From: an uncultured Alphaproteobacteria bacterium
GTDB lineage: Bacteria > Pseudomonadota > Alphaproteobacteria > Caulobacterales > Caulobacteraceae
NCBI GenBank assembly: GCA_903909375.1
Contig: CAIVVM010000036.1
Coordinates: 1-64,000, forward strand
Direction: 5' to 3'
DNA length: 64,000 nt
A model generated the notes under the pieces. The model was not told the DNA's origin. It saw nothing but the letters and a program-made list of their open reading frames with translations, and searched no databases. The first letter of the stretch is position 1. Each line of letters starts with the position of its first letter. The position numbers and the translations under genes are program-made. Positions 1 through 64,000 of this stretch are shown here, piece after piece.

Positions 1-91
1 CAGCGATTTTCCGGATCGATTGCCCGCCTTCGCGAAGGCGGGCAATCGTACATCTCTCTTCCAGATCGAGCTGCTGGTAGCGGCATCCCAT
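1..91 (-). CDS. IS30-family transposase, N-terminal fragment (truncated by window edge)
   Basis: Reading leftwards from an ATG at 91, the translation begins MGCRYQQLDLEERCTIARL and continues REGGQSIRKIA to the window edge. This matches the usual start of IS30-family transposases, where a helix-turn-helix (tnp HTH_38 type, with LTLEER...IA.L...G.S.R.IA) binds the element end. Only about 30 residues are visible, so an intact DDE domain cannot be confirmed. The hairpin at 19-48 falls inside this coding sequence and is not a terminator. Confidence 0.65.
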   Translation of the reverse strand, partial: MGCRYQQLDLEERCTIARLREGGQSIRKIA

Positions 92-140
92 GGCAACACT
101 CCCTCGCCAGAGTGTTGCACTTCGTTTGAGAACTCAGGGG
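1..140 (-). mobile_element. Left-edge fragment of an IS30-family insertion sequence
   Basis: The first about 140 bases look like the 5' end of an IS30-type element transcribed leftwards out of the window. The transposase start lies at 91. The stretch from about 95 to 140 (an imperfect inverted repeat AACACT...AGTGTT at 98-117, then TTGCACTTCG and TTTGAGAACTC) is the likely terminal region. The exact element boundary and target duplication cannot be set because the other end is outside the window. Confidence 0.6.
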
Positions 141-193
141 ATGAGCGGATATGATTGAAAGTGTTGACGGTAAATCTCTGCCCGCACTCTGGA

Positions 194-817
194 TCAGGCT
201 GCTGCCGATTGCCGCCGGACCTCGTCCTCGACCTGACCCAGCCGCTCCTTGCCGAAGAACATCTCGTCGCCCACGAAGAAGGTCGGAATGCCAAAGGCGC
301 CGCGGGCCACGGCGGCCTCGGTGTTGGCTACCAGTCCGGCCTTGACCTCGGGGTCCTGGGTGGCGGCCAGCAGTGCCTCGCCGTTCAGGCCACCGGCGTC
401 CAGCACACGGCGGACCACCTCGGGGTCATCCATCTTCTCGCCCTGCTCCCACATGGCGGCCAGAACGACCTCCATATAGGCCTCGGAGACACCCATCCGC
501 CCGGCGGCCACAAACGCGCGCGCGATCGTCAGGGTGTTCACCGGAAAATGCGGGTTCATCCTGTAAGCAGTGAGGCCGTGGCGGGCGATGAACCTGCGGG
601 TCTCGAGCCCTTCATAGGCCAGTTTGCCCTTCACATCGCCGAACGTCACCATGGGGGCTGCGTTGTTGGTGGCCTTGAAGATGCCGCCCAGCAGGCAGGG
701 GATCACGTTCACGCAGGCGCCGGTACGGGCCAGAAGCTCCGGCAACACCTTCCAGCTCAGGTAGGCGTTGGGGCTTGCGAAATCGAAGATGAAATCGATG
801 GTGACGGGCTTGGTCAT
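194..817 (-). CDS. 2-hydroxychromene-2-carboxylate isomerase family protein (DsbA-like/kappa GST fold)
   Basis: About 207 residues. The N-terminus DFIFDFASPNAYLSW and the C-terminal GAFGIPTFFVGDEMFFGKER segment are typical of the glutathione-dependent HCCA isomerase branch of the DsbA/kappa-GST family. The Ser in the FASPN motif corresponds to the glutathione-activating residue of the family. Start chosen at the ATG at 817, because GGTGAG lies just upstream; a GTG at 829 is possible. It follows the SDR gene by 8 bases, so the two are probably one operon, divergent from the HxlR regulator. The substrate here is unknown: HCCA isomerase acts in naphthalene degradation, but no such pathway is visible nearby. 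Confidence 0.85.
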   Translation of the reverse strand: MTKPVTIDFIFDFASPNAYLSWKVLPELLARTGACVNVIPCLLGGIFKATNNAAPMVTFGDVKGKLAYEGLETRRFIARHGLTAYRMNPHFPVNTLTIARAFVAAGRMGVSEAYMEVVLAAMWEQGEKMDDPEVVRRVLDAGGLNGEALLAATQDPEVKAGLVANTEAAVARGAFGIPTFFVGDEMFFGKERLGQVEDEVRRQSAAA

Positions 818-825
818 GGAGGGTC

Positions 826-1563
826 TCACCAGGTTTCGCGCCAGGGGCGCAGGTCAAGTTCGTGGGTCCAGGCGGACCGGGGTTGCTTGTGCAGATTGAC
901 GTAGGCAGCGGCGATGTCGTCCGGCTTCAGGATCTCGTCGCGCGCCAGCAGGCCCTCCACGTCCGTACGGTTCTCGCGGGTGAACGTGCCGTCTACGGCC
1001 CCGTCGATCACCACATGCGCCACATGAATACCCTGCGGCCCCAGTTCGCGGGCCATGCTCTGGGCCACGGCCCTCAGCCCGTGCTTGGCGGCGGCGAAGG
1101 CGGCGAAGCCGTCGCGGCCCCGAACGCTGGCGGTGGCGCCGGTGAACAGGATCGAGCCCCGCCCGCGCGGCGCCATCACCCGCGCGGCCTCGCGCCCGGC
1201 CAGAAAGCCCGAGAAACAGGCCATCTCCCAGACCTTGGTGAACACCCGCGTCGTGGTCTCGCGGATGCCGAAGCGCACGTTCGCGCCGATATTGAAAACC
1301 ACCACCTCCAGCGGCCCGATATCGCGTTCGATGGTTGCGAACAGGTCCGTCATCTCCTCCTCGGACCGCGCATCCACTCCGTAGGCATGGGCTGTGCCGC
1401 CATCGGCCGCGATCGACCCGGCCAGAGCCTGCAACGCCTCGAGATTGCGCGCGCGCCGCGTCATGCAGACCACATGTCCCTCAGCAGCGAAGGCCCGCGC
1501 CAGGGCTGATCCCAGCCCGTCGCCCACACCCAGGATCAGGCAGGCTCCCTTTGTCTCGGGCAT
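826..1563 (-). CDS. Short-chain dehydrogenase/reductase family protein lacking the canonical catalytic Ser and Tyr
   Basis: 245 residues with a Rossmann N-terminus (LILGVGDGLGSALARAFA, a variant of TGxxxGxG at about 10-25) and the NxGA-like NIGAN at about 91-95. In the active-site region the usual YxxxK is FAAAK (Phe156, Lys160), and the position 13 residues earlier, normally Ser, is Ala143 within FTGATAS. The fold and cofactor site are clear, but classical hydride transfer chemistry is doubtful. Similar F-type SDRs occur in alphaproteobacteria as a recognisable subgroup. It is the first gene of a likely two-gene operon with the HCCA isomerase, divergent from the HxlR regulator. Confidence 0.85.
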   Translation of the reverse strand: MPETKGACLILGVGDGLGSALARAFAAEGHVVCMTRRARNLEALQALAGSIAADGGTAHAYGVDARSEEEMTDLFATIERDIGPLEVVVFNIGANVRFGIRETTTRVFTKVWEMACFSGFLAGREAARVMAPRGRGSILFTGATASVRGRDGFAAFAAAKHGLRAVAQSMARELGPQGIHVAHVVIDGAVDGTFTRENRTDVEGLLARDEILKPDDIAAAYVNLHKQPRSAWTHELDLRPWRETW

Positions 1564-1650
1564 CTGGATACTCCGTTCGAAATCCGAATGAACTTCGTCT
1601 TGAATTGGAACCCCGTCAATGGGACCCTTGCGTCAAAGCGGAGCAATTCG

Positions 1651-2094
1651 ATGAAGTGGAGTGACCTGGCGCAGGAGCGCTGTTCGGTGGCGCGCTCGGT
1701 GGCGGTGATCGGCGACCGCTGGACGCTGATGATCCTGCGCGACTGCTTTCTGGGCATCCGGCGTTTCGAGGATTTCGAGCGTCGCCTCGGCATTTCCCGC
1801 AGTATCATCGCCGAGCGGCTGAAGACCCTCACCGACGAGGGTGTCCTGCGCCGCGAAGCCTATCAGGACCGCCCGGTGCGCCACGAGTACCGCCTGACGG
1901 ACAAGGGCCTGGCCCTGCAACCCGTGATGATGGCCATCGTCCACTGGGGGGACGTCCACTACGCCGGCGACGAAGGCCCACCGCTGATCCACCGGCACAA
2001 GGCCTGCGGCTGCGATTTCACGCCGGTCCAGACCTGCTCGGCCTGCGGCGGCGCGGTGACGGCGCGAGACGTGGAGGTCAGGGGGGCGGTCTGA
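1651..2094 (+). CDS. HxlR-family winged-helix transcriptional regulator
   Basis: 147 residues from MKWSDLAQERCSVARSVAVIG. The HxlR/DUF24 winged-helix core is visible at residues about 8-95: CSVARSVAVIGDRWTLMILRD, FEDFERRLGISRSIIAERL and a wing with YRLTDKGLAL. The family usually represses or activates an adjacent oxidoreductase gene. A C-terminal extension carries CGC and CSACGG, which could form a small metal-binding knuckle (inference). Start chosen at 1651, preceded by GGAG with 8-base spacing; an upstream in-frame ATG at 1588 lacks this. Divergent from the SDR/isomerase pair, which it probably controls from the shared 87-base intergenic region. Confidence 0.88.
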   Translation: MKWSDLAQERCSVARSVAVIGDRWTLMILRDCFLGIRRFEDFERRLGISRSIIAERLKTLTDEGVLRREAYQDRPVRHEYRLTDKGLALQPVMMAIVHWGDVHYAGDEGPPLIHRHKACGCDFTPVQTCSACGGAVTARDVEVRGAV

Positions 2095-2136
2095 GGTTCG
2101 GGCCAGGTCTACAGTGAATGATTTGAAAAATACCCG

Positions 2137-2160
2137 CTCATCCCGGCGAACGCCGGGACC
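2137..2160 (+). repeat. Short palindromic intergenic repeat, copy 1
   Basis: CTCATCCCGGCGAACGCCGGGACC contains the palindrome TCCCGGCG-AA-CGCCGGGA. This type of CATCCCGGC...GCCGGGA element recurs in Caulobacterales intergenic regions. An inverted partial copy lies at 3319-3337, on the other side of the DUF6471/two-TM gene pair. Confidence 0.6.
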
Positions 2161-2363
2161 CGGATGGAATGGCGTTGGGGCGGGTTCTATGTCCGCGCAG
2201 CGTTTCCAGTCAGCCTCCCGGAATTCGGTCGACACCACACCTATGGCCACAGGTCGAGCCGTTCCTTCGTCAATGAGTATCGTGTCGACGGATTGACGAG
2301 CTGTAATGCCCTCGAATGAGGGAGCCCATCATGGGCCTAGGAGTTCTGGCGGCAGTAGCCGCG

Positions 2364-3176
2364 CTATATGCCCCTATTCAATCCGGGGTGGTAGGCACCT
2401 TTCATGTCGTGCCCCTTGTACATGTGGCAGAACTGCGTCCACCAGGTATTGCCGAAAGTATCCTCGTAAACGGTACAGCCAGAAAGGACGATGGCCGCCT
2501 TCCCCTCTTTGATGTCTTGAAGTCCGGCCAAAGTAAGGCCGAATGGCGCAACTATCGTTCTCGCCTTGTCGTACTTGGAGCCAATTATTAACTGAGCGCG
2601 CGGCACCATTTCCATCGATATGACCGTGATATCATCATTCTCACCGAGAAGCTCCACGACATAGTGGGTGCTAACGTTGAACGCTGGCGTTTGCCCCCCA
2701 TTCGTTATGGTGACGGAAGCGGTTGGCACCTTTCCGGCCTCAAACGGCTTCAGCGAGCCGATCTCCACTGTGACATAGGCGCGAAGCTGCCGACGTCCGT
2801 GATCCTCTGTAAGCTCGACGGCCTTCCTCGCGGCCTCGGTGGCGGCGCTGGCCTCACGAACGGCATCAACGGTGGCCTTCAACGTCAGGCCTATGAAGAT
2901 GAGGCCCGCCACACCGAGAACAGTTTGGATGACGCCGATGTCCACGACGTCTTCAGCCGCTATCGCCGCCCGGATATCGGCTTGAAGGCTCTCGGGGCCG
3001 CAATTCTTGCGGTCTGCGCAATCGGCTTGGGAGCGCTCCTGAACCGCCTCTCGACGCTCGTAGATATCGAGAACAAGCGAGCCAGACAGCCCGACAACAA
3101 TGACGGCAAGTAGCAGCCCGACTCCGACGATTATTCCTCTAAGCGCAGCGCCGTCACTCCCATCGCTGTCAGACAT
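2364..3176 (-). CDS. Hypothetical protein with two N-terminal transmembrane segments and a C-terminal soluble domain
   Basis: 270 residues. TM helix 1 is at about 13-37 and TM helix 2 at about 78-99. Between them lies a roughly 40-residue polar loop with two Cys (CADRKNC) and acidic residues. An Ala/Glu-rich probable coiled coil follows (about 100-125), then a probable beta-rich domain (about 130-250) containing TITNGGQTPAFNV. I do not recognise a functional family; proteins of this build are common as unannotated membrane proteins in alphaproteobacteria. Its ATG at 3176 lies inside the 3' end of the DUF6471-type gene in another frame, which implies translational coupling. Base composition appears lower in GC than the neighbours, consistent with acquired DNA. 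Confidence 0.75.
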   Translation of the reverse strand: MSDSDGSDGAALRGIIVGVGLLLAVIVVGLSGSLVLDIYERREAVQERSQADCADRKNCGPESLQADIRAAIAAEDVVDIGVIQTVLGVAGLIFIGLTLKATVDAVREASAATEAARKAVELTEDHGRRQLRAYVTVEIGSLKPFEAGKVPTASVTITNGGQTPAFNVSTHYVVELLGENDDITVISMEMVPRAQLIIGSKYDKARTIVAPFGLTLAGLQDIKEGKAAIVLSGCTVYEDTFGNTWWTQFCHMYKGHDMKGAYHPGLNRGI

Positions 3177-3304
3177 TGAATCAGGAAAGCCCCGGTGAAT
3201 CCGCCCCGGCTGATCTTATTGCGCAGATTAGCTTCAGAGTCTCGCACCCTGATTGCAGCCAGCTTTTCAACCAACCCGGCGTAGCTGACACCGCGCTTCA
3301 CCAT
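3131..3304 (-). CDS. Small DUF6471-type protein (57 aa), possibly N-terminally truncated
   Basis: The reverse strand encodes a 57-residue protein starting MVKRGVSYAGLVEKLAAI and containing EANLRNKISRGGFTGAFLIQ. This matches the core of DUF6471 proteins (RGVSYxxLxxxL...E.N..NKISRGxFTAAFxLQCL.A.G), which look like small helix-turn-helix-like proteins of unknown role. Members I recall have about 10-20 more residues before the RGV motif. Here the reading frame stays open upstream but has no start codon before a stop, and the repeat copy at 3319-3337 lies there. Its last 46 bases overlap the start of the two-TM gene in another frame. Confidence 0.7.
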   Translation of the reverse strand: MVKRGVSYAGLVEKLAAIRVRDSEANLRNKISRGGFTGAFLIQCLTAMGVTALRLEE

Positions 3305-3318
3305 CTCGCTATAATGCG

Positions 3319-3337
3319 CGGCATTCGCCGGGATGAG
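3319..3337 (-). repeat. Short palindromic intergenic repeat, inverted partial copy
   Basis: Read on the minus strand, this is CTCATCCCGGCGAATGCCG, the same 5' portion as the repeat at 2137-2160 with one base changed. The two copies are in opposite orientation and bracket the DUF6471/two-TM pair. This copy ends 15 bases upstream of the DUF6471-type start. Confidence 0.55.
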
Positions 3338-3355
3338 CGGTGTCGAGTACGGACC

Positions 3356-3811
3356 CTAACGCCCGCCCGTCGATCCAAACCCGCCCGCGCCACGCGCTGT
3401 ATCGTCCAGGCTCTCGACCTCGACCCACGCGGCCTGCACCACCGGGGCGATTACCAGCTGGGCGATGCGGTCGCCGCGCCGGATGATGAAATCCTCGGGG
3501 CCATGGTTGATCAGGATCACCTTCACCTCGCCGCGATAGTCCGCGTCGATGGTGCCCGGACTGTTCAGACAGGTGATCCCGGACTTGAACGCCAGGCCCG
3601 AGCGGGGCCGCACCTGGCCCTCGAAGCCCTGCGGCAGGGCGAAGGCCAGCCCGGTGGGCACGGCGAAGCGGTCGCCGGGGTGTAGGGTCAGGGGCGCGTC
3701 ATCCGGCACCGCCGCCCGCAGGTCCATGCCGGCCGCCTGGCTGGTTTCATAGGCCGGAAGCGGCAGGCCCTCGGCGTGGGGCAGTCGGGTGATCGGGATT
3801 GATGGACCCAT
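3356..3811 (-). CDS. dut: dUTP diphosphatase (dUTPase)
   Basis: 151 residues, the normal length for trimeric dUTPases. It hydrolyses dUTP to dUMP and diphosphate, keeping uracil out of DNA and supplying dTMP synthesis. All five motifs are visible: AAGMDLRA (26-33), RPRSGLAFK (68-76), [11 protein letters not shown] (86-96), [10 protein letters not shown] (111-120) and the flexible Gly-rich [10 protein letters not shown] at the C-terminus. The start codon overlaps the coaBC stop by one base (TGATG), so the two are translationally coupled, as often seen in alphaproteobacteria. Confidence 0.97.
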
Positions 3812-5004
3812 CAGTGAAACACCTCGGCCATGCGCGCGGCCAGTTTACGGGCCACCTCGGACTTGTGGACCCGTTCCCAGCGCTCGATCCCGGAGGCCGA
3901 AACAATGGCCACGGCGTTGTCGTCGCCGCCCATGGTGCCCGCGATGCTCACGTCATTGGCGACAATCCAGTCGCAACCCTTGCGGGCCAGCTTGGCCTGG
4001 GCGTGAGCCTCGACGTTGTCGGTCTCGGCGGCGAAGCCCACCACCAGTTTCGGGCGGTGCGCGCCCTTCGACAGGGCGGCCAGGATGTCGGGGTTTTCCA
4101 CGAGGGCGATCGCGGGCGGGCCGCCGGCGCCCTTCTTGATCTTGACCTCGCCAACGGCCTCGGGTCGCCAGTCCGCCACCGCCGCGACACAGACCGCGAT
4201 GTCGGCGGGCAGGGCCGCCTCGCAGGCCGCCAGCATTTCGCGCGCCGTCTCGATCTCGATCCGCCGCACGCCGGCGGGCGCCGCCAGGGCGGTCGGCCCG
4301 CTGACCAGGGTCACATCCGCGCCCAACTCCGCCAGAGCCGCGGCGATAGCGTAGCCCTGCTTGCCGGATGAGCGGTTGGTGAGCAGCCGGACCGGATCGA
4401 TGGGCTCGGCGGTGGGCCCTGCCGTCACGATCGCCCGCTTGCCGGCCAGCGGACCGGGCGCGGCCCCGTCCAGCATCGTCTGGATGGCGGCGAAGATCTC
4501 TGCAGGCTCGGCCATGCGGCCCGGGCCGAACTCGCCGCAGGCCATGGCCCCCTCGTCCGGCCCGACGAAGCGCACGCCGTCGCCCTTCAGCGTCGACAGA
4601 TTGCGCCGGGTGGCAGGGTGGTTCCACATGCGCACGTTCATCGCCGGCGCCATCAGCACCGGCTTGTCCGTGGCCAGCAGGGTGGTCGTCGCCAGATCGC
4701 CCGCCAGCCCCTGCGCCGCCTTGGCCATCAAGTCGGCCGTGGCCGGCGCCACCACCACCAGGTCGGCGGAACGGGAAAGCTGGATGTGGCCCATCTCGGC
4801 CTCATCCGTCAGGGAGAACAGCTCCGAATAGACCTTGTCCTCCGCCAGCGCCGAGAGGCTGAGCGGGGTGACGAACTGGGCGCCGGCCTGGGTGAGGATC
4901 GGGCGCACGCCGATGCCCGCCTTGCGCAGCAGCCGCGTCAGCTCCAGCGCCTTGTAGGCCGCGATCCCGCCGCCCACGATCAGGAGAATCCGCTTTTCAC
5001 TCAA
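3811..5004 (-). CDS. coaBC: Bifunctional phosphopantothenoylcysteine decarboxylase/phosphopantothenate-cysteine ligase
   Basis: About 397 residues for coenzyme A synthesis. CoaB adds Cys to 4'-phosphopantothenate, and CoaC decarboxylates the product using FMN. The CoaC half (about 1-180) has VGGGIAAYK, the APAMNVRMW segment and the [11 protein letters not shown] flap with the catalytic Cys. The CoaB half begins at [18 protein letters not shown] and contains the [12 protein letters not shown] dimer/CTP segment and VGFAAET. Start uncertain: TTG at 5004 has an AAAGGG-type site nine bases upstream; a TTG at 5022 would add six residues. Operon with dut. Confidence 0.95.
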
Positions 5005-5117
5005 GGCCAGACGCCCTTTCAAACGAGGCTTCGCTTTAAGCCATCAAAGGGGACTCGACAAACCCGCCGGCCTGTGTTCATTTTTTGTTCTTGCTCAGCC
5101 TCAGTGGGAGAACAGAC

Positions 5118-5687
5118 ATGGCTGGTATGAGAATGGTTTTGCTGGCGGCGGCGGCTGGCCTCTTCCTGGCGGGCTGTGACAATGGCCCTTCGGCCGTATC
5201 GCAGAAGCAGGCCGCAGGAACCCAGATGGCGACGAACAGTCAGTCGTTCGTCTCTGACACGGGCCGTGGCGGCGATGAGGCCGACGCGCCGCAGGTGGAT
5301 CGCCGCAACGACAAGGTCAGGCTGGTGGATGGCAAGCCTATGTGGTCGGCCAGCCGGCGCTATTCGGCCGAGGAGAACGCCGAGCGCGCCTTCGCCCGTA
5401 ACGGCGCGGACTTTGGCGCGGACAGCGTGGGCGAGTTTGTCCAGACAGCCCACAATTTCGTGGCCAATCCGCCCCGGGGCACCCTCACCCACTCACGCCG
5501 CAACGGCGATCGGCTGATGTACGATCCCAAGGGCAACGTGTTCGCGGTCGCCAGCAAGGCCGGCGCGCCCCGAACGATGTTCAAGCCCGACGACGGCATG
5601 GCCTATTGGGAAGAGCAGAAGGCGCGCGAAAGTCGCCGCCAGACCGCCGGCGCAAACCGCGAGCGCGCAGGTCGAGAAGACAGCTGA
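5118..5687 (+). CDS. Predicted lipoprotein of unknown function
   Basis: 189 residues from MAGMRMVLLAAAAGLFLAGC. This is a lipoprotein signal with LAGC lipobox, giving lipidation at about Cys20. The rest is hydrophilic, rich in Ala, Arg and Asp, with no recognised domain. Residues about 105-170 (FVQTAHNFVANPPRGTLTH... and LMYDPKGNVFAVASK) resemble a small beta-type domain seen in many uncharacterised proteins (for example S-type pyocin/hypothetical families), but this is not firm. Start at 5118 follows GGGAG; an upstream in-frame ATG at 5085 would spoil the signal. Monocistronic, divergent from coaBC and convergent with ubiB. Confidence 0.75.
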   Translation: MAGMRMVLLAAAAGLFLAGCDNGPSAVSQKQAAGTQMATNSQSFVSDTGRGGDEADAPQVDRRNDKVRLVDGKPMWSASRRYSAEENAERAFARNGADFGADSVGEFVQTAHNFVANPPRGTLTHSRRNGDRLMYDPKGNVFAVASKAGAPRTMFKPDDGMAYWEEQKARESRRQTAGANRERAGREDS

Positions 5688-5807
5688 TACGGGTGTTTTG
5701 GCCTTATACAATCTTAACGGGATAGCTATACACCAGCAATTCATCCCTGATTGTGTGAAGTCGCGTTGTCTATCCAGTCATATGTAGCTGGACGAAACGG
5801 ACTGGCT

Positions 5808-7298
5808 CTAGAAAAGCAGGGCGGCCAGCAGGAAGGCCGCACCCGCGACCGCCGCGCCCATCGCAAACCAGCGCAGGCCGCTTGCCGGTCTGGCGACCGG
5901 CGGCGCCTCCACCGGCGCCTGGGCCATCCGGGCGATGTTGCGGATCGCGGTCTCGGCCTCACCGGCGAACCGCTGGATCCGGGTGACGGGCGACAGCTCC
6001 CGCGCGATCCAGCGTTTCACCACCGGCTCGGCGGCGGCCCAGATGTCGTGCTCGGGATCGATACGCCGGGCGACGCCCTCGACGGTCATCATGGTCTTCT
6101 GCAACAGCACCAGTTCGGGCCGCAGGTGCATCTCGTAGAGGGCGGTGATCTCGAACAGCTGGGTCAGCACCCGGCTCATGGCGACGGCGTTCGCGGTACG
6201 GCCGAAGACCGGCTCCCCCACCGCCCGTAGCGCCTGGGCGAAGGCTGCAACGCTGTGACGGGCAGGCACATACCCGGCATCGAAGTGGACCTGGGCCACG
6301 GCCATGTAATCGCGCCGCAGAAACCCCCAGAGGATCTCCGCCAGATACCGCCGCTCCGGGGCGCCCAGCCGGCCGATGATCCCGAAATCCACCGCACGGA
6401 GGCGATCGGGCGCTGCGGCGAACAGGTTGCCCTCGTGCAGATCGGCGTGGAACACCCCGTGATCCAGCGCCTGGGCCAGGAAGGCGCGGGTCAGATTGTC
6501 GGCCAGAGCCTTGCGATCGAGTCCCGGTTGCTCCAGCGCCGCCGGGTCCGAGAGCGCCATGCCCTCCGCCCAGGCCATGGTCAGGCACCGCTTGCCGACG
6601 CCGTCCCAGACCACCCTGGGCGACGACATGTAGCCGTCCCGCGCCATCACCTCGGCGAGCTCATCCGCGCCCGCCGCCTCAAGCCGCAGGTCGAGCTCCA
6701 GCTCGGTGGCCCGGATCACGGTCGCCGCCAACGCCTCTGGCTCAAGCCGCCGCGCCAGGGGCCACCAGAAGGCGATCAGCCGGGCCGCCAGGGCCAGGGC
6801 CTCCGAGTCCTCCGCGACGCGGCGCTCAATCCCCGGCCGCAATACCTTCACCGCCACACGCCGGCCATCCAGGAGCGTGGCGTCATGCGCCTGAGCCAGG
6901 GATGCGGCGGCCACAGCCGCGCCGAAGGTCTCGAACACGGCCTCGACAGGCCTCCCAAGTTCGCGCGCGACCTCTGCCTTTGCCTCAATCAGCGGAAAGG
7001 CGGGCAACCGGTCCTTCAGTCGACCCAGGTCCTCCGCGAAGACGGGACCGAAGATGTCGCCGCGGGTAGACAACAACTGGCCCACCTTGATGGCCACCGG
7101 TCCCAGCGTCTCCAGCGACCGGGCCATGCGCTCGCCGGGTCGCCCCGCGCGCTGCGATGCGAACAACCGAAGCCCGCGGGCCACCGCGCCCAACGCCGAC
7201 GGATAGTAGACGTCACCCTCGCGGGGGAGCAGCGCATCATGGCGGATCAGCGTCCACCCGGCGCCGAACAGCCGAATGTAGGCGCCCAGCGCGGCCAT
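5808..7298 (-). CDS. ubiB: UbiB/ABC1 family atypical kinase for ubiquinone biosynthesis
   Basis: 496 residues. UbiB proteins are membrane-anchored atypical protein-kinase-like ATPases that support coenzyme Q assembly; in older annotation they are called 2-octaprenylphenol hydroxylase. Visible features are the KxGQ motif in VAIKVGQLLSTRGDIF, an Ala-rich AAAS loop in place of a P-loop, FHADLHEGN (catalytic loop) and AVDFGIIGRL (DFG). A C-terminal hydrophobic tail ends in GAAVAGAAFLLAALLF as the membrane anchor. Lies 6 bases downstream of ubiE, forming a ubiE-ubiB operon. Confidence 0.95.
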   Translation of the reverse strand: MAALGAYIRLFGAGWTLIRHDALLPREGDVYYPSALGAVARGLRLFASQRAGRPGERMARSLETLGPVAIKVGQLLSTRGDIFGPVFAEDLGRLKDRLPAFPLIEAKAEVARELGRPVEAVFETFGAAVAAASLAQAHDATLLDGRRVAVKVLRPGIERRVAEDSEALALAARLIAFWWPLARRLEPEALAATVIRATELELDLRLEAAGADELAEVMARDGYMSSPRVVWDGVGKRCLTMAWAEGMALSDPAALEQPGLDRKALADNLTRAFLAQALDHGVFHADLHEGNLFAAAPDRLRAVDFGIIGRLGAPERRYLAEILWGFLRRDYMAVAQVHFDAGYVPARHSVAAFAQALRAVGEPVFGRTANAVAMSRVLTQLFEITALYEMHLRPELVLLQKTMMTVEGVARRIDPEHDIWAAAEPVVKRWIARELSPVTRIQRFAGEAETAIRNIARMAQAPVEAPPVARPASGLRWFAMGAAVAGAAFLLAALLF

Positions 7299-7304
7299 CG
7301 GCAG

Positions 7305-8063
7305 CTAGATCGCCCGCGCGGTATGGAGAGCCGCGACACCGGCGGTGAAGTTGGTCCAGCCGGTTTGCGAAAACCCGGCCTCGGTGATCATGCGCGCGAA
7401 GGTCGGCTGATCCGGGAACCGCCGGATGCTCTCCACCAGATACTGATAGGAAGCCCGGTCTCCCGCCACCCGCGCCCCGATCTCAGGGATCACAGCAAAG
7501 GAGTAGGCGTCATAGGCTTTGCGCAGGGCCTCGGTGATCGGCCGCGAGAATTCCAGGCAAAGGAACCGGCCGCCCGGCTTCAGCACGCGGCGCGCCTCGC
7601 GCAGTGCGCCGGGAATGTCTGTGACATTGCGGATCCCGAAGCTGATGACATAGGCGTCTGCACTCGCGTCTGGCAGCGGGAGGCGCTGGGCGTCGCCGAC
7701 CGACCAGGTGATTTCCGGCGCCCCGCCCCGCTCGCGTCCGGCGGCGACCATCTCGGCGTTGTAGTCGATCACGAATATCTTCGCGTCGGCCCCTCCCCGG
7801 CGCAGCTGCGCACGCCGCGCCAGCCGGGCGAAACGACGGGCCATATCGCCGGTGCCCCCGGCGCAATCGATGATGGTTTCGCCAGGCTGCGGGTTGAGCC
7901 GCGCCGCGGTGGCGTCCTTCCACAGGCGATGCACGCCCGCGCTCATCAGATCATTCATCAGATCATAGCGACCGGCCACGCGATCAAAGACCCCGCGAAC
8001 CAGGCCGGGTTTCTCGGCGGCGTCCACATCGCGGAAGCCGAAGGTGGCGGAAGGTCCCGTCAT
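7305..8063 (-). CDS. ubiE: Demethylmenaquinone/2-methoxy-6-polyprenyl-1,4-benzoquinol C-methyltransferase
   Basis: 252 residues from [21 protein letters not shown]-dependent C-methyltransferase of ubiquinone synthesis. Visible are the UbiE N-terminal signature ([18 protein letters not shown]), SAM motif I ([14 protein letters not shown]), motif II region ([27 protein letters not shown]) and the [13 protein letters not shown] block. ATG at 8063 chosen since it gives the normal family N-terminus; a further upstream ATG at 8114 would leave only 12 bases before the divergent mutM start at 8127. Co-transcribed with ubiB. Confidence 0.96.
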
Positions 8064-8126
8064 AGCCGGTGCTCTTAGCGTCCAAGCTCTTGGCGCGCCA
8101 GCGATGCCGTGCAAAGCCAGCCCGTC

Positions 8127-8990
8127 ATGCCGGAATTACCTGAAGTCGAGACCGTGCGAAGGGGACTGGCCCCCGTTCTGGAAGGCGTGCGCCTGTCCCG
8201 CGTTCTGGCGCGGCGCCCCGACCTGCGGTTCCCGTTGCCGCCCGATTTCGTCCAGCGCCTGACCGGCGCCACAATCCTGCGGCTCGATCGCAGGGCCAAG
8301 TACCTGTTGGGACGGCTGGATCGGGACGAAACCCTGGTGATGCATCTGGGCATGAGCGGCCGCTTCGACATCAGCCGGGCAGAGGGCCAGAGCCGCCCCG
8401 GCCAGTTCCACAGCGCTGTAGCGCCGGACGCGAAACACGCCCACATCGTCTTCGAAACCGACGCGGGCGATACCGTGACCTACTACGATCCCCGCCGGTT
8501 CGGTTATATGGCGCTGTTCGACACCGCCACTCTGGACCAGCATCCCTGGTTCGCGGGCCTGGGCCCGGAGCCACTTTCCGACGCATTCGATTCGGCGCGC
8601 CTGCTGGGGGTCTTCGCCGGACGGAAGCAGGGCCCCAAGACCTTGTTGCTCGACCAGAGGACCGTGGCCGGGCTGGGCAACATCTACGTATGCGAGGCCC
8701 TGAACAGGGCCCGGATCTCTCCATTCAAGCCGGCGGGTCAGGTATCAGCCGCGCGACTTGCGGTGCTGGTTCAGGAGATCAAGGCTTTGCTTGCGGAGGC
8801 CATCTCCGCCGGCGGTTCGACCCTGCGCGACTTCGCCCAGACCGATGGCGCCCTCGGCTACTTCCAGCACAGTTTCCGGACCTATGACCGCGAGGGCGAG
8901 CGCTGTCGCAATGACGGATGCAAGGGAACGATAGGCCGCGAGATGCAGGCCGGACGGTCCACTTTCTTTTGCCGCAGATGCCAACGATGA
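8127..8990 (+). CDS. mutM: Formamidopyrimidine-DNA glycosylase
   Basis: 287 residues. Bifunctional base-excision repair enzyme removing 8-oxoguanine and formamidopyrimidines, with beta/delta-lyase activity. The start is fixed by the invariant [14 protein letters not shown]: Pro2 is the nucleophile and Glu3 the acid. MHLGMSGRF, the H2TH region ([20 protein letters not shown]) and a C-terminal zinc finger (CRNDGCKG ... FFCRRCQR) are all present. An upstream in-frame ATG at 8109 would bury Pro2. Its stop overlaps the next gene's start (ATGA). Confidence 0.97.
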
Positions 8991-9844
8991 GGCTGCGCGC
9001 TACAGCCCTGGTCGGCCTGCTCCTGGTCGCTGGACCAGCCCTGGCAGAGCCGCCGGTCTGGGTCGTGCGGGATGCGGACTCAGAGATGCTGCTGTTTGGA
9101 TCGGTTCATGTCCTGCCGCCCAACCTACGCTGGCGGCCCGCCGCGCTGGATGCCGCGCTGAAGGACGCAGATGATATCTGGTTTGAGCTCCCGGTGGATG
9201 AGGCAACCTCACAGGAGGTTGCGCAGTTGGCGGCCCGCAATGGAACCTTGCCGCCAGGCCAGTCCCTGTTCGGCCTGCTCACGCCAAAGGACGCCGCTCG
9301 GCTGGTGCAGATCGCGAGCGACCATGGCGTCAATCCCCAGGCCCTGGATCGCCTGAAACCCTGGCTCGCCGAAGTGGCCCTGGCCTCAGCCCTCTACGGA
9401 AAGGAAGGCGCCGCCCCGGAACACGGCGTGGAGGCCACCCTCGCCGCAGCCGTGCCGCCCAAGGTGAGCCGGCGAGCCCTGGAAAGTCCCGCCGAACAGA
9501 TCGCGCTGTTCAGCGACACGCGGATGGCCGACCAGATTGCCTCGCTGCTGGGATCGATGGCCGAGATCGAGACTGACCCGGATACCTTCACCGATCTGTT
9601 GAACGTCTGGATGGCCGGCGATGTTAAGGGGCTGGCCCATGAGACCATGTCCCTGCGCGAAGCATCGCCTGAAATCTTCAAGCGCCTGGTCACTTTTCGC
9701 AACGCCGCCTGGACACGCCAGCTTGACGCGCGGTTGAAGGGCCGCGGCCACACAGTCGTCATCGTGGGCGCTGGCCACCTGGTCGGCGAGGACGGCGTGC
9801 CCGCGCGACTCCGCGCCCTTGGCTATTCGGTCACGGGGCCTTAA
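8987..9844 (+). CDS. TraB/GumN family secreted protein (putative Tiki-like metal hydrolase)
   Basis: 285 residues from [20 protein letters not shown], a Sec signal peptide (cleavage near ALA-EP). TraB/GumN proteins carry a GxxH motif near the N-terminus and a second one near the C-terminus. Here these are FGSVHVLP just after the signal and VVIVGAGHLVGEDG near the end. The fold is shared with Tiki metalloproteases, but bacterial members have no settled substrate. The ATG overlaps the mutM stop by four bases (ATGA), so it is coupled to mutM. Likely periplasmic. Confidence 0.85.
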   Translation: MRLRATALVGLLLVAGPALAEPPVWVVRDADSEMLLFGSVHVLPPNLRWRPAALDAALKDADDIWFELPVDEATSQEVAQLAARNGTLPPGQSLFGLLTPKDAARLVQIASDHGVNPQALDRLKPWLAEVALASALYGKEGAAPEHGVEATLAAAVPPKVSRRALESPAEQIALFSDTRMADQIASLLGSMAEIETDPDTFTDLLNVWMAGDVKGLAHETMSLREASPEIFKRLVTFRNAAWTRQLDARLKGRGHTVVIVGAGHLVGEDGVPARLRALGYSVTGP

Positions 9845-9872
9845 TCGGACGGCTTCAGCCCATGGAGCCATC

Positions 9873-10652
9873 ATGTCCTACGAAACCCTGATCGTTGAGA
9901 CCCCCAGCGCGGGCGTGACCCTGATCCGCCTGAACCGGCCTGAGGCGCTCAATGCTCTGAACAGCCAGTTGCTGGGTGAACTGTGCCTGGCTCTTGATAC
10001 TGCGGAAAGCGACTCAACGGTCCGCTGCGTGGTGCTCACGGGCTCCGAGCGCGCCTTCGCGGCGGGCGCCGATATCAAGGAGATGTCGGATCGGTCCTAC
10101 GCCGAGATGTTTGTCAGCGACATGTTCGGACCGGTTGCTCGGCGGATCGATAGCTTCCGCAAGCCGATCATCGCCGCAGTTTCGGGCTTCGCGCTGGGCG
10201 GCGGCTGCGAACTGGCCATGCTGTGTGATTTCATCATCGCGTCAGAGACCGCAAGGTTCGGCCAGCCCGAGATCAATCTTGGCGTGATGCCCGGCATCGG
10301 CGGCACCCAGCGCCTGCCGCGAGCAGTGGGCAAATCCAAGGCCATGGACATGATCCTGACCGCCAGAATGATGGACGCCGCCGAAGCCGAGCGCGCTGGC
10401 CTGATTTCCCGCGTGGTGGCCGCCGACAAGTTGATGGATGAGGCGCTGGCCGCTGCAGCAAAGATCGCGTCGCAATCGCCGCTGGCCGTCATGATGAACA
10501 AGGAACTGGTGAACGCCGCTTTCGACACCACCCTCACCACCGGTGTCGCCGTTGAACGACGGCTGTTCCACTCGCTCTTCGCCTTCGAGGATCAGAAGGA
10601 GGGCATGGCCGCCTTCATCGACAAGCGGAAGCCCGGATTCACCGGCAGATGA
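9873..10652 (+). CDS. Enoyl-CoA hydratase (crotonase family)
   Basis: 259 residues. Hydrates 2-trans-enoyl-CoA in fatty-acid beta-oxidation or related CoA pathways. The first oxyanion-hole segment is AFAAGADIKEM and the second ALGGGCELAMLCDFIIAS, followed by FGQPEINLGVMPGIGGTQRLPR with both catalytic Glu positions (GGGCE and QPE). This combination is the classical bacterial enoyl-CoA hydratase type rather than an isomerase. Start at 9873 has GGAG upstream. Located between the mutM pair and rpsT, an arrangement I recall from Caulobacter crescentus. Confidence 0.93.
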   Translation: MSYETLIVETPSAGVTLIRLNRPEALNALNSQLLGELCLALDTAESDSTVRCVVLTGSERAFAAGADIKEMSDRSYAEMFVSDMFGPVARRIDSFRKPIIAAVSGFALGGGCELAMLCDFIIASETARFGQPEINLGVMPGIGGTQRLPRAVGKSKAMDMILTARMMDAAEAERAGLISRVVAADKLMDEALAAAAKIASQSPLAVMMNKELVNAAFDTTLTTGVAVERRLFHSLFAFEDQKEGMAAFIDKRKPGFTGR

Positions 10653-10713
10653 CCGGCGCCAAGCGCCATTGACCGCTCTCTTCCCTTTCAGTATATCCCC
10701 GCCTCCAATTTCG

Positions 10714-10733
10714 CCCGCCGGCCATCCGGCGGG
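10714..10733 (+). terminator. GC hairpin between the enoyl-CoA hydratase gene and rpsT
   Basis: CCCGCCGG-ccat-CCGGCGGG is a perfect 8-bp stem. It is not followed by a clear T-run (GTGCTACCTGTTTTG), so it is either a weak terminator for the upstream gene or a structure in the rpsT leader. Confidence 0.4.
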
Positions 10734-10760
10734 TGCTACCTGTTTTGAGAGCAGTCCCTA

Positions 10761-11030
10761 ATGGCCAACACGCCCGGCTCCAAAAAGGCGGTCCGCAAGA
10801 TCGCCCGCCGCACCGAAGTCAACACCGCCCGTCGCTCACGCGTGCGCACCTTCTTGCGCAAGTTCGATGAGGCCGTGACCTCAGGCGACGCCGCCGTGGC
10901 CAAGGATGCATTTGTGAAGGCTCAGTCCGAGCTGATGCGTGCCGTCACCAAGGGCGTGGTTCACAAGAATACCGGCTCGCGGAAGGTCTCTCGCCTGGCC
11001 GCGCAGCTCAAGAAAATGTCGGCTGCCTGA
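10761..11030 (+). CDS. rpsT: 30S ribosomal protein S20
   Basis: 89 residues, the standard length. [21 protein letters not shown] with [13 protein letters not shown] and [18 protein letters not shown] are diagnostic for S20, which binds 16S rRNA in the small-subunit body. A strong intrinsic terminator follows at 11085-11109, separating it from dnaA. Confidence 0.98.
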
Positions 11031-11084
11031 CACTTGCGCGCCGACGGGCCATCGGCCCTCCGCAACATTGAAATCTTCAATAAG

Positions 11085-11109
11085 CAGCGCCACCGGGCGC
11101 TGTTTTTTT
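11085..11109 (+). terminator. Intrinsic terminator of rpsT
   Basis: Stem CAGCGCC ... GGCGCTG with a short loop (ACCG), followed by seven T residues. A textbook rho-independent terminator 54 bases after the rpsT stop. Confidence 0.9.
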
Positions 11110-11241
11110 GGGCGGTGCGCGCCCGCCTTCTGCGTCAAAATTGTCGGTGAACGGGCGCTCCTGAAGTCGCCACAAAGCCCTTTTCCTTGGCCCCAAAAGG
11201 GTCCGCGTCATGTCAACGAAAATTTCGCTCGACCGACACAA

Positions 11242-11282
11242 GAATCACCGTTGACCCCCCCCAGTCCGACAGTAGTGTCGGT
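11242..11282 (+). promoter_or_regulatory. Candidate dnaA promoter region with CcrM (GANTC) site and a palindrome
   Basis: The 415-base region between rpsT and dnaA holds no gene. After the rpsT terminator it contains GAATC at 11242-11246, a CcrM methylation site; TTGACC at 11251-11256, a possible -35; and CCGACA-gtag-TGTCGG at 11266-11281, a 6-bp perfect inverted repeat. A further palindrome, TTGTCGACAA, lies at 11409-11418, in the expected dnaA leader. In Caulobacter, dnaA transcription depends on the methylation state of a promoter GANTC site (known). I see no convincing -10 and no cluster of DnaA boxes, so this is a promoter region, not an origin. Confidence 0.5.
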
Positions 11283-11445
11283 CTTCTAACAGGCGCCTTG
11301 GACCTGATCCCGGCCTCAACCGGGACACCGGCGGAGCATATGCATCCGCCGCCAGAGAACCTGTTTCTGTAGAACAAGATACGTGGTTGGGGGGTTCGGG
11401 ACCCCGGCTTGTCGACAACCATGGGCGCGATAGAGGTTTCTGGAC

Positions 11446-12864
11446 ATGACGAGTGGGGGGGCTGCGGGAGCCATGGCAAGCGCACCGGCATCGGCCGTGT
11501 GGAGCAAGACGTGCCAGGTTCTCAAGCGTGAACTGGGCGACGCGACGTTCGGGTCATGGCTTGGCCAGGCCGCGCTGCGTGAATCCGGTGACGAAGTGTG
11601 CGTGGTTGCCGCCACCGGCGTGGCCCGCGACTGGATTCGCAACAACGCCTGGCGTCGTATCGGAGAACTGTGGGCGCAGAATGACCCGATGGGCCGTCGG
11701 CTGGACCTGAAGTCACGGCTGGACGTGGACAACAACCCGGCGCCGGTCGTCAGGGCCGCTGCTGCGGCGGAGGTCGTGGAAATAGAGATCGACGCTGTGG
11801 CGCCCGTCGTCGCCCGCCAGGGCCGGCTGCAGGGCCTCCAGGAGCGGTTCGCCTTCGACAGCTTCGTGTCCGGACCTTCAAACGAATTCGCCTTTGCCGT
11901 GGCGCGGCGTGTTGCGTCCTGGGCGGACGGGCACTTCAACCCGGTCGTGTTTCACGGGCCCTATGGCTTCGGTAAGACACACCTGCTCAACGCCGTGGCC
12001 TGGGAGGCGATGCGCACCCAGCCTGGCAAACGGGTTGTTTACCTGTCCGCCGAGCGGTTCACCTCGACCTTTGTGAAGGCGCTACAGGACAAGCAAACAC
12101 AGGCTTTCAAGGAAGAGCTTCGCAACGCCGACCTGCTCCTTATCGACGACGTCCATTTCGTGGCCGGCAAGACGCAGACCCAGGAGGAACTGTTCCACAC
12201 CCTGATCGCGCTGGTGGAGGACGGCCGCCGCGTGGTGCTCACGGCCGATCGATCGCCCAATGAACTGTCGGAGATGGAACCCCGCCTGCGGTCTCATTTG
12301 CAAGCCGGGTTGGTCTGCGGGATCGAACCCGCTGACCGGATGCTCCGGCTGGGCATTCTGGAACGCAAGCTGCAGACGCTGGCACGCCAGGGTGGCTTCC
12401 ATCCTGCCGCCCGCGCCGAAGTGCTGCAGTTCCTGGCCGACCGCTTCACCGACAGTGTCCGCGAGCTTGAAGGCGCCTTGAATACCCTGGTGGCCCGCGT
12501 CGGCGGCGACATCGCCCGCCTGACCCTGGACGAGTCCCAGGCCATCCTGCGCCCCCATCTGTCAGTCAGCGAACGCAAGGTGACCGTCGACACCATCCAG
12601 AAGGTGGTGGCCGAACACTACGCCCTCAAACAGGCGGACCTGCTGTCCGAACGCAGGGCGCGCGCCATCGCTCGTCCGCGCCAGGTGGCGATGTGGCTGG
12701 CCAAACAAATCACCACGCGGTCGCTGCCGGATATCGGCCGGCGCTTCGGTGGGCGCGACCACACCACGGTGCTGCATGCAGTGCGCCGGATCGAGTCCCT
12801 GAAAGCGGACGATCCTGTCCTGGCGCGCGACGTGGACATGCTGTTGCGCAAGCTGCGCGGCTGA
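11446..12864 (+). CDS. dnaA: Chromosomal replication initiator protein DnaA
   Basis: 472 residues. DnaA-ATP binds and melts the origin and loads the helicase. Domain I is at about 15-80 (LKRELGDATFGSWLGQA), and domain II is a short Ala/Pro linker. Domain III, the AAA+ domain, has Walker A GPYGFGKTH at 171-179 and Walker B LLLIDDVHF. Domain IV ends with the DNA-binding signature RPRQVAMWLAKQITTRSLPDIG and GGRDHTTVLHAVRRIE. Start at 11446 has AGAGG nine bases upstream; an internal ATG at 11473 has a GGGAG too close to be the main site. Preceded by a leader of over 100 bases, as in Caulobacter. Confidence 0.98.
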   Translation: MTSGGAAGAMASAPASAVWSKTCQVLKRELGDATFGSWLGQAALRESGDEVCVVAATGVARDWIRNNAWRRIGELWAQNDPMGRRLDLKSRLDVDNNPAPVVRAAAAAEVVEIEIDAVAPVVARQGRLQGLQERFAFDSFVSGPSNEFAFAVARRVASWADGHFNPVVFHGPYGFGKTHLLNAVAWEAMRTQPGKRVVYLSAERFTSTFVKALQDKQTQAFKEELRNADLLLIDDVHFVAGKTQTQEELFHTLIALVEDGRRVVLTADRSPNELSEMEPRLRSHLQAGLVCGIEPADRMLRLGILERKLQTLARQGGFHPAARAEVLQFLADRFTDSVRELEGALNTLVARVGGDIARLTLDESQAILRPHLSVSERKVTVDTIQKVVAEHYALKQADLLSERRARAIARPRQVAMWLAKQITTRSLPDIGRRFGGRDHTTVLHAVRRIESLKADDPVLARDVDMLLRKLRG

Positions 12865-12949
12865 GTTTGCCGCCACGAGGGACGGACGCGCTCAAATGCT
12901 TTAAGGTAGGGGTTCCCGCGCAACGGCGGACCCATCCGAAAAGCCTGAC

Positions 12950-13306
12950 ATGCGCGATCTCAAGGGCTCTGCCCTAACCGACCGGCTTGCCGCCGCGGCG
13001 GAGGCCAAGGCCGCCCTGCTGGCGAAACTCAAGCCGAAGCCTACTGTTGTTGATCCTCTATTCGCCGAGCGCGAGGCCATGAAAGCGGCCGACCTGCAGG
13101 CGGTACGCGCCGCCCGCGAGGTCGAGAAAGCGTCGGCGCGTCAAGTCGTGCTGGATCGCGCCGCAGCGGCAGAGGCCGACGCCGCCGCTGCTGCTGCGGC
13201 TGAGCTGGCAGGCAAGCGCGGGGCACGTAAGGAGCGCAAGCAACTCAGCAAAGAAGAGGCCAAGGCCAAACGCGACGCCAAGTACGCAGCTCGCAAGGCC
13301 AGATAA
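12950..13306 (+). CDS. DUF6481-type small charged protein
   Basis: 118 residues, almost entirely Ala, Lys, Arg and Glu, predicted as one or two long helices/coiled coil. The N-terminus LTDRLAAAAEAKAALLAKLKPK and the C-terminus AKAKRDAKYAARKAR resemble the DUF6481 family of short helical proteins in alphaproteobacteria. Their function is unknown. It follows dnaA by 85 bases and is closed by a strong terminator. It has no signal or membrane segment, so it is presumably cytoplasmic and may bind nucleic acid given its basic tail (inference). Confidence 0.8.
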   Translation: MRDLKGSALTDRLAAAAEAKAALLAKLKPKPTVVDPLFAEREAMKAADLQAVRAAREVEKASARQVVLDRAAAAEADAAAAAAAELAGKRGARKERKQLSKEEAKAKRDAKYAARKAR

Positions 13307-13309
13307 CCA

Positions 13310-13340
13310 AACGCCCGGCGGTGGCCGCCGGGCGTTTTTC
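13310..13340 (+). terminator. Intrinsic terminator after the DUF6481-type gene
   Basis: Stem ACGCCCGGCGG ... CCGCCGGGCGT followed by TTTTTC. The preceding AACCAA is not a T-run in reverse, so it works mainly for the plus strand. Confidence 0.9.
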
Positions 13341-13362
13341 AATCGGAGCCGAGCGCGAAAAA

Positions 13363-14028
13363 TCAGGCGGCGAGGGTCATCCGCCGCTGACGGCGCAGAA
13401 GTGCGCCGGCCATGCCGAAGCCACCGATCATCAGCGCCCAGGTCGCAGGCTCCGGGACCGCTGTGACAGACAGGCCATCGAAGAACACGCCGCCGGAGCC
13501 ATTGTCGGTCGACGAGAGGGTCAGGGTGCTCAGTGCGTTGGTCGCCTGGAACGTGAAAGTTGAGGTCTGCCACAAGAGATTGTTCGGCGAGCCGAAGCTG
13601 CCTTTAAGCGCCGACACCTGGATCACCTGCCCGGGGGCAGTGATGGTGGCGAGCGCCGGGTTCTGGGCGTTGGCGGCGTTGCGCGAATAGGCGTAGAAGA
13701 CGGAGTAGAAGTTGCCTACGGTCGTCGCGAAGGATTGCGAGATCGAGCCTGGACCAAAGCCGTTGATGTCGAGCGCCTGGCTGCCATCATATGACGGGCT
13801 CCACTGGGTCACGTTCCTGACAATGTCGACACTGCCTGAGTTAACCATCCAGCCGGGGAGCGGCAGGCTATAGGCAGCCCCATAGGTGTAGCCGCCCCAG
13901 CCCTGCAGGACCGCAGCGCCTTTATCCTCGAAATCGCCGTTGATCAAAAGATTTGCCGCGCTGGCGGGCGCCGCAACGGCGAGAGCGGCGACGGCGACCA
14001 GCGAAATGACAGCAGCTTTGAAGTTCAT
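13363..14028 (-). CDS. Secreted PEP-CTERM sorting-domain protein
   Basis: 221 residues. The signal peptide MNFKAAVISLVAVAALAVAA...ASA is followed by a beta-rich exported domain beginning NLLINGDFEDKG, reminiscent of DUF642/choice-of-anchor domains. The C-terminus is a PEP-CTERM tripartite signal: VPEPATWALMIGGFGMAGALLRRQRR (PEPxxWAxM motif, TM helix, Arg cluster). Such proteins are recognised by an exosortase and moved to the envelope or extracellular matrix; no exosortase gene is in this window. The start at 14028 has GGAGGAGTG upstream, excluding a longer frame. Convergent with the DUF6481-type gene. Confidence 0.88.
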   Translation of the reverse strand: MNFKAAVISLVAVAALAVAAPASAANLLINGDFEDKGAAVLQGWGGYTYGAAYSLPLPGWMVNSGSVDIVRNVTQWSPSYDGSQALDINGFGPGSISQSFATTVGNFYSVFYAYSRNAANAQNPALATITAPGQVIQVSALKGSFGSPNNLLWQTSTFTFQATNALSTLTLSSTDNGSGGVFFDGLSVTAVPEPATWALMIGGFGMAGALLRRQRRMTLAA

Positions 14029-14140
14029 TTTGAAACACTCCTCGACACCTAACTCTAACCGCTTGCAGTACCGGGGAAAACACTCTTCCCTTGTCAGGGG
14101 TGCAGACCGCTCAAAATGCAACCGTTCCGCACAAATATAG

Positions 14141-14168
14141 AGGGCGGCTGCATCGCTGCAGCCGCCCT
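14141..14168 (-). terminator. Terminator hairpin downstream of pnp
   Basis: A perfect 12-bp stem AGGGCGGCTGCA-gcga-TGCAGCCGCCCT (minus-strand reading), followed by CTATATTTGT. It lies just after the pnp stop and closes the rbfA-truB-rpsO-pnp run. Confidence 0.75.
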
Positions 14169-14196
14169 GTTCAGTTCAAGTCAGGCGAAACGCTGT

Positions 14197-16335
<2,139 letters not shown>

Positions 16336-16565
16336 TTTGCTTCTTTCTCAGCCCCCGGGCGTATTCCCGGCGGGCGCGGACAGCGATCGGACTTTCCGAA
16401 TCCTCTCCAGTGAACAGGCGGAGTGAGGGACTTCCCTCGGCGTATGAATGGGCCCGTACGGAGCCCGGCGCTGCATCAATCCACCGGCCTGTCGCGGGGA
16501 GCGGCGAAAACACGAGAACCCGCCCGCCTGACCAAACAGCCAGGGAGCGGTTCGCAGATCAGACC

Positions 16566-16835
16566 TTAACGGCGCAGGCCGAGGGTCTCGATCAGCTTCT
16601 GATAGCGGTCCGGACTGGACTTCTTCAGGTGGTCCAGGAGCGACCGGCGAGCCGAGACCATCTTGAGGAGGCCGCGGCGCGAGTGGTTGTCCTTCTTGTG
16701 CGTCTTGAAGTGTTCGGTGAGGTTCGCAATCCTTTCGGACATGATCGCCACCTGAACTTCAGCGCTGCCCGTGTCCGCTTCGCCGCGGGCATGGGACTTG
16801 ATGACTTCGGCTTTACGTTCTGCCGTGATCGACAT
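16566..16835 (-). CDS. rpsO: 30S ribosomal protein S15
   Basis: 89 residues, the family's usual length. [51 protein letters not shown] and [12 protein letters not shown] are diagnostic for S15, which binds 16S rRNA helices 20-22. Start at the ATG at 16835, preceded by GGAGAAACCCG; an upstream in-frame ATG at 16892 would extend into truB. Sits 16 bases after truB in the conserved truB-rpsO-pnp order. Confidence 0.97.
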
Positions 16836-16851
16836 CGGGTTTCTCCGCTCT

Positions 16852-17793
16852 TCAAAGGTTGAAGACACGCGAGGGTTCGAGCCGTCCCGCACGCATCTCG
16901 CAGAGCGCCACCATTGTTCCCCCCGACGTCGCCGAAACGGTGCGTGAGCCGGGTTTGAGCCTGGCCTTGACCGCTTCCACCTGTCGGGGAACGAGAACGA
17001 TGGATCGTCCCTGCTTCAATCGGAAGGCGTCTTCATCGGTAACGGCCAGCGCCGGGATGTCGTCCAGCGCGGTCGAAACCGGAAGCAATGCCTCCGAGTG
17101 GCGGGCCTCATACTCCAAATTCTCAAGGAATTCCAGTGTCACTGCGTTTTCTTCAGTGAACTGTCCTACGCGGGTGCGGCGCAGGTCGCTGACATGACCG
17201 CAGGCGCCCAGGGCCAGCGCCAGATCGCGGACGATCGCGCGGACGTAGGTGCCCTTGCCGCATTCGATTTCCAGGGTGACATGATTGGCGTCTCCCGGCT
17301 CGCTCTGAACCTCGGCGATGCGGGCGGCGTGCACCATCACCTTGCGCGATTCCATCTCCACGACCTCTCCGGCGCGGGCCAGGTCATAGGCGCGTTCACC
17401 ATCGATCTTGATGGCCGAATAGATCGGCGGCACCTGATCGATCTCGCCCACAAACTGCGGCAGCGCAGCCTCGACCTCGGCCACCGAGGGCCGGACCTCT
17501 GACTCGGCGATAACCTCACCCTCGCGGTCGAGAGTGGCGGTTGTGCGGCCCCAGGCGATGGTAAAGCGATAGGTCTTGTCCGCGTCCATCAGAAACGGAA
17601 CCGTCTTGGTGGCCTCTCCCAACGCGATCGGCAGCACCCCGGTGGCCAGGGGATCGAGCGTGCCGGCATGGCCCGCCTTCTGCGCATCGTAAAGCCAGCG
17701 GACCCGGCTCACGGCGTTGGTCGATCCCAGATCATAGGCCTTGTCGAGGTTCACCCAGCCCGAAACCGCCTGGCCCTTGCGGCGACGCCCCAT
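16852..17793 (-). CDS. truB: tRNA pseudouridine(55) synthase
   Basis: 313 residues. Converts U55 to pseudouridine in the T-loop of tRNAs. [17 protein letters not shown] and the catalytic-Asp motif [25 protein letters not shown] are present, as are [26 protein letters not shown] and a C-terminal PUA-like segment ([12 protein letters not shown]). Slightly longer than the E. coli enzyme only in the C-terminal extension. The start codon shares a base with the rbfA stop, so translation is coupled. Confidence 0.97.
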
Positions 17794-18230
17794 CAGTCGG
17801 CGTCCTTCCAGCTGTCCGAAGGCTCGTCCGGCGTCAGGTCCTGGCGCACCCTGGGATCGTCGAACAGTCTGGCGATGCGCTCGGCCTCGAGGAAGGTATC
17901 GTCGTGCCGGAAATGCAGTTCAGGCGTGAAGCGCAGCTCGATGGCCCGGCCCAGATGGCCCCGGATAAAGCTCTTGTGCCGATTGAGCGCCTTGATCACC
18001 GCCTCGTGGTTCTCACCGCCCAGCGGCTCGGCGAACACGGTGGCGTGGCGCAGGTCCGGCCCCATCCGCACCTCGGCCACGGTCACCGAAACCCCGGCCA
18101 GTACCGTGTCGTTGATCGTGACTTCGCGAAAGATATCCACCAGGGCGTGACGCACCAGCTCTCCAGCGCGCAATTGGCGCTGCGACGGCCCGGCGGGCGT
18201 GCGGGGTTTGTCAGGTTTGCGGGGGGCCAT
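17793..18230 (-). CDS. rbfA: 30S ribosome-binding factor RbfA
   Basis: 145 residues. Cold-adaptation factor that binds the 5' helix of 16S rRNA during small-subunit maturation. Visible are QRQLRAGELVRHALVDIF, the KH-like core with VTVAEVRMGPDLRHATVF and the conserved C-terminal RFTPELHFRHDDTFLEAERI. The N-terminal MAPRKPDKPRTPAGPS tail is basic and disordered, as is common in alphaproteobacteria. First gene of rbfA-truB-rpsO-pnp. Its usual upstream neighbour infB is displaced by about 3.7 kb here. Confidence 0.97.
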   Translation of the reverse strand: MAPRKPDKPRTPAGPSQRQLRAGELVRHALVDIFREVTINDTVLAGVSVTVAEVRMGPDLRHATVFAEPLGGENHEAVIKALNRHKSFIRGHLGRAIELRFTPELHFRHDDTFLEAERIARLFDDPRVRQDLTPDEPSDSWKDAD

Positions 18231-18311
18231 CTTCGTCCTCGGTCGCCTGGCGGACGGATCGGACGCCGCGCGCAGGAAAGCGCGGGCTTCTAGGGCATCA
18301 AGGGCCGGGAG

Positions 18312-19103
18312 TCACGCCCCCGTCCGTTCCCTGAAAAACTGGATCACCCGCTGTTCGGCCGCCTTGGTCGGCCCCTCCTCCTTCAGATGCAGGGTCAGCA
18401 CCGAGTGGGGTGGGATGAAGGCCGGTTTGGCGTCGGCGTCTTCCAGTTCTATGGCCTCGAAGCGGTCGCCGAACTCGCGCCGATAGGTCTCGAACCGGGC
18501 ATCAGGAACCAGGGTGTCGCTTTTGAACCTTAGACCGATGACCGAAAGGCCCTCTTCGGCGAGCCGGCCCTTCACGCAGGCGATCTCTGCAGGGGAAAGG
18601 CCGATCTGGCTGGACGGTTTCGGGCGCTTGCCGGCGATCGGCAGTGAGGGCTGTGACAGAACCGGCGCCACGACGCTGGGGTCGGTCATCATCGCCAGCG
18701 CAAACCCGCCCGTGAAACACATGCCCACCGCGCCCACGCCCTTGCCGCCGCACTCCGCCAGGGCCTGACGGGACAGAGCCTTCAGCCAATCGACCACAGG
18801 GCTGGATCGGTCGCCTCGCCAGACATGGAACTCACGCCGGATACAGAGCACGCCCAGTGCGGTGGTCAGGGCGTAGGCCTTGCTGGCAGGCTTGCCGGGA
18901 ACCCCGAACAGGCTGGGACAGAACACCGTCATGCCTGCCGCCGCCACCCGATCGGCGAACTGTACCACGAGAGGATGCAGGCCCGGCATCTCGTGCATGA
19001 CAATGACGGCGGGTCCGGAACCGCGCCGGTACACAGGAAAGGTCCGCCCCTCGTGCGTGAAGTCGAATGTCGTATAGTTAGCCAGCGCCGCCTCGTAGCC
19101 CAT
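18312..19103 (-). CDS. Dienelactone hydrolase family protein
   Basis: 263 residues from MGYEAALANYTTFDF. An alpha/beta hydrolase of the dienelactone hydrolase family. Visible are the VIVMHEMPGLHPLVVQFADR strand-turn and the nucleophile elbow GMCFTGGFALAM, with Cys (about 129) in place of Ser as in true dienelactone hydrolases. A downstream Asp (KSDTLVPD) and His (PPHSVLTLH) complete a possible Cys-Asp-His triad. ATG at 19103 follows GGGGAA. The real substrate is unknown; the family ranges from chlorocatechol breakdown to general carboxylesters. Lies between infB and rbfA, same strand. Confidence 0.88.
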   Translation of the reverse strand: MGYEAALANYTTFDFTHEGRTFPVYRRGSGPAVIVMHEMPGLHPLVVQFADRVAAAGMTVFCPSLFGVPGKPASKAYALTTALGVLCIRREFHVWRGDRSSPVVDWLKALSRQALAECGGKGVGAVGMCFTGGFALAMMTDPSVVAPVLSQPSLPIAGKRPKPSSQIGLSPAEIACVKGRLAEEGLSVIGLRFKSDTLVPDARFETYRREFGDRFEAIELEDADAKPAFIPPHSVLTLHLKEEGPTKAAEQRVIQFFRERTGA

Positions 19104-19145
19104 GGTAGTTCCCCGGTTATCCACCCCAGCTTAAGCTGATCGCGG

Positions 19146-19643
19146 CTACAGACGCAGCATGGAAAGTTCGCCGTCAAAGCCGGAAAGTCGCCAGCGTCCG
19201 TCCTGGGCCTGGGTGAAGGACATCAGGCAGGGTCCGGTCTTCTCCCTGACCGCACAGACCCGTCCGTCCGGCAGTCGGCGCAGCGTTGCGGAGATAGCAA
19301 GCGGGCCCGGGATCCGGGTGTCGGATCGATATCCATAGTAACTGGCGACCGCACGGAACACTTGGGGTTTGATCAGGGCGTCCCCCGCCAGGCTGGCGAT
19401 GCCGGGGCCCAGCAGAGCGGCCAGGGCGGCGGCGCGAGAATCGGCCCGGCCCGCTTCTGCCAGCAGACGGGCCTGAATCTCCTGTTTCAATGCCCGGCGA
19501 TCAACCAGGGCGTCAAACGTTGGCCGGTCATTATCGCGGATGGCGATGAGCAGCGCGTGCACATCTCCCGCCGCATCCAGCTTCGGCACGGTGGCGCAGG
19601 CCGACAGGGTCAGGGCGGCGACGGCGATCAGCAGCAGGCGCAT
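19146..19643 (-). CDS. Small lipoprotein, DUF2939-like
   Basis: 165 residues starting MRLLLIAVAALTLSACATVPK, a lipoprotein signal with lipobox LSAC (Cys16). The body (ALLIAIRDNDRPTFDALVDRRALKQEIQARLLAEAG) resembles DUF2939 proteins: a conserved helix pair followed by a small C-terminal beta unit, here with a CAVREKTGPCLMSF segment holding two Cys. DUF2939 function is unknown. Between the cytochrome c and dienelactone hydrolase genes, same strand. Confidence 0.75.
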   Translation of the reverse strand: MRLLLIAVAALTLSACATVPKLDAAGDVHALLIAIRDNDRPTFDALVDRRALKQEIQARLLAEAGRADSRAAALAALLGPGIASLAGDALIKPQVFRAVASYYGYRSDTRIPGPLAISATLRRLPDGRVCAVREKTGPCLMSFTQAQDGRWRLSGFDGELSMLRL

Positions 19644-19708
19644 GGCGGGACATCCTTGAGGGCGCGATCCCGGTTCTATCGCCAGACGGTGGCGGGATCA
19701 CGGCGCCT

Positions 19709-20107
19709 CTAATGCGCCAGCAGGGCCTTGGGTTTCGCCACAGCCTGGGCCTTGACGCGCGCCTGGCTGACCTGCGCCGTCGTCACAGCTGAAGCCTTGT
19801 TGCCCCAGGACGCACGGATATAGGTGAGCACCATCGCCATCTGGGCGTCGGTCAGGTCGCTCTTGAAAGCCGGCATCCCACCGCGTCCATTCAGAACGGT
19901 GGCCACCAGCACAGGCAGCGGACCCGTCACCAGCTTGCCGCCGGTCAATGCCGGGAAAGCGCCCTTGATGCCAGCCCCGGTGCGCTGATGACAGGCCGCG
20001 CAGTTGTCATTGTAGAGGCTCTGGCCCGTCTCGGCCGCCATCGCCCGGGGCGCCAGCGCGAACAACACCGCCGCCGTCAGAACCGTTTTACGCACGCTCC
20101 ACCTCAC
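19709..20107 (-). CDS. Periplasmic class I cytochrome c, partner of the adjacent amine oxidase
   Basis: 132 residues from a GTG start (MRWSVRKTVLTAAVLFALAPRAMA). A Sec signal is followed by a single haem-c site CAACH at about 36-40. The axial Met candidate is in GRGGMPAFKSDLTDAQM, giving a monohaem class I cytochrome, followed by a C-terminal Ala/Lys/Val-rich tail. GTG is chosen because it overlaps the amine oxidase stop as GTGA, and a signal peptide follows directly. The coupling implies an electron acceptor for that flavoprotein, as with the CycN cytochrome of nicotine oxidoreductase NicA2. Confidence 0.88.
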   Translation of the reverse strand: MRWSVRKTVLTAAVLFALAPRAMAAETGQSLYNDNCAACHQRTGAGIKGAFPALTGGKLVTGPLPVLVATVLNGRGGMPAFKSDLTDAQMAMVLTYIRASWGNKASAVTTAQVSQARVKAQAVAKPKALLAH

Positions 20108-21711
20108 GCCTGCTGAACCCTCTGATGCAGTTTCGCCATCTGCTGCCAGGCGCTCTCGATGGCGCCGGCCTGCCACCCCGTCAGATACGACAGGTGTTCG
20201 CCGGACAAATAGATGCGTCCATCGGGCTCACACAGAACCGGATAGGCAGCTTTGCGGCTCTCGTCGCTCCATTCAGCCCAGCCACCCAGACTGTGAGGAT
20301 CCAGGTGCCAGGACTTGGAGAACGCCTTCTCGAAGTTCTCCGCATACTCCGGGAAAATCTTCTGGCCCTGGGCGACGGCGAATTTCGCCCGCTCCTCCGG
20401 CGGCAGAGCGCTGATCTTCGCGGCTTCACCGCCGAAGGAATAGTAGCCCAGCAGGACACCCTTCTGACTGTGCCAGCCCGTCGACGGCAGTGAGATGGTG
20501 CCGATGCCGGGAATGTCGTTGTAGACATGGCCGCCGTAGATCCAGTGCTTCTCCTCCCAGAAGCGGGTTTTCATCTGCAGGCCGATCTTGTTCACGGGCG
20601 CATAGGCGACGTTGCCCATGGCCTCAAGGAACGGCTTGGAGACGTCCATCTTGATGTTCTTCAGAACCGACAGCGGGATGGTGCAGATGATGTAGTCGCC
20701 GGATGCCTCGGCCTTCTTGCCCGCACCGTCGGTGTAGGAGACCTTCACGCCCTTGGCGGTCTGCTGGATGCGGTCAACCAGCGCATTATACTGGATCACG
20801 CCGTCAGGGATGTTCTTGAGGAAGCCCCTGGGGATCATGTCCATGCCGCCCACTGGCTCCAGCATGGTGCGCTGCTGCTCCCAGCCCGCAACAGAGTTCA
20901 GCACTATCCAGGCCCTGGAACTCATCACATCGGCGAAGGCGAACGGCTCGGTTTCCTTGCCAGGCCCCGGGCTCACCCCGGCGCCGGGCAAGATCTCAAA
21001 TCCGCGACCGTCGGCGCCCTTGTACGACAGGTCAGCCCGCTGAAGGCGCCCTTCGTTCACCAGATAGTCGATGAAGGTCTGCCGGTCGGTGGGCGACAGC
21101 AGGGCGTCGAGGTCGCCCTTGGACGCCACCTTGGCCATCAGCTCGGCGGTGTAACCCCGCGCGTCGGCGGCGATCTGGCCCTTGCGGATCGGCTTGCCGG
21201 CGAGCGGTCCATTGCCTTTCTCGAAATAGACGTAGGCCGCGTCATTATCGTTGTTGAACAGTTCCAGCTGGACGCCGAACTTCCGGACATAATGCAGCGT
21301 CGACTGGTGGTGATAGGGGATCCGCCATGGGCCGACGTTGATGTACTGACCGTCATCGAAGTCGCATTCCTGGCGGTTGCCCATCAGGTCGGTGTCGACA
21401 AAGCCGCGCCGGGCTGCCTGGACACGCCCACCGGCAACAGCTCGCGCTTCCAGCACCTGCACCTGGTAGCCGGCCTTGCCCAGCTCATAGGCTGCCGTCA
21501 GGCCAGCCAGGCCTGCGCCCAGAATGATGACTTTGGTGTTCTTTGCGCCACCCGAGAGGCTGGGCGGCGCAGTCGCGGCCGACGCAAAGCCGAACCCGAG
21601 GGCGTCCATACCCGCCATCGCCAGAGAGACGCCGCCGACGGCCGCGAGTTGTTCAAAGAACCGCCGACGGGTCAGCGGCGACCTTGATCCCGGTCCCATC
21701 TCTTCCAGCAT
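20104..21711 (-). CDS. Tat-exported FAD-dependent amine oxidase/dehydrogenase
   Basis: 535 residues from MLEEMGPGSRSPLTRRRFFEQL. The twin-arginine motif TRRRFFE is followed by a hydrophobic stretch ending FASA, so it is probably exported folded with FAD. The ADP-binding beta-alpha-beta VIILGAGLAGLTAAYELGKAG and the GGR motif (EARAVAGGR) place it in the flavin amine oxidase (monoamine oxidase/L-amino-acid oxidase) family. The C-terminus EPDGRIYLSGEHLSYLTGWQAGAIES is the FAD-contacting motif. Start at 21711 has AGAGGGG at good spacing; the ATG at 21717 is too close. Its substrate is not evident. It is followed by, and overlaps, the cytochrome c gene. Confidence 0.9.
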   Translation of the reverse strand: MLEEMGPGSRSPLTRRRFFEQLAAVGGVSLAMAGMDALGFGFASAATAPPSLSGGAKNTKVIILGAGLAGLTAAYELGKAGYQVQVLEARAVAGGRVQAARRGFVDTDLMGNRQECDFDDGQYINVGPWRIPYHHQSTLHYVRKFGVQLELFNNDNDAAYVYFEKGNGPLAGKPIRKGQIAADARGYTAELMAKVASKGDLDALLSPTDRQTFIDYLVNEGRLQRADLSYKGADGRGFEILPGAGVSPGPGKETEPFAFADVMSSRAWIVLNSVAGWEQQRTMLEPVGGMDMIPRGFLKNIPDGVIQYNALVDRIQQTAKGVKVSYTDGAGKKAEASGDYIICTIPLSVLKNIKMDVSKPFLEAMGNVAYAPVNKIGLQMKTRFWEEKHWIYGGHVYNDIPGIGTISLPSTGWHSQKGVLLGYYSFGGEAAKISALPPEERAKFAVAQGQKIFPEYAENFEKAFSKSWHLDPHSLGGWAEWSDESRKAAYPVLCEPDGRIYLSGEHLSYLTGWQAGAIESAWQQMAKLHQRVQQA

Positions 21712-21860
21712 TGTCATCCCCTCTTGGTGTGCTCCGGTTTCTACACACCAACCCGCTTCGGCAATGGATGGCGGCACGCTGCGGCAGCCTCACGCCCCGG
21801 CGCCGCCCTCTTGGGCGCCGGTGGGTCTTTACTGGGCGAATGATGATGCAGACATGCAAA

Positions 21861-21888
21861 GGGCGCGGAACCCTGCGGTCCCGCGCCC
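21861..21888 (-). terminator. Terminator hairpin downstream of infB
   Basis: Minus-strand reading: GGGCGCGG ... CCGCGCCC, extended by GACC/GGTT with a mismatch, then TTTGC. It ends the nusA-infB transcript and separates it from the amine oxidase gene. A second GC palindrome (CCGGCGCC ... GGCGCCGG) lies at about 21797-21822. Confidence 0.65.
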
Positions 21889-21913
21889 CCGACGATTGTC
21901 ACGAAACAGCAGA

Positions 21914-24900
21914 TCAGAGCGTGCGGCGAACTTCCTCAAGGGTGAAGCACTCGATGGTGTCGCCGGCCTTGATGTCCTGGAAGCCCTGGAACGCCATGCC
22001 GCATTCCTGGCCCGAGGGCACCTCATTGACCTCATCCTTGAAGCGCTTGAGCGTTTGCAGGGTGCCCAGTTCCAGCACAACAATGTCGGCCCGGATGATC
22101 CGGACGCGCGCGCCCTTGCGGACCACGCCCTCGGAAACCCGGCACCCGGCCACACGACCGATTTTCGAGATGTCGAAGGCCTGAAGCACCTCGGCGTTAC
22201 CCAGGAAGGTTTCGCGCTGGATTGGCGCCAGCATGCCCGAGAGCACGCCCTTCATGTCGTCAATCAGGTCGTAGATGATCGAGTAATAGCGAATCTCGAC
22301 GCCTTCGCGTTCGGCCAGCACCTGCGCCTGTTTCGAGGCGCGGACATTGAAGCCCAGGATTGGCGAGCCTGCGCCCTTGGCCAGCATCACGTCGCTTTCG
22401 CTGATGGCGCCCGCACCCGACAGGATGATCCGCGCACGGACCTCCTCGTGCGCCAGCTTGTCCAGCGAGCCAACGATGGCTTCCGCCGAGCCCTGCACGT
22501 CAGCCTTGATGATCACCGGAAGTTCAGAGACCTTCTTGTCCGCCAGCTTGGCCATCATGTCCGCCAGACTTGCGCCCTGGATCGGGGAGCCGGCCTTCTC
22601 GCGCTTTAGGCGTGTGCGATAATCGGTGAGTTCGCGGGCTCGCGCTTCGTTCTCCACGACGGCGAAGGGTTCGCCCGGCGACGGCGTGCCGTCCATGCCC
22701 AGGATCTCCACCGGCACTGAGGGGCCAGCTTCCGAAAGCTGTTCGCCGCGCTCGTTCAGCAGGGCGCGAACCCGGCCAAACGTGTCGCCGGCCACGACGA
22801 TATCGCCGCGCTTCAGGGTGCCGCGCTTGACCAGCACGGTGGAAACCGCGCCACGTCCGCGATCCAGCTTGGCTTCGATCACCATGCCGTCGGCGGTGCG
22901 ATCGGGATTGGCCTTTAGGTCCAGAACCTCGGCCTGCAGCAGGATGGCCTCGATCAGGTCGTCCAGCCCCATCTTCTCCTTGGCGGAGACCTGGATCGCC
23001 TGGGTATCGCCGCCCAGGCTTTCCACCACGATCTCGTGCTGGAGCAGTTCGTTGATCACGCGCGTCGGATCAGCGCCGGGTTTGTCGATCTTGTTGATCG
23101 CCACGATGATCGGCGCACCGGCCGCCTTGGCGTGATTGATGGCCTCGACGGTCTGGGGCATGACACCGTCGTCGGCCGCCACCACCAGCACCACGATATC
23201 GGTCACATTCGCACCGCGCATCCGCATGGCGGAGAAGGCTGCGTGGCCGGGGGTATCGAGGAAGGTGACCGCCTGGCCGCCCTCCAGCCGCACCTGATAG
23301 GCGCCGATATGCTGGGTGATACCGCCGTGCTCTCCGGAGACCACGTCAGCCGAACGCAGGGCGTCAAGCAGCGAGGTCTTGCCGTGGTCGACGTGGCCCA
23401 TCACGGTGACGACCGGCGGGCGAGCCACCAGATAGTCATCTACGTCCTCGGCGCCGATGAAGCCTTCTTCGACGTCGGCTTCCGACACGCGCCGGACTGT
23501 ATGGCCAAACTCCGTAGCCACCAGTTCAGCCGTGTCATTGTCGATGACATCGTTGATCTTGAGCATCACGCCCTGGCGCATCAGGAACTTGATGATCTCG
23601 ACGCCGCGCGTGGCCATCCGGTTGGCTAGATCGCCCACCGTGATCACGTCGGGAATGATGACCTCGCGGGCCACACGGGCCTGCTCGACCGTACCGCCCT
23701 TACGCTTTTCGCGCTCACGTTCACGGGCGCGGCGCACCGACGCCAGCGAGCGCATCCGCTCGGCGCCCTCGGCGTCGCCAGCTACGGTCTGGATGGTCAG
23801 GCGGCCCTCGCGGCGCGTGGGCGCGCCCTTGGCGCGGCTCATGGCCTTGCCTGGACCCGCATCCCTGCGGCTGCGATCGTCTTCCTCGGGTCGACGGTCC
23901 AGGGCCGCGCCGCCGGGACGGGGGGCCTGACGTGCGGCGCGCTGGACTTCCGGCGTTGCAGGAGGCGCGGCCGGACCGGTTCTTGGACCGGCGGGACCAC
24001 GGGGACCGCCGGGGCCGCGCGGGCCGGCGCCAGGCGCCGGTCGTGGGGCCAGCGCAGAATAGCGCACAGTGTTTCCGCCGGCGGCGGCGTCCTGACGAGG
24101 CCCGCGATCGCCTTGCGGACGATCATTGCGCTGCGGCGGGCCGCGATCATCGCGCGGCGGACGATCATCGGTGCGCGGGGCCCGTTGATTGAACGAGGCG
24201 CCCTCGAAGCGTCCGGTCGTGGGCGGTCGATAGGTGGTGGTCGTCGGGCGGTCGTCACGACGCTCATGCGACGGCTGATAGGACCGTGTCTGACCCGGGA
24301 GAGCCGGCGCAGCTGGCGCACGCGGCGCCGGCGCAGACGCCACCGGAGCAGAAGCCGGGGTCGGGATCGCAGCGACGACCGGAGCCGGAGCGGCAGCGGG
24401 AGTTGGGGCGGGAGCAGGCGCGGGCGCAGCGGCTGCCGGGGGCGTTTCGGGCGCAGCGACAGGGGCTGGCTTGGGAGCAACAGCCTCGACCGGAGCAGGC
24501 GGCGGCGCAGCGGCCAGACGGGCGGCTTCAGCAGCGGCGCGGGCACGGGCTTCCTGCGCCTGACGATCCGCCTCCTGGCGGGCCTGCTGGGCGCGGGCGG
24601 CCTCGATCACGCGCTGGCGTGCGGCGCGCTCATCGGCGGACAGGCCATCACCGGGACCGGCGGGCCGCTGGGCCGGCGTCGGCGCGGGCTTCGGCGGCTC
24701 GAACACCCGGCGCTCGGCGTTAGACGGCGCGGCAAGGTTACCCGCCGGCGCACCGTGCGGACGCGCGCGCTTGGTCTCGACCACCACAGTTTTTGTTCGA
24801 CCATGGCTGAAGCTTTGCTTCACCGTGCCAGAACTGACCGATCCACCGACGCGCGGCTTGAGGGTCAGGGGCTGGCGTCCGCCGGGGCCGGCGTTGCGGT

Positions 24901-24922
24901 CGTTGTTGTTCTCGTCGCTCAT
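21914..24922 (-). CDS. infB: Translation initiation factor IF-2
   Basis: 1002 residues. GTPase that brings fMet-tRNA to the 30S subunit. About 470 N-terminal residues are low-complexity (Pro/Ala then Arg/Gly/Asp-rich, typical of alphaproteobacterial IF-2). The G domain starts at [19 protein letters not shown], with DTPGHAAF (switch II) and AINKIDKP. The C-terminal domains II-IV have [19 protein letters not shown] and end GYDTIECF-like [17 protein letters not shown]. Starts with a methionine followed by SDENNN. Downstream of the YlxR-type gene with an 81-base gap. Confidence 0.98.
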
Positions 24923-25003
24923 TCGCTCGCTTTACTCACCGGCCGGGCGGTCCCGACCATTCACGTATCGTCTCAGGTCACAAACGAGGATGGGCGGAAA
25001 GCC

Positions 25004-25669
25004 CTAGGGCTCCCGCTTCGCCTCGCCAGGCTCCTCGCGCCAATCCTCAGGAAGGAGCGGACTAAATCCTGCGAAACGTCGGACATCTTCAGTCCAGCGC
25101 CCGGAGGCTCGCCCCGCAAGGAAGGCGGTGTGTATCACATTCTCCAGCCCCAAGGCCAAACCCAATTCCTCGCAGCTGAAGACACCGAAGACATCGGGGC
25201 CCGGCGTCTGCCGGCGAACCAACGCCATCACCTTGCGTCGACCATCCGGCGCGCCGTCCGAGGCCTCGATCAGCCAGGAAGCTCTGCCTGAGGAAATGGC
25301 GGCGCAGGCCTTCTCGAATCCCGAGACCAGATCTCCCGACCGTCGCGCCAGTCCGAGCCCAGCCAGCAGCCGGCGACGCAACAGGGCAGCCACCTGATCG
25401 GCGAGGTCCCTTGGCGCCGTCACCTTCGCCTTGGCCGAACGCGCGAAGAGACCACGCCTGGCCGCCGTCTCGACAGACGTTCGGTCCGCAGCCACCCAGA
25501 TCCCGCGGCCCGGCAGCTTGCGCGCCAGATCCGGCACAGCGTGGCCGTCCGGGTCAGCGACGAACCGGATCAGCCGCGCTTCCGTCATCACCTCGCCCGA
25601 GACGATGTCGCGGCGCTCGCGCGATGCCTCGGCGAGGGTCTTAGCGGGCCTGGCGGCGGCGGGCTCCAT
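25004..25669 (-). CDS. YlxR/DUF448 RNA-binding protein with C-terminal L7Ae-like domain
   Basis: 221 residues. The N-terminal YlxR/DUF448 domain (about 15-90) has the typical RRDIVSGEV...LIRFVADPDG and LPGRGIWVAADR motifs. The second half (about 95-200) resembles the L7Ae/L30e/YlxQ-type fold seen fused in alphaproteobacterial proteins. YlxR proteins are encoded between nusA and infB in many bacteria and have been proposed to act in RNA metabolism or nucleoid-linked regulation. Follows nusA by 21 bases, so co-transcribed. Confidence 0.9.
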   Translation of the reverse strand: MEPAAARPAKTLAEASRERRDIVSGEVMTEARLIRFVADPDGHAVPDLARKLPGRGIWVAADRTSVETAARRGLFARSAKAKVTAPRDLADQVAALLRRRLLAGLGLARRSGDLVSGFEKACAAISSGRASWLIEASDGAPDGRRKVMALVRRQTPGPDVFGVFSCEELGLALGLENVIHTAFLAGRASGRWTEDVRRFAGFSPLLPEDWREEPGEAKREP

Positions 25670-25690
25670 GGCAGGTCACCTCACTCGACC

Positions 25691-27415
25691 TTAGGAGTCT
25701 TGCGGCTCGCCGACGGCTTCCGCCTCGGCGGCGGGCCCTTCGGCCGAGCCAAACACGTCTTCTGCGGTCAATTCAGCCTCACCTTCGACTTCTTCAGGCT
25801 CCGGCTCTTCCGGCGCTTCGATCCAGCCCATCACTACGCGGGCGCGCATGATCAGCAGTTCTGCGTCCTGCGGTTCCAGGGAGAAGGTCTCCAGGATGCC
25901 GGCCTGGCGCACCCGCTCGCCGTTCTTGCTTTCGAACCAACCACGCAGGTCGTCCGGCACCAGACCGGCCAGGTCCTCGACGCTCTTCACATCGCCGGCG
26001 CCCAGGGCCACGGCCATCGGCAGGGTGATGCCCTCGATGGCCAGAACGCCGTCCTCGACGCCCAGTTCCCTACGCTTGCTGTCCAGCTCGGCGGCTTCCT
26101 TTTCCAGATAATCCTGGGCCCGCGCCTGTATCTCGGCGCCGGTTTCCTCATCGAAGCCCTCGATGGAGGCCACTTCGGAAACGTCGACATAGGCCACGTC
26201 TTCCACTGTGGCGAAGCCTTCGGTGACCAGCAGCTGGGCGATAACCTCGTCCACGTCCAGGGCTTCCTGGAAGAGCTGGGTGCGCTCGGCGAACTCGCGC
26301 TGGCGGCGCTCGCTCTCCTGGGCCTCGGTCATGATATCGATCTGCCAGCCGGTCAGCTGGCTGGCGAGACGCACGTTCTGGCCACGACGGCCGATGGCCA
26401 GGGACAGTTGCTCATCCGGCACAACCACTTCGACGCGCTCATCTTCCTCGTCCATCACCACCTTGGAAACCTCGGCGGGGGCCAGGGCGTTCACGATGAA
26501 AGTGGCCTCGTCCTGGCTCCACTGGATGATGTCGATCTTTTCGCCCTGCAGTTCGGCCACCACCGCCTGCACGCGGCTGCCGCGCATGCCGACGCAGGCG
26601 CCGACGGGATCAATCGATGAATCGTTGGAGATCACCGCCATCTTGGCGCGGCTGCCCGGATCGCGGGCCACGGCGCGGATCTCGATGACGCCGTCGTAGA
26701 CCTCGGGCACTTCCTGGGCGAACAGCTTGGCCATGAAGCCGCCGTGGGCGCGGCTGAGCAGGATCTGCGGACCCTTGGTCTCGCGGCGGACGTCATAGAT
26801 GTAGCAACGCACCCGGTCGCCGATATTGAAGTTCTCGCGCGGTATCGACTGGTCGCGGCGCATGATGCCCTCGCCCCGGCCCAGGTCGACCACGACGTTG
26901 CCGTACTCGACGCGCTTGACGGCGCCGCTGACGATCTCGCCGACGCGGTCCTTGTATTCCTCGAACTGGCGCTCGCGCTCGGCGTCGCGGACCTTGCCCA
27001 TCACCACCTGGCGGGCCATCTGGGTCTGCACCCGGCCAAACTCGAAGGGCGGCAGGATTTCGTCGTAGGTGTCGCCGATCTTGGCGGTCTTCTCGCGGCG
27101 CAGCGCGTCGGCCAGGCGCATGATGCCGGGCGGCTCCTCGAAGGGCAGCTCGGCGCCGTCATCATCCACGCCGCCGCCGAACACCGCGTCGTCGGCCACC
27201 ACGGTGATCACCCGCTTGATGGTGGTCTCGCCGGTCTTGGGATCGATGTGAACCCGGATGTCGTGCTCGGCGCCATAGCGCGAGCGGGCGCCCTTCTGGA
27301 TCGCTTCCTCGATCGCCTCGATGACGATTTCCTTGTCGATCGATTTCTCGCGGGCCACGGCCTCGGCGATCTGCAGGAGTTCAAGCCGGTTGGCGGAGAT
27401 GCCGGTGAGGCTCAT
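25691..27415 (-). CDS. nusA: Transcription termination/antitermination factor NusA
   Basis: 574 residues. Binds RNA polymerase near the RNA exit channel and modulates pausing, termination and antitermination. Domains in order: N-terminal domain ([25 protein letters not shown]), S1 domain (about 135-200), KH1/KH2 ([30 protein letters not shown]), then an acidic C-terminal pair of repeats with two helix-hairpin-helix-like segments ([13 protein letters not shown]). The tail is strongly acidic. Second gene of the rimP-nusA-ylxR-infB operon; 12 bases downstream of rimP. Confidence 0.98.
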
Positions 27416-27427
27416 GGGATTTCCTTC

Positions 27428-27988
27428 TTACTCGGTCGTCTGTTGTTGTTCGGACATCTGGCCTTCGGCAGCCAGGCGGGCCGCGCGAATGTCGGCGCCC
27501 CGCTTCATCAATGCGTCGGTCAGGACCAGCTTGGCCTCGACGATCCAGGCGAAGGGGACCAGCACGGTCTCGTCTTCGCCCTCAAGGTCCAGCGCCACCT
27601 GATCGCCTTCAATGCCGGCCAGATCGCCACGAAAGCGTTTGCGGCCCTCGGCCAGGCGATCCAGCTCGATCTTCGCCTCGTGGCCCTCGAAGGTGGCGAA
27701 ATCGGCCAGCCGGGTCAGCGGCCGGTCTACGCCGGGCGACGAGACCTCCAGTGTGTATTCGCCGCTGATCGGATCAGCTGCGTCCATGATCTCGGAAATC
27801 GCCCGCGACAGCCGCGCACAGTCCTCCACCACCATGTCGCCATCCGACTGCCGCTCGGCCATGATCTGCAACCGGCGCGTCTCGGCGCCGCCCATCAGGC
27901 GCAGGCGCACGATGGCGTAACCGGCTGCCTCGGCCACGGGGTCGAGCAGCTCCAGCAGGTTCAGATCTTCAGCGGTCTTCCCACGCAC
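27428..27988 (-). CDS. rimP: Ribosome maturation factor RimP
   Basis: About 186 residues from a GTG start ([24 protein letters not shown]). Needed for 30S maturation. The N-terminal alpha/beta domain has [19 protein letters not shown] and the [19 protein letters not shown] segment. The [17 protein letters not shown] signature is unmistakable, and the C-terminal SH3-like domain ends at about 165. Start: GTG at 27988 is preceded by GGAGG 11 bases up; a TTG at 28009 lacks a ribosome site. A terminator-like hairpin stands in the leader. Confidence 0.93.
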
Positions 27989-28007
27989 GGGAACCCAAGC
28001 CTCCGGC

Positions 28008-28042
28008 AAAGAAAAGAGCGGCCGGGCCGGAGCCCGCCGCTC
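28008..28042 (-). terminator. Terminator-like hairpin in the leader upstream of rimP (possible attenuator)
   Basis: Minus-strand GAGCGGCGGGC-tccg-GCCCGGCCGCTC is a stable stem with one bulge, immediately followed by TTTTCTTT. It has all intrinsic-terminator features, yet lies between a strong promoter and the rimP start. It therefore probably acts as a leader attenuator or produces a short leader RNA. Confidence 0.75.
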
Positions 28043-28080
28043 GTAGGCGCCATACAGCGCAAACGGACGATGTTGAGAGG

Positions 28081-28109
28081 TTTATAGCGGGCGAATGCGG
28101 GTTTGTCAG
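28081..28109 (-). promoter_or_regulatory. Sigma70-type promoter for the rimP-nusA-infB operon
   Basis: Minus strand: -35 CTGACA (28109-28104), exactly 17-base spacer, -10 TATAAA (28086-28081). The transcript would start near 28075 and run about 85 bases before the rimP GTG, through the leader hairpin. Confidence 0.75.
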
Positions 28110-28177
28110 CCCCTATGGATCAGCCGACCTGAAGGATGCTGGCGCGTGGGCCTGAGCTGACAGCGCGCCGTCGTGCT

Positions 28178-28831
28178 TCAGGTCCCCCGTTCGGCCACGC
28201 CCAGCGCGATCTCGTGGTTCAGCGCCCTGATCGCAGCCGCCGGGCCGTCGGCATAGGCCCAGACCCCCGCCGACATTGCGGCGAAGTCGGCGCCGGCGCG
28301 GGCGATGCTGCGGACAGTCTCCACCGTGATCCCGCCGATGGCCACGCAGGGGATCACCATGTCGGCCTGCCAGCCGGCCAACAGATCCAGGTCGGCGCGG
28401 GTGGGGGCATCCTTGGTGGTGGTCGGGAAGAACGCGCCGAAGGCCACGTAGTCGGCGCCGCCCTCGGCAGCCTCCATGGCCAGGTGCAGGCTGTCGTGGC
28501 AGGTGACGCCGATCATGGCCTCCGCGCCCATGATCCTCCGGGCCTCGGCGAGGCTGGCGTCCGTCTGGCCCACATGTACGCCGTCGCAGCCCATGCGGAC
28601 GGCGAGGTCGGGGCGGTCGTTGAGGATGACGGCGACGCCCCGGGCCTGGGCGATGGGCATCAACGCATCCACCGCGGCGCAGACGATCTCGTCGGCCACG
28701 TCCTTCAGGCGGATCTGCAGAGCGGCCACGTCGCCGGCGTCCAGCGTTTGCGCCAGGGTGTGTCCGAACGCGGCCAGATCGTCGAGGCGCGGCGGGGTGA
28801 TCAGGTAGAGGCGACAGAGGGGCAAGACCAT
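28178..28831 (-). CDS. thiE: Thiamine phosphate synthase
   Basis: 217 residues from [18 protein letters not shown]. Joins the pyrimidine and thiazole moieties to give thiamine phosphate. Visible are [58 protein letters not shown] and AIGGI, all usual ThiE phosphate/pyrophosphate-binding blocks. RLK replaces the commoner QxRxK pattern only slightly. Start at 28831 has GAAGGGG; more upstream ATGs would run into the bfd regulatory region. Alone here, without other thi genes. Confidence 0.93.
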
Positions 28832-28901
28832 GGCCCCTTCATACACAGACATGAGCCCGGAGGCAGGGGTCTGGCGACGTTCTTGCGGCAAGATGAGAAT
28901 G

Positions 28902-28931
28902 ACTTGCAAACGCGTTCGCAAGTGTCTATAT
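28902..28931 (+). promoter_or_regulatory. Palindromic operator and promoter upstream of bfd (candidate iron-regulator site)
   Basis: ACTTGCAAACGCGTTCGCAAGT at 28902-28923 is a 22-bp palindrome with one mismatched pair. A TATATT (28926-28931) resembling a -10 follows at once. The first half, ACTTGCAAAC, recurs exactly at 29185-29194 ahead of bfr. A site overlapping a promoter of iron genes suggests Fur, Irr or RirA control (inference). Confidence 0.5.
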
Positions 28932-28963
28932 TTGCACCGTCAGCCAGGAGCGATCCGCGCGCC

Positions 28964-29149
28964 ATGTACGTCTGCAACTGCAACGGTATCCGTGAACGTC
29001 AGGTCCGCGCGGCGATCGCCGCCGGCGCCACAAAGCCCGCGCAGATCTTCAAGGCCTGTGACAGCGCCGCCCAGTGCGCCCGCTGTGTCTGCGACATGCG
29101 CAAGATGTTGGATGAATCGCGCGAGACGATGCGTTTCGCGGCGGAATAA
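28964..29149 (+). CDS. bfd: Bacterioferritin-associated ferredoxin
   Basis: 61 residues from MYVCNCNGIRERQVRAAI. A [2Fe-2S] ferredoxin of the BFD fold, with four Cys in CNC and CARCVC positions (Cys4, Cys6, then CARC near residues 43-46 of the C-x-x-C pair). It reduces the ferric core of bacterioferritin to release iron. Only the ATG at 28964 gives the family N-terminus; a long open frame runs upstream with no meaning. AGGAG lies 13 bases upstream. Followed by bfr, with a shared sequence motif upstream of each. Confidence 0.93.
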   Translation: MYVCNCNGIRERQVRAAIAAGATKPAQIFKACDSAAQCARCVCDMRKMLDESRETMRFAAE

Positions 29150-29184
29150 TCGCCCCGCCCCACATTTTTCGGCGACCGCAAATC

Positions 29185-29194
29185 ACTTGCAAAC
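29185..29194 (+). promoter_or_regulatory. Second ACTTGCAAAC motif, upstream of bfr
   Basis: An exact ten-base match to the first half of the palindrome before bfd. A TTGACA-like element (29202-29207) lies just downstream, so bfr may have its own promoter and the same regulator. Confidence 0.4.
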
Positions 29195-29261
29195 ATAGGC
29201 TTTGACACGTCGGGCGACCGGCATGAGGTTCCGCGCGAACCGCAAACCAGGGACGACGACC

Positions 29262-29744
29262 ATGCAAGGCGACAAGGCGATTATCCGGCTGCTCAACGCC
29301 GTGCTGACCAATGAGCTGACGGCGATCAACCAGTACTTCCTGCACGCCCGTATGTACGAGAACTGGGGCCTCGCGCGCCTGGGCAAGATCACCTACGAGG
29401 AATCGATCGGCGAGATGAAGCACGCCGACAAGCTGATTCACCGCATCCTGTTCCTGGACGGCCTGCCCAACCTCCAGGACCTGCACAAGCTGCATATCGG
29501 TGAAACGGTGGGCGAGTGCCTGACGGCCGATCTGGCGGTCGAGACGGGCGGCCGGGCCACGCTGATCGAGGGGGTGAAGCTAACCGAACAGTCCGCCGAC
29601 TTCGTCTCGCGCGAGTTGCTCCAGAGCATCCTGAGCGACACCGAACACCACATCGACTTCCTCGAGACCCAGCTGTCGCTGTTGAAGAGCCTGGGCGAGC
29701 CCAATTATCTGCAAAGCGCCATGGGCGAGCTGCCTGCAGGGTAG
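29262..29744 (+). CDS. bfr: Bacterioferritin
   Basis: 160 residues. 24-mer haem-containing ferritin storing iron. Haem ligand Met52 is present in GEMKHADKLIHRILFLDGLPN, as are ferroxidase residues Glu18, Glu51, His54, Glu94 and His130. The position matching E. coli Glu127 is Thr127 (segment SDTEHH), with Glu at 128. The ATG at 29262 gives the standard N-terminus MQGDKAIIRLLN; an in-frame ATG at 29202 adds an unlikely Arg-rich tail. Next to bfd, which supplies electrons for iron release. Confidence 0.94.
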   Translation: MQGDKAIIRLLNAVLTNELTAINQYFLHARMYENWGLARLGKITYEESIGEMKHADKLIHRILFLDGLPNLQDLHKLHIGETVGECLTADLAVETGGRATLIEGVKLTEQSADFVSRELLQSILSDTEHHIDFLETQLSLLKSLGEPNYLQSAMGELPAG

Positions 29745-29800
29745 CCAAGGGGGCCAGCTTCACCCTACCGTCCCTCCGGCGAAAATCGGGGGAGACGGGA

Positions 29801-31459
29801 ATGGCGGTCGAGAGCGGATCTGAGGCGGCGGCAAAGCCGGATTCCCACGTCAAGGTGGTGGCCGGCGCCTCGGTTGGCACCATCTTCGAGTGGTACGACT
29901 TCTTCCTCTACGGCTCGCTGGCCAGCTTCATCACCCATCACTTCTTTGCCGGGGTGAACGAGACCACCGGCTATATCTTCGCCCTGCTGGCCTTCGCGGC
30001 CGGATTTGCGGTGCGGCCGCTGGGTGCGCTGGTGTTCGGCCCGCTGGGCGATCTTTGGGGTCGCAAGAACACCTTCCTGGTCACCATGCTGCTGATGGGC
30101 GTCTCGACGTTCGCGGTTGGTCTGTTGCCCAGCTACGACGAGATCGGTGTGCTGGCTCCGATCCTGCTGATTGTCCTGCGGCTGCTGCAGGGCCTGGCCC
30201 TGGGCGGCGAGTACGGCGGGGCCGCGATCTATGTGGCAGAGCACTCCCCGCCCGGCAAACGCGGGCTCTACACCAGCTGGATCCAGACCACGGCCACAAC
30301 CGGCCTGTTCCTGAGCCTGGCGGTGATCCTGCTGGTACGGACCACGATCGGCGAGGAGGCGTTCAAGGAATGGGGCTGGCGCGTGCCGTTCCTGGTCTCG
30401 ATCCTGCTGTTGGGCGTCTCGCTATGGATCCGGATGCAACTCAATGAGAGCCCGGTCTTTCAGAAGATGGTCGACGAGGGAAAGGGTTCGAAGCGGCCGC
30501 TGGCGGAAAGCTTTACCGAGTGGCCGAACCTGAAGCTGGTGTTGCAGGCGCTGTTCGGCCTGGCCGCCGGCAACGCCGTGGTCTGGTACGCGGGCCAGTT
30601 CTACGCCCTGTTCTTCCTGGAGAAGATGCTGAAGGTCGACGGCGCCCTGACCAACACCCTGGTGGCGATCGCCCTGCTGCTGGCGACCCCCTTCTTCGTC
30701 ATCTTCGGCTGGCTCTCGGACAAGATCGGCCGCAAGCCGGTGATCCTGGCCGGCTTCGTGCTGGCGGTCTTCACCTACATGCCGATCTTCCAGGCGCTGA
30801 CCGTGGCGGCTAATCCCGAGCTGGCGGCGGCCACCGCGCGGGCGCCGGTGGTGGTGGTCGCTGACCCGGCGACCTGCCACTTCCAGTTCGATCCGGTGGG
30901 CAAGCAGACGTTCTCGACGGGCTGCGACGTGGCCAAGGGCGCGCTGTCCAGCGCCGGGGTTTCCTACGGCAACGAGGCCGCCCCTGCCGGCGCCGCCGCG
31001 GTGATCCGCATCGGCGGAAAGGTATTCCCCAGCCTGGAAGGCTCCACACTCTCGAAGGCCGAATTCAAGACGGCCAAGGACGCCTGGACCAAGGCCTTCG
31101 CCGCCGAACTCAAGGCGGCGGGCTATCCGCTCAAGGCCGACCCAGCCAAGGTCGACAAGCCGCGCGTGGTGTTCCTGCTCTGGGTGCTGGTGATCTATGC
31201 GACCCTGGTCTACGGGCCCTATGCGGCGGCGCTGGTGGAGATGTTCCCGGCCCGCATCCGCTACACCTCGATGTCCCTGCCCTACCATATCGGCAACGGC
31301 TGGTTCGGCGGCTTCCTGCCCACGACGGCCTTCGCCATGGTGGCCGCCACCGGCAACATCTACTACGGCCTCTGGTACCCGATCGTCGTGGCCGCGGCGT
31401 CGACCGTGATCGGCTTCTTCTGGGTCAAGGAGATGCGGGGGAACCGGATCGAGGCTTGA
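29801..31459 (+). CDS. Metabolite:H+ symporter (MHS) family MFS transporter
   Basis: 552 residues from MAVESGSEAAAKPDSHVKVVAG. Twelve-helix MFS protein of the MHS branch (proline/betaine, shikimate, alpha-ketoglutarate type). GASVGTIFEWYDFFLYGSLA, RPLGALVFGPLGDLWGRK (loop 2-3 motif) and RLLQGLALGGEYGGAAIYVAEH are diagnostic. A roughly 110-residue hydrophilic insert (about residues 340-450) lies between helices 9 and 10, with one PATCHF...STGCDV Cys pair. Similar inserts occur in a known MHS subgroup. Substrate unknown. Separated from bfr by 56 bases. Confidence 0.92.
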   Translation: MAVESGSEAAAKPDSHVKVVAGASVGTIFEWYDFFLYGSLASFITHHFFAGVNETTGYIFALLAFAAGFAVRPLGALVFGPLGDLWGRKNTFLVTMLLMGVSTFAVGLLPSYDEIGVLAPILLIVLRLLQGLALGGEYGGAAIYVAEHSPPGKRGLYTSWIQTTATTGLFLSLAVILLVRTTIGEEAFKEWGWRVPFLVSILLLGVSLWIRMQLNESPVFQKMVDEGKGSKRPLAESFTEWPNLKLVLQALFGLAAGNAVVWYAGQFYALFFLEKMLKVDGALTNTLVAIALLLATPFFVIFGWLSDKIGRKPVILAGFVLAVFTYMPIFQALTVAANPELAAATARAPVVVVADPATCHFQFDPVGKQTFSTGCDVAKGALSSAGVSYGNEAAPAGAAAVIRIGGKVFPSLEGSTLSKAEFKTAKDAWTKAFAAELKAAGYPLKADPAKVDKPRVVFLLWVLVIYATLVYGPYAAALVEMFPARIRYTSMSLPYHIGNGWFGGFLPTTAFAMVAATGNIYYGLWYPIVVAAASTVIGFFWVKEMRGNRIEA

Positions 31460-31496
31460 GCGGGGGCTCTCCCAGCCAGGGAAGCCGCGGGGACGG

Positions 31497-32582
31497 CTAC
31501 TCCGCCGCCGCCCGGGTGATGCCGATCTTCGGCGCCAGTTCGCCGCCGGCATAGCGCTTGGCCATGGCCGACAGCGGGATCGCCTTGATACTGGCGGCGT
31601 GGCCGGCCGTCCCGAACTCCTCGAAGCGCTGGATGCAGACCTTGCGCATGGCCTCCTTGGCGGGCTTCAGGTAGCTGCGCGGGTCGAATTCGCCGGGCTT
31701 CTCGGCGAACACCTTCCGGATCGCCGCGGTGATGGCCATGCGGTTGTCGGTGTCGATGTTGATCTTGCGCACGCCGTGCTTGATGCCGCGCTGGATCTCT
31801 TCCACCGGCACGCCCCAGGTCTGGGGCATCTCGCCGCCATACTGATTGATCAGGTCCTGCAGGTCCTGCGGCACCGACGATGATCCATGCATCACCAGAT
31901 GGGTGTTGGGCAGGCGCCGGTGGATCTCCTCGATCACGTTCATGGCCAGCACATCGCCGTCGGGCTTGCGGGTGAACTTGTAGGCGCCGTGGCTGGTGCC
32001 CATGGCAATGGCCAGAGCGTCGACCTGGGTGGCCTTCACGAAGTCGACTGCCTGGTCGGGATCGGTGAGGAGTTGGCTGTGATCGAGCTTGCCCTCAAAT
32101 CCGTGGCCGTCTTCCTTCTCGCCCATGCCGGTCTCGAGGCTGCCCAGCACGCCGAGTTCGCCTTCCACCGAGGCGCCGACCCAGTGGGCCATGTCCACGA
32201 CATTACGCGTAACCCTGACGTTGTAGTCGTAGTCAGCGGGCGTCTTGCCGTCGCCCATCAGCGAACCATCCATCATGACGCTGGTGAAGCCGTACTGGAT
32301 CGCGGTGGCGCAGGTGGCTTCGTTGTTGCCGTGGTCCTGATGCATGCAGATGGGGATGTGGGGATACATCTCCGCCATGGCGTCGATCAGGTACTTCAGA
32401 ACGATGTCGTTGGCATAGGAGCGCGCGCCGCGGCTGGCCTGCATGATCACCGGGCTGTCGGTGGCCTCGGCAGCCTCCATGATCGCCAGCGCCTGCTCCA
32501 TATTGTTGATGTTGAACGCCGGCACGCCATAGCCGTGCTCGGCGGCGTGATCGAGAAGCTGTCGAAGCGTAATGCGAGCCAT
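31497..32582 (-). CDS. fba: Class II fructose-bisphosphate aldolase
   Basis: 361 residues. Reversible cleavage of fructose-1,6-bisphosphate, Zn-dependent. The [28 protein letters not shown] segment has the Zn-binding His, and [17 protein letters not shown] and [19 protein letters not shown] carry the other two His and phosphate contacts. [17 protein letters not shown] completes it. Third gene of gap-pgk-fba on the minus strand, 17 bases after pgk, so it is likely used with GAPDH and PGK in lower glycolysis/gluconeogenesis. Confidence 0.97.
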
Positions 32583-32599
32583 GGCCCCTTACCTGTTTC

Positions 32600-33790
32600 C
32601 TATTGGTTCAATGCGGCCACCCCGGGCAGCACCTTGCCTTCCATCCATTCAAGAAACGCGCCGCCAGCGGTAGATACGAAGGTGAAGTCGTCAGAGACGC
32701 CAGCCGCGTTCAACGCCGCGACGGTATCACCGCCGCCGGCCACAGCCACCAGCTTTCCAGCCTTGGCTAGCCCTGCGGCATGGCGGGCGGCTTCCATGGT
32801 GCCCTTGTCGAACGGCGGCATCTCGAAGACACCCAGCGGACCGTTCCAGATCAGGGTCTTTGAATTGTTCATCGCCCGGCAGAGACGCTCTACCGTTTCG
32901 GGGCCGGCGTCGAGGATGCGCTCCTCATCGTCGACGTGGCCGATATCGCGGACGCGGGCCGGGGCGCCAGGGGCCAGCCGTTCGGCCACCACAATGTCGA
33001 TGGGCAGGAAGAGCTTGCAGTTGTTCTGGCCCGCCAGGCGGATGATGTCGCGGGCCGTGTCGGCCAGCTCCTTCTCGCAGTAGGAGGCCCCGACGTCGTG
33101 GCCCTGGGCATAGAGGAAGGTGTTGGCCATGCCGCCGCCGATGGCCAGCTTGTCCAGCCTGGTCACCAGATGACCCAGCAGCTCCAGCTTGGTGGACACC
33201 TTCGACCCGCCGACAATGCCCAGCACCGGTCGCTCGGGATGGCCGAGCGCCGCGTTGAGCGCGTTCAGCTCCAGCCGCATCTGCTCGCCGGCATAGGCGG
33301 GCAGCCGTTTGGCGAGCGCCTCCGTCGAGGCGTGCGCCCGGTGGGCGGCCGAGAAGGCGTCGTTGACATAGAGATCGCCGTTGGCGGCCAGGGCGTCAGC
33401 GAACGCGCGGTCATTGGCTTCCTCTCCGGCGTGGAAGCGCACATTTTCCAGCAGCAACACCTCGCCCGGCTGCATGGCGTTCACGGCTTCACGCGCATGC
33501 TGGCCGATGCAGTTGTCGGCGAAGGCGACGGGCACGCCCAGCACCTTGGCCAGTGGATCCACGATGGGCCGGAGGCTCATGGACGGCACTACCTTGCCCT
33601 TGGGCCGGTCGAAGTGGGCCAGCAGGATCACCCTGGCCCCGCCCGCGCGGAGTTTGTCGACCGTCGGCTTGGCGGCGCACAGACGCGTGTCGTCGCTGAC
33701 GAGGCCGTCCTCCATTGGCACATTGAAATCCACCCGCACCAGAGCGCGACGGCCCTGGATGTCAGCGTCGTCGAGGGTGCGGAAAGCCAT
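32600..33790 (-). CDS. pgk: Phosphoglycerate kinase
   Basis: 396 residues from MAFRTLDDADIQGRRALVRVDFNVPMEDG. Transfers phosphate between 1,3-bisphosphoglycerate and ADP. Visible motifs: RVDFNVPM, LLAHFDRPKGKVVPSMSLRPI, ENVRFHAGEEAND, VNDAFSAAHRAHAST, GGSKVSTKLELLGHL and the C-terminal GGGDTVAAL nucleotide-binding loop. An upstream in-frame ATG (33859) is rejected because it would overlap gap. Start is 11 bases after the gap stop. Confidence 0.97.
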   Translation of the reverse strand: MAFRTLDDADIQGRRALVRVDFNVPMEDGLVSDDTRLCAAKPTVDKLRAGGARVILLAHFDRPKGKVVPSMSLRPIVDPLAKVLGVPVAFADNCIGQHAREAVNAMQPGEVLLLENVRFHAGEEANDRAFADALAANGDLYVNDAFSAAHRAHASTEALAKRLPAYAGEQMRLELNALNAALGHPERPVLGIVGGSKVSTKLELLGHLVTRLDKLAIGGGMANTFLYAQGHDVGASYCEKELADTARDIIRLAGQNNCKLFLPIDIVVAERLAPGAPARVRDIGHVDDEERILDAGPETVERLCRAMNNSKTLIWNGPLGVFEMPPFDKGTMEAARHAAGLAKAGKLVAVAGGGDTVAALNAAGVSDDFTFVSTAGGAFLEWMEGKVLPGVAALNQ

Positions 33791-33801
33791 CTGATCGGTC
33801 T

Positions 33802-34812
33802 CTAGAAAAACTTGGCCACAGCCAGCGCCGTGTCGGCCATGCGGGTCGAGAAGCCCCACTCGTTGTCGTACCAGCTCAGCACGCGTCCGAGGCCGCCGTC
33901 GATCACCTGGGTCTGCGGAAGGGCCACGGTCGAGGAGGCTGCGTCGTGGTTCAGGTCGATGGAGACCAGCGGATCGTTGGTCACCGCCAGCACGCCCTTG
34001 AGCGGACCCGAGGCCGCCGCGGCGCTCATGGCGTCGTTGATTTCCTTGGCCGTCACAGCCCGGCCGGGCACGAAGGTTAGATCGACCACCGAGACGTTGG
34101 GCGTCGGCACGCGAATGGACGAACCGTCCAGCTTGCCGGCCAGCGCCGGGATCACCAGCCCCAGGGCCTTGGCAGCGCCGGTGGAGGTGGGGATCATCGA
34201 CATGGCCGCCGCGCGGCCGCGGTACAGATCCTTATGCATTGTATCCAGCGTCGGCTGGTCGCCGGTGTAGGAGTGGACGGTGGTCATGTAGCCGCGCTCA
34301 ATGCCGCACAGGTCCTGCAGGACCTTGGCCACCGGGGCCAGGCAGTTGGTGGTGCACGAGGCGTTGGAGATCACGGTGTCGGCGGCGGTGAGCGTGTCGT
34401 GGTTGACGCCGAAGACGATGGTCTTGTCGACGCCTTCGCCGGGGGCCGAGATGATGACGCGCTTTGCGCCGGCTGCCAGGTGGGCGGCGGCCTTGTCACG
34501 GGCCGTGAACAGGCCGGTGCACTCCAGCGCGATGTCGACGTTCAGCGCCGCGTGCGGCAGATCCTTCGGATCGCGGATCGCCGTCACCTTGATCGGGCCG
34601 TAGCCCACGTCGATGGTGTCGCCCTCGACGGTGACTGTGCCGGGGAACCGGCCGTGGACGCTGTCGTAGCGCAGCAGGTGGGCGTTGGTCTCGACCGGGC
34701 CCAGGTCGTTGATCGCCACAACCCGAATGTCGGTGCGGCCGTGTTCGACGATGGAACGCAGAACCAGACGGCCGATGCGGCCAAATCCGTTGATGGCGAC
34801 GCGAACGGTCAT
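33802..34812 (-). CDS. gap: Type I glyceraldehyde-3-phosphate dehydrogenase
   Basis: 336 residues. NAD-dependent oxidative phosphorylation of glyceraldehyde-3-phosphate. [16 protein letters not shown] is the NAD-binding turn, [18 protein letters not shown] holds the catalytic Cys, and [27 protein letters not shown] and [16 protein letters not shown] match the family. The start is preceded by AGGAGCTCCGCCC. First gene of the gap-pgk-fba operon. Confidence 0.97.
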
Positions 34813-34949
34813 TGGGCGGAGCTCCTAAATCGCAGAATGTGGCGCGGTTTCTTCAGGCCGGGGGGCGGTGAGTCAACCCCTCGGGGCCGTTCCTAACGTC
34901 AAGGTGTTTCCAATTCTCTGCCGGTGTGACCCAGGCCACGCATGGGGGT

Positions 34950-35501
34950 TCAGCCGAGGAGCGAGTCGGCCGCCAATCGGGCGATGAGGGGTTCGGCTTC
35001 GCGGGGTTGGCGCAGGCGGTGCTTCGAGACGGCGGCAAGCCGGGGCTCGGCGAAAAGGGCCTCATATTGCAGGCGTCGACGGTTGTAGGTGTCCCAGGCC
35101 CAACGGATGGGGTGCTCCTTGCTCAGCCAGCGACGGAAGTCCTCGCGGTTACCGGTCCCCGGCCACAGTTCCTGCTGGCCGACGGCGCGCACAAAACTGC
35201 GCTGGATCACCCGGCGCATCACCACGGCCCTGGAGTAGTCCAGCCAGATCAGGTGGGTGGCGCGGGGCAGGATGCGGATCATGGCTTCGCGATAGTTGCC
35301 ATCGGTCACCCAGCGGTCGCCCCGGACGGCGGCTTCGACCCGGCGCACGAAGTCCTCGAGGTCCGTCTTCGACCGATCCACCCAGCCGGGCGCCCAGTTG
35401 AGCGCATCGAGCTCGACACGCGCTAGGTCGCAGGCCCCGCTCAGCCGATGGCCGAACGTCGATTTGCCCGAACCGGAACTGCCGATGACGACGACGCGCA
35501 C
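34950..35501 (-). CDS. P-loop nucleoside/nucleotide kinase-like ATPase (FlaR/topology modulation type)
   Basis: 183 residues from a GTG start: MRVVVIGSSGSGKSTFGHRL carries Walker A GSSGSGKST at 7-15. The RVELDALNWAPGW segment and WVTDGNY, RILPRATHLIWLDYSRAVVMRR and RWLSKEHPIRWAWDTYNRRR are typical of the small AAA/adenylate-kinase-like proteins annotated as DNA topology modulation protein FlaR. Real activity is not established for this group. Eight bases separate it from the CaiB-type gene, so the two may be co-transcribed. Confidence 0.85.
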   Translation of the reverse strand: MRVVVIGSSGSGKSTFGHRLSGACDLARVELDALNWAPGWVDRSKTDLEDFVRRVEAAVRGDRWVTDGNYREAMIRILPRATHLIWLDYSRAVVMRRVIQRSFVRAVGQQELWPGTGNREDFRRWLSKEHPIRWAWDTYNRRRLQYEALFAEPRLAAVSKHRLRQPREAEPLIARLAADSLLG

Positions 35502-35509
35502 AGGATCAC

Positions 35510-36727
35510 TCAGCCCTCGTCCCCGCCGATCTCGGCAAGGATCTCATCGGTATGCTCGCCCAGCATCGGGGGGTGGCGGCGGATGTTGCTCGGCGACTTG
35601 GAGAACTTCACCGGCGGCTTGATCTGGCGGTAGGCGCCGACCTGCGGGTGGTCATAGGTCTCGAAGAAGCCGACGGCGTTCAGGTGCGGGTCGTGGTCCA
35701 GGTCGTCCAGGGTGTTGGTCTTCACCACCGGGATCGACAGGGGCTTGAGGATATCCAGCCACTCCTGGGTGGTCTTGGTGGCCGCGGCCGTCTCGATCAT
35801 GCCGTAGAGCTCGACGGTGTGTTTGGCGCGGGTGGCGTAGTCGGCGAAGCGCGGGTCGGTCTTGACGGCCTCGCCAACACCGGCGGCGTCGAAGAACTGG
35901 TCCCACTGCTTGTCGGTATAGGGCAGCAGGCCGATGTAGCCGTCCTTGGTGGCGAAGGGCTTGCGATTGGGGTTGATCACCCGCTGATAGCCCCACTGAC
36001 CGGTCGGCGGCTGGAAGGTGTGATCGTAAAGATGTTCGACCAGCAGAAAGCTGGTGACGCATTCCAGCATCGGCACTTCCACGAACTGGCCCTCGCCGGT
36101 GCGCGCCTTGTGCAGCAGGGCGGCGGTGACGGCCTGGGAGAAGAACAGGCCCGAGACCTTGTCGGCCACCAGCGTCGGCAGGATACGCGGGACCGGATTG
36201 CCGTCGGTGCGCGGCAGGATGTCGGCCATACCCGAGGCGGACTGGATCAGGTCGTCATAGGCCGGCTCGCCCGCATATGGGCCGTCAGAGCCATAACCGG
36301 CGGCGTGGACATAGATGATGTCGGGCTTGATGGCGGCCACATCCTCGTAGCTGAGGCCCAGCCGGGTCATGCCGTCGTAGCGGACCGAGGTGGTCAGCAC
36401 GTCGCTACTGCGGATCAACCTGGCCAGCGCCTTCTTGCCGGGCCCGGACTTCATGTTGATGAGGATCGAGCGCTTGTTGCGATTGATGGTGAGGAAGATG
36501 GGGCCCATGCCGCGCGGCGCGCCCTCGGGCAGGTGGCCGGCCCAGCGCATGATGTCGCCGCCATCACCGCGGCCGGAGCCGGGATCCTCGACCTTTATGA
36601 CGTCGGCGCCCTGGTCGGCGAGGATCTGGGTGCCGTAGGCGCCGTTGACCACGCTGGTCAGGTCCAGGATGCGGATGCCCGCCAGCGGTCCCGTCGGTTT
36701 TTCGGCCAGCGTCCGGGTTGTCGCCAC
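35510..36727 (-). CDS. CaiB/BaiF family CoA transferase
   Basis: 405 residues from a GTG at 36727 with GGGGAGG upstream. Class III CoA transferase, which swaps CoA between carboxylic acids through a covalent Asp intermediate. LAGIRILDLTSVVNGAYGTQILADQGADVIKVEDP and LGLSYEDVAAIKPDIIYVHAAGYG are the N-terminal family blocks, with the catalytic-Asp region at AGEPAYDDLIQSASGMA. The substrate is not predictable (carnitine, bile acids, succinyl/benzylsuccinate types exist). Divergent from the acyl-CoA dehydrogenase/enoyl-CoA hydratase pair. Confidence 0.92.
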   Translation of the reverse strand: MATTRTLAEKPTGPLAGIRILDLTSVVNGAYGTQILADQGADVIKVEDPGSGRGDGGDIMRWAGHLPEGAPRGMGPIFLTINRNKRSILINMKSGPGKKALARLIRSSDVLTTSVRYDGMTRLGLSYEDVAAIKPDIIYVHAAGYGSDGPYAGEPAYDDLIQSASGMADILPRTDGNPVPRILPTLVADKVSGLFFSQAVTAALLHKARTGEGQFVEVPMLECVTSFLLVEHLYDHTFQPPTGQWGYQRVINPNRKPFATKDGYIGLLPYTDKQWDQFFDAAGVGEAVKTDPRFADYATRAKHTVELYGMIETAAATKTTQEWLDILKPLSIPVVKTNTLDDLDHDPHLNAVGFFETYDHPQVGAYRQIKPPVKFSKSPSNIRRHPPMLGEHTDEILAEIGGDEG

Positions 36728-36802
36728 GTCATGCCTCCCCTGTTGTCGTCGCGTCGCTATAAGGGTTCTCTACAACAACAAATGACGCGTTAGGGGAAGC
36801 CA

Positions 36803-37969
36803 GTGGACTTCGAACTCGCCGAAGAGCACCGCATGCTCAAGGACCTGGTGCAGAAGTTCGTCCGCGACGAGCTGATGCCGCTGGAAGCCGCCGTGATGGC
36901 CAGCGAGGCCGAGGGCCGGGGGCTGACCATCGGCGCCGCCGAACACGCCCGCCTCGACGCCCGCGCCCACGAACTCGGCCTGTTCGGGCTGGATGCACCC
37001 GAGGATGTGGGCGGTTCGGACCTGCCGATGCTGGCCATGGTCGGGGTCGAGGAGGAGATGGGGCGCTGCATGACGCCCTACACGCTCCCGCCAGACAGCC
37101 CGAACCTGCGGATGCTGATGGCCACGGTGAACGATCGTCAGCGCGACGCCTATCTGGCGCCCTATGTGGCGGGCAAGATCAGTTCCGCGATCGGGATTTC
37201 CGAGCCGGGTGCAGGCTCTGACCCCGCCGGGATGACCACACACGCTGTCCGCGACGGCGACGACTGGGTGATCAACGGCCGGAAAATCTGGATCACGCGC
37301 GCCGCGGAGTCCGACTTCACCATCCTGATGGCGGTCACCGACAAGGTGAAGGGTGCGCGGGGCGGGATGTCGGCGTTTCTGGTGGATCGCGACACGCCGG
37401 GTTTCAACATCCTGCGCCGCATCCCGATGCTGGGGGGACAGTACAGCTACGAGATCGCCCTGGAGGACTGCCGGGTCGAGGGCTGGAAGCTGCTGGGTCA
37501 GGAAGGGTCCGGGTTTGCACCGATGCAGGTGCGGCTTGGCACCCGGCGGATCCAGATGGCGGCCTGGTCGGTCGGCATGGCCCAGCGCGCGCTGGACATG
37601 GTGATCGAATATGCGCCGCAGCGGAAAACCTTCGGCCTGCCCCTGTCGGAACGTCAGGCGATCCAGTTCTGGGTGGCGGAAGCGGCGACCAAGATCCATG
37701 CCGCCCGCCTGATGACCTATGACTGCGCCTGGAAGCAGGACAATGGCCGCGACGTGCGTTCCGAGATCAGCATGATCAAATGGTTCGCCACCGAGATGGC
37801 CTATGAAACCGTGGACCGCGCCATGCAGGCGTTCGGCGCCATGGGCATGACCAAGGAACTGCCCCTGCAACTGATGCAGGCCAAGCTCCGGACCATGAGA
37901 ATCTATGACGGCCCCACCGAAGTGCATAAGTGGGTGGTGGCGAGAAACCTGTTGGGGACGAGACGATGA
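36803..37969 (+). CDS. Acyl-CoA dehydrogenase
   Basis: 388 residues from a GTG with AGGGGAAG upstream. FAD-dependent alpha,beta-dehydrogenation of an acyl-CoA. Visible are the N-terminal helical domain (MDFELAEEHRMLKDLV), the substrate/FAD loop AIGISEPGAGSDPAGM and WVINGRKIWIT. The FAD-domain stretch GTRRIQMAAWSVG and the C-terminal QAFGAMGMTKELPL...YDGPTEVHKWVVARN follow. The ATGA overlap with the following enoyl-CoA hydratase shows one transcript. Confidence 0.93.
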   Translation: MDFELAEEHRMLKDLVQKFVRDELMPLEAAVMASEAEGRGLTIGAAEHARLDARAHELGLFGLDAPEDVGGSDLPMLAMVGVEEEMGRCMTPYTLPPDSPNLRMLMATVNDRQRDAYLAPYVAGKISSAIGISEPGAGSDPAGMTTHAVRDGDDWVINGRKIWITRAAESDFTILMAVTDKVKGARGGMSAFLVDRDTPGFNILRRIPMLGGQYSYEIALEDCRVEGWKLLGQEGSGFAPMQVRLGTRRIQMAAWSVGMAQRALDMVIEYAPQRKTFGLPLSERQAIQFWVAEAATKIHAARLMTYDCAWKQDNGRDVRSEISMIKWFATEMAYETVDRAMQAFGAMGMTKELPLQLMQAKLRTMRIYDGPTEVHKWVVARNLLGTRR

Positions 37970-38748
37970 AGAGCACCTGGGGCGAGAACGTAACGGCCGC
38001 GATCGTGGGCCATGTGGCGGTGGTGACCTTCAGCCGCCCGCCGAACAACCACGTTTCGGTCGAGATGATGAGCGATCTGGCCGACTGCATGGAGGCGGTC
38101 GACGCCGGCCGCCAGGCCCGCGCCATTGTGCTGCAGGCCGACGGCAAGAACTTCTGCGCCGGGGCTGATTTCACCACGCCGGGCGACAGCGTGGCCGGCG
38201 GCATGGGCGGGATTTCGGCGCTCTATGAACAGGCCGTGCGGCTGTTCTCCATCGAGACCACCATCGTGGCGGCCGTTCAGGGCGCGGCGGTGGGCGCGGG
38301 GCTGGGACTGGCCATGGTGGCGGATTTCCGGGTGGCGTCTCCGGACGCCAAGTTCGCCGCCAACTTCGTGAAGCTGGGCTTCCACCCCGGCTTCGGCCTC
38401 ACTCACACCCTGCCGCGGGTGATCGGGGCGCACCGGGCCTCGCTGATGTTCCTCAGCGGGCGGCGGGTGAAGGCTGATGAGGGCAAGCCTTGGGGTCTGG
38501 TGGACGAGGTGGTGCCGCTGGAAGATCTGCGCGAAGGCGCCCTCCAACTGGCGGCGGAAATTGCGGATAATGCGCCCCTGGCCTTGCTGGCCACACGCCG
38601 GACCATGCGCGGCGAGCTGGCGGCGGCGGTTCGCGCCCAGACCGGCCATGAGCACATCCAGCAGACAGCTCTGCGGGCGACGGATGATTTTGCCGAGGGC
38701 GTGAAGTCGGTGGCCGAGCGTCGCAGCGGGGACTTCGCCTGGCGATAG
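37966..38748 (+). CDS. Enoyl-CoA hydratase/isomerase family protein
   Basis: 260 residues from MKSTWGENVTAAIVG. Crotonase fold, with the oxyanion-hole segments NFCAGADFTTPG and QGAAVGAGLGLAMVADFRVAS. In the second, the Glu position common in hydratases (GGGCE) is GAGLG, and the later QPEI Glu position is KFAANFVKLG. Both catalytic Glu of true hydratases thus appear missing, so the reaction may be isomerisation, hydrolysis or other crotonase chemistry. Coupled to the acyl-CoA dehydrogenase by ATGA. Confidence 0.88.
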   Translation: MKSTWGENVTAAIVGHVAVVTFSRPPNNHVSVEMMSDLADCMEAVDAGRQARAIVLQADGKNFCAGADFTTPGDSVAGGMGGISALYEQAVRLFSIETTIVAAVQGAAVGAGLGLAMVADFRVASPDAKFAANFVKLGFHPGFGLTHTLPRVIGAHRASLMFLSGRRVKADEGKPWGLVDEVVPLEDLREGALQLAAEIADNAPLALLATRRTMRGELAAAVRAQTGHEHIQQTALRATDDFAEGVKSVAERRSGDFAWR

Positions 38749-39093
38749 GTCTCCAGGAAATAGAACCTGACGTCTTGCTCCGGCTGAACGCCCGCGCGAT
38801 CAACGCATCGAACAGCCGCTTTCCGCTGCGGAATTTGGGACCGCTGTCGACTCAAATCGGTCGTTCAGGAGCCCGGTTTCCGGCGGCCGCCGCGCCTGCG
38901 TCCGCTCGCCGCCCGGGCGTCGACCCGGCATCTACTGTGGGTCCGAGCACATCTGTCGTTTCTCGGGCTGTGCCCGGCGCTAAAGGCGACCATACGATGG
39001 GTTTTGGCTCAGCGGGCGAAGAAATGACGATCGGACGAATGTACCTGACATCGTCTTCGTCGCCGATCACCTGGGGATGGAAATATTAGCCCC
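38749..39093 (+). other. 345-base intergenic region without a supported gene
   Basis: No reading frame here looks like a known protein. The minus-strand frames are composition artefacts. It probably holds the promoter of the DUF2256-photolyase genes in its last part (around 39000-39090), but I cannot assign -35/-10 boxes or an operator with confidence. No repeat or structured RNA is evident. Confidence 0.6.
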
Positions 39094-39267
39094 ATGGCCA
39101 AGATGCGATTAAAGTCAGACCTCCCGTCCAAGCCCTGCGTCGCCTGCGGTCGACCGTTCAACTGGCGCAAGAAGTGGGCGCGGGACTGGGCAAACGTAAA
39201 GTACTGCTCAGAACGCTGTCGGAGCGTCGGCGCACCGCTCTCAAAGCCGCTCCAGGGATCGCAATGA
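39094..39267 (+). CDS. DUF2256 zinc-ribbon protein (57 aa) coupled to photolyase
   Basis: 57 residues: [20 protein letters not shown], then [19 protein letters not shown] and RCRS. Cys15 and Cys18 (CVAC) with Cys38 and Cys42 (YCSERC) form a four-Cys zinc site, and the PFNWRKKW motif is the signature of DUF2256. The family is of unknown function and is often encoded next to photolyase/cryptochrome-like genes. The stop overlaps the photolyase start as ATGA, so translation is coupled. A few start alternatives (ATG at 39103) would change only three residues. Confidence 0.88.
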
Positions 39268-40829
39268 GCAGTCTGAGGATCATCCTTGGAGATCAGCTGT
39301 CCCTCGGCATCTCGGCGCTCGTCGGTCTCGATCCCGAACGTGACATCGTACTGATGATGGAGGTGATGGCGGAAAACACCTACGTCCAGCATCACAAGCA
39401 GAAGATCGTGCTGGTCTTGTCCGCCATGCGCCATTTTGCGGAAGAACTGCGTCAGACGGGGGTCACGGTTGACTACGTGACGCTGGAGGACCCCGAAAAC
39501 ACCGGCGACCTGACAACCGAGATGCAACGCGCCGTCGCCCGGCACACGCCGGATCGCGTGATGGTGACCGAGCCCGGAGAGTGGCGGGTGCTGAAGATGG
39601 TCGAGGGCTGGGCCGCCTCGACCGGCCTGCCGGTCGAAATTCGCTCCGATGACCGCTTCTTTGCAAGCCGCACACGGTTCGCGGCTTGGGCGAAGGGGCG
39701 TCGGGCGTGGCGTATGGAGCACTTCTACCGAGACATGCGGCGCGAGCACGCAATCTTGATGGAGGGTGACAAACCGGCGGGCGGCGCATGGAACTTTGAT
39801 GCGGAAAACCGCAAGCCTTTGCCCGCATCGACCGTCCTTCCCCCCCGGCTCCGGTGCCCGCCCGATAAGACCACGCAGGAAGTGATCGAACTGGTGGAGC
39901 GACGCTTCAGCGATCACTTTGGAGGGATTGAAGACTTCGGCTGGCCTGTCAGCCGGCAAGATGCTCTGCGCGCCTTGAACGATTTCATCGACGTGGGCCT
40001 GCCGCGTTTCGGCGACTACCAGGATGCCATGAGGGCAGGCGCGCCTTTCCTTTTTCACTCGCTGCTCGCCCCGGCCCTGAACCTTGGCCTGCTCTCGCCC
40101 CGGGAGGTCTGCGAGGCCGCTGAAGGCGCCTGGCGTTCTGGTGCTGCAGCGTTGAACGCGGTTGAGGGTTTTGTCCGGCAGATTCTGGGCTGGCGGGAAT
40201 ACGTGCGGGGCGTCTACTGGAGCCTGATGCCCGGGTACGCTGACCGAAACGTACTCCAGGCGACGCGCCGGCTTCCGGCCTTCTATTGGACCGGTGACAC
40301 GTCCATGCGCTGCCTGCGCGAGGCCGTCAGCGACACTGCGCGTCATGCCTACTCGCACCACATCCAACGTCTTATGGTGACAGGCAATTTCGCCCTGCTG
40401 GCGGGCGTCTCGCCTCGTGAAATCGAGCGCTGGTATCTGGCGGTCTACGCTGACGCCTTCGAATGGGTTGAGATGCCGAACACGCTGGGAATGGCGGTGT
40501 TTGCGGATGGCGGCCAGATGGCTTCCAAGCCCTACGCAGCATCGGGGGCCTACATTGATCGAATGTCGGACTTCTGTTCGGGCTGCGCCTACGACGTGAA
40601 GCAGAAGACGGGCCCGAACGCATGCCCCTTCAACTATCTCTACTGGGCGTTTCTGATACGGCAGAAAGACCGTCTTTCAAACAATCCGAGGCTCGCTATG
40701 CCGTACCGTACGCTCGCGGGGTGGACGGCGGAACGCCAGGCGGCGATCCTCGCCGAGGCTGAGGGGTTTCTCGACGGGCTCGAGGAGCGAGAAATCAGCG
40801 GTGATCACGCCGCGCGGTTCATTCGGTAG
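39264..40829 (+). CDS. Iron-sulfur bacterial cryptochrome/(6-4) photolyase (FeS-BCP family)
   Basis: 521 residues from [20 protein letters not shown]. FeS-BCP photolyases repair (6-4) pyrimidine photoproducts in blue light, using FAD, a DMRL lumazine antenna and a [4Fe-4S] cluster. The four cluster Cys are at 350, 438, 441 and 454 (segments [17 protein letters not shown] and [10 protein letters not shown]), the positions known for Agrobacterium PhrB. The C-terminal photolyase core has [19 protein letters not shown] and [18 protein letters not shown]. Coupled to the DUF2256 gene by ATGA and followed by a renalase-like gene. Confidence 0.95.
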
Positions 40830-40884
40830 CAAAGCGTATCATTGAGACAGGGCGCGCCTCGGCGCGGTTCAGCGGCAGGTAAAC

Positions 40885-41844
40885 ATGCATATCGCGATTG
40901 TGGGCGCCGGGATGGCCGGCCTGGCGTGCGCCGAGGGACTGGCGGGACAGGGTCAATTGATCACCGTGCTGGACAAGGGCCGCGGTCCTGGCGGCCGAAT
41001 GTCCACGCGCCGGGTTGCGACCAGCGCAGGCGAGGCGACATTCGATCACGGCGCCCAGTATTTCACCGCTCGGGATCCTGGTTTTCAAGCCCGGGTGGAC
41101 GGCCTGATCGCGGCGGGATGTGTCGCGCCATGGATTGTAGCGGGCGAGGACGCCTTCGTCGGCGTTCCCGGGATGAATGCGCCCATCCGTGCGATGGCGA
41201 AGCCCTTTGCAGTGCACTGGGGAGCCCAGGTCATCGGACTGTCGCCGCTTGCAGAGGGCTGGCGGCTTTCCACGCAACCCGGGTCGTCGCTCGAGGTGGA
41301 TGCAGTGGTCCTTGCGCTGCCGGCAGAGCAGGCAGCGGCTCTCGTTGGGCCGGTAAGACCAGACCTAGCGGCGCGGGCCCGGGCCGCGCCTGCGGCGCCG
41401 TGCTGGACGGTGATGCTGGCGTTTGGCGATGCCTTGCCGACCCTTCGAAACTGCTTGCGTGGAACGGAAACCGACGTGCTTGGGTGGGCGGCGCGGAACA
41501 ATTCCAAGCCAGGCCGGACCGGGCCCGAGGCATGGGTCCTGCAGGCTACGCCGGACTGGTCAAGCCAGCATCTCGAGGATGACCCAGACTGGGTTGCCAG
41601 CGAGCTGTCCGCAGCGCTTTCGGCGCAGCTGGAATTGACGCTGCCGCCACCTATCGCCTTGAGCACCCATCGATGGCGGTATGCGCGCTCTGGCGTGGAA
41701 GGCTCCGGCGCCGTTTGGGATGCCGACCGTCGGCTTGGCCTCTGCGGCGACTGGTTTATCGGCGCCCGGGTTGAAGCGGCCTGGAAGTCTGGAACGATGT
41801 TGGCGGAGCAGATCGCCACGTCGGCCATCGGTTCCGTTGCCTGA
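40885..41844 (+). CDS. Renalase-like FAD/NAD(P)-dependent oxidoreductase
   Basis: 319 residues from MHIAIVGAGMAGLACAEGL, a classic FAD-binding beta-alpha-beta turn. DKGRGPGGRMSTRRV and FDHGAQYFTARDPGF are signatures of the COG3380/renalase group. The C-terminal RRLGLCGDWFIGARVEAAWKSG contacts FAD. Related bacterial enzymes oxidise dihydro forms of NAD(P), and renalase repairs inhibitory NADH isomers. Starts 55 bases after the photolyase gene on the same strand, an association of photolyase and this family seen in other bacteria (recalled, not checked). Confidence 0.85.
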   Translation: MHIAIVGAGMAGLACAEGLAGQGQLITVLDKGRGPGGRMSTRRVATSAGEATFDHGAQYFTARDPGFQARVDGLIAAGCVAPWIVAGEDAFVGVPGMNAPIRAMAKPFAVHWGAQVIGLSPLAEGWRLSTQPGSSLEVDAVVLALPAEQAAALVGPVRPDLAARARAAPAAPCWTVMLAFGDALPTLRNCLRGTETDVLGWAARNNSKPGRTGPEAWVLQATPDWSSQHLEDDPDWVASELSAALSAQLELTLPPPIALSTHRWRYARSGVEGSGAVWDADRRLGLCGDWFIGARVEAAWKSGTMLAEQIATSAIGSVA

Positions 41845-41933
41845 CCCGCGTAAGGTCGGCCTTCCATCATTGCAGAAGCGCCCGAGTTCGGCTGACGGAT
41901 CTTCATCGGAGCCGGCGATTCAGGACCCGCCGC

Positions 41934-42902
41934 CTACAGCCGCTCCATCTGTTCCAGCTTCCGCGCGGCGCCAATGATGGCGGGGTAGGGGTGTAAGACA
42001 AGGTAGGTCGGAATGGCCTTCACATAGTCTGACAGCCGGCCCTTGTCCTCGAAGCGGGCGCGGAAGACGCCCTTGGCCATGCGGTCGGCGATACGCGGGG
42101 CGATGCCGCCCGAGACGTAGACGCCGCCACGCGCGCCGAAGGTCAGGGCCAGGTTGCCAGCGACGCCACCCAGGATGCCGCAGAACCGGTCCAGGGTTTC
42201 GGCGGCCAGGACATCGCCCACCAGACCCTCGGTGGTTACCGCCATCTCGTCTGCAAGCGCGGCGGGTTTGCCCTGCATGTCCGCCAGGGCGCAGTAGAGG
42301 TCATAGAGCCCCTGGCCGGAGAGGACGCGCTCGATGGAGACCCGGCCGTGCTGGGCCTGCAGGCGGCGCCAGACCTCGACCTCGACCTCGTCGCAGGGCG
42401 CGAAACCGGAGTGGCCGCCCTCGGTGGGGATGGTGATGTCGCCGCGTTCGCTCCGGGCCAGGGCTGCAACGCCGAAGCCCGTCCCGGCGCCGAGCGCCAG
42501 CACAGGACACAGGTGGCTTCTCGTAACCGCCGGGCCCAGCTGTCTGAGGTCTGGCCCCTCAAGTTGCGGACACCCCAGAGCCTGGGCGGCGAAGTCGTTG
42601 ATCAGCGAGATGGCTTCAAACTCGAACTGAGCCACCAGATCGCCCTCGGAAACCACCCAATCCAGGTTGGTGAACTCGATCTCGCCGTCCAGCACCGGTC
42701 CGGCCACCGCGATGACAGTGCGCGGCGGGCATTTGCGGCCGGCGGTCGTATTGATGTACTCGACAATGACATCGGCCAGGCTGGCGTACTGCCGACAGGC
42801 ATAGATGCGCGGATGGCGAACATGGCCCTGCGCGTCGACCAGCGCGAAGCGCGCATTGGTACCGCCCACGTCGCCGACCAGGCCGACCCATTGGGATTTC
42901 AT
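41934..42902 (-). CDS. glk: Glucokinase
   Basis: 322 residues from [24 protein letters not shown]-dependent phosphorylation of glucose (bacterial ROK-distinct glucokinase family). VGDVGGTNARF is the phosphate-1 loop; LINDFAAQALG and ALGAGTGFGVAAL follow, with PTEGGHSGFAP in the sugar site. The ATG overlaps the edd stop (TGATG), so it is the last gene of the zwf-pgl-edd-glk Entner-Doudoroff operon, feeding glucose into glucose-6-phosphate. Confidence 0.96.
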   Translation of the reverse strand: MKSQWVGLVGDVGGTNARFALVDAQGHVRHPRIYACRQYASLADVIVEYINTTAGRKCPPRTVIAVAGPVLDGEIEFTNLDWVVSEGDLVAQFEFEAISLINDFAAQALGCPQLEGPDLRQLGPAVTRSHLCPVLALGAGTGFGVAALARSERGDITIPTEGGHSGFAPCDEVEVEVWRRLQAQHGRVSIERVLSGQGLYDLYCALADMQGKPAALADEMAVTTEGLVGDVLAAETLDRFCGILGGVAGNLALTFGARGGVYVSGGIAPRIADRMAKGVFRARFEDKGRLSDYVKAIPTYLVLHPYPAIIGAARKLEQMERL

Positions 42903-44713
42903 CAGGCGTCCTCGAACAGCGCACATGCGCCGGTGTCCGCCGGACCCGCCGCACGGCGCATCCAGCCAAAGAGCTCGCGGCCATAGCCGGAAGCCGGGCG
43001 CGGCGCTACCGCGCGTTCGCGGCTCATCAGTTCTCGCAGGTCGATCTGGATGTCGAGCGTTCCGCCCTCGGCGTCGAGACGCAGGATGTCGCCATTGCGG
43101 ATATAGGCCAAAGGTCCGCCGACCGAGGCCTCCGGGGTCATGTGGATCGCAGCCGGCACCTTGCCGCTGGCGCCTGACATGCGGCCGTCCGTGACCAGGG
43201 CCACCTTGAACCCCTTGTCGAGTTGAACGCCAAGCGGGGGCGAAAGAGAATGAAGTTCCGGCATTCCGTTGGCGCGGGGCCCCTGGAACCGGACTACGGC
43301 GATGAAGTCGCGGTTGAGCTCGCCACGCCCATGGGCGGCCAGCAGGTCGTCCTGATCGTCGAACACAAGGGCGGGCGCCTCAATGATCCGGTGCTCGGGT
43401 TTCACGGCGGAGGTCTTGATCACGCCCCGACCCAGCGGGCCGGTCATCAGCCGCAGGCCACCTTCGGGCTGGAAGGGATCATCGACGGGTCTGAGAATGT
43501 CGCGATTGAGGCTGGCCACGGGCCCGTCGCGCCAGACCAGTTTGCCGCCGTCGAGGAAGGGTTCATGGGTGTAGCGGCGCAGGCCCGCACCGGCGACCGT
43601 GCGCACATCGTCGTGGACAAGGCCTGCATCCAGCAAGGTGCGGGTCACAAAACTCATCCCGCCGGCCGCGTGAAAGGCGTTCACGTCCTCCGTGCCGTTG
43701 GGATAGACGCGGGCGATCAGGGGCGTCACCCGGCTCAGATCGTCGAAGTCTTCCCACGTTACCAGGATCCCGGCCGCCCGCGCCATCGCCAGGATGTGCA
43801 GGGTGTGGTTGGTAGACCCGCCGGTCGCCATGAGGCCTGCGATGGCGTTGACGATACTCTTTGCATCCACCACCGCCGAAAACGGCGTGTAGTCATTGCT
43901 ACCGTCCCGGATCGCGACGGCCCGCTTCGGCGCAGCGGCGGTAAGGGCGTCACGCAGCGGGGTGTTGGGCGATACGAAGGCGGCGCCGGGCAGGTGCAGC
44001 CCCGTCAGCTCCATCATCATCTGGTTGGTGTTGGCAGTACCGTAGAAGGTACAGGTGCCGGGGCCGTGGTAGGACTTCATTTCGGAGTCGAGCAACTCGT
44101 CGCGCGTGGCCTTGCCCTCGGCGTAGAGACCCCGCACCCGGGCCTTCTCGGCGTTGGAGATGCCTGAGGTCATCGGCCCGGACGGCACAAAGATCGCCGG
44201 CAGATGTCCGAAGGCGGCGGCGCCGATAAACAGGCCGGGCACGATCTTGTCACAAATACCCAACAATACAGAAGCGTCGAAGGCGTCGTGGGTGAGAGCC
44301 ACGGACGTGGCCATGGCGATCACGTCGCGGGAGAACAGCGACAGCTCCATGCCGGGCCGGCCCTGGGTCACCCCGTCGCACATGGCGGGTACGCCGCCGG
44401 CGTACTGGGCGGTAGCGCCGACCTCGCGGGCCGCCTGGCGCAGGATCTCGGGGAAACGCTCATAGGGCTGATGGGCCGAAAGCATGTCGTTGTAGGCAGA
44501 GACAATGGCGATATTGGGCGCGGTCGGATTGCGCATCTGCTGCTTGTCGCCGTCGGGCGAGGCGGCGAAGGCATGGGCCCAGTTGGCGCAGGACAGCTTG
44601 CCTCGGCCGGGCCCGGCCTGACGCGCCGCTTCCATGCGTTCCAGATAGTCGGCGCGGGTCTCGCGGCTGCGTTCGACGATGCGGGCGGTAACCTCGGCGG
44701 TGACAGGATGCAT
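42902..44713 (-). CDS. edd: Phosphogluconate dehydratase
   Basis: 603 residues. Converts 6-phosphogluconate to 2-keto-3-deoxy-6-phosphogluconate, the first committed step of the Entner-Doudoroff route. IlvD/Edd family with an iron-sulfur cluster. [77 protein letters not shown] and [17 protein letters not shown] carry the family's conserved blocks and cluster Cys. The aldolase eda is not in the window. Four bases from pgl, overlapping glk. Confidence 0.97.
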
Positions 44714-44717
44714 GGTC

Positions 44718-45374
44718 TCAGGCTCCGGGCGTCCAGAAGATGCGCAGGCGGTCGCCAGCCTGCGTGATCAGGCGAGCGACGGGCAGGTCCTCACCGGCCA
44801 TCGCACGCGCAATCACCTCGCGCTTAGTCTCACCGGCGATCAAGAGGAAGGTGGCGCGTGAGTTCAAAATCGCCGTGAGCGTAAGGGTGATCCGCGCAAG
44901 CGGCGGGTTTCCCAGGCCGGCAGGCACGTCGCGAAGGAATTCGTCGGTGGTCAGGCCGTCCTCAAGACCAGGATCGCCGGGGATCAGCGACGCGATGTGG
45001 CCGTCCTCACCCATGCCCAGCATCACGACGTCGAAGGGCATGAGGAGCTGCAGAGCCGCGGCTTCGGGGGCCGGCCACAGCGGCAGAAAGCGCGCCGCCG
45101 CCGCGCGACCCTGTAACAGGCGGGTGCGGACCAACCGGGTGTTGGAGTCAGCGTGATCCTCGCTCACGCAGCGGTCGTCAGAGAGCGTTACGGTAATCCG
45201 GGGCCAGTCGACGTCGGCGAGGCTGAGACGGTCATAGACTGGCCCGGGGGATCGTCCGCCGGTGGCGACCAGTGATGCGGTTCCGCGGCTGGCTATAGCA
45301 TCGGACAAGGCCGTCCCGATGGCCTCAGCCGTCGCTAGCGACAGCTCATCCGACGCGAGAAAGCGCTCCAGCAT
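44718..45374 (-). CDS. pgl: 6-phosphogluconolactonase
   Basis: 218 residues of the SugarP-isomerase-like Pgl family. Hydrolyses 6-phosphogluconolactone. [48 protein letters not shown] and [18 protein letters not shown] are the typical substrate-binding and catalytic blocks (with the GEDGH motif). Six bases after zwf and four before edd, within the Entner-Doudoroff operon. The start [11 protein letters not shown] is the only one preceding these motifs. Confidence 0.96.
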
Positions 45375-45380
45375 GCCGGC

Positions 45381-46844
45381 TCAATCCGACCACGACCGCC
45401 CAAACCGCGCGATGAGGGTAAACGCATCCTGCGGCCCCCAACTGCCGGCCGCGTAGGGCTTGGGCGTCATATGGGCATCAGCCCAGGCGTCGGCGACGCC
45501 GTCGACCCAGCGCCAGGCTTCGTCCACCTCGTCGCGCCGGACGAAGAGGGTGGCGTCGCCATGGATCACGTCCAGCAACAGACGCTCATACGCAATGCGG
45601 CGGCGCCCGCCTGCGCCCTCGTAGGTGCGCAGCAGGCTGAGCGACAGCGGCAGGGACTGCATCCGCATGCCGCCCTGGCTGAGGCCGGGGGCCTTGTTCA
45701 TCAGGCTGAGGCGTATGTCCTCGTCCGGTTGCAGGTCGATGATCAGGCGATTGGCCACCAGGTCGTGGTTCGCAGCCTGGCCGAAGATCGAGTGCGGCAC
45801 CGGCTTGAACTGGATGGCGATCTGGGTGCGCTTTTCCGGCATGCGTTTTCCCGTTCGAAGGAAGAACGGCACGCCGGCCCAGCGCCAGTTGTCGATGTCG
45901 GCGCGAAGGGCCACGAAGGTTTCGGTATCGCTGGCCTGACCGCGTTCGGCCTCATAGCCGGCAGCGGTTTTGCCGATCACGACGCCCGGCGTGTATTGGC
46001 CCCGGACCGATTTTTCGGTCGCCTCCACGCGCGTGAAGCGGCGCAGGGACCGCAGCACCTTCACCTTCTCATTACGGACCGAATCCGGCTCCATGTCCGC
46101 CGGCGGCTCCATCGCCACCAGACAAAGAAGTTGCAGCATGTGGTTCTGCAGCATGTCGCGGAGCGCGCCATACTCGTCGTAATAGGGCCAGCGCTCGCCC
46201 ACCCCCTCGGTCTCGGCCACGGTGATCTGCACGTGGTCGATGGTGAGGTTGTTCCACAGCGGCTCGAACAGGGTGTTGGCGAAGCGTAGCGCGATCAGGT
46301 TCTGGACAGTCTCCTTGCCCAGGTAGTGATCGATCCGGAAGATCTGGTCTTCGTCGAAGATCTCGCCCAGCGCCGTGTTCATATGGCGCGAGGTGGCCAG
46401 ATCGCGCCCAATGGGTTTCTCCAGCACAATGCGAGAGGCAGGCGTCGCCAGGCCGGCCCCCGATAGCGCCGCGCACACGCGTTCGAACAGGCTGGGCGAG
46501 ATCGCCAGATAGAAGAAGGGCCGTGTCGCCTCGCCCAACGCGGCCTTGATCCGGGTGGCGCCCTCAATAGTGGTGGCGTCGGCGCCCACATAGTCGAGGC
46601 GTGCGGAGAAGCGGCCCCAGACCTCGTCGGTTATGCCCTCGGGACGGTCGGACAGCGTCCTGTGCGCCAGCGCCACAAACGCCTCACGGGTCATGGCCGC
46701 GCGGGCCGTCGCCACGATTCTGAACCCGTCCGGCAGGAAGCCGTCGGCATCCAGGAAGTACAGCGACGCCAGAAGCATGCGGCGCGCCAGGTCGCCCGTA
46801 CCGCCGAACAGCACGATCGCATCAGCCTGCGGCGTCTTGGGCAT
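45381..46844 (-). CDS. zwf: Glucose-6-phosphate 1-dehydrogenase
   Basis: 487 residues from MPKTPQADAIVLFGGTGDLARRM. NADP-linked oxidation of glucose-6-phosphate to the lactone. The nucleotide-binding motif is FGGTGDLARRM, the substrate site RIDHYLGKETVQNL, and FANTLFEPLWNNLTIDHVQIT and FFLRTGKRMPEKRTQIAIQFKP match the family. First gene of zwf-pgl-edd-glk, the pathway by which Caulobacter-like bacteria, lacking phosphofructokinase, use glucose (known for C. crescentus). ATG at 46844 is preferred over one at 46880. Confidence 0.97.
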   Translation of the reverse strand: MPKTPQADAIVLFGGTGDLARRMLLASLYFLDADGFLPDGFRIVATARAAMTREAFVALAHRTLSDRPEGITDEVWGRFSARLDYVGADATTIEGATRIKAALGEATRPFFYLAISPSLFERVCAALSGAGLATPASRIVLEKPIGRDLATSRHMNTALGEIFDEDQIFRIDHYLGKETVQNLIALRFANTLFEPLWNNLTIDHVQITVAETEGVGERWPYYDEYGALRDMLQNHMLQLLCLVAMEPPADMEPDSVRNEKVKVLRSLRRFTRVEATEKSVRGQYTPGVVIGKTAAGYEAERGQASDTETFVALRADIDNWRWAGVPFFLRTGKRMPEKRTQIAIQFKPVPHSIFGQAANHDLVANRLIIDLQPDEDIRLSLMNKAPGLSQGGMRMQSLPLSLSLLRTYEGAGGRRRIAYERLLLDVIHGDATLFVRRDEVDEAWRWVDGVADAWADAHMTPKPYAAGSWGPQDAFTLIARFGRSWSD

Positions 46845-46924
46845 GGATTGGGTTCCTCGCGCGAGTACGGGGCTAAGCACCCTGCCTCGCCCCCCTACGT
46901 CAAGAGCTGCGCCGAAGCCGGCGG

Positions 46925-48427
46925 CTATTTCGCCAGCTTCAACCCCGGCAGCGCCGCGGCCTGCTGAGCGTCCAGCTGGGTCTTGCGTAAACCCACCCGC
47001 ACGCCGCTGGAGGCGCCGAACTCCATCAGCCGATCGGATGTTGCGTCATAGGCCGGCCAGGCCTCCGCGCCGCACTTTGGCGTCGAGGTTCTGGCGAACG
47101 ACACCCAGCAGGCGTGCATAAGGCTGGCCATGGCGCGGTCTTCATCGGACACCACGCTCATCGGCGTGCGCCGACCCCAGTATTCCCAGACGTACTGGAT
47201 CTCGGCGGCATGGGCCGAGGTCGTCACCGCGGGACGGTATCGGGCGCCCACATAGGAGAAATAGTAGAGCCACGCGGGTTTGCCGGCAGAGGCCTTCGCC
47301 GCCACCCAGCGCGCCGGGCCGCCCATCAAGCGATCGGTGAACATGGCGCGCGCCAGGGTGTCTTCTCCCTTCGCGGCCTCCTCCGGATAGGCGGGCTTCA
47401 GCGCCTCCACGCCGAAACGTGCCAGGGCCGCCATCGTCTGTTTCGCCGGCCCCATCAGGGAGTCTTCGCCGGAATTGGAGCCGATCATCAAGGGCACATC
47501 CGCAAACCGGCCACGCGCCAGCGCCTGGGAAGCGGTCTCGGTCATCAGCTTGCCGTCGATGAAGGGCTGGTAGTCGCCGTTCACCGGGACCAGTTTCTCG
47601 ACAGGGATGGCGCGAAGGTCGGCGGCCGTGGCGGTTTCGGCCACGCCGAGCCTTGCGAGCGCGGCGGCGCCTTCCTTTTCCTTGTCGGCCAGGGTTTTTG
47701 GCTCAAACCAACCGGCGCCGCTCTGGACGATGGCCTTGGAATAGAGGCCCCTCGCAGATGGGGTCGCCAGCAGCGACAGGATGCTCATGCCGCCCGCACT
47801 CTCGCCAAACACCGTCACATTGCGGGGATCGCCGCCGAACGCGGCGATGTTCTTCTGGACCCATTTCAGGGCGGCCACCTGATCCATGAGGCCGAAGTTG
47901 CCTGTGGGCTTGCTGCCCGCAGCCCTGGTGAGCGCCGGATGGGCGAAATAGCCGAGCGCCCCCAGCCGGTAGTTGATCGAGACGACCACGACCCCGTCGC
48001 GGGCGAAGTTCTGGCCGTCGTAGACCCAACCCGCGCCGGTCCTGTGGCTCCCACCGTGAATCCAGACCATGACAGGCGCGCCCTTGGCCTGCTTCGGGGT
48101 GAAGACGTTGAGCTGCAGGCAGTCTTCGCTGACCGGTCCATTGGCGCCGCCGCCGTTGGGCATGTCGTTTGGCAGCATCGGCTGCGGACAGGACGGCCCG
48201 GCCCGGGTCGCATCCCGCGCGCCGGTCCAGGCAGGCGCCGGTTGCGGCGGGGACCATCTCAGGTCACCCACCGGCGCCGCAGCGAAGGGGATATTCAGGA
48301 AGGTGTTGGCCCGGTCGCTGGCCTTCCCGACCACAACGCCAGCGGACGTCTTGACCGAGACCGACTGGGCCAGCACGGGCGTTGTCAGCAGGGTTGCGGC
48401 AAGGATGGCGCCTGCGATCCGGATCAT
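46925..48427 (-). CDS. Secreted type B carboxylesterase
   Basis: 500 residues with signal peptide MIRIAGAILAATLLTTPVLA. Carboxylesterase/cholinesterase family alpha/beta hydrolase. FLNIPFAAAPVGDLRW, SEDCLQLNVFTP, VMVWIHGGSHRTGAG (oxyanion hole) and the nucleophile elbow FGESAGGMS are all visible. A Cys pair (GPSCPQ...SEDC) fits the conserved disulfide of the family. Exported, so it acts on extracellular or periplasmic esters; substrate not predictable. Divergent from the YmdB-like gene and 80 bases downstream of zwf. Confidence 0.93.
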   Translation of the reverse strand: MIRIAGAILAATLLTTPVLAQSVSVKTSAGVVVGKASDRANTFLNIPFAAAPVGDLRWSPPQPAPAWTGARDATRAGPSCPQPMLPNDMPNGGGANGPVSEDCLQLNVFTPKQAKGAPVMVWIHGGSHRTGAGWVYDGQNFARDGVVVVSINYRLGALGYFAHPALTRAAGSKPTGNFGLMDQVAALKWVQKNIAAFGGDPRNVTVFGESAGGMSILSLLATPSARGLYSKAIVQSGAGWFEPKTLADKEKEGAAALARLGVAETATAADLRAIPVEKLVPVNGDYQPFIDGKLMTETASQALARGRFADVPLMIGSNSGEDSLMGPAKQTMAALARFGVEALKPAYPEEAAKGEDTLARAMFTDRLMGGPARWVAAKASAGKPAWLYYFSYVGARYRPAVTTSAHAAEIQYVWEYWGRRTPMSVVSDEDRAMASLMHACWVSFARTSTPKCGAEAWPAYDATSDRLMEFGASSGVRVGLRKTQLDAQQAAALPGLKLAK

Positions 48428-48547
48428 GGTCGTCTCCCGTTCATTTGGGCCGGATTAGCCCTGCTTTCGGACGCTTCGGCAACTGTCGGTCGAACGCGCC
48501 GCAAGGCTTCGATTTGATCCCTGCAAGGAAGTCTCTAGTAGAGGCAC

Positions 48548-49384
48548 ATGAGATTTGCCTTTTTCGGAGACGTGGTCGGTCGCTCGGGCCGCGAGGGGCT
48601 GGCGGAACACCTGCCGGGTCTGCGCCGCGCGCTTCAGCTCGAATTTGTGATCATCAACGCCGAAAACGCCGCCGCGGGGTTCGGGATCACAGAAGCCACG
48701 GCGCGCGAGCTGTTTGACGCCGGCGCCGATTGCCTGACGCTGGGCAACCATTCCTGGGATCAGAAGGAGGCGATGACCTACATCGTCCGGGAACCTCGCC
48801 TGATCCGGCCCCTGAACTATTCCGCCTTTTCCCGCGCCCCCGGCCGGGGTTCACAGCTGTTCGACACGCCCGACGGCAAGCGCATACTGGTGATTAATCT
48901 GCTGGGCCGGGTGTTCATGGACGCGCTTGATGATCCGTTTGCGGCCGTGGACCCGGAATTGGACGCCTGCCCGCTGGGCGCCGTCGCCGACGCCATCATC
49001 GTCGACATGCACGCCGAGGCCACTTCGGAGAAAATGGCCATGGGCCATTTCTGCGATGGCCGGGCGACCCTGGTGGTGGGCACCCACAGTCACGTGCCCA
49101 CAGCCGACGCACAGATACTGCCAGGCGGCACCGCCTATCAGACCGACGCCGGCGCCTGCGCCGACTACGACAGCGTGATCGGCAACCAGAAGGAAGAGCC
49201 GCTGCGGCGCTTCACCACCCGCATTTCCGGTGGCCGCTACAAACCCGCGGAAGGCCCGGCGACGGTTTGCGGGGTGTTTGTGGAGACTGACCCCGCCACG
49301 GGGCTGGCGCGCCGCATCGAGCCGATACGGATCGGAGGTCGTCTGAAGCCGACGGTCCCGACGCTGGATACTCTCGAAAGCTAG
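48548..49384 (+). CDS. YmdB-like (TIGR00282) metallophosphoesterase
   Basis: 278 residues from [21 protein letters not shown]. Calcineurin-type metallophosphoesterase of the TIGR00282/YmdB family, with metal ligands in [22 protein letters not shown] and [12 protein letters not shown]. Bacillus YmdB hydrolyses 2',3'-cyclic nucleotides. The final codon overlaps the stop of the convergent histidine kinase gene (CTAG). AGAGGC precedes the ATG. Confidence 0.93.
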
Positions 49385-51108
49385 GCCGCAGCCTCGGAAA
49401 TGGCGGCGGCTGGGGCAGCGTTCAACGCCTCGGCGATGGCGGCGATCAGCGCGGCGGGCTGCACCGGCTTGGCCTGCAGGGCGTTGAAGCCAAGGCCCTG
49501 CAAGCGCTCGGCCTCGCCCGGCATGGCGTCGGCAGTCAGGGCGATCACAGGAATGTCGGCGCGTCCGGCCTGGCCATCGCGCAACCGGCTGAGCGCCTCG
49601 ACACCGTCCATGATGGGCATGTGCAGGTCCATCAGCACAAGGTCGAAGCCGCCTGATCGCAGCCGGTCCAGCGCCTGACTGCCGTTGGTGACCGTCTCGA
49701 TCGTGGCTCCGGCAGCCTCCAGGATCGCGCGCGCTACAGCCAGGTTGACCGGATTGTCATCGGCCACGAGCACCTTGCAGGTCAGGAGGGCGGCCGGTTG
49801 GGTAGCTGGCGGTTCCGCCACCTGGGTTGCCGGCAACGGCAACCAGACGTGGAAACTGGATCCTACGCCGGGCTCGCTTTCGACACAGATTTCGCCGCCC
49901 ATCATCCTGGCCAGGGTTCGGCAGATCGAGAGACCCAGCCCGGTGCCGCCGTAGTTGCGGGCCGTGGAGACCTCGGCCTGGGCAAAGGGGCGGAAAATCA
50001 GCGCCATCTGTTCGGGTGTCATCCCAATGCCGGTGTCGCTGACCACGATCGCGACGCCGCCATCGCCATCGGCGCCGGGCGCAGGGTGGAGTTCGAGCCG
50101 AACCTGGCCCTCGTGAGTGAATTTCACGGCGTTGGAGATCAGGTTGAGGATGATCTGGCGCACCCGCGTCTCGTCGCCCATCAGACCTTCAGGCAGGTCC
50201 GGGTCGACATGGCAGGTCAGGGCAAGGGACTTGGCGGCCGCGACCTCGGACCAGAGCTCGACGGTCTGGGCGCCGGCGGCCCTCAGATCGAACGCCGCGA
50301 CGTCCAGCTCGAGATGTCCGGCCTCGATCTTGGCGAGATCCAGCAGATCATTGAGTATGGTGAGCAGGCTGTCGCCCGAGCGCAGGACGGTGTCGACATA
50401 GGCGGCCTGCCGTGCATCCAGCTCCGTTCGACGCAGCGCCTGCGCCATGCCCAGAACCCCGTTCAGCGGCGTGCGGAGTTCATGGCTCACCACCGCCAGA
50501 AACTCTGATTTGGCATTGTTGGCGGCAATCGCACCGCGCTGGGCGACCTCAAGCGCGGCGGCGGAGCGCATGTTGGCGTGGGCGCTGGCGCCGACATAGG
50601 CCAGCAGCATGGCCAGGGAGACCATCAAGCTCAGGAGCGAAGGCCACGAATAGTTCCCATCAGAAAGCGGCAGGGCGATGAGGGCCAATGCCGGCGGGAT
50701 CATCAGCGCGGCCATGGCGAGCGGCGCGCGGAAACAGAAGCACTGGGCATGCACCAGGACGCCGGCCAGGATAGCGAAGGCGACCAACCGGAAAGCCTCA
50801 CCGCCTGCCCACCAGTAGAGGACGCCCATCAGGGTCCAGAGAGCCCCGGCGGCAAAGAGAATGACAAGAAAGGCGACGCGGTTGAAGGGCGTCAGCGCAA
50901 CGCCAGCCACCGCCTTGCGGCAAACCACTACGGCCAGCGCTTCGCCGACAATATAGCCGACCCCCCAGATCAGGGCCATGGCGACTTCGACATTCACGCC
51001 GAGAAGGGTTCCGCAAATGAGAGCGATCAGGGCGCGCGCCAAAAGCGTGTCGCACGAGGTGGCGGCCACCGCGTCCAGTCGTTCGTCCAGAAGGCTGCGG
51101 AACCTCAT
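49381..51108 (-). CDS. Membrane-bound hybrid histidine kinase with C-terminal receiver
   Basis: 575 residues from [16 protein letters not shown]. About six TM helices in the first 175 residues (hydrophobic runs at about 22-45, 45-63, 78-99, 105-123, 130-147 and 156-174), with no extracytoplasmic sensor domain. HisKA carries the phospho-acceptor in [18 protein letters not shown] (His209). HATPase_c has [15 protein letters not shown] (N box), DTGIGM (G1) and GGTGLGLSI (G2). The receiver domain starts at [14 protein letters not shown], with Asp494 in LVLMDLHMP. No cognate regulator adjacent. Start at 51108 preferred; longer frames extend into the divergent promoter region. Confidence 0.93.
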
Positions 51109-51301
51109 GAGCACCTGAGCGCACTCCCCGTGCGACGCCCGAACCCTCGTTGGACGTCCGGCAAGACCTTCTTTAAGCGGTACATGTAAATAGACGATTG
51201 TTCTTTGAAGCGTGTTCTTCCGGGCGGCGTACCTCAAGATGGTGGCCGGTTAGGGCGTTCAGGGGCTAGGCTGATGGTTCTGGCTCCCGGGAGACACGCA
51301 G

Positions 51302-51664
51302 ATGCTTGCCAAGTTCCTCGTCCGCGCGGTGTTCGCCGCCATCGGCCTGTGGGTCGCCTCCGAGATCGTACCCGGGGTCGATGTCAGGACAACCGGCGCC
51401 CTGATCATTGCGGCCGTGCTGCTGGGGGTGGTCAACGCCATCGTGCGCCCGGTGGTGTTCATCCTGACCCTGCCGATCACCATTGTGACACTGGGCCTGT
51501 TCCTGCTGGTGGTGAACGCGATGATGATAGGCCTGGTGGCCTGGCTGGTGCCGGGATTCAGGATCGACGGCCTGCTGGCAGGCTGCCTGGTCGCCATTGT
51601 CACCGGAATCTCCAGCTGGATCGGGGGGCTGGTGCTCCGGGACGACCAGCAGACCCGGCGCTGA
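51302..51664 (+). CDS. YvlD-type four-helix membrane protein (phage holin superfamily IV-like)
   Basis: 120 residues, almost entirely hydrophobic: segments at about 5-22, 34-50, 55-82 and 88-110 give four TM helices. VNAIVRPVVFILTLPITIVTLGLFLLVVNAM is the diagnostic YvlD/COG1950 block (annotated phage holin family, though these are chromosomal proteins and not phage lysis proteins). Function not established; in Bacillus yvlD belongs to an envelope-stress regulon. Stands alone between the hybrid kinase and groEL. Confidence 0.88.
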   Translation: MLAKFLVRAVFAAIGLWVASEIVPGVDVRTTGALIIAAVLLGVVNAIVRPVVFILTLPITIVTLGLFLLVVNAMMIGLVAWLVPGFRIDGLLAGCLVAIVTGISSWIGGLVLRDDQQTRR

Positions 51665-51674
51665 TCGCAACATA

Positions 51675-51704
51675 GAAAAAGGGCGGGACCTTCCGATCCC
51701 GCCC
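51675..51704 (-). terminator. Intrinsic terminator of groESL
   Basis: Minus-strand reading: GGGCGGGA-tcggaagg-TCCCGCCC followed by TTTTTC. It lies 73 bases after the groEL stop and faces the YvlD-like gene, so it may also slow transcripts from that side. Confidence 0.85.
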
Positions 51705-51714
51705 TCGATCTTTG

Positions 51715-51759
51715 ATCCCGGCTCGGCCTTCGCGGCTACGCCGCTACGTTGGCCGGGAT
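51715..51759 (+). repeat. Nested-palindrome intergenic element (REP-like)
   Basis: ATCCCGG (51715-51721) pairs with CCGGGAT (51753-51759), and GCGGC-tac-GCCGC lies inside. Same ATCCCGGC/GCCGGGAT core as the repeats at 2137 and 3319. Found between groESL and its terminator, outside genes. Confidence 0.55.
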
Positions 51760-51776
51760 GACAGCTTCTACGGTGA

Positions 51777-53468
<1,692 letters not shown>

Positions 53469-53756
53469 TTAGGAAACGACGCCCAGGATGTCGCTTTCCT
53501 TCATGATCAGCAGGTCCTTGCCATCAAGCTTGACCTCGGTGCCGGACCACTTGCCGAACAGGATGCGGTCGCCGGCCTTGACGTCGAGAGGCTGGACCTT
53601 GCCGCTGTCGTCGCGGGCGCCGGGGCCGGTGGAGATCACTTTGCCTTCCTGCGGCTTTTCCTTTGCGGTGTCGGGAATGATGATCCCGCCCTTGGTCTTC
53701 TCTTCTTCCTCGACGCGCTCAACGAGCACGCGATCTCCCAGGGGACGAAACGCCAT
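53469..53756 (-). CDS. groES: Co-chaperonin GroES (10 kDa)
   Basis: 95 residues. [21 protein letters not shown], the mobile loop [21 protein letters not shown] and [33 protein letters not shown] fit the family. Forms the heptameric lid of GroEL. First gene of the groESL operon. Confidence 0.98.
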
Positions 53757-53824
53757 GTGTCTTCTCTCTCTGATTCCGTGCGAGACGGTTTGAATGCTCT
53801 GACCGGCCTGAAGGGGCGCCGCTG

Positions 53825-53851
53825 TTAGCAGTCGCCACCCTTGAGTGCCAA
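53825..53851 (-). promoter_or_regulatory. CIRCE element, HrcA operator of groESL
   Basis: TTAGCAGTC-N9-GAGTGCCAA (plus strand; N9 = GCCACCCTT), two mismatches from the consensus TTAGCACTC-N9-GAGTGCTAA. It lies 69 bases upstream of the groES ATG. HrcA binding here would repress groESL without heat stress, as in Caulobacter crescentus. Confidence 0.92.
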
Positions 53852-53973
53852 CGTCGGGTGGGAGTTAGGTAGGACAGCCCCGGGAGTCAAGGCAGGCGGC
53901 CCCAGCTTTGCCCATGGCGGGTTGGCTTTTCAGCCGTGGTTCCTATTCTGGGGCCTTGGTCAGGAGACCGTCG

Positions 53974-55188
53974 GTGAATCTGCAATCGGTCCTTCAGAAC
54001 GTCGTTCGGGTCGGCGACCTGACGATCAAGCTGCCCGGCGGGCAAACGCTGACGTTGGGCGACGGTTCCGGACCGGCCCTGACAGCGCGCATCACCTCCA
54101 ACAGTTGGGCGGCTCGGATCGCCACCAATCCCGGCCTGGGCGTCGGCGAAGCCTATATGGACGGCGGGCTGGTGCTGGAGCAGGGCGAGATCGCCGCCTT
54201 CATTGACCTGATCGGCGCCAACGCCGAGTTCAAGAAGAAGAAACGGCGGGGTCCGATCCGTCGCTGGCTGCGTCGGACGATCCGTGAGGCCAACAATCGC
54301 GTGCAATCGCTGCGCAATGTGGCTCATCACTATGACCTCTCCTATGACCTCTACCGGCGGTTTCTGGACGAGGACATGCAGTACTCCTGCGCCTATTTCG
54401 AGCGCCCCGACATGACGCTGGAAGAAGCCCAGCTGGCCAAGAAGCGGCACATCGCCGCCAAATTGAATCTGCAGCCCGGCCAGAGCGTGGTCGAGATCGG
54501 TTGCGGCTGGGGCGGGTTGGCCCTGCAGCTGGTCGAGGACGCAGACGTCGAGGTGGACGCCATCACGCTCTCGGTCGAACAGCTCAAGATCGCCAAGGCC
54601 CGCGCCGAGGCCAAGGGCCTGGCCCACAAGGCCCGCTTCTCGCTGACGGACTATCGGGATCTGAAAGGGACCTATGACCGGGTATTGTCGGTGGCGATGT
54701 TCGAGGCTGTCGGTCGTCCCAACTATCAGGAGTATTTCGACGGCGTGGCGCGCCTGATGAAGGACGATGGGGTCGGCCTGGTTCACTCCATCGGTCGGCC
54801 GGAGCCCGGCGTCACCAACGGCTGGATCGACAAGTACATCTTTCCCGGCGGCTATAGCCCCTCGCTCTCCGAGGTGATGCCGGCCATTGAGCGCGCCGGC
54901 CTGATCGTGACGGACGTGGAGATCCTGCGCCTGCACTACGCCGAGACCATCCGCCACTGGCGCGACCGGTTCGAGGCCGCACGCGCGGAAATCGCCGAAC
55001 TCTACGACGAGCGGTTCTGCCGGATGTTCGAGTTCTATCTGGGTATCGCCGAGCAGAGCTTCCGCGCGCGGCGTCAGTACATCTGGCAGATCCAGCTGGC
55101 CAAGCGCGTGGATGTTCTGCCGATCACCCGCGACTATATCGCCGAGAACGAGCGCGGGTTTGCGAAGCCGGCTAAGCGGGTGGCGTAA
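53974..55188 (+). CDS. cfa: Cyclopropane-fatty-acyl-phospholipid synthase
   Basis: 404 residues from a GTG with AGGAG eight bases upstream (MNLQSVLQNVVRVGDLTIK). SAM-dependent methylation of cis double bonds in membrane phospholipids. LRNVAHHYDLSYDLYRRFLDEDMQYSCAYF (substrate region), the SAM motif VVEIGCGWGGLALQLVED, the EYFDGVARLMKDDGVGLVHSIGRP segment, GWIDKYIFPGGYSPS and HYAETIRHWRDRF are diagnostic. An upstream in-frame ATG at 53908 has no good ribosome site. Divergent from groES. Confidence 0.95.
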   Translation: MNLQSVLQNVVRVGDLTIKLPGGQTLTLGDGSGPALTARITSNSWAARIATNPGLGVGEAYMDGGLVLEQGEIAAFIDLIGANAEFKKKKRRGPIRRWLRRTIREANNRVQSLRNVAHHYDLSYDLYRRFLDEDMQYSCAYFERPDMTLEEAQLAKKRHIAAKLNLQPGQSVVEIGCGWGGLALQLVEDADVEVDAITLSVEQLKIAKARAEAKGLAHKARFSLTDYRDLKGTYDRVLSVAMFEAVGRPNYQEYFDGVARLMKDDGVGLVHSIGRPEPGVTNGWIDKYIFPGGYSPSLSEVMPAIERAGLIVTDVEILRLHYAETIRHWRDRFEAARAEIAELYDERFCRMFEFYLGIAEQSFRARRQYIWQIQLAKRVDVLPITRDYIAENERGFAKPAKRVA

Positions 55189-55405
55189 GGGGCGGAAGGC
55201 GGGCGTCCCCGGGTCGCCTGTTCCCGGTCACGCGTTTCGGCGACCCGATCCGGTTGTGCTTTCAAGGGGCAATTCCGCAATGCCGCGCGCCAGGTGCGCC
55301 CGACAAACCCGAAGGCCGCAGCCGGTATGAACGCCACGTTGAAGGCTTCCATTTGCCAGTGTCACCGAAGGCGTCTTGCAAACGCGTCCCGCACCGCGCG
55401 TGAGC

Positions 55406-56677
55406 TTACGATTGTCCCGAAAGCGCGTCCAGATGCGCGGGATTCGCGTCACGGACGCAGAGGACGTGATTATGGCCGCGAATGTCGTCCCCCTGTGGAC
55501 CGAAACCGTTGGGGAAGTCGCCGGGTCTTGCGCTCTTGGGATCGCTGCGCTGGGCGCCCGCGCCATGAACGTCGAGCCAGCTGTAGCGGCCCGAACCCGG
55601 CGGCTGTTCCATGCGCCCCAGCGCCGGGCCAACCGCGAAATAGATCGCCAGTTCACCCCGGAGTCGGAAGGGCCTCCGGGTTTCACCAGCAGGCGGGGGC
55701 GCTTCCAGGTGGGTTGTCGACGACCAGACATAGATATCCGGCCTGACAATCCGGAAAACCGGAGCGATGGCCGGAGTTCGGGTGTAGTCGATGATCGAGT
55801 GAAGCGCCTTTGCATTGGGCAACCGCCAGTCACGATGCCCATCCAGGGCAAGGCTGCCGCAATAGGCCAGCGCATCGGCCCAGCTGCGCGCGACGCCGTC
55901 CTCGTTGCGCATCCACTCGAGGCCCGTCGCCGAATCCCGGACGGTCTCCTCACGGACCTCGAACCGGTTGAGTCCATAGGCGGGGCCGCGGACAAGTCTC
56001 ACCGCCAGCCGATTGGGCGTCCTCATGAAGTTCGCCGGGTCCATGACGGGATAGCCCTTGATCCGGCCATCCGCGAAATTGACTCCGAATACAGTTTCGT
56101 CCCGACCCATGGTCCGGCCGACATAACGGGTGGCGCTCCAGAGCTGCACATCAATGGCGCGCTTGCCGCGCGCGGCGTCGCCAAGGCCCGAACCCCGGCC
56201 CGCGTCCGTACCGTAGGAAAAGGCGAATGCGCCGGTGTCGATATAGGGACGCGACGTCGCCGGGTCGCCGCTGAAACCGCCGCGGAAGTCGATCAAACTG
56301 TAAAGCTCGCGGAGGGTCGGAACGCGCCAGTCTGAATGTCCACCCAGGCGGCTCTGCGCCGCATAGGTCTCAAGCTGGGCATAGGTGATCGGAGGGCTCG
56401 CGGCCTTGGCCCACTGGAGCCCGGTGACCAGCTCGCTGACCGTTCCATCACTATTGTCGCGATAGCGCGGCGACAGGCCCGGATGCTGGGCGTCCTGACC
56501 GGATAGCGGCTGGCCCGTCGCAGGACAGGGTATGGTTTCGCCCGTGACGCCATAGCATTGGTCCTGACCCGTGGCGAGGATGGGATAGCGCGGAGCCGGG
56601 TCGCTTCTGGCGCTGGCCTGCAGGGCAAGAAACCCGACGGTCAAAGCGGCCGCCGCCGTCCAGAGGCGGATGGTCAT
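55406..56677 (-). CDS. Secreted protein with two DUF1566 (Lcl C-terminal-like) domains
   Basis: 423 residues from MTIRLWTAAAALTVGFLALQASA, a signal peptide. Two copies of the DUF1566/Lcl C-terminal domain follow: residues about 70-230 (NSDGTVSELVTGLQWAKAA, GHSDWRVPTLRELYSLID) and about 235-410 (RDSATGLEWMRNEDG, GHRDWRLPNAKALHSIID). The GLxWxxN and DWRLPxxxEL motifs are typical. Function of DUF1566 is unknown; often lipoprotein-borne or secreted and linked to cell-surface roles. Start at 56677 has GGAG. Confidence 0.85.
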   Translation of the reverse strand: MTIRLWTAAAALTVGFLALQASARSDPAPRYPILATGQDQCYGVTGETIPCPATGQPLSGQDAQHPGLSPRYRDNSDGTVSELVTGLQWAKAASPPITYAQLETYAAQSRLGGHSDWRVPTLRELYSLIDFRGGFSGDPATSRPYIDTGAFAFSYGTDAGRGSGLGDAARGKRAIDVQLWSATRYVGRTMGRDETVFGVNFADGRIKGYPVMDPANFMRTPNRLAVRLVRGPAYGLNRFEVREETVRDSATGLEWMRNEDGVARSWADALAYCGSLALDGHRDWRLPNAKALHSIIDYTRTPAIAPVFRIVRPDIYVWSSTTHLEAPPPAGETRRPFRLRGELAIYFAVGPALGRMEQPPGSGRYSWLDVHGAGAQRSDPKSARPGDFPNGFGPQGDDIRGHNHVLCVRDANPAHLDALSGQS

Positions 56678-57097
56678 GGCGCATCTCCGGGGAGGATCAC
56701 GACTGTTGCAGTTGGTGTTTGGATTTGTATCTGCCGTCTCTATTGGGCGACAAAGAGGCGGGCGGACATCGCGGAATTGGGACAGGCCTACCCTACTGCG
56801 CGCGGGGATCGATGAATGTGGAGTAGCTGCAGCCGTGACCCCAGGCCGCGGCCCGCCAGCTGCGCTCCGGCGTGGCCCACCGCGTTGGCGGGTTCCCCGA
56901 TGGTCGCCGGTCCCGGCGTCCAAACGCGTCAGAATCGAGTAGAACGGTCGAAGGCCCGTCGGAGATGTTTCACGCTGCGGTCGGGCCGGTTCGTCGCGCG
57001 AATGGTCATTGCCGGAGCCATTTCTGCTGGACCGCTGCAAATGGGTCGCTAGGGTCGCGGCGAGAGACGAAACCCGAGACCCCTGGAGAAAACACCC
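56678..57097 (+). other. 420-base divergent intergenic region with no supported gene
   Basis: No reading frame on either strand has a recognisable start, ribosome site and family resemblance together. It must contain promoters for the DUF1566 gene (leftwards) and the secreted protein at 57098 (rightwards). I see no clear promoter boxes, repeats or structured RNA. Confidence 0.6.
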
Positions 57098-57511
57098 ATG
57101 CGCCGCGCCCTTGCGCTCGCTGCTGTCGCCGCCCTTGCCGTGACCAGCGCCGCCTCTGCCGAGACCTGGACCAAATACATCGATGGGCCGAACGGCACCG
57201 CCTGGTCCTTTGATGGCGACTATACCTACCGTGATCGCCAGACAGGTCGCCTGGTGGTCATGCAGGCTGTCTCAAAGCCGGAAGCCAAGCTGGGTCCGGC
57301 CGGTCCCGGCAAGTCCGACGGCGTCGGCAATATCGTGGCTCTGGATTGCGCCAACAAGAACATGATCATGATCGGATCCTACAAGCCGTCTGCCCCCTTC
57401 GAGGAAAAGACCGGTTGGCGTCTGCAATCGCCGAAGAAGGCCGATGGCCCGGACAACGAGGCCCTCATGGCGGCCGTCTGTCCGATGGCGGCCAAGGCGC
57501 CGTCGAAATAG
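57098..57511 (+). CDS. Small secreted protein of unknown function
   Basis: 137 residues from MRRALALAAVAALAVTSAASA, a Sec signal peptide (cleavage after ASA). The mature part begins ETWTKYIDGPNGTAWSFDGDYTYRDRQTGRLVVM and contains ALDCANKN and AVCPM, a possible disulfide pair. The layout (one small beta-rich domain, two Cys, a signal) resembles proteins annotated as surface-adhesin protein E-like/hypothetical, but I cannot assign it. GGAGAAAACACCC precedes the start. Confidence 0.7.
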   Translation: MRRALALAAVAALAVTSAASAETWTKYIDGPNGTAWSFDGDYTYRDRQTGRLVVMQAVSKPEAKLGPAGPGKSDGVGNIVALDCANKNMIMIGSYKPSAPFEEKTGWRLQSPKKADGPDNEALMAAVCPMAAKAPSK

Positions 57512-57686
57512 CGGTCATGGCCGGCGCAGGTCTCAAGGCCGCGCCGCGTCTTAAAACGTTTGTTTGATTCCCGGCGAAAATGATCCAAAGCTCTCGATCA
57601 ATCGCTGCGCGCGCTGTCGCGCGGCGACACTGACCACAGGGCCGGCGATCCGAGCCCTGACCAACATATCCAATGGGAGACATCCG

Positions 57687-59009
57687 ATGAGCGAAACCCA
57701 GACCAAAGCGCAGTCCGGCTTCAAGCTGAGCCCGCAGGACGAACTGAACGACCTGCGCATGTCCGACAAGGCGTTGCCGCTGTTCAACGCCGTCAAGGCG
57801 TTCATCAAGGACGTCGCCGAGCCGGCGTCCGAGGAGTGGCATCGACTGGGCGAGGGTCGCCCTGATCCCTGGCAGTACGCGCCGGGCCAGCTCGAAGTGC
57901 TGGAAGCCGCCAAGGAAAAGGCCAAGGCCGCAGGCCTCTGGAACTTCTTCCTGCCGAACGCGGAAACCGGTGAGGGCCTGTCCAATCTGGACTACGCCTA
58001 TATCGCGGTAGAACTCGGCAAGGTGCGCCTGGCCTCCGAGATCATGAACTGCGCTGCGCCTGACACCGGCAACATGGAAGTGCTGGAGCGGGTGGGCACG
58101 CCGGAGCAGAAGAAGCAGTGGCTGGAGCCTCTGCTGGAGGGCAAGATCCGCTCGGCCTACTGCATGACCGAGCTGAACACCGCCAGCTCCGACGCCAAGA
58201 ACATCGACACCCGGGCGGTGCTGGTGGGCAACGAGTACATCATCAACGGCGAGAAGCACTACATCTCCGGCGCCGGCAGCCCGCGCTGCAAGATCATGAT
58301 CTGCATGGTGCGGACAGGCGGCGAGAATGATCCGCCCCAGCTTCAGCAGTCGCAGATCCTGGTGCCGCTGCCCACGCCGGGCGTAGAGATCGTCGGCGGA
58401 CAGCATGTGTTCGGCGATCCCGATGCGCCGCACGGTCACATGCACATCCGGTTCAACAATGCCCGTGTGCCGGCGTCGAACATACTGCTGGGCGAAGGCC
58501 GTGGTTTCGAGATCAGCCAGCTTCGCCTGGGTCCCGGTCGTATTCACCACTGCATGCGCGCCATCGGCTCGGCGGAAAAGGCTCTGGACCTGCTGGTCAT
58601 GCGCGGCATGACCCGCGTCGCGTTCGGCAAGCCGATCATCCAGCTGGGCGGCAACCTCGAGATCGTCAGCCGTGCGCGGATCGAGATCGAGGCGATGCGC
58701 CTGATGGTGCTGAAGGCCGCCAAGGCCATGGACGTGCTGGGCAACCGCGAAGCCCGCGTCTGGATTCACATGGTCAAGGCCATGGTGCCCGAGCGGGTCT
58801 GCAAGATCATCGATCAGGCGATCCAGATGTATGGCGCCCTGGGCGTGTCGCAACACACCCCGCTGGCGCGGATGTACGCCAGCACCCGCACCCTGCGCAT
58901 CGCCGACGGCCCTGATGAAGTCCACCACATGGTGGTGGGTCGCAACGAACTGCAGCAGCTTCGGGAGATCGCCGAGGACTCCTCCATGGCGGCTGTCTTC
59001 CGGAACTAG
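57687..59009 (+). CDS. Acyl-CoA dehydrogenase (long ACAD10/11-like form)
   Basis: 440 residues from MSETQTKAQSGFKLSPQDEL. Somewhat longer than classical acyl-CoA dehydrogenases, with an N-terminal extension (PLFNAVKAFIKDVAEPASEEW). Family blocks: AYCMTELNTASSDAKNID (FAD/substrate), YIINGEKHYISGAG, GRIHHCMRAIGSAEKALDLL, GLGVSQHTPL-type GALGVSQHTPLARMYAST and RIADGPDEVHHMVVGRNEL. The D/E in ADGPDEV follows ACAD11-like sequences. GGGAG precedes the ATG. A strong terminator follows. Confidence 0.92.
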   Translation: MSETQTKAQSGFKLSPQDELNDLRMSDKALPLFNAVKAFIKDVAEPASEEWHRLGEGRPDPWQYAPGQLEVLEAAKEKAKAAGLWNFFLPNAETGEGLSNLDYAYIAVELGKVRLASEIMNCAAPDTGNMEVLERVGTPEQKKQWLEPLLEGKIRSAYCMTELNTASSDAKNIDTRAVLVGNEYIINGEKHYISGAGSPRCKIMICMVRTGGENDPPQLQQSQILVPLPTPGVEIVGGQHVFGDPDAPHGHMHIRFNNARVPASNILLGEGRGFEISQLRLGPGRIHHCMRAIGSAEKALDLLVMRGMTRVAFGKPIIQLGGNLEIVSRARIEIEAMRLMVLKAAKAMDVLGNREARVWIHMVKAMVPERVCKIIDQAIQMYGALGVSQHTPLARMYASTRTLRIADGPDEVHHMVVGRNELQQLREIAEDSSMAAVFRN

Positions 59010-59037
59010 GTTCCGGTCTGCAAGCGCTGAAATGGCG

Positions 59038-59065
59038 AGGCCCCGACCGCAAGTCGGGGCCTTTG
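59038..59065 (+). terminator. Intrinsic terminator of the acyl-CoA dehydrogenase gene
   Basis: AGGCCCCGAC-cgcaa-GTCGGGGCCT stem followed by TTGTCG. Ten-base perfect stem; the T-run is short. Confidence 0.8.
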
Positions 59066-59136
59066 TCGTCTCTGGTTCCCCAAGTCGCTCACCTGTGATC
59101 AACTCATTCCAACAAACGGTACGGGGGGATTCCGGG

Positions 59137-60600
59137 ATGAAATGGGTGATGATGGCGCTCGGCGCGGCGCTGGCCGTTGCGACGCCGGGACTGGCGCGAG
59201 CCGAAGTGGCCTGTGCAGACCTCAAGGGTGTCAAACTCGATCATGCCGAGGTGACCGCCGCGAGCGCGGAAACTTCCGGCGCCGTGGCGCTGTGCAAGGT
59301 CTCGGTCACCAGTCGTCCGACCTCTACATCGGACATCCGTATTGAAGTCTGGATCCCGGCGGGCGGCGCCTGGAACGGCAAGTTTGTTCAGATCGGCAAC
59401 GGCGGGTTCGCGGGGTCGATCGCCTCGGGTCGTCTCAAGGCCACGGCGGCGGGCGGTTATGCGGCGGCGGGCACCGACAACGGTCACCAGGCGGCCGGGA
59501 CCTCGGCGTCCTGGGCGCTGGGCTATCCGGAGAAGCTGGTGGATTTCGGCTGGCGCTCCCTGAAGGAAACCGCCGACATCGCCAAAACGCTGATCAAGGC
59601 CCAGAAGGGCGGCGGCCCGCAGACCTCCTACTTCTTCGGTTGCTCGGATGGGGGCCGCGAGGCCCTGATGATGGCACAGCGGTTCCCCGCCGATTTCGAC
59701 GGCATCGTCGCCGGTGCGCCAGCCAACTACATGAGCCGGCTGTTCGGTATCGGGGCAGCAAACCAGCAGGCGTTGGCCCGGCCCGGCGGCTATCTGGGGG
59801 CGCCGCAACTCCAACTGCTGCAGAAAGCCGCCCTGGCCCAGTGTGGCGGCGAGGCCTTCATTCGCGACCCGGCGGCCTGCAAATTTGATCCTGCACGTCT
59901 GCAGTGCAAGGTCGGGCAGACTGAGGAATGCCTTACCGCAGCTCAGGTCCATTCCGCCCGCACGATCTATGAGGGACGTCGCCATCCGCAGACCGGCAAG
60001 ATCGCGTTCCCCGGGTTCAGTCCCGGCGCGGAAGCGGCCGGCGGCAGCTGGCAGGCCTGGACCACGGGTCCCTCGGCCGACCGGATCGGTCAGGCGGCTT
60101 CCTATCAGTTCACCTCCAACGCTCTGAAATACTTCGCCTATGGCGACCCGGCCTTCAATTTCCTGACCATGGATGTCGGCGCCCAGTTCGACCGGGCCCA
60201 GGCGAAGATGGCGCCGACCATCGACAGCGCGAGCCCAAACCTCAAGGCATTCAAGGCGCGCGGCGGAAAGCTGATCCAGTTCCATGGCTGGAACGATCCG
60301 GCGATCCCGGCGAAGTCCAGCATCCTCTATTACGAGGACGTGGGCCGCACGATGGGTGACACCTTGGGCTTCTATCGGATGTATCTGGTACCTGGCATGC
60401 TGCATTGCGCAGGCGGCGCGGGTCCGAACACGGTGGACTGGCTGGCGATGGTAGACCGGTGGGTGGTGGGCAAGGACGCGCCCGGGCCGGTTACGGCCAC
60501 CTCGGTCGCCAACGGCTCGCAGCTGCTCTGCCCCTACCCCGCCGTTGCGCGCCCGGACGGCGCCGGCGGCTGGGCCTGTTCGTCCCGGAAGAAAGGCTGA
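59137..60600 (+). CDS. Secreted tannase/feruloyl esterase family protein, copy 1
   Basis: 487 residues from MKWVMMALGAALAVATPGLARA, a signal peptide. Tannase/feruloyl esterase family (alpha/beta hydrolase with a lid domain) that cleaves aromatic esters. The nucleophile elbow is GCSDGGREALMMAQR, with Cys169-Ser170 forming the Cys-Ser pair; the His-Cys partner is in LVPGMLHCAGGAGP, completing the CS-D-HC motif of the family. LLYPG-like GYAAAGTDNGHQ and GGKLIQFHGWNDPAIP (Asp) are present. Followed after 5 bases by its paralogue, so co-transcribed. Confidence 0.93.
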   Translation: MKWVMMALGAALAVATPGLARAEVACADLKGVKLDHAEVTAASAETSGAVALCKVSVTSRPTSTSDIRIEVWIPAGGAWNGKFVQIGNGGFAGSIASGRLKATAAGGYAAAGTDNGHQAAGTSASWALGYPEKLVDFGWRSLKETADIAKTLIKAQKGGGPQTSYFFGCSDGGREALMMAQRFPADFDGIVAGAPANYMSRLFGIGAANQQALARPGGYLGAPQLQLLQKAALAQCGGEAFIRDPAACKFDPARLQCKVGQTEECLTAAQVHSARTIYEGRRHPQTGKIAFPGFSPGAEAAGGSWQAWTTGPSADRIGQAASYQFTSNALKYFAYGDPAFNFLTMDVGAQFDRAQAKMAPTIDSASPNLKAFKARGGKLIQFHGWNDPAIPAKSSILYYEDVGRTMGDTLGFYRMYLVPGMLHCAGGAGPNTVDWLAMVDRWVVGKDAPGPVTATSVANGSQLLCPYPAVARPDGAGGWACSSRKKG

Positions 60601-60605
60601 GCGTC

Positions 60606-62075
60606 ATGAAGCGATTTATCCTGGCAGCGGCTATGGCATTGGCGGCAGCGCCGGTGGCGGCGAACGCTGAAACCGACTGCGCCGACCTTGCAGCGCTCAA
60701 GATGCCACACGCCGAGGTGACATCCGCCCGACTCGAGACACTGGCGAATGGATCGGCCTGTCGTGTTTCGGTCACCGGCCGCCCGACGCCGACCTCGGAC
60801 ATCAGGATCGAGGTGTGGATCCCAGTGGGAGCGGCCTGGAACGGCAAGTTCGTGCAGGTAGGCAATGGCGGACTGGCGGGCGCTATTCCCGTAGCCCAGA
60901 TCAAACTCCGGGCCGAGGCGGGCTACGCCTCGGCGGGCACCGACGACGGCCATGTGGGCAATGGCCGGACCGCCGCCTGGGCGCTGGGTTACCCCGAGAA
61001 GATCCGCGACTTCGGAACCCGATCGCTCAAGGAAACAGCCGACGCCGCCAAGGCCCTGATCCGGGCGCAGAAGGGCGATGGTCCGAAACAGTCGTATTTC
61101 GCGGGCTGCTCGGCGGGTGGCCGCGAGGCCTTGATGATGGCGCAGCGGTATCCGACCGTTTTCGACGGCATCGTCGCGGGCGCGCCGGCGAACTACAACA
61201 CCCTGATCACAGGGGGCCGGGCCTACATGCAGCAAATGCTGGCGCGCCCGGGGGCCTATCTGGCGAAGGGTGACCTAGAGCTGCTTCAGGACGCCGCGTT
61301 GAAAACCTGCGCGGCGGGCGGAGCCTTCATTCGCGACCAGAAGGCTTGCCGCTTCGACCCGGGCGTTCTGCAATGCAAGGCTGGAGCAGCGCCGGGGTCC
61401 TGCCTGAGCGCCCCGCAGGTGGCCGCCGCCCGCGCCCTCTACACGGGTCGACCCGGCCCCAACGGGCGTTCGCTTTTCCCAGGCTACACACCCGGCGCCG
61501 AAGCGATGCCAGGCGGCTACCAGGCCTGGAACACCGGCGCCTCTATGACGACCTTCGCCGAATCCGCCGGCCACACGATCTCCTCCCAGTTCATGAAGTA
61601 CTTCATCTACGGCGATCCGGCGTTTGACTTCCTGAAGGCCGACATGGGCCCCAGGTACGACCGCGACAGCCGCAAGGCCGCCGCGGAACTGGACGCGGTG
61701 AACCCGGATCTCCGACCGTTCAAGGCCCATGGGGGGAAGCTGATCCAGTACCATGGCTGGAACGACCCGGCGATCCCGCCGCTCGGCAGCATTCGATACC
61801 ATGATGAGATGCGCGGCCGCATGGGCGACACCTCGGATTTCTACCGGCTCTACATGGTCCCCGGGATGCTGCATTGCGCCGGTGGCGCCGGACCGGGACG
61901 CGTGGATTACCTCGATGTGCTGGACAGATGGGTGACGAAGCGCGAGGCGCCGCAGAGCCTGATCGCCAGGGCCGATGCCGGAGACGAAACGCAACTCCTT
62001 TGCCCCTACCCCGGCGTCGCCCGCGGGGATGGCAAGGGCGGCCAGGCCTGTGCCGCCCCAAAGCCGAAAGGTTGA
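60606..62075 (+). CDS. Secreted tannase/feruloyl esterase family protein, copy 2
   Basis: 489 residues from MKRFILAAAMALAAAPVAANA, a signal peptide. Clear paralogue of copy 1 over the whole length: shared TSDIRIEVWIP, WNGKFVQ.GNGG, GCSAGGREALMMAQR (Cys168-Ser169), HGGKLIQYHGWNDPAIP and MVPGMLHCAGGAGP. The catalytic CS-D-HC set is intact. Differences concentrate in the lid (about 210-380), implying different ester substrates (inference). Forms a two-gene operon with copy 1. Confidence 0.93.
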   Translation: MKRFILAAAMALAAAPVAANAETDCADLAALKMPHAEVTSARLETLANGSACRVSVTGRPTPTSDIRIEVWIPVGAAWNGKFVQVGNGGLAGAIPVAQIKLRAEAGYASAGTDDGHVGNGRTAAWALGYPEKIRDFGTRSLKETADAAKALIRAQKGDGPKQSYFAGCSAGGREALMMAQRYPTVFDGIVAGAPANYNTLITGGRAYMQQMLARPGAYLAKGDLELLQDAALKTCAAGGAFIRDQKACRFDPGVLQCKAGAAPGSCLSAPQVAAARALYTGRPGPNGRSLFPGYTPGAEAMPGGYQAWNTGASMTTFAESAGHTISSQFMKYFIYGDPAFDFLKADMGPRYDRDSRKAAAELDAVNPDLRPFKAHGGKLIQYHGWNDPAIPPLGSIRYHDEMRGRMGDTSDFYRLYMVPGMLHCAGGAGPGRVDYLDVLDRWVTKREAPQSLIARADAGDETQLLCPYPGVARGDGKGGQACAAPKPKG

Positions 62076-62339
62076 TGGAGCCGAGCAAGCTTGGCCTGAC
62101 ACCAGGATCGGCGTAGTCGCAGGTCGACTCGCCAGAGACTGAAAACGTCTTTCCGTCGCCCGGCCCCGGCCAGGGCGCCCCGGACCCGATCTGCCGGTGC
62201 AGAGGCGGGGTCCCTGCCCGGTGCTCGCCCTGCGAGGCTTGCAGCGCCCTTCCAGTCCCGCGCGCGACGCGCAGCGGGTTCGTGATCGGTAGCGGCCTGT
62301 GCCCGCTTCCGGCGCGGGCCCCGACCTTGGAGGACGAAA

Positions 62340-63089
62340 TTGACCCTGCCCGCAGCTCTGTTTGTAGTCTGCATGGCCTTTGTGACGGCTATGCTCTCTG
62401 GCGTGTTCGGCATGGCTGGCGGTCTGGTGCTGATGGGTGCGGTGGCGCTGGTCCTGCCGGTTCAGGCCGCCTTCGTCACCCACGGCATCCTGCAGCTGGT
62501 CGCCAACGGCTGGCGGGCGATCCTGCAACGGAAGCACGTGCGCTGGGACATCGTCGGCTGGTACGCGCTGGCGTCACTGATCGCCGGCGGGGTCGTCGCG
62601 CTGCTCAGCTTCACGCCCTCCAAGCCGCTGCTGTTCCTGATGCTGGGTCTTGTGCCGCTCCTGACCTGGCTGCCGCAAAAATGGATCAATCTGGACGCCG
62701 GCAAACCCTTTCAGGCGTTTCTGTCAGGACTGACCGTCACGGGTCTGAACCTGACGGCCGGTGTTGCGGGCCCGCTTCTGGATATCTTTTTTGTCCGCAC
62801 GGAACTGACCCGCCACGCCATCGTCGCCACCAAGGCCGCGACCCAGGTGTTCGCGCATACGGCCAAGATACTGGTTTACGGCGCGCCTCTACTCGCAGGC
62901 ACAGGGGTGGGCTTGCCGCCGCTATGGGTGTTCGCCCTGGCGATCCCCTTGTCCATGGCCGGGACGGCGGTGGGCGGGGCGATCCTGAACCGGGTGAGCG
63001 ATGTGGATTTCAAGCGCTGGACCCGGTGGATCATCACGGCGATCGGGATCAGCTATCTGGTGCAGGCCGCGCAGCTGATGCTGGGCTGA
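62340..63089 (+). CDS. TauE/SafE family membrane permease
   Basis: 249 residues from a TTG start with GGAGG seven bases upstream (MTLPAALFVVCMAFVTAM). About eight TM helices in two repeats; LSGVFGMAGGLVLMGAVALV is the first TauE/SafE half-motif, and GLNLTAGVAGPLLDIFFVRTELTR the second. The family exports sulfite or organosulfonates, but members also carry other anions. No sulfur genes are adjacent, so the substrate is open. Confidence 0.9.
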   Translation: MTLPAALFVVCMAFVTAMLSGVFGMAGGLVLMGAVALVLPVQAAFVTHGILQLVANGWRAILQRKHVRWDIVGWYALASLIAGGVVALLSFTPSKPLLFLMLGLVPLLTWLPQKWINLDAGKPFQAFLSGLTVTGLNLTAGVAGPLLDIFFVRTELTRHAIVATKAATQVFAHTAKILVYGAPLLAGTGVGLPPLWVFALAIPLSMAGTAVGGAILNRVSDVDFKRWTRWIITAIGISYLVQAAQLMLG

Positions 63090-63183
63090 GCGCCGACTGG
63101 ACTGTTGGCATGTGTGAACTGGATATTTCCGGCGCCTGCGCGCGCGCCCAAGAGGCCTTCAAGGCAGGAAGAAAGGCGAGATC

Positions 63184-63771
63184 ATGCGATTGAACTCTGA
63201 AGTCTTGCAGAACGATTTTGTCCGGCTCGAGCCGTTCAGCGATGCCTGTAAGGAAGAGCTTCGCGCGGCGTGCGCGGCTGATCCCGCGACCTGGAACGAT
63301 CTCTATCCCTACTCGATGCTGGGTCCCGGATTTGACTTCCAATGGGCGCGCCTCGGGCAGGAGATCGCTGAAGGCAAGACCATGGGCTTTGCAGTGGTCG
63401 TCAAGGGCGTTTGCCGGGGAATGTCCACCTACATCGGGATCGACGGGATGAACCATGTGGTGGAGATCGGCGCCACCTACTACGAGCCCTCGGCGCGCGG
63501 GGGTCACGTGAACCCGTCGGCCAAGCGGCTGCTGCTCGGCCACGCGTTTGATTGCGGAGCCACCCGGGTCCAGTTCAGGGTCGACGCGATCAACGCCAGG
63601 TCCCGCGCCGCCGTGTTGAAGCTGGGCGCGGTGCAGGAGGGGATCCTGCGGCAGGATCGCGTGACCTGGACCGGCCGTGTGCGTGACACCGTCCACTTCT
63701 CGATCCTCGCCGACGAGTGGCCCGCCGTCCGTGATCGCCTGGATGCCCGACTGGCGGCATTCGCGATCTAG
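63184..63771 (+). CDS. GNAT family N-acetyltransferase (RimJ/RimL-like)
   Basis: 195 residues. GNAT fold of the COG1670 type: residues about 10-175 with LEPFSDACKEELRAAC, the MSTYIGIDGMNHVVEIGATYYEPSARGGHVNPSAKRLLL block (V/I-rich beta strand 4, then the acetyl-CoA loop), VQFRVDAINARSRAAVLKLGAVQEGILR and HFSILADEWPAVR. This resembles ribosomal-protein or aminoglycoside-like acetyltransferases; the substrate is unknown. Its stop overlaps the stop of the convergent serine hydrolase. Confidence 0.9.
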   Translation: MRLNSEVLQNDFVRLEPFSDACKEELRAACAADPATWNDLYPYSMLGPGFDFQWARLGQEIAEGKTMGFAVVVKGVCRGMSTYIGIDGMNHVVEIGATYYEPSARGGHVNPSAKRLLLGHAFDCGATRVQFRVDAINARSRAAVLKLGAVQEGILRQDRVTWTGRVRDTVHFSILADEWPAVRDRLDARLAAFAI

Positions 63772-64000
63772 CCGCCGAGACCTGACCACATGGCCATGGC
63801 CAGGGCGAAGGCGCGCATATCGCCGGTGGTGGTGCCGGCCATCTTGTTCATGGCGTAGGCGAAGGTGGTGCGGGCATCCATGTCGATGATCACCAGCGAT
63901 CCGCCGTAGCCACCCCAGAACATCGAGTTTGGGTTGGGCAGCGGGACCGCGCCGCCCGCCAGCCCGAAGCCCAGGCCGAAGCGAGCCGGGCCGCCGAGGA
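63768..64000 (-). CDS. Beta-lactamase-family serine hydrolase, C-terminal part (truncated by window edge)
   Basis: About 76 C-terminal residues remain. LGGPARFGLGFGLAGG, the WGGYGGSLVIIDMDARTTFAYAMNKM block (equivalent of the HGGAGGS/KTG-side strand) and the final MWSGLGG fit the serine beta-lactamase-like (class C/EstB) family. WGGYGGS replaces the usual HxGxxGG-like His. The active-site SxxK lies outside the window, so activity cannot be judged. Convergent with the GNAT gene, with the two stops sharing CTAG. Confidence 0.8.
   Translation of the reverse strand, partial: LGGPARFGLGFGLAGGAVPLPNPNSMFWGGYGGSLVIIDMDARTTFAYAMNKMAGTTTGDMRAFALAMAMWSGLGG

Follow-up and report, generated by a model that had tools for sequence, protein, structure and literature searches.

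A conserved terminator hairpin in the rimP-nusA-infB leader of Caulobacterales: a probable attenuator of the rimP-leader kind

Introduction

NusA takes part in transcription elongation and termination across the whole genome and stimulates hairpin-dependent intrinsic termination, and IF-2 starts translation. A terminator-like hairpin placed in front of the genes for both proteins therefore raises the question of what it does there: whether it attenuates the operon, possibly with NusA as the effector, whether it belongs to the gene upstream, or whether it is an accident of sequence. Here, we address this question for an operon of an uncultured, Phenylobacterium-like member of the Caulobacteraceae, for which the closest named loci come mostly from Phenylobacterium and Caulobacteraceae records, starting from the window (the whole 64,000-nt stretch of DNA analysed) and extending the comparison to the family, the order Caulobacterales and the class Alphaproteobacteria.

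Organisation of the operon and its leader

All features of the operon lie on the minus strand. It begins with rimP (27428..27988; PF02576, 4.9e-22; PF17384, 3.4e-13), which has its GTG start at 27988, and continues with nusA (25691..27415), a ylxR-like gene of the DUF448 type (25004..25669; PF04296, 5.2e-18) and infB, encoding IF-2 (21914..24922; PF11987, 2.5e-40; PF00009, 1.8e-32). By Pfam, the NusA encoded downstream of the leader has S1 and KH domains in addition to NusA_N and HHH_5.

The promoter put forward in the original prediction, CTGACA-17-TATAAA, can be read directly from the sequence at 28109..28081, where a -35 element CTGACA (28104..28109) is separated by a 17-nt spacer from a -10 element TATAAA (28081..28086). 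TGACA or TTCCA stands at the matching place in 107/107 Caulobacteraceae leaders and TATA is present in the same 107/107; spacers of 19-20 in this promoter count partly reflect greedy pattern matching at -10 elements that read TATATA. Judged from spacing, transcription is predicted to start at A28074, 7 nt past the -10 element, and the ACATCG that follows this A is invariant (49/49 distinct Caulobacteraceae leaders). Such a start would give a leader of 86 nt, in good agreement with the length of about 85 bases originally proposed.

Two hairpins follow. The smaller, P1, reads GCGCT-GTAT-GGCGC (28047..28060; -6.0 kcal/mol). The larger is the terminator hairpin, GAGCGGCGGGC-TCCG-GCCCGGCCGCTC (28016..28042), which is built around a GGGC/GCCC core and has an 11-bp stem with a one-base G bulge (GAGCGGC-GGGC-TCCG-GCCC-(G bulge)-GCCGCTC, 28042..28016). 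It folds with -22.9 kcal/mol, and 97.0% of its cells are paired across 49 distinct leaders. It runs directly into the T-run TTTTCTTT (28008..28015), and a T-run is found in 49/49 distinct Caulobacteraceae leaders. The stable stem and T-run predicted to precede the rimP start are thus present at the positions originally given. A Shine-Dalgarno-like GGAGG (28000..28004) comes next, with the GTG 11 nt further on, such that 19 nt separate the end of the T-run from the start of rimP (27988).

The leader is not a chance fold

A standard promoter and terminator scan of the window listed neither the promoter nor the hairpin, the former because TATAAA does not have the T required at position 6 and the latter because its stem carries a one-base bulge. 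When bulges were tolerated, the rimP-leader hairpin ranked second by energy of 14 in the 64-kb window. The strongest terminator-like hairpin of the window (51680-51705, minus strand) immediately follows a groEL-like gene (51777-53426) on its 3' side and is probably an ordinary 3' terminator. Compared with shuffled sequences, both the 67-nt leader fold (-32.8 kcal/mol, z = -3.27; 0/200 shuffles as good) and the terminator hairpin alone (z = -3.38) are unusually stable; against this, a 106-nt segment that extends into rimP folds with ordinary stability (z = -0.95).

A chance explanation is removed by the conservation of promoter, hairpin and T-run. All 107 complete Caulobacteraceae leaders (49 distinct) have the promoter, the P1 region, the hairpin and the T-run in the same order. 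This set omits one locus with no upstream DNA (L078), one with its leader cut by a contig end (L041) and five Rhodobacteraceae-type records (L098, L099, L100, L103 and L104); distinct counts are used since many Caulobacteraceae genomes occur in both of two collections and supply their locus twice. Over the 49 distinct leaders, 97.8% of the cells in the two helices, P1 and terminator, are paired, and four pairs show double changes, compared with a mean of 1.3 in shuffles. For all five structure measures, 0/500 shuffles match the observed value and every slid control is lower, and RNAalifold run on the family leaders returned the same two hairpins (14/16 pairs). The GGGC..GCCC core itself is found in 38/49 distinct leaders. 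The original prediction had staked part of its case on conservation in relatives, and in the aligned leaders both stem and T-run are conserved.

The element is also specific to its site. In its own genome a covariance model gives a single strong match, at rimP, with 91.7 bits; the next (G000:C36:265877-265931, minus strand; 21.3 bits, E 0.048) is probably due to chance. Sequence, conservation, covariation and site specificity are matters of observation.

The hairpin does not serve the upstream gene

Directly upstream of rimP in the window lies thiE (PF02581; 28178-28921, minus strand), and since it ends upstream on the same strand the hairpin might be taken for its 3' terminator. However, every complete family leader has the hairpin, and the window's own locus is the only one of 104 with thiE upstream of rimP, the gene being found there in none of the other 103 with upstream DNA; moreover, the conserved promoter stands upstream of the hairpin. 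The hairpin does not, therefore, appear to serve thiE, and we reject this reading for want of synteny as extremely improbable. The gene neighbourhood upstream of rimP in the window differs in this respect from that of its relatives.

A further feature of this neighbourhood is a near-perfect 20-bp palindrome, CTTGCGAACG/CGTTTGCAAG, beside TCATTCTCATC (28903-28922). It is situated between thiE on the minus strand and plus-strand genes which, from reading their translations, look like bfd and bacterioferritin, and it is possibly a putative operator for a metal regulator.

Within the leader, the CTCCGGC of the window's terminator is complementary to a GCCGGAG at the rimP ribosome-binding site. Pairing between loop and Shine-Dalgarno sequence was nevertheless rejected, as over 49 leaders the mean duplex energy was -16.97 for own and -16.95 for permuted combinations, and 89/200 permutations were as good.

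Distribution in the order and class

The hairpin extends well beyond the family. Terminator-like hairpins of -10 kcal/mol or better are found in 84/84 distinct Caulobacteraceae upstream regions, together with a T-run in 32/32 leaders from four further Caulobacterales families, and in 78/89 distinct leaders sampled across the class; a qualifying hairpin is absent from the remaining 11/89, at least one of which (L210) is shortened by a contig end. The class survey examined the leaders of 90 (30 given loci and 60 further rows) of the 127 genomes with a RimP match. With a cut-off of -12 kcal/mol the hairpin was detected in 73/90 leaders on the sense strand, compared with 19/90 on the antisense strand and 81/450 shuffles.

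Across the class the stem also has a sequence signature. GTGGGC..GCCCAC followed by T is seen in 49/90 class leaders, in 5/90 on the antisense strand and not once in 928 kb of strand (20 genome stretches and the window), and terminators of the form GTGGGCC..GGCCCAC-T recur upstream of rimP in many class genomes (e.g., L159, L165 and L190). Similarly, 43/74 class rimP terminators have GGGC..GCCC compared with 1/98 other terminator-like hairpins. The stem is thus more conserved in sequence across the class than a terminator needs, which suggests that a protein recognises the stem. Elsewhere in the order, by contrast, the core is kept with a T-run in only 5/32 leaders. Here the hairpin outlives its sequence signature and a fixed NusA recognition sequence is therefore not strictly conserved. 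With an E cut-off of 0.01, the covariance model had matches in 57/100 genomes of the order, not all of them at rimP.

P1 and a candidate competing fold

P1 has 99.6% of its cells paired over the 49 distinct leaders. Two of its five pairs carry double changes, one in which C-G is replaced by U-A (7 rows) and one in which G-C gives way to C-G or A-U (2 rows). Taken as a sign of P1 in other groups, the general folding stability of the 34 nt that precede the terminator was not discriminating (mean z: order, -0.50; class, -0.92; Caulobacteraceae, -0.92).

When the window leader is truncated before the 3' arm of the terminator, its best fold is a lengthened P1 that includes AGCGG, the terminator's 5' foot. 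This fold defines a candidate antiterminator, with a 5' strand TCGTCCGT (28063..28070), also considered in a pairing test across the family, and a 3' strand made up of ACG and the foot AGCGG (28037..28044). The leader might accordingly be pictured as a two-state switch in which the upstream hairpin takes the terminator foot and a factor (such as NusA, RimP or NusG) picks the state. Consistent with this, the nascent minimum-energy fold takes at least 3 foot bases in 101/106 distinct leaders from five families of the order (f1 to f5, f1 being Caulobacteraceae), compared with 34/68 in other orders. The upstream part is also more stably folded than its shuffled versions, with mean energy z values of -2.68 (f1), -1.99 (f5) and -2.93 (f3); the leaders of family f5 form the hairpin again from an altered sequence (z below -1 in 26/29), with only 13/2000 half-swap permutations as good as the leaders' own halves, and P1 covaries in Caulobacteraceae. 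Pairing to the foot, on the other hand, is barely above shuffles in any of the five families (z 0.37 in f1, 0.71 in f5, 1.12 in f3, 0.18 in f4 and 0.03 in f2), because G-rich feet pair easily, and the expected number of foot pairs in Caulobacteraceae is not raised (mean z 0.14). In the Caulobacteraceae alignment the candidate antiterminator pairs are paired in 93.8% of cells, but double changes are no more frequent in these long-range pairs than in shuffles (1 pair compared with 1.8), and the full terminator is the more stable structure. RNAalifold on small per-family alignments of 8 rows each revealed no clear shared antiterminator, and the f5 prefix gave no pairs. From these modelled folds an antiterminator in the leader is possible, and we regard it as a lead rather than a result; a two-state switch of this kind is doubtful, and the fuller proposal, that the Caulobacterales rimP leader is an RNA switch in which NusA or another factor of the operon shifts the balance between antiterminator and terminator, seems rather unlikely. 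If true, it would mean that competing folds, and not a bare NusA-stimulated terminator, let the NusA and IF-2 operon gauge its own supply.

Relation to known rimP and nusA leaders

Leaders of this general type have been described before. In the part of their study consulted here, Naville & Gautheret (2010; PMC2965389) ranked rimP first among genes for attenuation, with NusA as the best candidate effector, and described a terminator that precedes rimP-nusA-infB, lies 4-130 nt from the gene and has a GGGc..gCCC stem. The element of the window is like it in its 5' UTR position before rimP-nusA-infB (genes identified by Pfam), in having an intrinsic-terminator hairpin with a T-stretch, in its core (GGGC-TCCG-GCCC) and in its distance, the 19 nt falling within 4-130 nt. 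The same part of that study presents a general motif without larger conserved elements or a visible antiterminator, whereas the present leader has a covarying P1 and an invariant ACATCG upstream of its terminator, as well as a possible, if only suggestive, fold that takes up the foot.

The Rfam model of the gammaproteobacterial rimP leader, RF01770, describes the same operon and the same type of terminator but does not match here. None of 289 genomes of the class exceeds its gathering cut-off, which E. coli does, and matches below the cut-off occur in 9/289. A search of the window found no Rfam family at gathering scores, RF01770 included, and the leader region gives weak matches, P5 and Xoo2 among them, that fall far short of the cut-off. 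On sequence grounds, then, the element belongs to the published kind by architecture and motif, not to the Rfam family by its model.

In Bacillus subtilis, NusA-stimulated termination takes place in the nusA 5' leader according to the part consulted of a review (PMC12288461, citing Mondal 2016). Both leaders contain an intrinsic terminator; dependence on NusA is reported for B. subtilis, whereas here it would be expected by analogy. For E. coli, the portion consulted of PMC6511841 places two terminators, t1 and t2, upstream of rimP and reports that operon transcripts rise when NusA-dependent termination is reduced. The terminator nearest rimP in E. coli K-12 reads CTGGGCTTTAGGCCCTTTTTTT and has the same core as that of the window; the E. 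coli leader has two terminators and the tRNA gene metY, in contrast to the one terminator and short leader found here. Control of rimP in E. coli is not simple, because rimP fusions are expressed at a lower level in a Rho mutant, as stated in the section consulted of PMC7815308. Within the literature covered, which lay mostly outside the subscription journals and the species lists of PMC2965389, no alphaproteobacterial rimP leader or antiterminator was recognised.

A model for attenuation of the operon

Taken together, these findings lead us to assign a probability of roughly three in four to the reading that the element is a Caulobacterales form of the rimP-leader attenuator, placed before the rimP-nusA-ylxR-infB operon and acting by premature termination with negative feedback by NusA. 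Start site, termination, the identity of NusA as effector and read-through as the regulated step are all parts of this reading that we infer. A housekeeping-type promoter would give rise to a leader of ~86 nt, in which RNA polymerase would meet the intrinsic terminator after ~65 nt. Some of the polymerases would terminate there, releasing an RNA of ~60-67 nt, and the remainder would read through; as the T-run ends just before the Shine-Dalgarno sequence, terminated transcripts could not make RimP, NusA or IF-2. Abundant NusA would most likely raise termination and so exert negative feedback on its own operon. NusA feedback at the rimP leader, which the original prediction had raised as autoregulation, is, by analogy with the precedents from B. 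subtilis and E. coli, the most likely interpretation, and the original reading is to this extent partly supported. The literature covered yielded no transcript data for alphaproteobacterial rimP, and the main text of a study of Zymomonas transcript ends (PMC7566282) makes no mention of rimP, nusA or infB.

The terminator could instead set a fixed read-through fraction without any feedback, and sequence alone cannot tell a fixed from a regulated terminator. Such constitutive attenuation is nonetheless unlikely, given the precedents for NusA feedback at the same operon in B. subtilis and E. coli and the conservation of the stem's sequence signature across the class. It is very unlikely that the released leader acts in trans as a small RNA: defined ends and two conserved hairpins could indeed make for a stable RNA, but the own genome has a single strong match, at rimP, and the conserved place before rimP points to action in cis. 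Attenuation with NusA feedback thus remains the preferred reading.

Significance

The attenuator kind, and NusA feedback in other bacteria, are already known, and by analogy the leader described here is a probable feedback brake of the same type. What is added is its extent across the order and class, together with P1 and its covariation and a candidate fold that would compete with the terminator; neither P1 nor the published family had figured in the original prediction. A published but thinly characterised attenuator is thereby extended over most sampled families of a class that is missed by the Rfam model, and a clean leader alignment is now available for a new one. The genes for NusA and IF-2 both stand behind one terminator, and this leader offers a specific case in which possible recognition of a conserved terminator sequence by NusA can be examined.
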